Assembly: GCA_017635465.1 (NCBI GenBank)
Contig: JAGBLL010000114.1
Location: 1-35,710, forward strand
Reading direction: 5' to 3'
DNA length: 35,710 bases
DNA from: Bacilli bacterium
GTDB lineage: Bacteria; Bacillota_I; Bacilli_A; RFN20; CAG-826
Part shown: positions 1 to 35,710 of the stretch, piece after piece
How positions within the stretch are numbered: the first letter of the stretch is position 1
Layout: each line of letters starts with the position of its first letter
Notes under the pieces: model-generated
The model's input: only the letters and a program-made list of their open reading frames with translations
Told to the model about the DNA's origin: nothing
Database searches by the model: none
Made by a program: the position numbers and the translations under genes

Positions 1-224
1 ATGGTGCAATCGTTAGTGCTTTTGAGCCACATTTAAGAAATTGGAAATGGGATAGATTACAATTACTCACAAGAGCGGTCTTATTAATGAGTTACGCTCA
101 TTTCTACTATGTAGAAAAGATTGATAAACGCATCGTTATTAATACCGCAGTGGAACTCGCTAAAAAATATATCGAAGATAAACAGGCCAAATTTATTAAT
201 GCAATTTTAGATGAGGTCTTATAA
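1..224 (+). CDS. nusB: Transcription antitermination protein NusB, C-terminal part (5' end outside window)
   Basis: An open frame enters at base 3 and stops with TAA at 222-224. The visible 73 residues contain RAVLLMSYAHF, then VINTAVELAKKYIEDKQAKF and a final ILDEVL, which is the typical last third of the all-helical NusB fold. NusB binds boxA RNA with NusE (S10) and promotes antitermination of rRNA transcription. The stop overlaps the xseA start (TAATG), so the two are translationally coupled. nusB followed by xseA-xseB is a common Bacillota order, which supports the call. The N-terminal RNA-binding half is not in the window. Confidence 0.85.
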   Translation, partial: GAIVSAFEPHLRNWKWDRLQLLTRAVLLMSYAHFYYVEKIDKRIVINTAVELAKKYIEDKQAKFINAILDEVL

Positions 225-1363
225 TGAACCAAGATCGTCCAGTCTTTACCGTTAGTGATATAAATCAATACATCAAAGCGGTCTTAAGTAATGATGAAAA
301 TTTAAAATTCATCTATGTCAAAGGTGAGATATCTAATTTTAAAATGGCTAGTAATGGTCATTTTTATTTTTCTTTAAAGGATGATAAATCATTAATTGGA
401 GCGATGATGTTTTCTAATTATGCTTCGAAAGCTAATTTCAAGCCAGAAAACGGTCAAGAAGTCGTGGTCTTTGGTTCGATTGATGCCTATGTTGGTAGAG
501 GCACCTATCAAATCATCGTCTATCAAATGGAAGAAGTGGGTGCTGGTCAACAGTTATTAGAACTCGAAAAGCTTAAAAAGAAACTTCTAGAAGAGGGTTT
601 GTTTGACGAATCTAGGAAAAGAAAGATAAATCTTTATCCTCATGCGATTGGTGTTATTACCGCGCCTAATAGTGCGGCTATTAAGGACATCTTGTTCAAT
701 ATCAAAAGAAGATATCCAATTGCCGATATCTATGTCTTTTATAGCGCGGTTCAAGGTGAAAATGCCCCTAAAGAATTATTAAAAGCATTTGAAATTGCTC
801 AAACTTATCCATTAGACACCTTACTTATTGGTCGAGGTGGTGGCGCTAGTGAGGATTTAAGCGCTTTTAACGATGAAAAACTAGTGAGAGCGATTGCTAA
901 TAGCAAAATGCCCGTTATCGCCTGTATCGGTCACGAAATCGATTCCACTTTAGTGGATTTTGTCGCCGATAAACGCGCAAGCACCCCAACAGGAGCGGCA
1001 GAATTAGCCACAATTGATCGTAGAGAAATCGAAGAAAAACTTTCATATTCCTTACAAGATATGGAAGAAAGCCTTAAGAATAGAATCCAAGGGATGAAAG
1101 ATGATCTATCTTCTTATAAAGAAGATTTAGATTTAGAGATTAGACAATTAGTTAGTCACTATAAGGAACTATTAGAGCATAAGAAAGCCACATTAGAGGC
1201 ACTTAATCCTGATAATGTCATCAATAGGGGATTCTCATTAACTATTGATGAAGAGGGTAAACCAATCACTGATATCAAAGATATCAAAAAAGGACAAAAG
1301 ATTAAAACTATCGTTAAAGATGGTGTGATAAGTAGTGAAGTCATTGAAACGGAGAAAAGATAG
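224..1363 (+). CDS. xseA: Exodeoxyribonuclease VII large subunit
   Basis: This is the catalytic subunit of exonuclease VII, a metal-independent single-strand DNA exonuclease that makes short oligonucleotides in repair. An N-terminal OB-fold (about residues 5-100; KGEISNFKMASNGHFYFSLK) is followed by the catalytic core with GRGGGASEDLSAFNDE near residue 205 and IGHEIDSTLVDFVADKRAS near 237. A coiled-coil part follows and a short C-terminal domain holds GFSLTIDEEGKPI. At 379 residues it is shorter than the usual 440-450, and the loss is in the C-terminal coiled coil. The ATG at 224 overlaps the nusB stop; GAGG at 213-216 inside nusB serves as ribosome binding site. The small subunit gene follows at once. 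Confidence 0.95.
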   Translation: MNQDRPVFTVSDINQYIKAVLSNDENLKFIYVKGEISNFKMASNGHFYFSLKDDKSLIGAMMFSNYASKANFKPENGQEVVVFGSIDAYVGRGTYQIIVYQMEEVGAGQQLLELEKLKKKLLEEGLFDESRKRKINLYPHAIGVITAPNSAAIKDILFNIKRRYPIADIYVFYSAVQGENAPKELLKAFEIAQTYPLDTLLIGRGGGASEDLSAFNDEKLVRAIANSKMPVIACIGHEIDSTLVDFVADKRASTPTGAAELATIDRREIEEKLSYSLQDMEESLKNRIQGMKDDLSSYKEDLDLEIRQLVSHYKELLEHKKATLEALNPDNVINRGFSLTIDEEGKPITDIKDIKKGQKIKTIVKDGVISSEVIETEKR

Positions 1364-1364
1364 T

Positions 1365-1559
1365 ATGGAAGAGAAACAATTAGACTTTGAAAAAGAGATG
1401 AAAAGATTAGATGAAATAGTCTCTAATATCTCAAGTGAAAAACTCCCATTAGATGAATGCTTAAAGCTTTATAAAGAGGGTCAAGAAATCATTAAAAGAT
1501 TAGAAAAAGCCCTTAAAGAAGCAGAAGAAAAAGTGGAAAAAGTCATTGAAACTAAATAA
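1365..1559 (+). CDS. xseB: Exodeoxyribonuclease VII small subunit
   Basis: A 64-residue helical protein that wraps around XseA and is needed for a stable, active exonuclease VII. DFEKEMKRLDEIVSNISSEK followed by LPLDECLKLYKEGQEI is the family pattern, and the tail is a short charged coiled coil. A longer reading frame opens upstream inside xseA, but the ATG at 1365 lies two bases after the xseA stop and has GGAG at 1351-1354, so this start is preferred. It is the last gene of the nusB-xseA-xseB operon. Confidence 0.93.
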   Translation: MEEKQLDFEKEMKRLDEIVSNISSEKLPLDECLKLYKEGQEIIKRLEKALKEAEEKVEKVIETK

Positions 1560-1564
1560 TTATT

Positions 1565-1661
1565 ACTAGTCTTTTATTAGTGATTATTTAGTAGTTATAA
1601 TACTTTGTATTAGAAATAATGTCCTGTTTAAGCAGGATTTTATTTTTTAAATAAGACTAGT
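1565..1661. repeat. Inverted repeat around the xseB-dinB gap
   Basis: ACTAGTCTT (1565-1573) and AAGACTAGT (1653-1661) are perfect 9-base inverted copies, 79 bases apart, and enclose the xseB terminator. The right copy touches the putative -35 box of dinB. A TATAAT (1596-1601) also lies between them. It may be an operator pair, an outer RNA stem or chance in A+T-rich DNA; the sequence alone does not decide. Confidence 0.4.
1622..1646 (+). terminator. Rho-independent terminator of the nusB-xseA-xseB operon
   Basis: TCCTG (1622-1626) pairs with CAGGA (1633-1637) around a six-base loop, with a U-rich run (TTTTATTTTTT) directly after it. It lies 63 bases after the xseB stop. Confidence 0.75.
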
Positions 1662-1687
1662 TAACATAATCAATATGCGCGTATAAT
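1661..1687 (+). promoter_or_regulatory. Promoter of dinB-xerD-deoB, likely leaderless
   Basis: TTAACA (1661-1666) and TATAAT (1682-1687) are separated by 15 bases, slightly short. The ATG of dinB begins at 1694, only six bases after the -10 box, so transcription should start at or next to the A of the ATG. There is no AGGAGG-like sequence between the box and the start. No LexA/SOS-type palindrome is seen. Confidence 0.6.
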
Positions 1688-1693
1688 GTAGGT

Positions 1694-2881
1694 ATGTCTA
1701 AGGTTATCGTTCACATAGATCTCAATGCTTTCTTTGCGAGATGCGAGGAAATCAAAGACCCATCTTTAGAAAATAAACCAGTGGCCATTGGTCATGATGG
1801 TAGAGGGGGCATTGTTTCAACTTGCTCATATGCGGCGCGTAAATATGGTGTTTCTAGTGCCATGCCAATGTTTAAGGCTAAGCAACTTTGCCCAAAGCTT
1901 ATTATCATTCCTGGGGACTATCATTTCTATTCTTCAATGAGTCATAAGTTTTTTAACTTTATTAGAAGATACACAAAACTCGTCGAACCAGCATCCGTGG
2001 ATGAATGTTTCGCGGACTTCACTGAAGTCATTAAAAAAGAAAAAGACGCTGTTTCTTTCTTTAGAAAGTTACAAGATGATTTATTTAAAGAAACAGGTTT
2101 AAAATGCTCCATTGGTGTTTCCACAACTAGATTCTTAGCCAAGATGGCAAGCGATTATCAAAAACCAATGGGTTTAACGATTATTCATAAAAGAGATATT
2201 GATAAAATCTTATTCCCTTTAAAAGTGGAATCAATGTTCGGCGTGGGTAAAAAGACCGCGCCTAGACTTAAAAGCATTGGCATTAAAACTATTGGAGATT
2301 TATATAACAAATTAGAAAAAGAAGACGATGATATTAAAAATATTCTTGGTAAGTCTTACTACACTCTAAAAGAGTGGCTAGAAGGTAAAGGCTCTGATGA
2401 GATTGAACTAGAGAAGTGGGACCCTAAATCAATTGGTAATTCAGAAACTCTTCCATATGACACAGATAACGCTGTTGAAATTAAAAAACATTTCATGTCA
2501 TTAGCCAAAGAAGTCTCAGAAAGAGCCAAAAGAGAAGATAAACTCGGTCACACAATTCAAATCGTGGTCAAAGACCATACTTTTAAATCGTTTAATAAAT
2601 CGATTACTTTTTCTAATCCGACGAATGAATGGCAAGCAATCTATGATCACGCCTGTAATCTCTATGATAAATATTTCACAAAGATTGTCCTTAGACTCGT
2701 CGGTATTACTTTACAAAATCTCATCGATTATCAAGATATCGCTGTGCAAATGAGCTTATTCGACTACACAAAGCACGAAGAAGAAAGCAAAACTAAATTA
2801 CTCATCAATGAGTTGAATCGTTCCTTAAAGAAGCCATTATTAAAAAGAGCAAGTGAGGTGAAGAAGAATGGAAATCGTTGA
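1694..2881 (+). CDS. dinB: Y-family DNA polymerase (DNA polymerase IV type)
   Basis: An error-prone translesion DNA polymerase of 395 residues. The N-terminal palm motif IVHIDLNAFFARCEE carries the first metal aspartate. SVDECFADFTE near residue 102 gives the Asp-Glu pair, and CSIGVSTTRFLAKMASDYQKP is the Y-family signature block. A helix-hairpin-helix thumb follows (FGVGKKTAPRLKSIGIKTIG), then the little-finger domain. Residues 352-356 read QMSLF, a good match to the sliding-clamp binding pentapeptide expected at a DinB C-terminus. The start has no ribosome binding site and lies six bases after a -10 box. The 3' end overlaps xerD by 14 bases. UmuC- or ImuB-like activity cannot be excluded. 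Confidence 0.9.
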   Translation: MSKVIVHIDLNAFFARCEEIKDPSLENKPVAIGHDGRGGIVSTCSYAARKYGVSSAMPMFKAKQLCPKLIIIPGDYHFYSSMSHKFFNFIRRYTKLVEPASVDECFADFTEVIKKEKDAVSFFRKLQDDLFKETGLKCSIGVSTTRFLAKMASDYQKPMGLTIIHKRDIDKILFPLKVESMFGVGKKTAPRLKSIGIKTIGDLYNKLEKEDDDIKNILGKSYYTLKEWLEGKGSDEIELEKWDPKSIGNSETLPYDTDNAVEIKKHFMSLAKEVSERAKREDKLGHTIQIVVKDHTFKSFNKSITFSNPTNEWQAIYDHACNLYDKYFTKIVLRLVGITLQNLIDYQDIAVQMSLFDYTKHEEESKTKLLINELNRSLKKPLLKRASEVKKNGNR

Positions 2882-3743
2882 CGCTATTGACATGTTTCAT
2901 CAATACATTCTCGTAGAGAAAGGTCTTTCTCCTCAAACATGGATATCTTATTTAGAAGACTTACAAGCTTTCTTTGATTATTTTAGTGATAAGAAAGACA
3001 CTAGTGATTTATTAGAAACAGACTTATATGAATTCTTAAAATATGAATTATCTTTAGGTAAATCTGTTTCAACCGCGTTAAGAAGACTATCTTCCACACG
3101 TGGTTTTTATCTCTTTTTGAAGAAAGATGGCTATTATACAGGCAACATTCCTGATATTGAAACACCTAAAAAGCCTAAACATTTACCAAACTGTTTAAGC
3201 GAAGAAGAAATTGATCGCTTATTAGAAGTACCAGATTTAGAATCTCCTTCCGGTATCAGAGATCGGGCAATGCTTGAAACAATGTATGCCTCAGGATTAA
3301 GAGTGAGTGAACTTCTTAATCTTAAATGTAGACAAATAAACTTAAATAAGTGTATCATTACTGTCTTTGGCAAAGGCGCTAAAGAGAGGAAAGTTCCCAT
3401 CGCTGAATATGCCGTTGAATATATTAATAAATATATAAAAGAGGTCAGAAACAAAAGCGAACATAAGAAAAGCGAATATCTATTTTTGAATAGAAGTGGG
3501 AAACCTATTAGTCGTGTATATTTCTTTAAACAAGTGAGAAAATATGCTGAACTAGCGGGTATTGATATGGTCATTTCCCCTCATACCTTAAGGCATAGCT
3601 TTGCGACACATTTATTAAATCGAGGTGCGCAGTTAAGAATGGTGCAGGGTATGTTAGGACACACAAATATCGCCACCACGCAAATATATACGCATGTTTC
3701 TAGCGAGAAACTTAAATCAGATTATGATAAAATTATGAAGTGA
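2868..3743 (+). CDS. xerD: Site-specific tyrosine recombinase XerD-like
   Basis: A 291-residue tyrosine recombinase. The N-terminal SAM-like core-binding domain (about 1-100) is followed by the catalytic domain with the full active-site set: R145 (SGLRVSELLNLK), K169 (FGKGAKERKVPI), H239 and R242 (HTLRHSFATH), H265 (LGHTNIATT) and the nucleophile Y274 (IYTHV). Length and sequence fit chromosomal XerC/XerD rather than a phage integrase. With a partner it resolves chromosome dimers at dif; a dif-like site lies 2 kb downstream. GAGGTGAAGAAG before the ATG is its ribosome binding site, inside dinB. It may be the XerC of the pair. The second recombinase is not in this window. Confidence 0.9.
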   Translation: MEIVDAIDMFHQYILVEKGLSPQTWISYLEDLQAFFDYFSDKKDTSDLLETDLYEFLKYELSLGKSVSTALRRLSSTRGFYLFLKKDGYYTGNIPDIETPKKPKHLPNCLSEEEIDRLLEVPDLESPSGIRDRAMLETMYASGLRVSELLNLKCRQINLNKCIITVFGKGAKERKVPIAEYAVEYINKYIKEVRNKSEHKKSEYLFLNRSGKPISRVYFFKQVRKYAELAGIDMVISPHTLRHSFATHLLNRGAQLRMVQGMLGHTNIATTQIYTHVSSEKLKSDYDKIMK

Positions 3744-3753
3744 GGTCAAAAAA

Positions 3754-4956
3754 ATGAGTAATTATAAGTACAAAAGAATATTTGTTATCGTTGCCGATTC
3801 TATGGGTAGTGGTTATATGAAAGACGCTGATAGATTTGGCGATAAAGGTTCAAACACTTTATTACATATCGGTGAAAAGATGCCAAATGGATTAAATGTC
3901 CCAACTCTTAATAAATTAGGACTAGGGGATTTAGATCCAATCAAAGGCACTTCTAAAGTTAACCATCCTCAATCATATATTTGTAAAGCTAACGAAGTTA
4001 GTAATGGCAAAGACACGATGACTGGTCACTGGGAAATCATGGGTATTAACACCCAAGTTCCTTTTAAAACATTTACCGATACTGGCTTTCCAAAAGAATT
4101 AATTGATGAATTAGAAGCTAAAACCGGTCATAAAGTTATCGGTAACAAGGCCGCGAGTGGCACAGAAATACTCGTAGAGCTTGGAGAAGAGCAATGCAGG
4201 GATAATTCCTTAATCGTCTATACTTCAAGCGATAGCGTCCTTCAAATCGCCGCTCATGAAGAAGTGACAGGTCTTGAAGAATTATATCGATGCTGTGAAA
4301 TTGCTAGAGAAATCTGTATGAAACCAGAATGGATGGTGGGAAGAGTCATTGCTAGACCATATGTTGGTACAGATAAAACAAACTTTAAGCGTGTTACTGG
4401 TCATAGACATGACTTAGCCTTAAAGCCAAGCGCTCCAACAGTGATGAATATCTTACAAGATAACGGCTTCATGACAAGCTGTGTTGGTAAGATTGGTGAT
4501 ATCTTTGATATGTATGGCGTAGTAAAGACACAAAAAACCGTCTCAAATGAAGATGGCATGGATAAAACCATTGAAGAAGCTAAATCTCATGATTTCACAG
4601 GTTTATGCTTTGTCAACTTAGTGGAATTCGATAGTGAATATGGCCATAGAAGAAATCCAATTGGCTATGGTGAATGCATTGAACGCTTCGATAAGCGTGT
4701 AAATGAACTCATTCCATATCTTAAAGATGATGACCTTTTAATCATTACCGCGGATCATGGTAATGACCCAACTTGGACTGGAACAGACCACACAAGAGAA
4801 AAAATACCTCTTATTATTTATAACAAAAAACTTGATGGTGGAACCTATTTAAGTGAAAGAACAAGCTTTGGCGATATTGGCGCAACAATTTTACATAACT
4901 TTAATATCAAAAAGCCTGATTACATCTTAGGAACTCCAATCAAAGAATTGTTCTAA
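3754..4956 (+). CDS. deoB: Phosphopentomutase
   Basis: DeoB interconverts ribose or deoxyribose 1-phosphate and 5-phosphate and links nucleoside breakdown to the pentose phosphate pathway. It belongs to the alkaline-phosphatase superfamily: a metal Asp lies in FVIVADSMGSGYMKDAD at the N-terminus, the phospho-acceptor Thr in NGKDTMTGHWEIMG, and metal ligands in ITADHGNDPTWTGTDHTREK near the C-terminus. The 400-residue length is typical. It starts 10 bases after xerD behind TGAGGTC and is probably in the dinB-xerD operon. An ATTGTT/AACAAT repeat at its 3' end lacks a U-tract, so termination here is uncertain. Confidence 0.96.
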   Translation: MSNYKYKRIFVIVADSMGSGYMKDADRFGDKGSNTLLHIGEKMPNGLNVPTLNKLGLGDLDPIKGTSKVNHPQSYICKANEVSNGKDTMTGHWEIMGINTQVPFKTFTDTGFPKELIDELEAKTGHKVIGNKAASGTEILVELGEEQCRDNSLIVYTSSDSVLQIAAHEEVTGLEELYRCCEIAREICMKPEWMVGRVIARPYVGTDKTNFKRVTGHRHDLALKPSAPTVMNILQDNGFMTSCVGKIGDIFDMYGVVKTQKTVSNEDGMDKTIEEAKSHDFTGLCFVNLVEFDSEYGHRRNPIGYGECIERFDKRVNELIPYLKDDDLLIITADHGNDPTWTGTDHTREKIPLIIYNKKLDGGTYLSERTSFGDIGATILHNFNIKKPDYILGTPIKELF

Positions 4957-4980
4957 AAAACAATAATATTCAAAAAAACC

Positions 4981-5057
4981 ATGTGCATCTAAGGTGCATA
5001 TGACTTTAGATTGCCTCCAAACGGTACTAGAGTTTTTAACCGTTCGGAAAGGAGGCA
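4981..5057 (+). promoter_or_regulatory. Structured leader that sequesters the ribosome binding site of the PemK-like gene
   Basis: TGCCTCC (5012-5018) is complementary to GGAGGCA (5051-5057), which contains the ribosome binding site of the next gene. An inner arm AACGGT (5020-5025) pairs with ACCGTT (5039-5044). Upstream, ATGTGCA (4981-4987) can pair with TGCATAT (4995-5001), or alternatively GCATCTAA (4985-4992) with TTAGAT-TGC (5006-5014). The second option excludes the first and takes bases 5012-5014 from the hairpin that hides the ribosome binding site. This is a plausible switch, but no known riboswitch family was recognised. The same inverted repeat could be an operator. Confidence 0.55.
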
Positions 5058-5061
5058 GAAT

Positions 5062-5673
5062 ATGAAATCAAAATCTGAACAAAATTATATTGTTACGAAA
5101 GTAGCAATAACTTGTAATGCTGATTTAATCTTAGGCGAAGAAGACGCTGAAAAGATTAAAAAAGCATTATCCGTGGATGATGTAGACGAAAGACTATATT
5201 TTTTCCACAAGTATTTTGACGTACGTTGTGACGTCAGAGCAGGCGATGTCTATTTGACACAATTCCAAAATAGCATCGGCACAGAGCTAAGCGGCGATCA
5301 TTTTGCTGTTGCAATAATCAATTCAACAAAGAAAAACCGCAACGTTATGATCATTCCGCTTACGTCCGCAAAAGAAGGCAAGCATAAGAATCCGAGGAAC
5401 AGTGTCTTTCTCGGAACGATTCCTGGCATCAACAATGGCAAAGAATCAATCGCGTTGATTAACCAAGTTCAAAGCGTTGACAAAAAGCGTTTCCTTAAAC
5501 TTGATGAGATGTATGAGATATTGCGCTTAGCAACAGAGAATTCATACGAAAGAAACAGCCTAATCTGTGAAATCAACAAAGTTCATTATAGGTTAACACG
5601 CAAACAATACAATGAGCTTTGCAAATGTTGCCAGGAATACATGCAGCACAACGGACTATATTCGGAAAAATAA
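5062..5673 (+). CDS. Solitary PemK/MazF-like protein (type II toxin fold)
   Basis: A 203-residue protein whose middle matches the MazF/PemK endoribonuclease fold: AGDVYLTQFQNSIGTELSGD (about 60-79), VMIIPLTS (95-102) and ALINQVQSVDKKRFLK (131-146). Compared with short MazF toxins it has an extra N-terminal domain of about 58 residues and a helical C-terminal tail. The RP step usual after the GxE turn is HF here (H80), so RNase activity is uncertain, while the Thr of PLTS is kept. The ATG at 5062 has a strong AAAGGAGG; an upstream TTG in frame lies inside the leader hairpin. No antitoxin gene is visible on either side. Codon use (CGC, CGT, GCA, TTG) differs from its neighbours, which suggests an acquired gene. 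Confidence 0.7.
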   Translation: MKSKSEQNYIVTKVAITCNADLILGEEDAEKIKKALSVDDVDERLYFFHKYFDVRCDVRAGDVYLTQFQNSIGTELSGDHFAVAIINSTKKNRNVMIIPLTSAKEGKHKNPRNSVFLGTIPGINNGKESIALINQVQSVDKKRFLKLDEMYEILRLATENSYERNSLICEINKVHYRLTRKQYNELCKCCQEYMQHNGLYSEK

Positions 5674-5718
5674 AAATTAGTAGATTTCTAGTAGTTTAGA
5701 AATCCACACATTTTCCGA
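5662..5718 (+). other. RNA hairpin spanning the stop codon of the PemK-like gene
   Basis: TCGGAAAA (5662-5669) pairs with TTTTCCGA (5711-5718), and inside it GATTTCTA (5683-5690) pairs perfectly with TAGAAATC (5697-5704) over a six-base loop. The stop codon (5671-5673) lies within this structure. No U-tract follows directly, so it is not a simple terminator; a second hairpin after it is. Confidence 0.5.
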
Positions 5719-5721
5719 GTA

Positions 5722-5780
5722 AAAAGACTGGTAAAATTAGTGAATAATCAAAAGCACTAACAAATCAGTCTTTTATTTTA
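5722..5780 (+). terminator. Terminator after the PemK-like gene (long-armed hairpin)
   Basis: AAAAGACTG (5722-5730) pairs with CAGTCTTTT (5766-5774); an inner TTAGTG (5737-5742) pairs with CACTAA (5755-5760). The right arm continues into TTTTATTTTA. It closes the + strand gene block just before the candidate dif site. Confidence 0.65.
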
Positions 5781-5811
5781 CTTTAGTAATATCTTAATTT
5801 TTAATATGTAA

Positions 5812-5839
5812 AGTTAACATAATGACAATTATGCGAAGT
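5812..5839 (-). other. dif: Candidate dif site (XerC/XerD chromosome-dimer resolution site)
   Basis: Read on +, the left arm is AGTTAACATAA, the six-base centre TGACAA and the right arm TTATGCGAAGT. Read on -, this is a XerC-type arm ACTTCGCATAA and a XerD-type arm TTATGTTAACT. From memory of the Bacillus subtilis dif, the XerD arm matches 10 of 11 positions and the XerC arm 8 of 11; the match to the E. coli dif arms is similar. The 11-6-11 layout is exact. It lies between facing terminators at the place where gene orientation switches from + to -, as expected at a replication terminus, and 2 kb from xerD. Confidence 0.75.
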
Positions 5840-5918
5840 TCGTGTATTTGTGAAATTTGGTGTGGATTGTGTGGAAAAGTCCACTTATACACATCTGACT
5901 CCACTCTGGTCTATTCAT
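5829..5918 (-). CDS. Possible 29-residue small protein overlapping dif
   Basis: ATG at 5918 is preceded by TGAGGAG with 8 bases between, a textbook ribosome binding site. The frame (MNRPEWSQMCISG then LFHTIHTKFHKYTNFA) stops with TAA inside the candidate dif site. A possible promoter lies upstream on - (TATGAT at 5970-5975 with a TG extension). No family was recognised. The frame runs over the DnaA-box-like repeats, so it may be accidental. Confidence 0.22.
   Translation of the reverse strand: MNRPEWSQMCISGLFHTIHTKFHKYTNFA
5861..5893. promoter_or_regulatory. Cluster of DnaA-box-like 9-mers beside dif
   Basis: TTATACACA (5885-5893) fits the TTATNCACA DnaA box on +. TGTGGAAAA (5870-5878) and TGTGGATTG (5861-5869) are reverse-strand boxes with one and two mismatches to TGTGGATAA. 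The last two are directly adjacent. GTGGA-AAAG-TCCAC (5871-5884) also forms a short palindrome, and TTTGGTG/CACCAAA flank the whole block. Binding by DnaA is inference. Confidence 0.35.
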
Positions 5919-5996
5919 CACCAAAACTCCTCAAATTTTAATTGCCTATTTTTTGGCTTTTTTCTTAAAATCATAACAAATGTGTGTTAATGACAG

Positions 5997-6027
5997 CAAT
6001 AAAAAATGGTCAGTTAATACTGGCCAT
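5997..6027 (-). terminator. Terminator of the yqeG-yqeH-yhbY-nadD operon
   Basis: On -, ATGGCCAGT pairs with ACTGACCAT (one G-U pair) around ATTA and runs into TTTTTTATTG. In + coordinates the arms are 6019-6027 and 6006-6014. It lies 28 bases after the stop of the fused NadD-YqeK gene and faces the terminator at 5722-5780. The stretch 5840-5996 between them holds only the small elements listed separately. Confidence 0.85.
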
Positions 6028-6054
6028 AATTCATTCAATTTTGAGTGGTAATTT

Positions 6055-7134
6055 TTACTTATTTAGATAGTATTTGAAGCAGTCTGCGGTGAATCTATTG
6101 TCCACCATTTTGTCCTTGCTAATGAGGAAATCTCTATTGGCATTAAGCACTGTGATGAAGCCTTTTTCGAAGTCGTCATACATGGCTTTTATTAGGCTAC
6201 TAGAGTCGTATGGACGGGTTGGTTCAATCTTATCAGAGACGAAAACGAGCTTTTCAAGCCACCCCATTTTCTTTCTCCCTGTTGTGTGATACTTAATCGC
6301 ATCTAATATTTCATCATCATGGACTCCAAAAGTGTCTCTTGCCACCATCGCTCCTAAAAATTGATGGTAAGCATAAGCACCGATATCAAGATATCCAGGA
6401 TAAAATTCTTTCATTAATCTTAAAGATTCTTCATCGTTAATCCCTTTAGCGATGTCATGAAGAATACCAGCAACATAAGCCTTAGAGAAATTTAATCCAT
6501 GATGCTTAGCGAGTTCATAAGCGGTATGGGCAACAGATTTAGAATGTCTGAAGCGGCTTTCTTTAAGCATTGGTTTGATTTTCTTAATGAAATATAATTC
6601 GTTATCTTCAATATATTTAATGACGTCTTCTTGTAAATATGCACTTCTAAGTTCTCTAATGTCACTAGATGAAACATCCATTATCGGACCCGAAACCGCG
6701 ATCATATGGTATTTATCCACGTTGACTTCATTAAGCTCGTATTTTGGCCTTTCATAATAGATTATTTGGGTATTTTTAGCGATTTCTTCTGGCTTTGCCC
6801 ATTCATGGAAGGCATTAACTTGGTCTTGGCCAATTAAAAAATACAATTTATCGTTTGGATATTTCTTTTTGAAATAGGCCACTGTTTGATAACTTCTTGG
6901 TTGTTCTTCTTGATCAAGTTCAAAAGTATCGACACTGAAATTGGGATAATCTTTAATCGCTAACTTCACCATCGCTAATTTGTGGTCTTGATTAATAGAT
7001 GAACTTTTCCAAATAGCGACTTTCGCGGGTACGAAAATGACTTCACCACCATATTTTTTCTGCGCCATTAAGGCCATATTAATATGTCCAAGGTGAATTG
7101 GATCAAAACCACCACCGAAAATAATCTTATTCAT
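6055..7134 (-). CDS. nadD: Fused nicotinate-nucleotide adenylyltransferase (NadD) and YqeK-type HD hydrolase
   Basis: A 359-residue two-domain protein. Residues 1 to about 185 are NadD, which adenylylates nicotinate mononucleotide for NAD synthesis: IIFGGGFDPIHLGHINMA is the nucleotidyltransferase GxFDPxHxGH motif and DVSSSDIRELRSA the ISSTxIR-like motif. From about 190 an HD-domain hydrolase begins: FRHSKSVAHTAYELAKHHGL and AGILHDIAKG carry its metal-binding His and HD pair. This part matches YqeK, a diadenosine tetraphosphatase. In Bacillus these are two genes; the fusion is known from mycoplasmas. It overlaps yhbY by one base. Confidence 0.92.
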   Translation of the reverse strand: MNKIIFGGGFDPIHLGHINMALMAQKKYGGEVIFVPAKVAIWKSSSINQDHKLAMVKLAIKDYPNFSVDTFELDQEEQPRSYQTVAYFKKKYPNDKLYFLIGQDQVNAFHEWAKPEEIAKNTQIIYYERPKYELNEVNVDKYHMIAVSGPIMDVSSSDIRELRSAYLQEDVIKYIEDNELYFIKKIKPMLKESRFRHSKSVAHTAYELAKHHGLNFSKAYVAGILHDIAKGINDEESLRLMKEFYPGYLDIGAYAYHQFLGAMVARDTFGVHDDEILDAIKYHTTGRKKMGWLEKLVFVSDKIEPTRPYDSSSLIKAMYDDFEKGFITVLNANRDFLISKDKMVDNRFTADCFKYYLNK

Positions 7135-7421
7135 TAAATCTTAATCTTTGGATTCTCTTTATTCCTACGGAATAATATAATAACTCTACCCATCACATGG
7201 ACGAGTTCAGCGTTTAATTTATTAGAAATATCAATCGCTACTTCCATCACTGGTAAGGTACAACCTTTCATGACATCAATTTTAATTAATTCATGAGCGG
7301 TAAGCGCTTTATCGAGCATGGATAAAAGAGTTTCTGAAATATCATTTTTACCAATTTGGTAACGGATAGTTAATGTTGAGGCTAACGCTTTTAAATCGCG
7401 TTTTTGTTTTGGCGTTAACAT
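7134..7421 (-). CDS. yhbY: CRM-domain RNA-binding protein (YhbY/YqeI family)
   Basis: A 95-residue single-domain protein. LTPKQKRDLKALASTLTIRY, then QIGKNDISETLLSMLDKAL and ELIKIDVMKGC are the family's conserved blocks; the usual GKxG turn is read here as QIGKND. CRM-domain proteins of this type bind pre-ribosomal particles and are linked to large-subunit assembly. It lies between yqeH and nadD, the same neighbours as in Bacillus, so a role in ribosome maturation is the best inference. Confidence 0.88.
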   Translation of the reverse strand: MLTPKQKRDLKALASTLTIRYQIGKNDISETLLSMLDKALTAHELIKIDVMKGCTLPVMEVAIDISNKLNAELVHVMGRVIILFRRNKENPKIKI

Positions 7422-7422
7422 A

Positions 7423-8574
7423 TTATCTAATCTTCGCTAAGCTTTCTTTTAAGGCGATGCCTTTTGGTAAACGGACACGAATTACTTGGCCTTGAGCGAT
7501 AAATGATAACCAGCCTAAGCCTTCAATAGAGATATCGTGCCATTTTTTATCGTTTTCCATGGTGTATTCAAACATATCATAATCTAAGAAACTAATTAAT
7601 CTTTCAGAAACTGGTCTCACACTACGGCGAATATTGTTTTCATTGATGAAATCATCAAGTTTCTTGTTTAGGACTTTCTTTGTTTCCACTGCTTCTGCAC
7701 AATAGAAACGATAATATGTGGCTTTGCCTTTGATAATTTCAAAAGCGGCTAATGAACCAACAACAAGAGCTTCACCAGCGTTTAATAAACGATTGGCGAT
7801 TTTGACATCTTTCTTAGGAGTGATTAGTTTCACAACTTCTTTTTCTAATCTTCCTTGTGCGGATGTTGTTTGAGAAATACCTGGTAATTCATAGAAAAAT
7901 GAAGAACGAGATAATGGAATTTCTAAAACACTGACGCTTGTGCCTGGATAAGTAACTGTCTTAATTTGACGGTTGGTCTTATTTTCATAGCCTTTCATCG
8001 CTTTGTTGATAAGTGATGTCTTACCAGAAGTAAGATTACCAATCATATAAACGTCATGGCCTTTTCTAGCCACGTTCATGGCGTTAATTAATTCTTTAGG
8101 GTCAAACTTATTAGAATTAGCGGTACTTGTACTAACTAGTCTAATGGTATTTGGCTTAATGTCATAAGCTTGGAATCTTTCTCTTAAGTAATTGATTAAA
8201 GAGTCATCTTTAACACTGGATGGGAATAAGTCCCTCTTAGTACCTACGACTGTTAAACTTAGTTTCTTAACTTTATCAGCAATTTCTTTATTTAATGTGC
8301 CGTTAAATGAGAACAAATCAACGACCCAGATGATGTATGCGTCTGTAGCAAAAGCATCATCAAGTATTTTTAATACTTCTTGATCAACTTTTTGTTCAAG
8401 TTCACTATTGTTAAATGCTTTCATTGTTTCAAAGCACTTATCGCAATAGATAATTTGAATTGGTGTTGCGCGGTGCAATGATTCAGGAAGGATGTATCCT
8501 TTTTCATTTTCGTCTTCACATTGTAAGATCGCACCACAGTGATAGCAACGAAGCACTCTACTTAGTTTGCCCAT
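7423..8574 (-). CDS. yqeH: Ribosome biogenesis GTPase YqeH (circularly permuted)
   Basis: A 383-residue circularly permuted GTPase needed for 30S subunit assembly. An N-terminal zinc finger (LRCYHCGAILQ then IYCDKCFE) comes first. The G-motifs follow in permuted order: G4 as GTKRDLF near 112-118, G1 as GNLTSGKTSLINK near 178, and G3 as YELPGIS near 229. The Asp of the usual DTPG G3 motif is Glu here and G1 has TSGKT where NVGKS is common, both mild departures. A C-terminal domain follows. The 3' end of yqeG overlaps its start by 17 bases. In Bacillus aroE lies next to yqeH; it is absent here. Confidence 0.92.
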   Translation of the reverse strand: MGKLSRVLRCYHCGAILQCEDENEKGYILPESLHRATPIQIIYCDKCFETMKAFNNSELEQKVDQEVLKILDDAFATDAYIIWVVDLFSFNGTLNKEIADKVKKLSLTVVGTKRDLFPSSVKDDSLINYLRERFQAYDIKPNTIRLVSTSTANSNKFDPKELINAMNVARKGHDVYMIGNLTSGKTSLINKAMKGYENKTNRQIKTVTYPGTSVSVLEIPLSRSSFFYELPGISQTTSAQGRLEKEVVKLITPKKDVKIANRLLNAGEALVVGSLAAFEIIKGKATYYRFYCAEAVETKKVLNKKLDDFINENNIRRSVRPVSERLISFLDYDMFEYTMENDKKWHDISIEGLGWLSFIAQGQVIRVRLPKGIALKESLAKIR

Positions 8575-9094
8575 ATTTTGTTCTCCAGTCCGGCAATTTG
8601 CCTTTTTTCTTTAGATGTTTTCTGATCGGTCTATCAAATAGACGATTGATGTGTGTTGTCCATTGATCTTCTTTGACAATCTTTTCCGTTAATATGACGC
8701 GTATATGTGCGCCTTTAGCGGCTAGAACGTCTGTAATCATTTGATCCCCGACGAGCATTGTTTCTTCTGGAGTGTAATTATTTTCTTTGAGAAACTTCTT
8801 AATCTTTCCAGAAAATGGTTTTCTTGCGGAATTAATGCAAGGTAAGCCGATGTTACTAGCATATGTCTTCACGCGCTTACCGCGATTATTAGAAACAATA
8901 ACGACTTTAAGCCCTGTCTCTAATAAAGTTTTCACAAGATCGACCGCTCTTTGGGTTGGGACATTTAAGCGATAACTGTCCAATGTATTATCTAAATCCA
9001 CTAGAAGTAGATTTACACCCTGACCTTTATAGAAATCAGCGGGGATTTCATATATCGATGTAGCGTGAGCAAACGGGATGAATTTCTTGAACAT
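8558..9094 (-). CDS. yqeG: HAD-superfamily phosphatase YqeG
   Basis: A 178-residue HAD hydrolase of the YqeG (subfamily IIIA) type. LLLVDLDNTLDSYRL carries the DxDxT nucleophile motif, VVIVSNNRG is motif II, and MLVGDQMITDVLAAKGAH the metal-binding GDQxxTD motif. The physiological substrate of the family is not settled. It is the first gene of the yqeG-yqeH-yhbY-nadD operon. The ATG has no clear ribosome binding site; AAGGT lies 16 bases upstream, too far for a normal one, and a TATTAT box lies 14 bases before the ATG, so the leader may be very short. Confidence 0.88.
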   Translation of the reverse strand: MFKKFIPFAHATSIYEIPADFYKGQGVNLLLVDLDNTLDSYRLNVPTQRAVDLVKTLLETGLKVVIVSNNRGKRVKTYASNIGLPCINSARKPFSGKIKKFLKENNYTPEETMLVGDQMITDVLAAKGAHIRVILTEKIVKEDQWTTHINRLFDRPIRKHLKKKGKLPDWRTKYGQTK

Positions 9095-9133
9095 ATTTAT
9101 CTAAATAAATAATACCTTAAAAGTGGTCTAATA

Positions 9134-9160
9134 TGTGAGAAATAATTTATCTTTCTCACA
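9134..9160. promoter_or_regulatory. Perfect 9-base inverted repeat upstream of yqeG
   Basis: TGTGAGAAA (9134-9142) and TTTCTCACA (9152-9160) are exact inverted copies with a nine-base A+T spacer. The element lies 40 bases before the yqeG start, in the only gap of this operon, and is not followed by a U-tract on either strand. It may be an operator or a leader hairpin; the binding protein is unknown. Confidence 0.5.
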
Positions 9161-9183
9161 AACTAATCATTATTAAGATATAG

Positions 9184-9209
9184 AAAAAGGCACTCATTTC
9201 GAATGCCTT
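9184..9209 (-). terminator. Terminator of parE-parC
   Basis: On -, AAGGCATTC pairs with GAGTGCCTT (one G-U pair) around GAAAT and runs into TTTTTC. It lies 75 bases after the parC stop. The 75 bases between hold nothing recognisable. Confidence 0.8.
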
Positions 9210-9283
9210 ATACATTTTTAAGTTATGATATATAACTATGTTATATGTTTTACTAATTAATTACTAATAACTTACTAGTAGAA

Positions 9284-11920
9284 TTAATCATCCAAATCAT
9301 CAAAAATGGATATTTGTTCAAAGCCTTCTTTGGTTTTTTCTTCTGTAACTGGGTCTTTTTCTTCGCTTTCTTCACTATCATTAAGATCTTCCGCTGATAG
9401 TTCTTCAGGGTCTTTTTCTTTAACCACGATTGGATGAGAAACAGTCTTTTTATTAATGATTTCAATCTCTGTATCGATGACATTATCAATTTCCGTTTTA
9501 GCAGGAATCTCGATATTCTTTTTCGCATATTTTGCTAAATCTGAGAGATAGAATTCGTTTAAATCAAAGGTGAAATATTCATTCGTATTTAAGAATAGAT
9601 TTATTTTTAATAAATCTGCTTTAGTGTTGAGCTTAAAGGCGCTGACAACACGATGGATATCGCTCTTAAAGCATGGCATCACTTGGGTCACTCTACCTAA
9701 ACGTTGTGTGAGATTGACGTGAGCGTTATCAAAGATACGATAATGGCCTTTATCGGTAAATAAGATGACTTTATTCTTTTCTTCTTCATCAAAAGCGATT
9801 AACGCTACTGCGTTATTCTTGCCTAAACTACCGATTGATTTCACACCACCAGCTTTGCTAGAAAGGACTGTTAATTCGTTTTCATTGAAGTATGAAACGT
9901 TACCATTACTTGTTAAAACAAGTAAATTGCTGTTGCCAGTGAGTATTTCTACACTGACAACTTCATCCCCGTTTAATAAGCGCATATTACGCGTTGGGCG
10001 GGAGCGTTTTCCTTGTTCTATATTATTTAATGGCATACGTTTGATTTGGCCAAATTTGGTCAAAATGCCTAAATAAATGTCATCTCTAAAGTCACTAACG
10101 GCGATACCTTTAATGATCTTTTCACCAGAATTAAGAGTGGAGAAAGCATTCAAATGGGTGCCTTCATCTTTCCATCTATTTTCTGTCATTTTATGAACAG
10201 GAACGCAGATGTAATTGCCCTGATTTGTGAAACAAATCAAATAGTCAGTTGTATTAACTAAACCTTGAGCGACAAGTTCATCACCGTCTTTAAGGCCAGG
10301 AAGAGGATTATCGCCACTACTACGATACGATTTAATTGTGGATCTTTTTAAATAACCATCACGAGTTAAGGCAATCATCACATCATCTTTAGCGATTAAT
10401 TCACGCTTATCAATTGGGGCGATTTCTTCTTTTTCTTGAATAACTGTACGTCTATCATCCCCATATTTATCAGCGATAGCCTTAAGTTCTCTCACTAAAA
10501 CTCTATTGAGTTTGTTTTCATCTTCTAAGATACCTTTTAAGATTTCGATATCTTTTAAAAGTTGGACTTTTTCGTTTTCTAAAGTGACCTCATCAGTGTG
10601 AGATAACTTATATAATGGCATGGTAACGATTGCTTCAGCTTGTTCGTTTGAGAAGCCATATCTGTTCATTAAGTTAACTTTAGAATCCGCTTTATCTTTA
10701 CTGCGTTTGATGATTTCTACGACTTCATTGATGTTTAAAGAAGCTTGGATTAAACCTTCAACGATGTGTAATCTTGCTTGATATCTATCTAGGTCAAATC
10801 TAGATTTTCTTGTTACAACATCCACTTGGTGAGCAATATATGCATCAACATAAGTAAGTAAATTTAAAGTCTTAGGACGACCATTAACAATCGCCACCAT
10901 ATTAGTGCTGTAACTTGAAACTAAACCAGTTTTGTTATTTAAGTATTGTAAAAGTAATTCGACTTTTGCGTCTTTTTTACAATCAATAACGATTCTGATG
11001 CCTTTCCAGTCAGATTCATCACGCACTTCTAAAAGGCCATCTACGGCTTTAGAATGGATGATTTTATCGATTTCAAACACTAATTGGTTCTTTTGCGTTT
11101 TGTATGGGATTTCAGTAATAACGATTTGTTGATTGTCCTTATTTTGGACAATTTCTTCTTTAGAGGCGATCTCAATACGGCCTCTACCAGTTAAATAAAT
11201 GCTCTTTAAGCCTTCACTTTCATAGATGATACCACCACCTGGGAAGTCAGGACCTAAAACGAACTGCATTAAATCTTCTACTGTTGCAGTTTTATGGCCA
11301 ATGCGGTAAATGACCGCATCGATGATTTCTCTAAGGTTATGAGGTGGAATTTCTGTGGCCATACCAACAGCGATACCTTCTGTACCATTAGCGAATAAGT
11401 TAGGAAATCTAGCAGGTAAAATTGTTGGTTCGAATTCTGTGTCATCGAAGTTTAACTGCATGTCAACAGTCTTTTTATCAATTTCTCTGACTAATTCATT
11501 AGAAATTTCACTTAATCTTGATTCGGTATAACGATAAGCCGCTGGTGAATCGCCATCGATAGAACCGTTATTTCCTTGGAAGTCAATTAATGGATATCTG
11601 ATCTTCCAATCTTGGCTCATTCTCGCTAAAGCTTCATAGATTGATATATCACCATGTGGGTGGAAAGTACCCATAACCGCACCAACGGTATGAGCGCATT
11701 TTCTTGTTGGCTTATTAAAGACGTTGTTGTTCTTAAACATCGTGAAAATGATACGTCTTTGAACTGGTTTTAAGCCATCTCTTACATCAGGAATAGCTCT
11801 ATCTTGAATGACGTATTTAGCATATGTTGCGTAGCGGTCACCCATCACTTCTTCCATCGATTGAATGGAGATATTTTCAACGTAATTTTCTTCGACTAAG
11901 TCAATCTTTTTTCTAGCCAT
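9284..11920 (-). CDS. parC: DNA topoisomerase IV subunit A
   Basis: The cutting subunit of topoisomerase IV, which decatenates daughter chromosomes. The breakage-reunion domain has the QRDR motif HPHGDISIYEALARM (residues 87-101) and the catalytic Tyr in AAYRYTESRL. GNNGSIDGD is the ParC form (GyrA has GNFGS), the GyrA box QRRGGKG is absent, and the gene pairs with parE beside plsY, so this is ParC rather than GyrA. A six-bladed beta-pinwheel domain (about 500-820) follows, then an acidic disordered tail ending in QISIFDDLDD. At 878 residues it is longer than the usual 800 because of this tail. Residue 92 is Ile where Ser is usual. It starts three bases after parE. Confidence 0.93.
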   Translation of the reverse strand: MARKKIDLVEENYVENISIQSMEEVMGDRYATYAKYVIQDRAIPDVRDGLKPVQRRIIFTMFKNNNVFNKPTRKCAHTVGAVMGTFHPHGDISIYEALARMSQDWKIRYPLIDFQGNNGSIDGDSPAAYRYTESRLSEISNELVREIDKKTVDMQLNFDDTEFEPTILPARFPNLFANGTEGIAVGMATEIPPHNLREIIDAVIYRIGHKTATVEDLMQFVLGPDFPGGGIIYESEGLKSIYLTGRGRIEIASKEEIVQNKDNQQIVITEIPYKTQKNQLVFEIDKIIHSKAVDGLLEVRDESDWKGIRIVIDCKKDAKVELLLQYLNNKTGLVSSYSTNMVAIVNGRPKTLNLLTYVDAYIAHQVDVVTRKSRFDLDRYQARLHIVEGLIQASLNINEVVEIIKRSKDKADSKVNLMNRYGFSNEQAEAIVTMPLYKLSHTDEVTLENEKVQLLKDIEILKGILEDENKLNRVLVRELKAIADKYGDDRRTVIQEKEEIAPIDKRELIAKDDVMIALTRDGYLKRSTIKSYRSSGDNPLPGLKDGDELVAQGLVNTTDYLICFTNQGNYICVPVHKMTENRWKDEGTHLNAFSTLNSGEKIIKGIAVSDFRDDIYLGILTKFGQIKRMPLNNIEQGKRSRPTRNMRLLNGDEVVSVEILTGNSNLLVLTSNGNVSYFNENELTVLSSKAGGVKSIGSLGKNNAVALIAFDEEEKNKVILFTDKGHYRIFDNAHVNLTQRLGRVTQVMPCFKSDIHRVVSAFKLNTKADLLKINLFLNTNEYFTFDLNEFYLSDLAKYAKKNIEIPAKTEIDNVIDTEIEIINKKTVSHPIVVKEKDPEELSAEDLNDSEESEEKDPVTEEKTKEGFEQISIFDDLDD

Positions 11921-11923
11921 AAA

Positions 11924-13867
11924 TTACTTGACCTCCTTGATGAAAGTATCAATCTTATTAAAGTCGACATTTTCTTCAACCCACGCTCTTCTGATACCAG
12001 CATCACGTCCCATTAAGACATTGACACGCTTTTCAGCAAGAATTGGATCATCAATCTCAACTTGTAACAATAATCTAGTTCTTGGATCCATTGTTGTTTC
12101 TTTTAATTGGATAGCGTCCATTTCACCAAGACCTTTATAACGGGAGACTTTATAGCCACCACCGACAATTTTCTTTGCTTTTTCTAATCCTTCGTCATCC
12201 CAAGCGTATTCTTGAACGACTTTTTTGCCATCTTCCTTATAAACACGATATAAAGGAGGAACAGCAATAAAGATGTGACCAGATGTGATTAATTGACGCA
12301 TATAATGGTAGAAAAACGTTAATAATAACGTTTGGATATGCGCACCATCGGTATCAGCATCGGTCATGATGATGATTTTGCCGTATTTTATATCTTCAAT
12401 ATCGAAGCTTTGTCCAAAACCCGCACCAATGGTATTAATAATGGTTGCGATTTCTTCATTATGAACTAATCTATCGATAGAAATTGAGTCTGTATTTAAT
12501 GGTTTACCTCTAAGAGGTAAGATGGCTTGATGTAATCTATCTCTGCCTTTCTTAGCGGTACCACCAGCGGAATCACCTTCAACGATAAAAAGCTCGTTTT
12601 TAGCGTAGTCTTTAGACTGCGCTGGGGTCAATTTGTCACTTAAAATGATCTCTTGTTTAGGTTTTTTGTTACTTCTAGCCTCTTCTTTTGCTTTTCTAGC
12701 GGCTAATCTAGCGGTTTGAGAAGCAACACATTTATTGATCAAATTAATAGCAAACTCTTTGTTTTCGAGTAAGTAATAAGTAAACTTATTAAAGATAAAA
12801 TTGGAGACGACAGAAACCGCTTGTGGAGTGCCTAATTTACCTTTTGTTTGGCCTTCAAATTCCAGTAAAGTTTCTGGGATTTTTAAAGAAACAACCGCGG
12901 TTAAACCTTCTCTAATATCACTACCCTCAAGCTTTTTACCTTTGGCAAGTTTATAAGTTTCCGCGAAATCATTAACGGCTTTAGTAATACCCGCTCTAAA
13001 ACCAGTTTCATGGGTACCACCATCTCTTGTTCTTACGTTATTAACGTAAGAGAAGATTGTTTCGTTATAGTCTTCGTTACAATATTGAAGAGCGATTTCA
13101 ATATCAATTTGTGTTTCACTATCGGTATCAGAGAAGCTGATGACATCGCTTAACGGATTCTTATTGCTGTTGACGTTATTGATGTACTCCACTAAGCCGT
13201 TTTCATATAAAAAGTTTTGACTTTGTCCTGTTTTTTCATCATTTAAGACAAATTCAACGCCTTTCATTAAGAAGGCACTTTCTTGTAAGTGAGATGAGAT
13301 GATATCCCATTTAAATTCCACTGTAGAGAAGATAGTTGCATCTGGCTTAAATCTCACATATGTACCATGTTTCTTACATGTACCGACGATTTCTAAAGGC
13401 GTGACAAGTTGACCACCATTTTCGAATTTCAAATGGTAGATATTACCGTTTTGATAGACATTGATGTCTATCCATTCGCTTAAAGCGTTGGTGACAGAAG
13501 CACCAACACCATGTAAACCAGCAGCGGATTTATAAACAGCATTATTAAATTTACCACCAGCGTGAAGCTCAGTGAAAACAACTTCGACCGCAGGTCGACC
13601 TGTCTCTTTGTTAATACCGACTGGAATGCCACGACCTTCATCTAAAACAGATATTGAACCATCTTTATGCATGGTAACAATGATCTTTTTACCATATCCT
13701 GATAAAGCTTCATCGACTGCGTTATCAACTACTTCCCACACTAAATGATGTAAACCAGCACTATTTGTGGAGCCGATATACATAGCAGGTCTTTTTCTGA
13801 CGCCTTCGAGGCCCTTCATGACATGAATATCATCGGCCGTATATGTTGTTTTTTTAATATCTGACAC
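11924..13867 (-). CDS. parE: DNA topoisomerase IV subunit B
   Basis: The ATPase subunit of topoisomerase IV. The GHKL domain has VVDNAVDEALSGYG, DEGRGIPVGINKETG and AGLHGVGASVTNALSEW; the transducer and TOPRIM domains follow, with LFIVEGDSAGGTAKKGRDR, PLRGKPLN and MTDADTDGAHIQ. The GTG at 13867 is chosen as start because AAAGGG lies eight bases upstream, giving 647 residues. A TTG at 13885 is also in frame and lies only six bases after a TATAAT (13892-13897), so a longer leaderless form is possible. parC follows after three bases. The divergent plsY matches the Bacillus and Staphylococcus arrangement. Confidence 0.93.
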   Translation of the reverse strand: MSDIKKTTYTADDIHVMKGLEGVRKRPAMYIGSTNSAGLHHLVWEVVDNAVDEALSGYGKKIIVTMHKDGSISVLDEGRGIPVGINKETGRPAVEVVFTELHAGGKFNNAVYKSAAGLHGVGASVTNALSEWIDINVYQNGNIYHLKFENGGQLVTPLEIVGTCKKHGTYVRFKPDATIFSTVEFKWDIISSHLQESAFLMKGVEFVLNDEKTGQSQNFLYENGLVEYINNVNSNKNPLSDVISFSDTDSETQIDIEIALQYCNEDYNETIFSYVNNVRTRDGGTHETGFRAGITKAVNDFAETYKLAKGKKLEGSDIREGLTAVVSLKIPETLLEFEGQTKGKLGTPQAVSVVSNFIFNKFTYYLLENKEFAINLINKCVASQTARLAARKAKEEARSNKKPKQEIILSDKLTPAQSKDYAKNELFIVEGDSAGGTAKKGRDRLHQAILPLRGKPLNTDSISIDRLVHNEEIATIINTIGAGFGQSFDIEDIKYGKIIIMTDADTDGAHIQTLLLTFFYHYMRQLITSGHIFIAVPPLYRVYKEDGKKVVQEYAWDDEGLEKAKKIVGGGYKVSRYKGLGEMDAIQLKETTMDPRTRLLLQVEIDDPILAEKRVNVLMGRDAGIRRAWVEENVDFNKIDTFIKEVK

Positions 13868-13908
13868 TATATTTACCCTTTGCAAGACTTAATTATATAC
13901 AAATTAAG

Positions 13909-13936
13909 TTGCAAATATAAAGCATTTTAGTAGAAT
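13909..13936 (+). promoter_or_regulatory. plsY promoter in the parE-plsY divergent region
   Basis: TTGCAA (13909-13914) and TAGAAT (13931-13936) are separated by 16 bases. The plsY ribosome binding site (AGGAG) and ATG follow at normal distance. The divergent parE promoter has its -10 TATAAT at 13892-13897 on -, without a good -35 box. Confidence 0.6.
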
Positions 13937-13964
13937 AAATAAGTACGATTAGGAGTTAAAAAAT

Positions 13965-14750
13965 ATGAATATATTTGTAAATATATTGGTTCCCTTCATT
14001 TGTTTAGCAATCGGTTACCTAATGGGTAGCGCTAACATCTCTATTCCATTAGGAAAATTAAAATTTAAGCAAGATCCTCGTGAATATGGTTCTCATAATC
14101 CAGGCGCCACTAACTGTGGACGTTTATGGGGAAAGAAATATTTCCTCATTGTCTTCTTCTTTGATGTTTTTAAGACCATTTCACCTTTATATATTTGTTG
14201 GGCTATTCTCACTTTTGTGCCATTTAACGGTCAACATTTACTTCCAACAGCCCAAGAAATGTATCGCGGACTCAACAGTGACTATTTAATTCAATGGCCA
14301 GTTTATTGGATGGCGGCGTTAGGCTCAATGCTTGGTGGTATTTTCCCATGTTTCATTGGCTTTAAAGGTGGTAAAGCTGCCTCTTGTATGGTGGGAATTA
14401 CCTTGACATCATCTTGGCTTTTTGGTGTTATCGGTGCCCTTTCTTATTTCACAGTTTTAAAGAAATCTAAATATGTTTCCTTATCTTCCATTGTTACTTC
14501 TTGGATTAACGCTACTGTGACTTGGGTATGGGCAATTCTTCTCTTATTAAAAGTCTTCCCAGGTGATAAATATTGGATGTTCTTTGTTAACTGGGGACCA
14601 ATGCTTTACCTCAATTATGTCTACGCAATTTTAATGACAATAATCGCTGTTGTTTTGACCATCAGACACCGCACAAATATTGGTAGAATCAAGGACGGAA
14701 CTGAAAGAAAAGTCACTTGGGTTGATGGTAAAAAGGCAGTAAAAGATTAG
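13965..14750 (+). CDS. plsY: Glycerol-3-phosphate acyltransferase PlsY
   Basis: A polytopic membrane enzyme that moves an acyl group from acyl-phosphate to glycerol 3-phosphate, the first step of phospholipid synthesis. IGYLMGSANISIPLGKL near the N-terminus and EYGSHNPGATNCGRLWG are motifs 1 and 2; GGIFPCFIGFKGGKAAS near residue 125 corresponds to motif 3, where Gly-Gly replaces the usual Gly-His and KAAS the usual KGVAT. At 261 residues it is longer than the typical 200, with an extra loop after the second motif (about 85-110). About six hydrophobic helices are visible. AGGAG lies before the ATG. It is transcribed away from parE. Confidence 0.92.
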   Translation: MNIFVNILVPFICLAIGYLMGSANISIPLGKLKFKQDPREYGSHNPGATNCGRLWGKKYFLIVFFFDVFKTISPLYICWAILTFVPFNGQHLLPTAQEMYRGLNSDYLIQWPVYWMAALGSMLGGIFPCFIGFKGGKAASCMVGITLTSSWLFGVIGALSYFTVLKKSKYVSLSSIVTSWINATVTWVWAILLLLKVFPGDKYWMFFVNWGPMLYLNYVYAILMTIIAVVLTIRHRTNIGRIKDGTERKVTWVDGKKAVKD

Positions 14751-14779
14751 TAGTTTTAATAACTTTGTTATTATAGATA

Positions 14780-14808
14780 AAAAGCACTCTTGACTGAGTG
14801 CTTTTATA
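14780..14808 (+). terminator. Terminator of plsY
   Basis: GCACTC (14784-14789) pairs with GAGTGC (14796-14801) around TTGACT, with A's before and TTTTAT after, extending the stem. It starts 30 bases after the plsY stop. Bases 14809-14931 hold no supported feature. Confidence 0.88.
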
Positions 14809-14931
14809 TTGCTCTAAAATGATGCCTTTATTACTATGGAATATAGAGGTGATATAAGAAATAAACAAGGCTAGTATTTTCGTAATAAAGAAGGAACAAA
14901 TTCTCCTCATAATAATTGGAATAAGCGGCCT

Positions 14932-15288
14932 TTAAATCGAGCTGATATTGCTTATAAAAGAGTAATAAACGCTTCCTAATTCCTTCTTTACGAATTCATT
15001 TATTGCCGCTTCGAATTCACCACTCTTTTCTCTTTTATTTAAGAAATGTTTATTAATGAATTGCTCTTTCTTATTTGAATCTGAATAATTTAAAACATAA
15101 TAGACAGGACTCACTCTATCTTCAAAGCCACTGATATTTGTGTATGAGAAGATAATCTTCGCAGAGCTTAAATAATTAATGCCACTTTATCTTTCAGCGT
15201 CTTTTAGAATTCTTTCTTCGTTATTAGAGCAGCCTAGTAAATTAAAAGATATAAGGAACAATATAGACGCCTTTAATACTTGCTTCAT
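14932..15288 (-). pseudogene. Small lipoprotein gene interrupted by one in-frame stop codon
   Basis: From an ATG at 15288 the frame encodes MKQVLKASILFLISFNLLGC, a lipoprotein signal with lipobox LLGC, then SNNEERILKDAER and a TAA at 15187-15189. The same frame stays open after the stop (SGINYLSSAKIIFSYTNISG and on) to a TAA at 14932-14934. Without the internal stop it would be a 118-residue lipoprotein anchored outside the membrane. The continuous frame and the lipobox argue for a recent nonsense mutation or a sequencing error in a real gene. The start has only a weak ribosome binding site. No family was recognised. Confidence 0.65.
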
Positions 15289-15344
15289 ATCTTTGAGACT
15301 GTAAATAAACAAACTGTTTTTTCAATATTATTTGATATAGGCAA

Positions 15345-15368
15345 CAAAAAAGCACTCGCTGGAGTGCT
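15345..15368 (-). terminator. Terminator of efp-yneF
   Basis: On -, GCACTC pairs with GAGTGC around CAGC and runs into TTTTTTG. It starts 17 bases after the yneF stop. Confidence 0.88.
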
Positions 15369-15384
15369 CTTTAGACTGTTTAAG

Positions 15385-15603
15385 TTATTTACCTGCGTTC
15401 ATGTTTCTCATGATTTCACGGATTTGTTTTTCACTTGGGGTTCTACCCATGCTTCTAAACATCGCACGAATCATTTTTTCATTCACAGGTGGGTTTTCTC
15501 TTAATTGTTTTTGGAAGATGTAACGGGTAATAAAGAATCCCGCGATACCACCGACGATAATCATGCCGATAGCGAACAAAAGTATTTGCCACCACTCAGT
15601 CAT
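15385..15603 (-). CDS. yneF: UPF0154 membrane protein, YneF family
   Basis: A 72-residue protein with one N-terminal membrane helix (about residues 6-28, ILLFAIGMIIVGGIAGFFI), followed by the family signature ENPPVNEKMIRAMFRSMGR and TPSEKQIREIMRNMN. Its function is unknown. It follows efp after 14 bases behind a GAGGTC ribosome binding site and is probably co-transcribed with it. In Bacillus yneF lies near other genes, so this linkage carries no functional hint. Confidence 0.88.
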   Translation of the reverse strand: MTEWWQILLFAIGMIIVGGIAGFFITRYIFQKQLRENPPVNEKMIRAMFRSMGRTPSEKQIREIMRNMNAGK

Positions 15604-15617
15604 AAATTAGACCTCTA

Positions 15618-16175
15618 TTAGGCTCTACCGTCGTATTCGCCGTTATCTGTACGGACTAAGACTTCTTCGCCTTCTTCGATGAATAATGGAACTCTGACCA
15701 CTAAACCTGTTTCTAATGTTGCTGGCTTTGTTGGTTTGTTGACTGTATCGCCTCTGACACCTGGATCACATTGCGTAATCTTTAATGTGACTTTAGCAGG
15801 TAAGTTGACACCGAGGATTTCGCCTTCGTAAGAAGTAATTTCCACGACTTCATCACCTTTTAAGAATTGTTTTTCCCATTTTAAGCGTTCGACTGGGATT
15901 TCGACTTGTTCGTATGTTTCTTGATCCATGAAGACTAAGAAATCGCCACTGTCATAGAGATATTGCATTTGTCTTTTGTCTAAACGGACGTTTTCAACCA
16001 TGTAACCAGAGTTACGTGCTAATTCGTTAATTGTGCCTGTACGAACATTTTTGACTTTGACTTTAGCAACCATCTTTCTCATCGCAGTTTTATTTAATAA
16101 GATGTCTAAAACTTGGTATAAATTATTTTCATCGATGAAATAGTTGCCTGGTCTTAATTCTGTAACGTTAACCAT
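15618..16175 (-). CDS. efp: Elongation factor P
   Basis: EF-P enters the ribosomal E site and rescues ribosomes stalled at polyproline. The 185-residue length and three beta-barrel domains are usual: a KOW-like N-terminal domain (VNVTELRPGNYFI), a middle OB domain, and a C-terminal OB domain with the signature near KVTLKITQCDPGVRGDT. The domain I loop that normally reads PGKG reads LNKTAMRKM (residues 27-35). Ungapped alignment with Bacillus EF-P puts Met32 where the modified Lys32 stands. Lys29, Arg33 and Lys34 flank it. A strong promoter lies upstream; AAAGGA is 11 bases before the ATG. Confidence 0.93.
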   Translation of the reverse strand: MVNVTELRPGNYFIDENNLYQVLDILLNKTAMRKMVAKVKVKNVRTGTINELARNSGYMVENVRLDKRQMQYLYDSGDFLVFMDQETYEQVEIPVERLKWEKQFLKGDEVVEITSYEGEILGVNLPAKVTLKITQCDPGVRGDTVNKPTKPATLETGLVVRVPLFIEEGEEVLVRTDNGEYDGRA

Positions 16176-16210
16176 ATAATTTATGTTCCTTTCACTAAAA
16201 TTCCTTGAAT

Positions 16211-16238
16211 ATTATATCAAATATTCATTATTTGACAA
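16211..16238 (-). promoter_or_regulatory. efp promoter with extended -10
   Basis: On -, TTGTCA (16233-16238) and TATAAT (16211-16216) are 16 bases apart, with TGA directly before the -10 box. It overlaps the 3' end of the metallo-hydrolase gene. Confidence 0.8.
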
Positions 16239-16860
16239 ATGGATTTACTTTGCTTTCTATTTCTAATGTAGAAAATGGACCATGTCCTGGATAGATTTTG
16301 ACACTCTTTGGTAAGGCTTTAATTTTCGCCATGGAGTTATTTAACTGTCTTGGCATAGCGCTAGGTAAATCACTACGACCAACACTGTGTGGAAGAATAA
16401 AATCACCGGTAAAAAGTGCATTACTATCTTTTAGATAGAAGCACATTGAACCTGATGTATGAAACGGGACATGAATCGCGATAATGTCTTCGCTTAATAA
16501 ATGTAAAACTTGTTTATCCGCTAATGTTTCCGCTTTGTGATTAACGATGACTTCTTCACCGACAAAGAAGCTACAGTTAGCGTAACTATCTTTTAATTTA
16601 TCTTCATCGTCAAAACAAATGTAAAGACGTGTATCGAAATTATTCATTAAACGATTCACACCACGCATGTGGTCAGCGTGACCATGGCTTAAGAGTATGG
16701 CTTTAAGCTTTAATTGATTTTTATTAATATAGTCGGTTAAGCCAGGATAGTCTTTTCCTGGATCAATGACCACCGCATCATTGTTTTCATCAATCAAAAG
16801 ATATGTATTTGAAAACAAATCATCGGTATCTTCGTAAATAAAAGGAATGATTTCAATCAT
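16228..16860 (-). CDS. Metallo-beta-lactamase-fold hydrolase (glyoxalase II-like)
   Basis: A 210-residue MBL-fold hydrolase. VVIDPGKDYPG is followed by LLSHGHADHMRGVNRLM with the HxHxDH zinc motif, then HVPFHTSGSMCFYLKD, LFTGDFILPHSVGRSDLP and KIYPGHGPFSTLE, the later metal ligands. The pattern resembles YqgX-type hydroxyacylglutathione hydrolase-like proteins of Bacillota, whose substrate is not certain. The ATG at 16860 is preferred over a TTG nine bases upstream. No ribosome binding site is visible, because the gene starts right after the rpmG terminator. Confidence 0.85.
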   Translation of the reverse strand: MIEIIPFIYEDTDDLFSNTYLLIDENNDAVVIDPGKDYPGLTDYINKNQLKLKAILLSHGHADHMRGVNRLMNNFDTRLYICFDDEDKLKDSYANCSFFVGEEVIVNHKAETLADKQVLHLLSEDIIAIHVPFHTSGSMCFYLKDSNALFTGDFILPHSVGRSDLPSAMPRQLNNSMAKIKALPKSVKIYPGHGPFSTLEIESKVNPFVK

Positions 16861-16867
16861 AAGGCAC

Positions 16868-16890
16868 AAAAAAATAGGCAGTCGGCCTAT
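16868..16890 (-). terminator. Terminator of rpmG
   Basis: On -, ATAGGC (16885-16890) pairs with GCCTAT (16874-16879) around CGACT, and a run of seven T's follows. The stem starts at the last base of the rpmG stop codon and the T-run ends eight bases before the ATG of the metallo-hydrolase. Confidence 0.8.
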
Positions 16891-17057
16891 TATTTCTTTT
16901 TCTCACGATGGAGAGTAGCTTTTTTGCAACGTGGGCAATACTTCTTTAATTCTAAACGATCAGCGTGTTTCTTTTTATTTTTAGAAGTGAGGTAATTTTC
17001 CTCGCCACATTCTGTGCATTTAAGTGTTAATGAGATTCTATCATCTTTGCTTGCCAT
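16890..17057 (-). CDS. rpmG: 50S ribosomal protein L33
   Basis: A 55-residue protein: [54 protein letters not shown]. The two Cys pairs (CTEC and CPRC) form a zinc ribbon, so this is the zinc-containing form of L33. ATG at 17057 is chosen because AAGGAG lies nine bases upstream; the longer frame that opens earlier lacks a ribosome binding site. It has its own promoter and terminator. Confidence 0.95.
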
Positions 17058-17086
17058 TTGATTTTCTCCTTCAAAGTCGCTTAAAT

Positions 17087-17114
17087 ATCTTACCACAGGT
17101 AAAATATAATGCAA
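17087..17114 (-). promoter_or_regulatory. rpmG promoter
   Basis: On -, TTGCAT (17109-17114) and TAAGAT (17087-17092) are 16 bases apart, with a TGG extension before the -10 box. It lies back to back with the ispG promoter. Confidence 0.75.
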
Positions 17115-17140
17115 ATATATTTTTTACTAATGAACTGGGT

Positions 17141-17146
17141 TATAAT
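17141..17146 (+). promoter_or_regulatory. -10 box of ispG, likely leaderless
   Basis: TATAAT ends eight bases before the ATG of ispG, so the transcript should start within a base or two of the ATG. The bases between contain no ribosome binding site. No good -35 box is seen. Confidence 0.6.
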
Positions 17147-17154
17147 ATCAGCAT

Positions 17155-18204
17155 ATGAAAAGAACAGAAACTAGACAAGCTCAAATTGGCCGTCTTAAGC
17201 TTGGCGGTCAGAATAAAGTTTTAATCCAATCAATGTGTAAGCATAAGACTTCTCACGTTGAGGAAGTTATTAAAGAAATTAATGAATGCGCAGCACTTGG
17301 CGCTAGCATGATGAGAGTATCGATTCTTGATGAAGAAGATGCCGCAGCGATTAAAGAAATCAAGAAAGGAATTAAGATTCCGCTTATAGCGGACATTCAT
17401 TTTAATGGTGATTTCGCTATTGCTGCTATCAAAAACGGTGCCAACAAGATTAGACTAAATCCTGGCAATATAAACGATGAAAACAAGATTAAAGAAATCG
17501 TTGAATTAGCCAAAAAGAAGAAAGTCACAATCAGGGTGGGTGCTAATTCAGGATCAGTCAGTAAGGACTTTGATCTTTTTGACATTCCTTTGTCTCACAA
17601 ATTAGTGCTTTCCGTTAAAAAGCATGTCGAAATTTTAGAAAAATATGATTTCCATGACATCGTTATCTCTTTAAAAGCCAGTAATATCAAAGAAACAATT
17701 GAAGCCTATCGCCTAGCAAGCGAGATGTTCCCATATCCACTTCATATCGGCATTACCGAAGCGGGTCCATATGATTTATCAGTCATTAGAAGTACCGCTG
17801 GTTTAGCCCCTCTTCTTTTAGAAGGCATTGGTGACACAATTAGAATTTCTATTACTGGTGATGCTCAGCAAGAAGTTATCGCTGCTAAACGTTTATTACA
17901 TGATTGTGGACTATATGAAGATTATCCTACATTTATTTCGTGCCCAACATGTGGTAGAACCCAAGTTGATATCCGTCCACTTGGCGCTAAGGTGTTCAAA
18001 TATTTAGAAGATAATAACATCAAACTCACTGTTGCCTGCATGGGTTGTATCGTTAACGGCCCAGGTGAAGGCAAGAACGCTGATATTGGTATTGCGGGTG
18101 GCAAAGGCCAATATGTCATCTTCAAAAAAGGTGAAATAATTAAAAAAGTGTCAGAAGCCGAAGCCTATGACGCTTTAATAAAAGAAATTGATAGTTTACG
18201 CTAG
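17155..18204 (+). CDS. ispG: 4-hydroxy-3-methylbut-2-en-1-yl diphosphate synthase
   Basis: IspG reduces methylerythritol cyclodiphosphate to HMBPP in the MEP route of isoprenoid synthesis. It is an iron-sulfur enzyme: the TIM-barrel part begins with RQAQIGRLKLGG and QSMCKHKTSHVEE, and the C-terminal [4Fe-4S] part has C263 and C266 (SCPTCGRTQ), C298 (CMGCIVNGPGE) and the ligand E305. The 349-residue length is that of the short bacterial form. It shows that this organism makes isoprenoids by the MEP route. Its 3' end overlaps nfo, on the other strand, by nine bases. A perfect stem ATTCTGAT/ATCAGAAT (18248-18266) inside nfo, followed by GGGGCTTTTT, may end the transcript. Confidence 0.96.
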   Translation: MKRTETRQAQIGRLKLGGQNKVLIQSMCKHKTSHVEEVIKEINECAALGASMMRVSILDEEDAAAIKEIKKGIKIPLIADIHFNGDFAIAAIKNGANKIRLNPGNINDENKIKEIVELAKKKKVTIRVGANSGSVSKDFDLFDIPLSHKLVLSVKKHVEILEKYDFHDIVISLKASNIKETIEAYRLASEMFPYPLHIGITEAGPYDLSVIRSTAGLAPLLLEGIGDTIRISITGDAQQEVIAAKRLLHDCGLYEDYPTFISCPTCGRTQVDIRPLGAKVFKYLEDNNIKLTVACMGCIVNGPGEGKNADIGIAGGKGQYVIFKKGEIIKKVSEAEAYDALIKEIDSLR

Positions 18205-19086
18205 ATACTTATCTTTCCAGTTATCAATAAACTTCTCGTCCCTTAACATTCTGATTTCATCAGAATAAGGGGCTTTTTCATTTATATATGGAGTTTCTAA
18301 GATCTTTGGAATGTCTCTTAATAATGGATGATTAGCAATTTTACATAATGCTTCAAAGCCGATTTCGCCATAGCCGATGTTTTCGTGTCTATCTTTATGT
18401 GCGCCTCTAATATTCTTAGAATCGTTCACATGGACCACTAAAAGGCGTTTTAGAGAAATGATTCTATCAAATTCGGCTAATAAGTCATCAACGTTATTAA
18501 CATCGTAACCAGCGTCATGAACGTGGCAAGTATCAAGGCAGACACCTAAACGGTCTGGATAATGACATAAATCAATAATCTTACGGACATCTTCAAAGCA
18601 AGTACCGATTTCACTGCCTTTGCCTGCCATAGTTTCTATGGCAATCTTCACATCAGTGCCATCTTGGGAAAGAATTGTATCAAGATTTTCCGCTAAGGCC
18701 TTAATTGCTTCTTCAGCTCCTAAACCTAAATGGTTCCCTGGGTGAAGAACTAAGATCTTTGCACCAAAGGCTGCAGTTCTTCTTAATTCGTTAATAATGG
18801 TTTTGATTGTTAATTCTAATAAATCAGGACGATTCTTATTAGCGGGATTAATGATGTAAGGAGCGTGAACAACGATATGATTTTCATCAAAGCCTTGCTC
18901 TTTGAGCAAAGCGCGTCCTTCTTCAATCTTTAAATCGCCTAATGGCTTACGATATGAGTTTTGTGGAGCGCCAGTATAAAACATAAAGGCAGTTGAGCCA
19001 TAACTCATCGCTTCTTTAACGCTACCAAGATAATAATCAGGAGCGTTCATACCAACATGTGAACCAATTAATAAATCTTTAGCCAT
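18196..19086 (-). CDS. nfo: Endonuclease IV (AP endonuclease)
   Basis: Nfo cuts DNA at abasic sites with three zinc ions in a TIM barrel. Metal-binding motifs are all visible: LIGSHVGM at the N-terminus, LVLHPGNHLG, AIETMAGKGSEIG, GVCLDTCHVHDAGYD and LLVVHVNDSKN with GAHKDRHENIGYG. The length, 296 residues, is usual. ATG at 19086 is chosen, with GAG nine bases upstream; a TTG at 19098 lies inside ppiB. It starts one base after the ppiB stop, so the two genes form a unit. Confidence 0.95.
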   Translation of the reverse strand: MAKDLLIGSHVGMNAPDYYLGSVKEAMSYGSTAFMFYTGAPQNSYRKPLGDLKIEEGRALLKEQGFDENHIVVHAPYIINPANKNRPDLLELTIKTIINELRRTAAFGAKILVLHPGNHLGLGAEEAIKALAENLDTILSQDGTDVKIAIETMAGKGSEIGTCFEDVRKIIDLCHYPDRLGVCLDTCHVHDAGYDVNNVDDLLAEFDRIISLKRLLVVHVNDSKNIRGAHKDRHENIGYGEIGFEALCKIANHPLLRDIPKILETPYINEKAPYSDEIRMLRDEKFIDNWKDKYLA

Positions 19087-19087
19087 A

Positions 19088-19564
19088 TTATTTCTCAATT
19101 CTAATATCTTTAATGACGACGTTTTCTAAAGGTCTATCATTAGGAGATGTTCTAACTGATGCAATAGCATCAACGACTTCGATACCTTTAATAACTTTAC
19201 CAAAAGCAGCATATTGACCGTCTAAGAAGAAACCATCTTTATGCATGATGAAGAATTGGCTACCAGCGGAATCTGGATCCATGGCTCTGGCCATAGAAAT
19301 AACGCCTCTTTCATGTTTGATAGGATTATTAACGCCATTAGCAGCGAATTCACCTTTGATTGTATAGCCAGGACCGCCTGTGCCATTACCTTTAGGATCG
19401 CCACCTTGAATCATGAATCCTTTAATAACTCTATGGAAGATAAGACCCTTATAAAAGCCTTTGTCAGCGAGTTTAATGAAGTTATCAACTGTAATAGGAG
19501 CGTGCTCTCTATCTAGTTCAACTTCAATGGTGCCAAATTTGTTAATTTCAATAATTGCTTTCAT
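19088..19564 (-). CDS. ppiB: Cyclophilin-type peptidyl-prolyl cis-trans isomerase
   Basis: A 158-residue single-domain cyclophilin without signal peptide, so cytoplasmic. [20 protein letters not shown] carries the catalytic Arg and the FxxQGGD motif, then [33 protein letters not shown] and [14 protein letters not shown]. The start has AAGGAG 12 bases upstream. nfo follows directly. Confidence 0.94.
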
Positions 19565-19611
19565 TTTTGATAAACTCCTTATATCTATGATATATAATTA
19601 CTAATAAATTA

Positions 19612-20385
19612 CTATTTAATTACTTTAGGCATTTCTTCATGATCCACCATTAAGACGTTCAAAGTTGGGTCAATTTCAAGAAGAATTTTCTTCATTTGTG
19701 GCATGAAAACGCGTTCAACTTCATGTGGAACATCGAGGTAATTAAACTTCTCACAAACGATTGCGCGTCTAACATGATGAGGGGCATCTCCTGATATATA
19801 AATATCACAGCCTTCATCTCTAGCGATGAACCAGTCACGAGAACCGCCACCACCAATGATACCAACTTTCTTAATGATTGGATTACCTTCATCGATTAAC
19901 AATGCGTAATCAATATTGAGTCTTGCTTTAGCAAAGTTAGCGAATTCTTCGATTGGCATTGCTTCTTTAAGCTCACCAATACGCATGCAATAATCTTTTT
20001 CTTCTGGACAATAGACGTTTTCTAAGCCAAGAAGTTCTGCTAAAGCATCATTCATACCGTCTTTTCCAGAATCGAAATTAGTGTGCATGCTATAAACAGG
20101 TACGCCTAAGGCGTCTATTTCGTTTGTGAGTTGTTCTTTTAACTTATCCCATTTAAAAACTTTAGCTTTAGTGCCATAGATAAATGGATGATGGGTAATG
20201 ATTAAATCTGGTTTATTTTCCTTTATTAAAGGAAGAATTTGATAATCGAAGTCTAAACATAGAACGATGCTGCGCACTTCTTCAGGTAATTTACCTGTCA
20301 TTAGACCAACGTAGTCATGATAAAACTTTGCGTAGCGTTTGGGGAAACGTTTTGAAAGTTTTAAAAGAAGTTTCTTCGTGTTCAT
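19612..20385 (-). CDS. Nif3-like dinuclear metal-centre protein
   Basis: A 257-residue protein of the Nif3/YqfO family. LIITHHPFIYG and VYSMHTNFDSGKDGMND give metal ligands, and IGGGGSRDWFIARDEGCDIY, YISGDAPHHVRRA and YLDVPHEVERVFM complete the dinuclear site. Many Bacillota copies have an inserted PII-like domain (about 370 residues); this is the short form without it. Its activity in cells is not settled, although it is often annotated as GTP cyclohydrolase I type 2. The ATG at 20385 overlaps the trmK stop by four bases, as in Bacillus (yqfN-yqfO). Confidence 0.9.
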   Translation of the reverse strand: MNTKKLLLKLSKRFPKRYAKFYHDYVGLMTGKLPEEVRSIVLCLDFDYQILPLIKENKPDLIITHHPFIYGTKAKVFKWDKLKEQLTNEIDALGVPVYSMHTNFDSGKDGMNDALAELLGLENVYCPEEKDYCMRIGELKEAMPIEEFANFAKARLNIDYALLIDEGNPIIKKVGIIGGGGSRDWFIARDEGCDIYISGDAPHHVRRAIVCEKFNYLDVPHEVERVFMPQMKKILLEIDPTLNVLMVDHEEMPKVIK

Positions 20386-21044
20386 ATATATCTCTCCAAT
20401 TTATGCTTTTCTTCGTTTAATTGAGCGATTCTTGGTGCTGGAAGATTGCCTTTAGCGATAATATTATCGATTTCATCGATACGACTTTGATATTTCTCTT
20501 TGAAAGTCGCACTCTTTTGATGTCTTAATACTGGGCCAAATTCCAAATCTTCATTTGTTAACGCCGCGATATCCGCTCTAATGAATTTAATGATTTCATA
20601 GAATATGCCATCTTCTTTAACAATCTTTTCATCAGCGATAGCAAAGCCCATTTGTGATATTTCTTTTCTCACTAATGGGACAGATGTATGAGCGTCGATA
20701 ATGATTGTTTGAAGAGAAACAAGTTTCTCTGGATGCGCTTTTAAAATGTTGATGATAGTTTGTCCGCCCATACCAGCAATCACAATTGTGCCGACATCAC
20801 GGGTGATATCTTTAATACCATCACTAAATAAAGGAGTGATCTTATCTTCAACGTGATAACGTATTAAATTACTACGTAATCTTTCAAAAGGTCCCTCTTT
20901 ATTTTCCACAGCAAAGCCTTTTTTAACTTTGCCTGACTGCACTAGAGCAATCATTAATTTACCATGATCACTACCGATATCAGCAACAACTGATTCTGGG
21001 ACCATGTCGTGGATTATTTTCAAGCGCTTAGAAAGTCTAATCAT
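20382..21044 (-). CDS. trmK: tRNA (adenine(22)-N1)-methyltransferase
   Basis: TrmK uses S-adenosylmethionine to methylate N1 of A22 in tRNA. The Rossmann motif VVADIGSDHGKLMIALVQSG and the post-motif IVIAGMGGQTIINILKAHP are characteristic; the C-terminal part is a coiled coil. The length of 220 residues is usual. It overlaps rpoD by one base and nif3 by four, in the order rpoD-trmK-nif3 known from Bacillus (sigA-yqfN-yqfO). Confidence 0.92.
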   Translation of the reverse strand: MIRLSKRLKIIHDMVPESVVADIGSDHGKLMIALVQSGKVKKGFAVENKEGPFERLRSNLIRYHVEDKITPLFSDGIKDITRDVGTIVIAGMGGQTIINILKAHPEKLVSLQTIIIDAHTSVPLVRKEISQMGFAIADEKIVKEDGIFYEIIKFIRADIAALTNEDLEFGPVLRHQKSATFKEKYQSRIDEIDNIIAKGNLPAPRIAQLNEEKHKLERYI

Positions 21045-22348
21045 TAAAGTTTTTCCTTGTAGTCACCTAATCTTTTTGAACGAGTTGGGTGTCTGAGTTT
21101 CTTAATGGCTTTAGCTTCAATTTGTCTAATTCTTTCACGAGTAACACCGAATTCACGGCCCACTTCTTCAAGAGTTCTTGGTCTATTGTCGTCTAAGCCA
21201 TAACGAAGTCTGATAACTCTTTCTTCTCTATCGCTTAAATCTTTGAGGATGCTATAGAGTTCTTCTTTTAAGAGTTGTCTGGTGGTGAAATCCACTGGAG
21301 ATTCACTTTCCTTATCTTCGATAAAGTCGCCTAAATGGGAATCATCTTCTTCACCGATTGGTGTTTCTAATGAGACTGGTTCCATAGCGATTCTTTGGAT
21401 TTCACGAATACGTTTCGCGGACAATTCGCCGTTCATCGCGTCAGAAATTTCTTCCGCTGTTGGTTCACGACCATAGTCTTGAATGAGTTGTCTTTGAATA
21501 CGTGTCATCTTATTGATGGTTTCAACCATGTGGACTGGAATACGGATTGTTCTAGCTTGGTCCGCGATCGCACGGGTGATAGCTTGACGAATCCACCATG
21601 TTGCATAGGTTGAGAACTTATAACCTTTAGTGTAATCGAATTTATCAACGGCCTTCATTAAGCCAAGGTTACCTTCTTGGATTAAATCCAAGAATAACAT
21701 ACCACGACCAACATAGTGTTTAGCGATATTAACAACTAAACGCAAGTTAGCGTTAATCAATGTTTGCTTGGCTTCTTCATCGCCTTCTAATATCTTCTTA
21801 GCTAAGATTGGTTCATCTTCCGCTTTAAGAAGATCATATTTGCCTATTTCTTTAAGATACATCTTAACGGAGTCGTTGATACGCACTTCACTACCGAGGT
21901 AATCGATGTCGATATCTTCTTCAGCTTCGTTACCATCTTCTTCTGTGAAGAAATCATCATCTGGTTCTTCGTCAAGATTCATTTTGCTTTCATCAAAGTC
22001 TTCAAAGTCTTCATCTTCATCATCGTCATCAGTAATGACTTCGATACCATTTTCTTTAAAGAAATTGATTAAATCTGCAACTGTATCATCATCTAATTCA
22101 AATTGACTTAATGCGTCATAAATATCGCTTTGGTCAATAATGCCTGATGATTTAGCCTTTTTTAAAAGGCTTTTCTTAATATCATCGATTGAGAGAATTT
22201 CACCATCTTCATCAACGATGCTTTTCATTGCTTTCTTTTTCTTCTCGAGTCTTGGTGCACTTGGTGCGCCTTCACTCACTTTTGGTCTACCGCGTTTCTT
22301 TGGTGCTTCCGCGACGACTTCTTCTTTTTCGATTTTCTTTTTTGCCAT
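21044..22348 (-). CDS. rpoD: Primary RNA polymerase sigma factor (sigma-70/SigA)
   Basis: The housekeeping sigma factor, 434 residues. Region 1.1 (about 55-100) follows a lysine-rich N-terminus with KKRGRPK (17-23), an AT-hook-like motif. A very acidic linker (about 110-145) follows. Region 2 has [20 protein letters not shown] and [20 protein letters not shown] (core binding and -10 recognition), region 3 [14 protein letters not shown], and region 4.2 [20 protein letters not shown] (-35 recognition). The promoters described in this window fit such a factor. A GGGG-type ribosome binding site lies nine bases before the ATG. It follows dnaG after 46 bases, the macromolecular-synthesis operon order. 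Confidence 0.97.
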
Positions 22349-22394
22349 AAATCAATGCCCCTTTCATTGCTTTATTGAAAATACAAATATTTTC

Positions 22395-24182
22395 TTATCT
22401 CTTTTTGCGCAGCCTCCGACGATTGAAATCAGAGAGAATGCGCGCTTTCTCTTTTGGATCTTTGCCTTCTAAAGATTGCTCTAAAGTATCGTTTTCAAAG
22501 ATCCTTTCTTTTTCGGAATCAATAACTTGCTGTAAGTTGTCTAGTAATTCTTGATTACAGACATCTGGATGATTCCTTTCTAGGTATAATTCGGAAATCT
22601 TGTTAATTAAGATATCCTTTTCCGCTAATTCGCTAGTTTCTAAAGAAGTGATTAAGTCAACAGGGACAAAATCTTTGTGTTCGTTAGCGTATTCGACGAG
22701 GTAATTAGCAATAATGCGATACGTTTCATCATAGAAACCACCGATTTTTTGCTCATAAAAGGCCACTGCTTCCGGATTTTGGAGCATTTGGTATAAAAGT
22801 TCACGCTCGGCGAATTCGAGCCTCCTAAGCACCTTTCTTTCAGGATTGTTTTGTCTAATAATTTCCTTAAAGTCTCTTTCTTTAGGTTTGCTTCTAGCGG
22901 TTTTAAGAATATTTCTAATCGCTTCAGGTGTGTAACCAGTAATATCGGCTAGTTTATTTAAATAACTATCGAGTTCGAGCTGTGAACGAATGCCTAATAA
23001 TACTGGAACAAACTCCTGAATAAGCTGTGTTTTTTGTTCAGAAGTCTGAAGCGGATTTGTATTCTTGTAATAATTTAAGATGAAGTCCACTCTTGAGATG
23101 AGCTTATTTAAATAAGCATTAAGAGCAATTGGACCGTCTTGATTGAGTATTTCATCTGGGTCTTTAGTGCTGTTTTGATTATCGACAATGCGGACGTTTA
23201 AACCAGCATTAGCTAATTCATTAGCCACTTTCATCGTGGCTTTTTGACCAGGAAGGTCACCATCAAGGCAAAGTCTTATTTCAACATTAAGCATTCTTAA
23301 TAAACGGATATGCTCTTCAGTTAAGGCTGTTCCCATTGTCGCGACGCATGATTCAATACCGATGCGGTATAAGGCATAAACATCCATGAAACCTTCTAAA
23401 ACGTAGATATAACCAGCGATACGCGCTTTTTCTTTAGCGTTGTTGAAGTTATATAGAAGGGTGGATTTATTGAATAAATAAGTCGCTGGAGAGTTGACAT
23501 ATTTAGCTTCTTGACCATCGCCAAGTCTTCTAGCGGAAAAACCCACTACATCTCCATTAGCATCAATAATTGGGAATATCACTCTACCAGCATTACGGTC
23601 GGTGTATGTCCCTGTTGTTGGAGAAGCTAGGCCTGCATCTTCGATGGTTTTTAATGAATGACCCTTCTCTTCAAGGAATCTAATCGTGGCTTTGCCATCT
23701 TTAAAAGCGTAACCAAGAAGGAATTTACTTCTAAGATCGGCATCAAGATGACGGCTATTGAAATAGTCTAAACCAGCTTTCCCTTCGGGAGAATTCAAAG
23801 CGTATTGATAATAAACGGTTAAATCATGAAGACATTTGACAAGTGGTCCTCTTTTTGGATCAACCACTTTTGTTTGATGGATATCATCCAACCTTGGATC
23901 ATGATAATCGCAAATCTCTGCAACTTTTTTGACCGCCTCTTTAAAAGAGAGATGTTCATATTTAATAACAAAACCAATCGCATTGCCACTTGTGCCACAC
24001 ACGAAACATTTGAATATTTGAAGTTCTGGTGAGATGTGCATGGATGGGTTGGTATCATCATGGAATGGGCATTTGGCGAGATAGTCTTTACCTTTTCTGA
24101 TGACAGGTAAATACGCAGATACCACTTTTACGATATCAGCGTGCTTTAACACATCCTTTACTAAACTATCATCAAATGCCAT
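22395..24182 (-). CDS. dnaG: DNA primase
   Basis: DnaG makes RNA primers at the replication fork. The N-terminal CHC2 zinc domain has CPFHDDTNPSMHIS and FKCFVCGTSGNA. The TOPRIM catalytic part has YVLEGFMDVYALYRIG and LCLDGDLPGQKATMK with its metal-binding acids. A C-terminal helicase-binding domain follows (from about 430). The length is usual (595). The ATG lies seven bases after a TATAAT; AAAGG is 13 bases upstream, too far for a normal ribosome binding site, so the message may be leaderless. dnaG-rpoD-trmK-nif3 form one transcription unit. Confidence 0.96.
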   Translation of the reverse strand: MAFDDSLVKDVLKHADIVKVVSAYLPVIRKGKDYLAKCPFHDDTNPSMHISPELQIFKCFVCGTSGNAIGFVIKYEHLSFKEAVKKVAEICDYHDPRLDDIHQTKVVDPKRGPLVKCLHDLTVYYQYALNSPEGKAGLDYFNSRHLDADLRSKFLLGYAFKDGKATIRFLEEKGHSLKTIEDAGLASPTTGTYTDRNAGRVIFPIIDANGDVVGFSARRLGDGQEAKYVNSPATYLFNKSTLLYNFNNAKEKARIAGYIYVLEGFMDVYALYRIGIESCVATMGTALTEEHIRLLRMLNVEIRLCLDGDLPGQKATMKVANELANAGLNVRIVDNQNSTKDPDEILNQDGPIALNAYLNKLISRVDFILNYYKNTNPLQTSEQKTQLIQEFVPVLLGIRSQLELDSYLNKLADITGYTPEAIRNILKTARSKPKERDFKEIIRQNNPERKVLRRLEFAERELLYQMLQNPEAVAFYEQKIGGFYDETYRIIANYLVEYANEHKDFVPVDLITSLETSELAEKDILINKISELYLERNHPDVCNQELLDNLQQVIDSEKERIFENDTLEQSLEGKDPKEKARILSDFNRRRLRKKR

Positions 24183-24189
24183 ATAATAA

Positions 24190-24195
24190 ATTATA
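24190..24195 (-). promoter_or_regulatory. -10 box of dnaG, likely leaderless
   Basis: TATAAT on - ends seven bases before the dnaG ATG. A -35 box is weak (TTTAGT at 16 bases). Confidence 0.5.
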
Positions 24196-24228
24196 CCTTT
24201 ACTAAGTTTCTACTAAATATCGACTTGA

Positions 24229-25602
24229 TTAGAAGAAGACTTTTTCTTCAAGCCAAGCCTTTAATTCACTGATTGGTAAACGAATTTGATTCATAGAATC
24301 ACGTTCACGAATGGTCACCGCACCATCATTTTCAGTTTCAAAGTCGATGGTAATACAATATGGTGTACCAACTGCATCTTGACGGCGGTAACGTTTACCG
24401 ATACTACCAGTTTCATCATAGATGACGTTGAAATATTTGGCTAAGTTTTGCTCGACTTCTCTAGCTTGAGCTTCAAGCTTTTTACTTAAAGGCAAGATTG
24501 CGGCTTTAAAAGGCGCAACAGCAGGAGAAAGTCTCATAACGATACGTGTATCGTTGTCACCAACTGTTTCTTCATCATAAGCGTCACATAATGTCATTAA
24601 AACCAAACGGTCTAAGCCAACGGATGGTTCAATACAATATGGAACATATTTTTCATTTGTTTCTGGATCTAAATAATCTAAAGCTTCACCACTATATTTG
24701 ATGTGACGGTTTAAATCATAGTCTGTTCTATCGGCAATACCCCAGATTTCACCCCAGCCAAATGGGAAGAGGTATTCGATATCTGTTGTGGCCTTACTAT
24801 AGAAGGCTAATTCTTCTGGTTCGTGGTCTCTATAACGAAGGTTTTCTTTCTTAATTCCTAAGGAATCAACAAAGTTGAGACAGTATTGTTTCCAATAATC
24901 GAACCATTTAAGGTCATCACCTGGTTTGCAGAAGAATTCCATTTCCATTTGATCAAATTCACGGGTACGGAATGTCATTTGTCCAGGAGTAATTTCGTTT
25001 CTAAAAGCACGACCGACGTTACAAATACCCATTGGTAATTTACGACGTGTCGCTCTTAAGACGTTTTTGAAGTTAACAAACATACCTTGCGCGGTTTCTG
25101 GTCTTAAATAGACTGTTGATTTGCTATCTTCAGTGACACCAACGTGTGTCTTAAACATCATGTTAAATTGACGAATATCAGTGAAATTTTCACTACCACA
25201 GTTTGGACATTTAACGTGATTGTTTCTAATAAAATCCATCATTTGGTCATTGGTCATGCCATTGACATCAGCTTCTGGAAATTCGCTTTCAATCAATTGG
25301 TCCGCTCTGAAACGTTGCTTACAGTGTTTGCAGTCAATAAGTGGATCATTGAATGTGGAGACGTGACCAGTTGCTTCCCAAACTTTTGGATTCATTAAGA
25401 TGGCGGCGTCAATACCGACGTTTGTGGTGCTTTCTTGAACGAACTTCTTCCACCACATTCTACGAATGTTTTGTTTGATTTCGCTGCCTAAAGGACCATA
25501 ATCCCATGTATTTGATAGGCCACCATAAATCTCTGAACCTTGGAAATAATAACCAGAGACGATGAAATGATTACATAATTTATCGAATTCAAATTTACTC
25601 AT
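24229..25602 (-). CDS. glyS: Glycyl-tRNA synthetase (class II, dimeric type)
   Basis: A 457-residue alpha2-type GlyRS, which charges tRNA-Gly. [20 protein letters not shown] is the N-terminal signature; motif 2 is [20 protein letters not shown], and motif 3 lies near [17 protein letters not shown] zinc-binding insert has CKHCKQRF and [11 protein letters not shown]. The anticodon-binding domain is at the C-terminus. The start is ATG at 25602, with GAGGGGAG just upstream; a longer frame to 25665 has none. No T-box leader is seen. Mollicutes and many Bacillota differ in having this type or the alpha2-beta2 one. Confidence 0.95.
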
Positions 25603-25636
25603 AATACTCCCCTCAATAAATATACATGCAGGACAA

Positions 25637-25665
25637 ATCCTACATTTTTGATGAATTGTTGTCAA
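25637..25665 (-). promoter_or_regulatory. glyS promoter
   Basis: On -, TTGACA (25660-25665) and TAGGAT (25637-25642) lie 17 bases apart. A near-perfect palindrome (TGTAGGA/TCCTGCA, 25627-25644) overlaps the -10 box and could be an operator. Confidence 0.65.
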
Positions 25666-25694
25666 CCTATTATAAGTGTTATTATGAGATGTGC

Positions 25695-26405
25695 TTATAA
25701 ACTAAGCAAGCGTAAGTTTTTGAAATGATAACCAAAAGCTTCCTCGATAAACTGAATGAATTTAATAAACAAAGTTTTGACGTCATCTAATAAATAGTCA
25801 CTAGATTTAAGGTGATAATCATCACTATTGACTACTTCTCGAAGTAGAAGCATTTGGTTTGTATTTAAATCGTGAATTATTTCTTCGTTAAAACAGTTTT
25901 GGCAGATAAATCCCCCATCAATGAAGGAGAAGGCCACTATTTTTCTTTTGCTTCCGCATATTACACAGCGATTAACTTCAAGCTGGAAGCCTCCTAAGCG
26001 GATGACTTGCGCCATGAAGATTAATAAAGTCATCATCCAGTCATTTGTGGTCTTGAGGTTTTCAAGCGCTTTTTCCAAATATGGAAACATCATATTTCTT
26101 TCTTCTTCAGGGAAGAGGTTAAGTAGCATCTCATCAATGAGCATTAATGAGGCCAAATATTCTGCATCCATGCCGATTTTTAAAGATGTTAATAATGGTT
26201 TTGAGCCTTTTAATATTGGGTATTTAAAATCTCCATCCATTAGTTCAATGTCTGCGACTGTTAATATGTTATTAAGAGAGGCATTCTTGCTTTTAGGATC
26301 TTTGATGCCACGCGCTAAAAAGGTGATTGATTCATCTTCGCTAATGGCGTTAACAATAGCGTCTTTTTCTTTATAAGCGCTAATAGATAAAACAATAATC
26401 TTCAT
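25695..26405 (-). CDS. recO: DNA repair protein RecO
   Basis: RecO works with RecR and RecF to load RecA on single-strand gaps. A short OB-fold N-terminal domain ([20 protein letters not shown]) is followed by a helical C-terminal domain with a zinc site: [15 protein letters not shown] and GGFICQNCF hold four cysteines. The 236-residue length is usual. The start overlaps the era stop by one base, the classic era-recO order. Confidence 0.93.
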
Positions 26406-27289
26406 TATTTTTCAAATTTATAGCCGTATTCCTTTAAGGAAGAAGCTTGATTTCTCCAGTCTTCATCCACTTTCACTTTGAGTTCTAGGAAGACGTGTTG
26501 ATTGAGCAATCTTTCAATGCTACGGCGAGCTTGAGTGCCGATTTCTTTAATTTTTTGACCGTTTTTACCAATAACAATGCCTTTTTGGCTATCTTTTTCA
26601 ACGATGATAGAGGCTAAGATTGAAATTGGTTTCTTTTCCCAATCTATATGTTCCATATATATGGCGATTGAATGTGGCACTTCTTCACGAAGTTGTTTTA
26701 AGACCTTTTCACGGATGATTTCTTTAATTTGGAAGATTTCATCTTTATCTGTCACCATTTCAACTGGATAATAGGCTGGTCCTTCTTTTAAGAAAGATTT
26801 AACTTTGTTAACTAATTCATCGAGATTAAATCCTTCTTTAGCAACAGTATCGATAAATGTTGCTTCTTTAAAATATGAACGATAAGTCTTTTTAAGTTCT
26901 TCAGTCTTATCGAGTCTAGCAAGATCAATTTTATTGAAGACGATAATTAATGGGACATTATGAATATCAAGATGTTCGATGATATAGGTGTCTCCTGCGC
27001 CAAAAGGCTTAGAAGCATCCACCACTAAGATAGCGACATCGACATCGTGAGCGGCGCTATAAGCCATATTGTTCATTTCTTGGCCTAATTGAGCGACTGG
27101 TTTATGAATTCCAGGGGTATCAAGAAAAACAATTTGAGTATCTTCATCGTTATAGACACCGATAATGTTATTTCTTGTTGTTTGTGATTTATCAGTAACA
27201 ATTGAGATATGACGGCTAATTAAACCATTTATAATGGTTGATTTACCGACATTAGGTCTACCTAGAATAGCAACAAAACCCGATTTCAT
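26405..27289 (-). CDS. era: GTPase Era
   Basis: Era binds the 3' end of 16S rRNA and is needed for 30S assembly. G1 is GRPNVGKSTIINGL (10-23), G3 is DTPGIH, G4 is NKIDLA, and the C-terminal KH domain holds GIVIGKNGQKIKEIGTQARR. The length of 294 residues is usual. It overlaps recO and cdd by one base each, so cdd-era-recO is tightly coupled. Confidence 0.96.
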   Translation of the reverse strand: MKSGFVAILGRPNVGKSTIINGLISRHISIVTDKSQTTRNNIIGVYNDEDTQIVFLDTPGIHKPVAQLGQEMNNMAYSAAHDVDVAILVVDASKPFGAGDTYIIEHLDIHNVPLIIVFNKIDLARLDKTEELKKTYRSYFKEATFIDTVAKEGFNLDELVNKVKSFLKEGPAYYPVEMVTDKDEIFQIKEIIREKVLKQLREEVPHSIAIYMEHIDWEKKPISILASIIVEKDSQKGIVIGKNGQKIKEIGTQARRSIERLLNQHVFLELKVKVDEDWRNQASSLKEYGYKFEK

Positions 27290-27690
27290 TATTTTAAATC
27301 GTCTCCTGAGAACGCAAATGGTAAGAGTTCTTCAATGTTAGATGATTTGATATCACCTTTGAGATTGGAAAGAATAATCTCCCCTTCTCTTGGGAACAAT
27401 TCACTAATAACTTGTCTACATGCTCCGCATGGAGAACATGGTTCATCTGTATCAGCGGCAATTGCTAATGAGAGGAAATCGCTTTTCTTATAACCATTCA
27501 TCATTGCGTTATAAAGAGCATTTCTTTCAGCGCACATACATAATGGGTAAGAAGAGTTTTCGACGTTGGCGCCGAGGAATACTTTCCCATCTTTACAAAG
27601 TAAAGCGGCGCCAACCTTGAAATTGGAATAGGGGCTATAAGATAATTTTCTTGCTTCAATAGCTTTCGCTACTAGTTCGTTTTTATTCAT
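27289..27690 (-). CDS. cdd: Cytidine deaminase
   Basis: A 133-residue zinc enzyme that deaminates cytidine and deoxycytidine in pyrimidine salvage. NVENSSYPLCMCAERNALYN has the catalytic CAE motif and EPCSPCGACRQVISEL the PCGxC zinc ligands. This is the short homotetrameric form. GAGG lies eight bases before the ATG. It sits between ybeY and era, as in Bacillus. Confidence 0.96.
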   Translation of the reverse strand: MNKNELVAKAIEARKLSYSPYSNFKVGAALLCKDGKVFLGANVENSSYPLCMCAERNALYNAMMNGYKKSDFLSLAIAADTDEPCSPCGACRQVISELFPREGEIILSNLKGDIKSSNIEELLPFAFSGDDLK

Positions 27691-27700
27691 AAAGAGTACC

Positions 27701-28144
27701 TCACGCTAAGATTTCATCTTGCAAAGCAAACATGACTTTCTCATCATCTGGATTCATATGATCATAGCCGAGCAGATGGAGGATGCCATGCACAAATAGG
27801 AACTTTAGTTCTCTATCTAAGCTATGACCATATGAAATGGCTTGTTCTCTAGCTTTATCAAAAGAGATATAGATTTCACCAAGGACCACCATTTCACCTG
27901 ATTGAAAGATTTTATCTTTGTTTTCATTTCCATCAAGGAACGCAAAGGAAATGACATCAGTTGGTCGATCAATATGACGATAGTCTCTATTAAGATTATG
28001 GATAAATTCGTTGTCCACTAAAGTGACACTCACATAGGGATTGAAATGTAACTTTAGATGTTTAAGTGTTTTATCGAGTAACTGTTCGTAAGTTTCTTGA
28101 TAAGCGACTAATGATTCGTCAAATGAATTAAAATCGAGTTCCAT
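27701..28144 (-). CDS. ybeY: Endoribonuclease YbeY
   Basis: YbeY is a metal-dependent RNase that matures the 3' end of 16S rRNA and takes part in ribosome quality control. The signature FVHGILHLLGYDHM near residue 115 has the three zinc-binding histidines, and DRPTDVISFAF is the conserved block before it. The 147-residue length is usual. It starts 22 bases after the C39-peptidase gene, and probably shares its transcript. Confidence 0.94.
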   Translation of the reverse strand: MELDFNSFDESLVAYQETYEQLLDKTLKHLKLHFNPYVSVTLVDNEFIHNLNRDYRHIDRPTDVISFAFLDGNENKDKIFQSGEMVVLGEIYISFDKAREQAISYGHSLDRELKFLFVHGILHLLGYDHMNPDDEKVMFALQDEILA

Positions 28145-28166
28145 GATGAAATCATACCACGACTCT

Positions 28167-29378
28167 TTACTTTTTACTATTTATTTCATCTAGATGAACG
28201 ACATTGTTGATTCTCGCCTTGCAAAGCAAGTTTGCCTCCATTCTCTTATCATAGCCAAATAAAGGTGTCAGTGATTGATATAAAAGAATAGACAAACACA
28301 TATAGAAGATAACGTTACTGAGGGTAAATGTTCTTTCAGCAAGACTCACAGCTATACTTCCTAAAAGCATCACTGCCCCCACGACTGCTTTTTTCGCGAA
28401 TTCTAAATAAGCATATCGATAACCTTTCACTTCCATACTTTTAACCTTCATTTCTACTTCATCAACGTCTCTTGATACTTTTAGGTCATTTTCTTCATCC
28501 GCCACTTCTTTTTCAATTTCGCTACTAAAGGGGGTGAACGAGAATATGTCCAAGTAGCTGCTGATTAAAGCGGCGATGATTAAAACGACATAATTGATCG
28601 AGTTAATCAATGAAACAGTAATGATTAAAATGGCTGTTAAGAGATTGAAGACAAAACTTACTCCCATGCCTAGAGACGATTTCTTATATTCCTGCGCTCG
28701 GGAATAGAACTCGTAATAATCGTCTTTACGCACATATGGCAAGAATCTCCTGATATATTTGTCGTAGCGTTGCATTCTTTTTAGTAAGATAAATCGCATG
28801 CAAATTTCACTTAGCAAAGCTAGAGCGGTAAAAAAAATCGGAAAAAGAATACCGCCTTCTGGCTTTATAAAGAATGTCGCTGCGGCTATACACCCCACGG
28901 TTATTATTTGAAATAACGAAGAGATGGCACTCATTTTTTTGTCGCTTGTGGAAATCGTTGGATTTGAGTAGGGATGGATGTTTGTGGTATTCACAGCGAG
29001 CAGAGTGCCATCCCATGAGGAGATAAGTCTATCTATTTTAAGCCAATATGTCCCTTTCGCGGGATCATGGATTTTAACACGGTTCCCTTTTCTTTGGCTC
29101 ACTAAAAGGGCGTGCTCAGTCTCGTTTGGACCGATGACGGTTAAAATCACGGGAAACTTATCAAAATGCCTTAAATCGTCTTTTATTTCTATTTTTGCCC
29201 CATATAAGGTGACTCCATGACGTTGAGCGATTTCTAAAAGGTCTTGATATGAGTATTGCCCATGACTTTCATCTTCATTGAGATAAAGGTAGCCTTCATC
29301 TTTATGGACTATGGCAAGTAGCATTTTTAAACATGCGATGCCACAGCTAGATTTAGTTAATTGAGGAATGTAGTTCAT
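28167..29378 (-). CDS. C39 cysteine peptidase fused to an ABC-exporter-like membrane domain, without ATPase domain
   Basis: A 403-residue protein. The N-terminal 130 residues are a C39 peptidase, which cuts double-glycine leader peptides: Gln6 and nucleophile Cys12 (PQLTKSSCGIACLKMLL), His89 (EHALLV) and Asp105 (IHDPAKGTYW). Six hydrophobic segments follow at about 152-170, 176-196, 236-257, 261-281, 330-348 and 352-372, the pattern of an ABC exporter membrane domain. The protein ends with CKARINNVVHLDEINSKK, where exporters of this kind (PCAT type) enter the nucleotide-binding domain; here a stop follows, then only 22 bases to ybeY. No bacteriocin or ATPase gene is near. AGGAGG lies before the ATG. 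It heads the ybeY-cdd-era-recO unit. Substrate and energy source are unknown. Confidence 0.8.
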   Translation of the reverse strand: MNYIPQLTKSSCGIACLKMLLAIVHKDEGYLYLNEDESHGQYSYQDLLEIAQRHGVTLYGAKIEIKDDLRHFDKFPVILTVIGPNETEHALLVSQRKGNRVKIHDPAKGTYWLKIDRLISSWDGTLLAVNTTNIHPYSNPTISTSDKKMSAISSLFQIITVGCIAAATFFIKPEGGILFPIFFTALALLSEICMRFILLKRMQRYDKYIRRFLPYVRKDDYYEFYSRAQEYKKSSLGMGVSFVFNLLTAILIITVSLINSINYVVLIIAALISSYLDIFSFTPFSSEIEKEVADEENDLKVSRDVDEVEMKVKSMEVKGYRYAYLEFAKKAVVGAVMLLGSIAVSLAERTFTLSNVIFYMCLSILLYQSLTPLFGYDKRMEANLLCKARINNVVHLDEINSKK

Positions 29379-29405
29379 TTTGTGCCTCCTATATCTTTAG
29401 TAGGC

Positions 29406-29427
29406 GAAAAAATCCGGATTTGTCCGA
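29406..29427 (-). terminator. Second terminator-like hairpin, upstream of the C39-peptidase gene
   Basis: On -, CGGA pairs with TCCG around CAAA and runs into ATTTTTTCG. It lies between the dnaJ terminator and the ribosome binding site of the next gene, so it may be a back-up terminator or an attenuator. Confidence 0.5.
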
Positions 29428-29450
29428 AAAAAATGAAAAAAATTTTCACA

Positions 29451-29479
29451 AAAAGAAAAAACCGGATTAATCCGGTTTA
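29451..29479 (-). terminator. Terminator of hrcA-grpE-dnaK-dnaJ
   Basis: On -, AAACCGGA pairs with TCCGGTTT around TTAA, and T's follow. The stem starts within the dnaJ stop codon. Confidence 0.88.
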
Positions 29480-30604
29480 TTTTTTAAAGAATTTTTTGAA
29501 CTTTGCAATTAACGAGTCATCTTTACCAATTTCATTACGATATTGGGTTAATAAATCTTTTTGCTTTCTATTCAAGGATGTAGGCATCTTAATGTCGAGA
29601 TGGACGTATTGATCGCCTGGTCGACCACTTCTTAAGTCTTTCACGCCTTGACCACGCATTCTGAATATTTGTCCAGATTGTGTGCCCGCGGGAATATTAA
29701 GTGTGGCTTCGCCATACACTGTTGGAACATCAACAGATGTACCTAAGATAGCATCGATGAAGTCGATTGGAACATTGAGGTGGATATCATTACCGTCTCT
29801 TTTAAAATAATCATGTGGTTTAACGTTAACTTCTACGAAGAGGTCACCGTTAGGACCACCATTAGCCCCTCTTTCACCCATGCCTTGGACACGGATTTGT
29901 TGCCCATTATTGATACCAGCGATAATATGAACTTTAACGTTCTTTTTAACTCTGTTATAGCCTTTGCCACCGCATGATGGACATGGGCTAGAAATGATTT
30001 TACCAGAGCCATTACAGCGACCACATGTTTCTTGTTGATCGACCATACCGAAGATGCTTCTTCTTTGGACTCTAACATAACCACGACCACCACAGGATGG
30101 ACAAGTTTGAACATCGTTTGGTGTTTTAGCGCCTGTACCATGACATGATGAACATTGTTCATCTACTGTTAATGGTATTTCGATATCACGGCCTAAAATT
30201 GTATCCATGAAATCGACTTTAACTCTCACGATTGCGTCGTTACCACGTCTTGGGCCATTATTAGCTCTTTGTTGACGACGACCACCACCGAAGAATGAAG
30301 AGAAGATATCTCCTAAATCCATATCTTGACCAAAGCCGAATCCACCTTCAAACGGATTAGAGCCTGGTTGACCAGCACCTTGTTCAAATGCGGCAAAGCC
30401 GAATTGGTCATAGGCTGATCTCTTTTGATCATCATAAAGAATGTCATAAGCTTCTTGGACTTCTTTAAATTTATCAGCATCACCAGTTTCATGATTGTCT
30501 GGGTGATACTTTTTAGCGAGTTTACGATAAGCACTCTTGATTTCATCTTTAGATGCACTCTTATTAATGCCTAAAGTTTCATAAAGATCTCTTTTCTCTG
30601 CCAT
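29477..30604 (-). CDS. dnaJ: Chaperone DnaJ
   Basis: The J-domain co-chaperone that loads substrates on DnaK and triggers its ATPase. The J-domain (1-70) has the HPD motif in KKYHPDNHE. A Gly/Phe-rich linker follows, then four CxxCxGxG zinc repeats (CSSCHGTGAK, CPSCGGRGYV, CGRCNGSGKI, CPSCGGKGYN) and the C-terminal peptide-binding domains. The 375-residue type I DnaJ is complete. The ribosome binding site AAAGGA is 6 bases before the ATG. It is the last gene of the operon. Confidence 0.97.
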   Translation of the reverse strand: MAEKRDLYETLGINKSASKDEIKSAYRKLAKKYHPDNHETGDADKFKEVQEAYDILYDDQKRSAYDQFGFAAFEQGAGQPGSNPFEGGFGFGQDMDLGDIFSSFFGGGRRQQRANNGPRRGNDAIVRVKVDFMDTILGRDIEIPLTVDEQCSSCHGTGAKTPNDVQTCPSCGGRGYVRVQRRSIFGMVDQQETCGRCNGSGKIISSPCPSCGGKGYNRVKKNVKVHIIAGINNGQQIRVQGMGERGANGGPNGDLFVEVNVKPHDYFKRDGNDIHLNVPIDFIDAILGTSVDVPTVYGEATLNIPAGTQSGQIFRMRGQGVKDLRSGRPGDQYVHLDIKMPTSLNRKQKDLLTQYRNEIGKDDSLIAKFKKFFKK

Positions 30605-30623
30605 GATATTCCTTTCTATTCAC

Positions 30624-30651
30624 GCAATTAGGGGCGCAAGGCCCCCATTGC
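30624..30651 (-). other. Strong hairpin between dnaK and dnaJ
   Basis: On -, GCAAT and GGGGC pair with GCCCC and ATTGC around a short loop (in + coordinates 30624-30628/30647-30651 and 30631-30635/30641-30645). It is by far the most G+C-rich stretch of the gap, is not followed by U's, and lies just before the dnaJ ribosome binding site. It is likely an mRNA stability or processing element. Confidence 0.65.
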
Positions 30652-30674
30652 TTGAAAATATTTGTAATAATTAA

Positions 30675-32510
30675 TTAGTTTTTCTTGGTGAAGTCAGCAT
30701 CGACCACATCATCTGGATTTGTACCAGCGGTACCTTGAGCGTCAGCTTGGCCGTTTGGTTGAGCACCAGCACCAGCATTAGCTTGTTGTTGTTGCATGAA
30801 GGCAGCGGCTTGTTCAAGTTCACCGATACGTGCTTTTAAGGTTGCCATATCGTTATTGTCTAAGGCAGTCTTTAATTCATCACGTAATTTTTGTGTTTGT
30901 TCTTTTTGGGCTGGATCCATAGAAGCACCTTTTTCTTGCATAGCAATGTCGATGTCATTAATCATGGATTCGGCTTTGTTCTTGAGTTCGATGTCTTCTT
31001 TACGTTTGGCATCTTCTTCAGCGTGTTCTTCGGCTTCTCTGACCATTCTATCGATATCTTCTTTAGAAAGACCATTGCTACCAGAGATGGTAATATTTTG
31101 TTCTTTTTGTGTATCTAAGTCCTTAGCGGAAACTTTAACGATACCGTTAACATCGATTGAGAATGTGACTTCAATTCTTGGTTCACCACGTCTTGCTGGT
31201 TTAATGCCGTTAAGTTGGAAGTGACCTAATAATTTATTATCATGGGCCATTGGTCTTTCACCTTGATAAACCATGATGTCAACAGCTGGTTGATTATCCG
31301 CAGCGGTTGAGAAGATTTGACTCTTTGTGGTTGGGATTGTGGTATTTCTATTGATTAATGGAGTCATGACACCACCTAAGGTTTCAATACCTAAGGTTAA
31401 TGGAGTGACATCTAATAAGACAACGTCTTTAACATCACCGGAGACAACACCACCTTGGTAAGCCGCACCGATAGAGACAGCTTCATCTGGGTTAACGGAT
31501 AAGTTTGGTTTCTTGCCTGTTAATCTAGCGACTAATTCTTGGACGGCTGGCATACGGATAGAACCACCGATTAGTAAGACTTGGTTGAGTTCAGAAGCAG
31601 ACATATGAGCGTCGCTTAAAGCTCTTCTCACTGGTTCTTCACATCTATTTAATAGATGTCTTGTTAAGTCTTGGAATTTAGCACGTGTTAATGTGACTTC
31701 GAAGTTAACTGGGCCAGCAGAAGTCATGCTAATGAATGGTAAACTGATAACTGTTTCCATAGAAGCAGAGAGTTCAATTTTGGCTTTTTCAGCGGCTTCT
31801 CTAATTCTTTGTAAGGAACCTTTATCTGTGATATCAACGTTAGATTGAATCTTGATTTGGGCTTTGATCCAATCAGCAACGACTTGGTCCCAGTCATCAC
31901 CACCGAGGTGGTTATCACCAGCGGTAGAAATAACTTCGAATGTGCCATCCCCGATATCAAGGATACTGACATCGAATGTACCACCACCTAAGTCGAAGAC
32001 TAAGATCTTTTCAGATTTATCGTTTTCTAAGCCATAGGCTAACGCAGCGGCGGTTGGTTCATTAATAATACGAACGACATCTAAGCCAGCGATTTGACCA
32101 GCATCTTTTGTTGCTTGTCTTTGGGCATCGTTGAAGTAAGCAGGAACGGTAATGACTGCTTTTTGCACAGCATGACCTAAGTGCGCTTCTGCATATTTCT
32201 TCATGTACGCTAAGATTTTAGCGGAGATTTCTTGTGGGGTGAATTGTTTGTTCACACATTTAATGTTGACCTTTTCAGCACTGCCCATGATTCTCTTAAT
32301 AGATGAGACTGTATCTGGGTTTGTAACAGCTTGTCTTTTAGCAGCGTTACCGACGATTTCTTCACCATTTGCTTTAAAAGCAACGACGGAAGGAGTTGTC
32401 ACTGTGCCTTCTGGGTTTGGGATAACTTTGACTGTACCATCAGCTTGTAAATAGCTGACGACTGAGTTTGTGGTACCTAAGTCGATACCTAAGATAATTT
32501 CTTTTGCCAT
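30675..32510 (-). CDS. dnaK: Molecular chaperone DnaK (Hsp70)
   Basis: The 611-residue Hsp70. The nucleotide-binding domain opens with [16 protein letters not shown], then has [54 protein letters not shown] and [21 protein letters not shown] hydrophobic linker ([19 protein letters not shown]) leads to the substrate-binding domain and the helical lid, and a Gln/Asn/Gly-rich tail ends in [12 protein letters not shown]. It starts 16 bases after the grpE stop with AGGAGG before the ATG. It lacks the ~24-residue insert of Gram-negative DnaK, as usual for this group. Confidence 0.98.
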
Positions 32511-32526
32511 AATTTATTTCCTCCTA

Positions 32527-33093
32527 TTAGGCGTCGCCTTTGACGCCCTCTTTAGTTTCTTTTTCTTCTTTTTTGTTTTTGCTCACTGAGACTCTTGCTG
32601 GTCTAATGAGACGTCCATGTAATTCGTAGCCTTTCGCGTACACTTTTGTAACGAGGTTTTCTTCCCCTTCTTGCTCAGTGACGTCAACGGCATCCATGTT
32701 CTTATCTGAGAATTTATCTCCCACTTTTGGAGCGATTTCTTTAACGCCTTCATTTTCTAAGGCGGTTACCATGTTACGGTAGATGAATTGGAAGCCCACT
32801 AAGTAGTTTTTAACTTCTTCACTTGGTGGTTCGTTTTCAAGAACGACATGGAAGCTATCTAATACTGGAAGCAATTCTTCGATAAAGCCCATTGCGCGAT
32901 ATTTTCTAATATCGGATTGTTCTTTTTCTAAGTTATTGCGAAGATTCTTTGTATCAGCGTAAGCTCTGTAGTATTCATTTTTCCAATGTTCCACATCGGC
33001 TTTAGCCTTTTCGAGTTGTTCTTCTAACTCCTGGATTTTTTTCTTATCTTTATTTTTTTCTTCTTTTATTTGCTCTTTATTTTCTTTAGGCAT
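32527..33093 (-). CDS. grpE: Nucleotide exchange factor GrpE
   Basis: GrpE releases ADP from DnaK. A long N-terminal coiled coil rich in Lys and Glu (about 1-60; KIQELEEQLEKAKADVEHWK) is followed by YYRAYADTKNLRNNLEKEQ and the C-terminal beta domain with VYAKGYELHGRLIRPARVSV, the family signature. The ATG at 33093 is chosen; AAAGGAGG ends eight bases upstream and itself encodes the end of HrcA. A GTG directly before the ATG is also possible. It overlaps hrcA by eight bases. Confidence 0.95.
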   Translation of the reverse strand: MPKENKEQIKEEKNKDKKKIQELEEQLEKAKADVEHWKNEYYRAYADTKNLRNNLEKEQSDIRKYRAMGFIEELLPVLDSFHVVLENEPPSEEVKNYLVGFQFIYRNMVTALENEGVKEIAPKVGDKFSDKNMDAVDVTEQEGEENLVTKVYAKGYELHGRLIRPARVSVSKNKKEEKETKEGVKGDA

Positions 33094-34129
33094 CACCTTT
33101 ACCTCCTTTGTTGTTTAATCCTTTGAAGTAATCGGTTAATGTTTCAGCGATGTATTCCAAAGCGGATAATGCTTGGTCATAATCGATTCTTGTTGGTCCT
33201 AATAATGTAATCGCACGATTACCTTCTTCGCCTAAGTCAATTTTCGCGGTCACCATTGAGACATCAGGATTACCTTCGATATCACCGATACGAATGATGC
33301 GGTCTTCGTCATCATTTTTAATCTCTTCTTTGACTTCTTTAAGAAGTTGTTGATCGTTTAATAACTTAAACACTTTTTCTAATTTTTCTGTGTCGTTACG
33401 ATATTCTTCTCTAGAGAATAATTCGTCTCTACCATAGAGGGATAAACGGTCACTAGCGAATCTCATGAATGTTTCAAGCAAAGCTTGGTAAACTAGGTCA
33501 TGACCAACGATGTAGTCATTTAATACTGGTTTAAGGGCTTCTGTTTTTTCCACGAGTTCGACGATTGGTGTGCCTTTTAATCTATCGTTTAGTAAGGAAA
33601 CACAGTTAACGATTTCGCTCGCTTTTAAATTCTCAGGAACAATGAAGGTTTTGTTTTCGACATAGCCTTTATCGGTCACGAAGATGGCGGTAATTGTGTT
33701 ATCAGATATTTGCACCATTTGGATAGACGCTAATTTTTCTTTATTTTCATCTGGACCCATGACCACGGTGACGAGGTTTGTCATATGAGATAAAATCTCA
33801 CAGCTTTCTTTAATCACAGCGTCGATGGATTTAACTTTTTGGTCAAGAACAGTTTGAATGCTGTTTTTGAGTTGTTCGTTAACGGCACCATCTCTAAGCT
33901 TTTCGCAGTAATAACGATATCCTTGAGCGGAAGGAACTCGACCACTGCTACTATGTGTCTTTTCAATAAGTCCCATTTTTTCTAATGCGAACATTTCGTT
34001 TCTAATTGTCGCAGAGGAATATGGAAGTTTATATTCTTCGATGAGGGTATGAGAGCCAACTGGTTGTGCGTTCTTAATAAAGTATTCAACGATGTATTTT
34101 AAGATCGTATCACTACGGTTAAGCGCCAT
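33086..34129 (-). CDS. hrcA: Heat-inducible transcription repressor HrcA
   Basis: HrcA represses the heat-shock operon by binding CIRCE. The N-terminal winged helix has ILKYIVEYFIKNAQPVGSHT and LPYSSATIRNEMFALEKMGL, followed by IEKTHSSSGRVPSAQGYRYY, the family signature. The C-terminal part is a GAF-like dimerisation domain. The 347-residue length is usual. CIRCE elements lie directly upstream, so the operon is autoregulated. AGGAGG lies just before the ATG. Confidence 0.97.
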   Translation of the reverse strand: MALNRSDTILKYIVEYFIKNAQPVGSHTLIEEYKLPYSSATIRNEMFALEKMGLIEKTHSSSGRVPSAQGYRYYCEKLRDGAVNEQLKNSIQTVLDQKVKSIDAVIKESCEILSHMTNLVTVVMGPDENKEKLASIQMVQISDNTITAIFVTDKGYVENKTFIVPENLKASEIVNCVSLLNDRLKGTPIVELVEKTEALKPVLNDYIVGHDLVYQALLETFMRFASDRLSLYGRDELFSREEYRNDTEKLEKVFKLLNDQQLLKEVKEEIKNDDEDRIIRIGDIEGNPDVSMVTAKIDLGEEGNRAITLLGPTRIDYDQALSALEYIAETLTDYFKGLNNKGGKGDA

Positions 34130-34145
34130 GGTTTTCTCCTCCTTT

Positions 34146-34172
34146 TTAGCACTCTATCTCTTTTTGTGCTAA
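34146..34172. promoter_or_regulatory. CIRCE element 1 (HrcA operator)
   Basis: TTAGCACTC (34146-34154), nine bases, then TTGTGCTAA (34164-34172). Against the consensus TTAGCACTC-N9-GAGTGCTAA the left arm is perfect and the right arm has two mismatches. It lies in the leader between the -10 box and the hrcA ribosome binding site. Confidence 0.9.
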
Positions 34173-34176
34173 CTAC

Positions 34177-34204
34177 ATTTTAACGAAAATATTAGCACTG
34201 TCAA
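34177..34204 (-). promoter_or_regulatory. Promoter of hrcA-grpE-dnaK-dnaJ
   Basis: On -, a consensus TTGACA (34199-34204) and TAAAAT (34177-34182) are 16 bases apart. CIRCE element 1 lies downstream of the -10 and a CIRCE-like element overlaps the -35. Confidence 0.85.
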
Positions 34205-34218
34205 GCGTTATCTGCTAA
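34192..34218. promoter_or_regulatory. CIRCE-like element 2, overlapping the -35 box
   Basis: TTAGCACTG (34192-34200), a nine-base spacer and ATCTGCTAA (34210-34218): the arms match the CIRCE consensus at 8 of 9 and 6 of 9 positions with the exact N9 spacing. It may be a weak second HrcA site. Confidence 0.5.
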
Positions 34219-34250
34219 AAATTAATATTTATTTATAATAAGGATATATA

Positions 34251-34272
34251 GAAAACAACCGTTAATCGGCTG
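34251..34272 (-). terminator. Terminator of the two-gene membrane-protein unit
   Basis: On -, CAGCCG (34267-34272) pairs with CGGTTG (34256-34261, one G-U pair) around ATTAA, and TTTTC follows. It lies 24 bases after the stop of the preceding gene. Confidence 0.7.
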
Positions 34273-34296
34273 TAGATGCTTGCTTTGATAGTAAAA

Positions 34297-34788
34297 TTAG
34301 CGCAAAACTTTATCTAATCTTTCCATTAAAGTTTGGCGGTTTTCGCAATATCCAAGCGAGAGTTTTTTATTTTTTCCATTTGGCAAACGATATGTTAATT
34401 TCAATATAAAGTCTGAAGAAAAATTATCTTTCACAGCGATAAAATCCTTATCTTTAATAATTACTTCTTTTCCTCTAATTGTGTAGGCAATGAAATTGCG
34501 TGTTTCATAATCAAAGATAAGGCATTCATTATGGTTTTTGGAATTAATTCCAACTTGAATAAATTTACATATGAGCACAATAACTAAAAATAATTCAATT
34601 GGAGCGAAAAACAGGAGTACCCATAATTTGGAATTGATGGCAATAATAGTGTTTAATGGACTGCCAATTAATAAAGTGGAAAACAAAATAATATAAAAAG
34701 TTAGAATTCCTCGCGGATCACCGCGATAAGCCACAACAAAGCGCTCGTTGCTTTCACTATTTCCGTTTAAGTTTTCCTCAGAGTCCAT
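34297..34788 (-). CDS. Membrane protein of unknown function, two helices
   Basis: A 163-residue protein. After a hydrophilic Asn/Ser/Glu-rich N-terminus two membrane helices follow at about 28-50 and 55-77, then a soluble domain of alternating short beta-strand-like segments (ECLIFDYETRNFIAYTIRGK, FILKLTYRLPNGKN), which resembles a PH-like barrel in layout only. No family was recognised. It starts three bases after the upstream gene and its ribosome binding site (CAGGT) lies in that gene's end, so the two are co-transcribed. It is followed by a terminator. Confidence 0.65.
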   Translation of the reverse strand: MDSEENLNGNSESNERFVVAYRGDPRGILTFYIILFSTLLIGSPLNTIIAINSKLWVLLFFAPIELFLVIVLICKFIQVGINSKNHNECLIFDYETRNFIAYTIRGKEVIIKDKDFIAVKDNFSSDFILKLTYRLPNGKNKKLSLGYCENRQTLMERLDKVLR

Positions 34789-34791
34789 TGA

Positions 34792-35577
34792 TTATTTTAC
34801 CTGTTGCATTCTCATTTTTCTTCTTTTTCTTCTTAATCTAGCAGGAATGAAAATTGCTAAGAAAACGGTTAAAGGAACAACTATAAAGAAGACTATGAGA
34901 AAAATACCTAAAAATATGTTTAAGGTTTCATCAACTGATCGGTTTGGCGTGCTTTTAATAACAGCAATATTTCCGAGAGTTAACTTTGTTAAATCGAGTT
35001 TCTCTTTAGTGCTAAAAGTGAAAGCACTGCTCTCGTTGATTTTTACATAATAAGTTGAACTCTCATACGTTAATTGTGCAACTACACCATAACGATAATT
35101 GCTAACGCGCTCACCCTGTAAATATATATCAATTGTATAAGAAAAATAGTCAACACCACTGCTTGAAAAAGTAATGCTTTTGCTGCCATTAACTTGTAAC
35201 TTATCATCTATATCATTATAACCATATGTTTTAGAACGGACCTTTTCTGGCTTATCAAGTAAGTAGTCTTCTTTGAATGCCACCTCTTGATGCGTATTTG
35301 GTCCAAGAAGAGCGTTATCAAAAAGATAAAAGTAATCATCTAACTGAACGTTATTAGAAGAATCGTCAGCACTAAAATAGACATAACTAATGAAACCATC
35401 GCCCTTATTGAACAAGTCGAAATAATAGTAAGCGTAATCTCCAATTACTTCTTCTCTTAGGTATGTTGTTTCACTGTCTTTATATAATCGCTCATGAACA
35501 ACTTTTAAAGCAGAAGTTCCCATGATAAAAGGAGTGGTTGCTAAAAGAATAAGACTTTTCTTAAAAATGGTTTTCAT
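34792..35577 (-). CDS. Exported membrane-anchored protein of unknown function
   Basis: A 261-residue protein. The N-terminus MKTIFKKSLILLATTPFIMG is a signal peptide. A Tyr- and Ser-rich extracellular domain (about 25-215) follows, with strand-like segments such as DYAYYYFDLFNKGDGFISYV and YFSYTIDIYLQGERVSNYRY. A strong membrane helix (about 219-245, with FLIVFFIVVPLTVFLAIF) and a basic cytoplasmic tail (RLRRKRRKMRMQ) end it. The ATG at 35577 is chosen over a TTG 15 bases upstream because the signal peptide begins there. No family was recognised; the layout suggests a surface sensor or adhesin-like anchor. The gene has no ribosome binding site and sits seven bases after a -10 box. Confidence 0.65.
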   Translation of the reverse strand: MKTIFKKSLILLATTPFIMGTSALKVVHERLYKDSETTYLREEVIGDYAYYYFDLFNKGDGFISYVYFSADDSSNNVQLDDYFYLFDNALLGPNTHQEVAFKEDYLLDKPEKVRSKTYGYNDIDDKLQVNGSKSITFSSSGVDYFSYTIDIYLQGERVSNYRYGVVAQLTYESSTYYVKINESSAFTFSTKEKLDLTKLTLGNIAVIKSTPNRSVDETLNIFLGIFLIVFFIVVPLTVFLAIFIPARLRRKRRKMRMQQVK

Positions 35578-35584
35578 ACCTACA

Positions 35585-35613
35585 ATTATCAAGTATTTTT
35601 TTCTTAAAGTCCA
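35585..35613 (-). promoter_or_regulatory. Promoter of the exported-protein gene, likely leaderless
   Basis: On -, TGGACT (35608-35613) and GATAAT (35585-35590) are 17 bases apart. The -10 box ends seven bases before the ATG and no ribosome binding site lies between. The sequence GTAGGTATG at the start is the same as at dinB. Bases 35614-35710 hold nothing else that can be supported. Confidence 0.5.
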
Positions 35614-35710
35614 CGACGAAAAAAACTGTATCTTAGATAAAGTTTTAAAATATTCACTGATTTAAGCACTAATCAGAGATAGATTGACTATAGTTTTGCC
35701 CAGTTTTTAA

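Follow-up and report, generated by a model that had tools for sequence, protein, structure and literature searches.

Chromosomal dif is usually viewed as a bare 28-bp target controlled by FtsK alone. The 35,710-nucleotide stretch of DNA analysed here (the window) holds a dif-like 28-mer in a gap between two gene blocks. This raises two questions: does the 28-mer mark the replication terminus of this bacterium, and does it stand alone?

The 28-mer and its chromosomal setting

An earlier note on this DNA had proposed a dif candidate with XerC-type and XerD-type arms in an 11-6-11 arrangement. We confirm this candidate by its sequence, uniqueness, and conservation. The plus-strand 28-mer at 5812-5839 is AGTTAACATAATGACAATTATGCGAAGT, and the minus strand, from 5839 to 5812, reads ACTTCGCATAA-TTGTCA-TTATGTTAACT. 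The site comprises the following features:

5812..5839, minus strand: dif, 28 bp, 11-6-11 (sequence read, uniqueness, relatives, shuffles)
5829-5839, minus strand: XerC arm of dif, ACTTCGCATAA
5823-5828, minus strand: centre of dif, TTGTCA
5812-5822, minus strand: XerD arm of dif, TTATGTTAACT

With up to 3 mismatches allowed, there is one copy of the 28-mer in the window and one in the whole genome (1.83 Mb, 137 contigs), as the earlier note had anticipated. At the same threshold, 100 dinucleotide shuffles of the window gave zero matches. The conservation of the arms also holds: the arm pattern (≤3 mismatches) has a single match each in 48 of 59 relatives, with a reversed-pattern control matching in 1 genome, and in 17 compared family loci the site lies between the same genes. 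The exact 28-mer is found in six database contigs, which are titled uncultured Erysipelotrichaceae, Bacillales, or Bacilli bacterium. No dif match was found in three genomes of the same genus (G003, with 95% completeness, G009, and G010); either loss of the site or a gap in the assembly could account for this.

We read cumulative GC skew in the window, whose own genome is in 137 contigs, in the first 400 kb of a relative, G026, and in a nearly closed relative, G034 (1.48 Mb main contig, read whole except for 72 kb of N). The skew maximum of G034 lies at 298,591, within 34 bp of its dif (298,530-298,557). Its skew minimum adjoins dnaA at ~1,023,700, and the separation of dif and dnaA amounts to 49% of the chromosome. 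Given that origin and terminus, ~75% of long open reading frames (ORFs) are on the leading strand. The maximum of G026 (184,333) and its dif (184,434-184,461) are 101 bp apart, while in the window the skew is highest at 5879, 40 bp past dif. The suggestion that this is a likely replication terminus is thus supported by a skew switch at dif in both relatives and, locally, in the window. Polar octamers that could guide FtsK showed weak skews in G034, and the B. subtilis SRS octamer was not polar there.

The GC-skew switch is also accounted for by a change in gene orientation at dif. As previously described, all genes to the left (xseA, dinB, xerD, deoB, and a MazF-like ORF) are on the plus strand and nearly all genes to the right are on the minus strand, plsY and gcpE being the exceptions. 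The reported proximity of xerD, 2 kb from dif, is likewise correct (its end is 2.07 kb away), and the two facing terminators claimed for the gap correspond to terminator-like hairpins that flank dif. Neither of these hairpins was listed by a simple terminator scan. The main features of the neighbourhood are as follows:

2868..3743, plus strand: xerD (Pfam Phage_integrase; best NCBIfam model XerD TIGR02225, 321 bits, just below the cut-off of 329.6)
~5717..5780, plus strand: terminator-like hairpin after the left gene block (fold z -4.9 and alignment; this genus only)
~6005..6030, minus strand: terminator-like hairpin of the nadD/yqeK operon (fold z -4.6)
9284..11920, minus strand: parC, topoisomerase IV subunit A (TIGR01061 best, 811.6 bits, just below the cut-off of 813.25)
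11924..13885, minus strand: parE, topoisomerase IV subunit B (TIGR01058 best, 887 bits, just below the cut-off of 900)

The order xseA-dinB-xerD-deoB-dif-nadD/yqeK-yhbY-yqeH-yqeG-parC-parE is kept in the 17 family loci, as far as these loci extend. In contrast to the dif sites of E. coli and B. subtilis, the site here shares conserved synteny with xerD and parCE. The terminus itself holds a cluster of genes for completing the chromosome (window 2868-13885): xerD, dif, and parC-parE lie within 11 kb of each other and remain linked throughout the family. Elsewhere, xerD is usually nearer the origin (PMC3025954).

Both recombinases are present. A xerC candidate adjoins topA on another contig of the same genome (C32), where the best model is XerC, slightly below its equivalog cut-off, and XerD and XerC were found in most of the related genomes. 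Absence of FtsK was considered when a first motif search returned none. This idea was dropped because tblastn with an FtsK core query gave a clear FtsK/SpoIIIE-like motor in G034 and G026.

The site resembles the chromosomal dif of E. coli and B. subtilis in its 28-bp length, its 11-6-11 layout, and its single copy at the terminus, with genes for both XerC and XerD in the genome and an FtsK/SpoIIIE motor in two relatives. The dif itself belongs to a known kind, and what is new about it is its annotation only. XerCD resolves chromosome dimers upon activation by FtsK/SpoIIIE, and we apply this established knowledge to the 28-mer, which shows every dif feature tested. The 11-bp arms would be the binding sites of XerC and XerD, which an FtsK/SpoIIIE-type translocase would activate at the septum to convert chromosome dimers to monomers. 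We regard it as highly probable that 5812-5839 is, jointly, the chromosomal dif at the replication terminus and a site with a functional flank.

Exact dif arms, with no array of the kind described below, also occur in three IMG/VR contigs (L037:1621-1648, L038:8854-8881, and L039:6486-6513), which are possibly XerCD-integrating phages or host fragments. Several contigs of metagenome-assembled genomes start or stop at dif or a few hundred bases away (G049:C8:1-28, G047:C3:19541-19568, L019, and G008:C27:254-281). These contig ends could stem from elements integrated at dif within the population, or from fragmentation by chance.

Repeats and DnaA-box-like sequences beside dif

The earlier reading of the locus was right about dif at the terminus and missed the conserved repeats and DnaA-box-like sequences that flank it. 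In three families of the order (f1, f3, and f5), direct repeats with the consensus (C/T)TACTAATTATCTACTAAT (66 loci) follow an 11-bp period on the XerD side of dif. The array has two to four ACTA cores at intervals of exactly 11 bp. It is usually preceded by a DnaA-box-like TT(A/T)TCCACA, ~85-105 bp beyond the XerD arm. In the window, the flanks of dif hold:

5676..5696, minus strand: phased repeat AACTACTAGAAATCTACTAAT on the XerD side, a pair of CTACTA units at an 11-bp interval; it lies ~115 bp past the XerD arm
5701..5718, no strand assigned: degenerate remnant of the XerD-side DnaA-box-like sequence (AATCCACA and ATTTTCCGA, both on the plus strand; from alignment)
5861..5869, minus strand: second tandem box CAATCCACA, offset -30 (TTTTCCACA in other species of the genus)
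5870..5878, minus strand: XerC-side DnaA-box-like sequence TTTTCCACA, offset -39 from the XerC arm
5885..5893, plus strand: third DnaA-box-like sequence TTATACACA

The repeat at 5676..5696 is the sole CTACTR-N5-CTACTA match in the window. It is single in its own genome, and 13 genomes within the genus carry it exactly or with ≤2 mismatches. Across 16 genomes of the genus, the repeat (≤2 mismatches) occurs 14 times. Thirteen of these occurrences are about 140 bp from dif, one for each same-genus genome in which dif was found. The XerD-side box position holds the canonical TT[AT]TCCACA in most relatives outside the genus and is often degenerate within it. The tandem pair of boxes in this genus belongs to the XerC side (offsets -39 and -30). 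We also find that an extended box, AGTTTTCCACA, is common to the dif flank and the oriC of the lineage. The CTACTA repeats were not found in the oriC loci of the lineage, including that of G034.

These elements recur far above expectation in 28 loci that were picked by dif alone. Counting from the start of the XerC arm, and taking expectations from the remainder of the loci, ACTA-N7-ACTA repeats are present at +95 to +175 in 21 of the 28 loci (0.18 expected). TT[AT]TCCACA is present in the same interval, on the XerC-to-XerD strand, in 15 (0.06 expected). Shuffles give repeats at a rate of 0.2%. By family, the repeats are found in 14 of 16 f1 loci, the window included (one of the two exceptions is a one-base variant), in 4 of 4 f3 loci, and in 3 of 4 f5 loci, as well as in all 11 further dif-alone loci of the genus. 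They are absent from 11 of 11 dif loci from families f2, f4, f6, f7, and f8.

At the level of the order, a dif core with a box at a fixed distance is found in 115 of 279 genomes (reversed-pattern control, 3). Outside the order, the same pattern gave 6 matches, all without a XerD arm, among 253 genomes of the class, which is close to the control level (4 genomes), and a spread beyond the order was rejected. Viral contigs gave 87 dif-plus-box matches, only 7 of them with a loose dif (≤5 mismatches) and none with the array. In the G034 genome, the pair of box and repeats occurs once, at dif. A few f1 and f5 genomes have no array (G031 and G045), and two f3 species (L012 and L013; genomes G036 and G048) have the array with no DnaA-box-like sequence. 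Thus, the box is not indispensable. In both of these f3 genomes, ACT cores recur every 11 bp over an extended stretch, with about eight units in G036, as counted by eye.

The repeats are kept next to any of three neighbours: a MazF-like ORF, an ABC permease, or deoB. Since the neighbour varies and the repeats persist, they are not part of one gene. In two other f3 species (G080 and G081), the array lies inside terminator-like inverted repeats with a T run; part of the conservation could therefore be transcriptional. A fast-evolving MazF/PemK-like protein adjoins the array (window 5011-5673) in many genera of the family, with the gene in the same place in G034, G027, G022, G028, G030, G019, G120, G121, G127, and G130. 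Other genera of the family have an ABC transporter permease instead. In many f1 genera, the interval from dif to the box also holds a weaker common motif, approximately TAAAAA followed by GATTTAATCG, at ~10-45 bp beyond the XerD arm.

The offsets of both elements cluster in 10-11 bp steps relative to dif. Measured from the XerC arm, boxes start at 100-104, 112-118, 121-124, and 132, and TACTA positions are concentrated around 143, 154, and 164. The spacing from dif to the array may thus change by insertions and deletions of full helical turns. This statistic, drawn from 67 loci that were mostly picked by the box pattern, is suggestive only, because shared ancestry is ignored and many of the loci are box-selected.

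A literature search returned no report of DnaA boxes or accessory sequences at a chromosomal dif. As far as the literature searched shows, the flanking array has not been previously described.

Possible roles of the flanking array

Judged by sequence, dif in the clade of f1, f3, and f5 is not a bare 28-mer: it carries a phased array, usually with a DnaA-box-like sequence. This order-specific combination sets it apart from the dif sites of E. coli and B. subtilis. From the same sequence comparisons, we infer each binding event and any role of the array. A protein would multimerise on the array, DnaA probably occupying the boxes, and the multimer would lie on one helix face beside the synapse. 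Such a complex would shape or time XerCD synapsis, or would stop replication forks beside dif. DnaA is a likely partner at the array.

We favour an accessory dif complex because the array keeps a constant distance, a constant side, and an 11-bp period, and is in step with dif. An accessory role in recombination specifically is plausible, at a little short of an even chance. The plasmid sites cer and psi have accessory sequences on the XerC side of the core. The array resembles them in lying ~100-150 bp beside the core with spacing in helical turns, as expected for an accessory nucleoprotein complex, and differs from them in being chromosomal and on the XerD side. A simple motif search of G034 (72 kb of which is N) found no PepA or ArgR signature. 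The most specific form of the accessory reading is a compound dif, in which DnaA and an undescribed protein on the phased box-plus-repeat array would license XerCD recombination or fork termination. In that full form, we consider it rather doubtful.

Several other explanations bear on the same observations. The array could belong to a separate fork trap, where a polar terminator protein that is unrelated to Tus, and perhaps RTP-like, binds the ACTA repeats and holds forks by dif. A skew maximum 34-101 bp from dif in two relatives is sharper than reported bacterial averages and would fit such a trap, as would an array that is one-sided and unique. The Ter sites of B. subtilis are likewise ACTA-rich, asymmetric, and near dif. 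They contain ACTAA and TACYAAAT elements (PMC3317982). However, a single one-sided array could block one fork at most, and the gene-orientation change also explains the skew switch. Ter sites consist of overlapping A and B half-sites rather than one regular 11-bp period, and the Ter consensus KMACTAANWNNWCTATGTACYAAATNTTC matches here at ≥7 mismatches, no better than in shuffles. RTP itself (PF02334) was above the cut-off in 0 of 59 relatives, with the B. subtilis control detected, and we reject it as the array binder on the absence of the family and of Ter matches. Overall, a fork trap of this kind is unlikely. It is somewhat less probable still that the locus controls DnaA in the manner of datA or DARS of E. 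coli, titrating or resetting DnaA when the terminus is copied and adjoining dif because both belong there. Like datA and DARS, it has non-coding DnaA-box-like sites distant from oriC, TT[AT]TCCACA shares the extended context of oriC boxes, and up to three box-like sequences stand beside dif in the genus. Yet there is usually only one box, which is fixed to dif, two f3 species have the repeats without it, and a helical step with dif would be unnecessary for DnaA control.

Conservation of terminators and the 3' ends of convergent genes could in principle account for the array, and the gap does hold terminator-like hairpins, which in G080 and G081 enclose the repeats. We consider this explanation very improbable, since the repeats survive a change of neighbour, and since genera share them, together with their 11-bp period and distance to dif, but do not share the hairpins. 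That the 28-mer is no chromosomal dif at all, being instead the attachment site of a mobile element (pdif or an integrated dif-using element), is scarcely credible. Exact arms in three viral contigs speak for this reading, but the 28-mer is single copy and lies at the skew switch, in a position and gene order that are shared across the family.

Two further candidates were rejected. TACTA/AACTA, which is found in the array, is the preferred motif of B. subtilis Rok, a protein that works with DnaA (PMC6212790). The winged-helix family of Rok (PF23159) was above the cut-off in 0 of 59 relatives, and Rok was dropped as the array binder. In the basal unwinding system of oriC, too, CTACTA follows a DnaA box on the same strand. 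In contrast to that system, the spacer here is ~18-30 bp (the peak in the literature is 10-13), the pair of CTACTA units has an 11-bp spacing, off the 3-base register of DnaA-trios, and the element is at the terminus. An oriC-like unwinding element was therefore rejected, given also that no such repeats occur in the oriC loci.

A clade with an array at its dif allows one to test for the action of other proteins there, and for a DnaA-mediated link between the initiation and the termination of replication. If the compound-site reading is true, the replication initiator would be directly involved in finishing the chromosome. The array and dif also provide a terminus marker for a large gut lineage that is uncultured and has few closed genomes.
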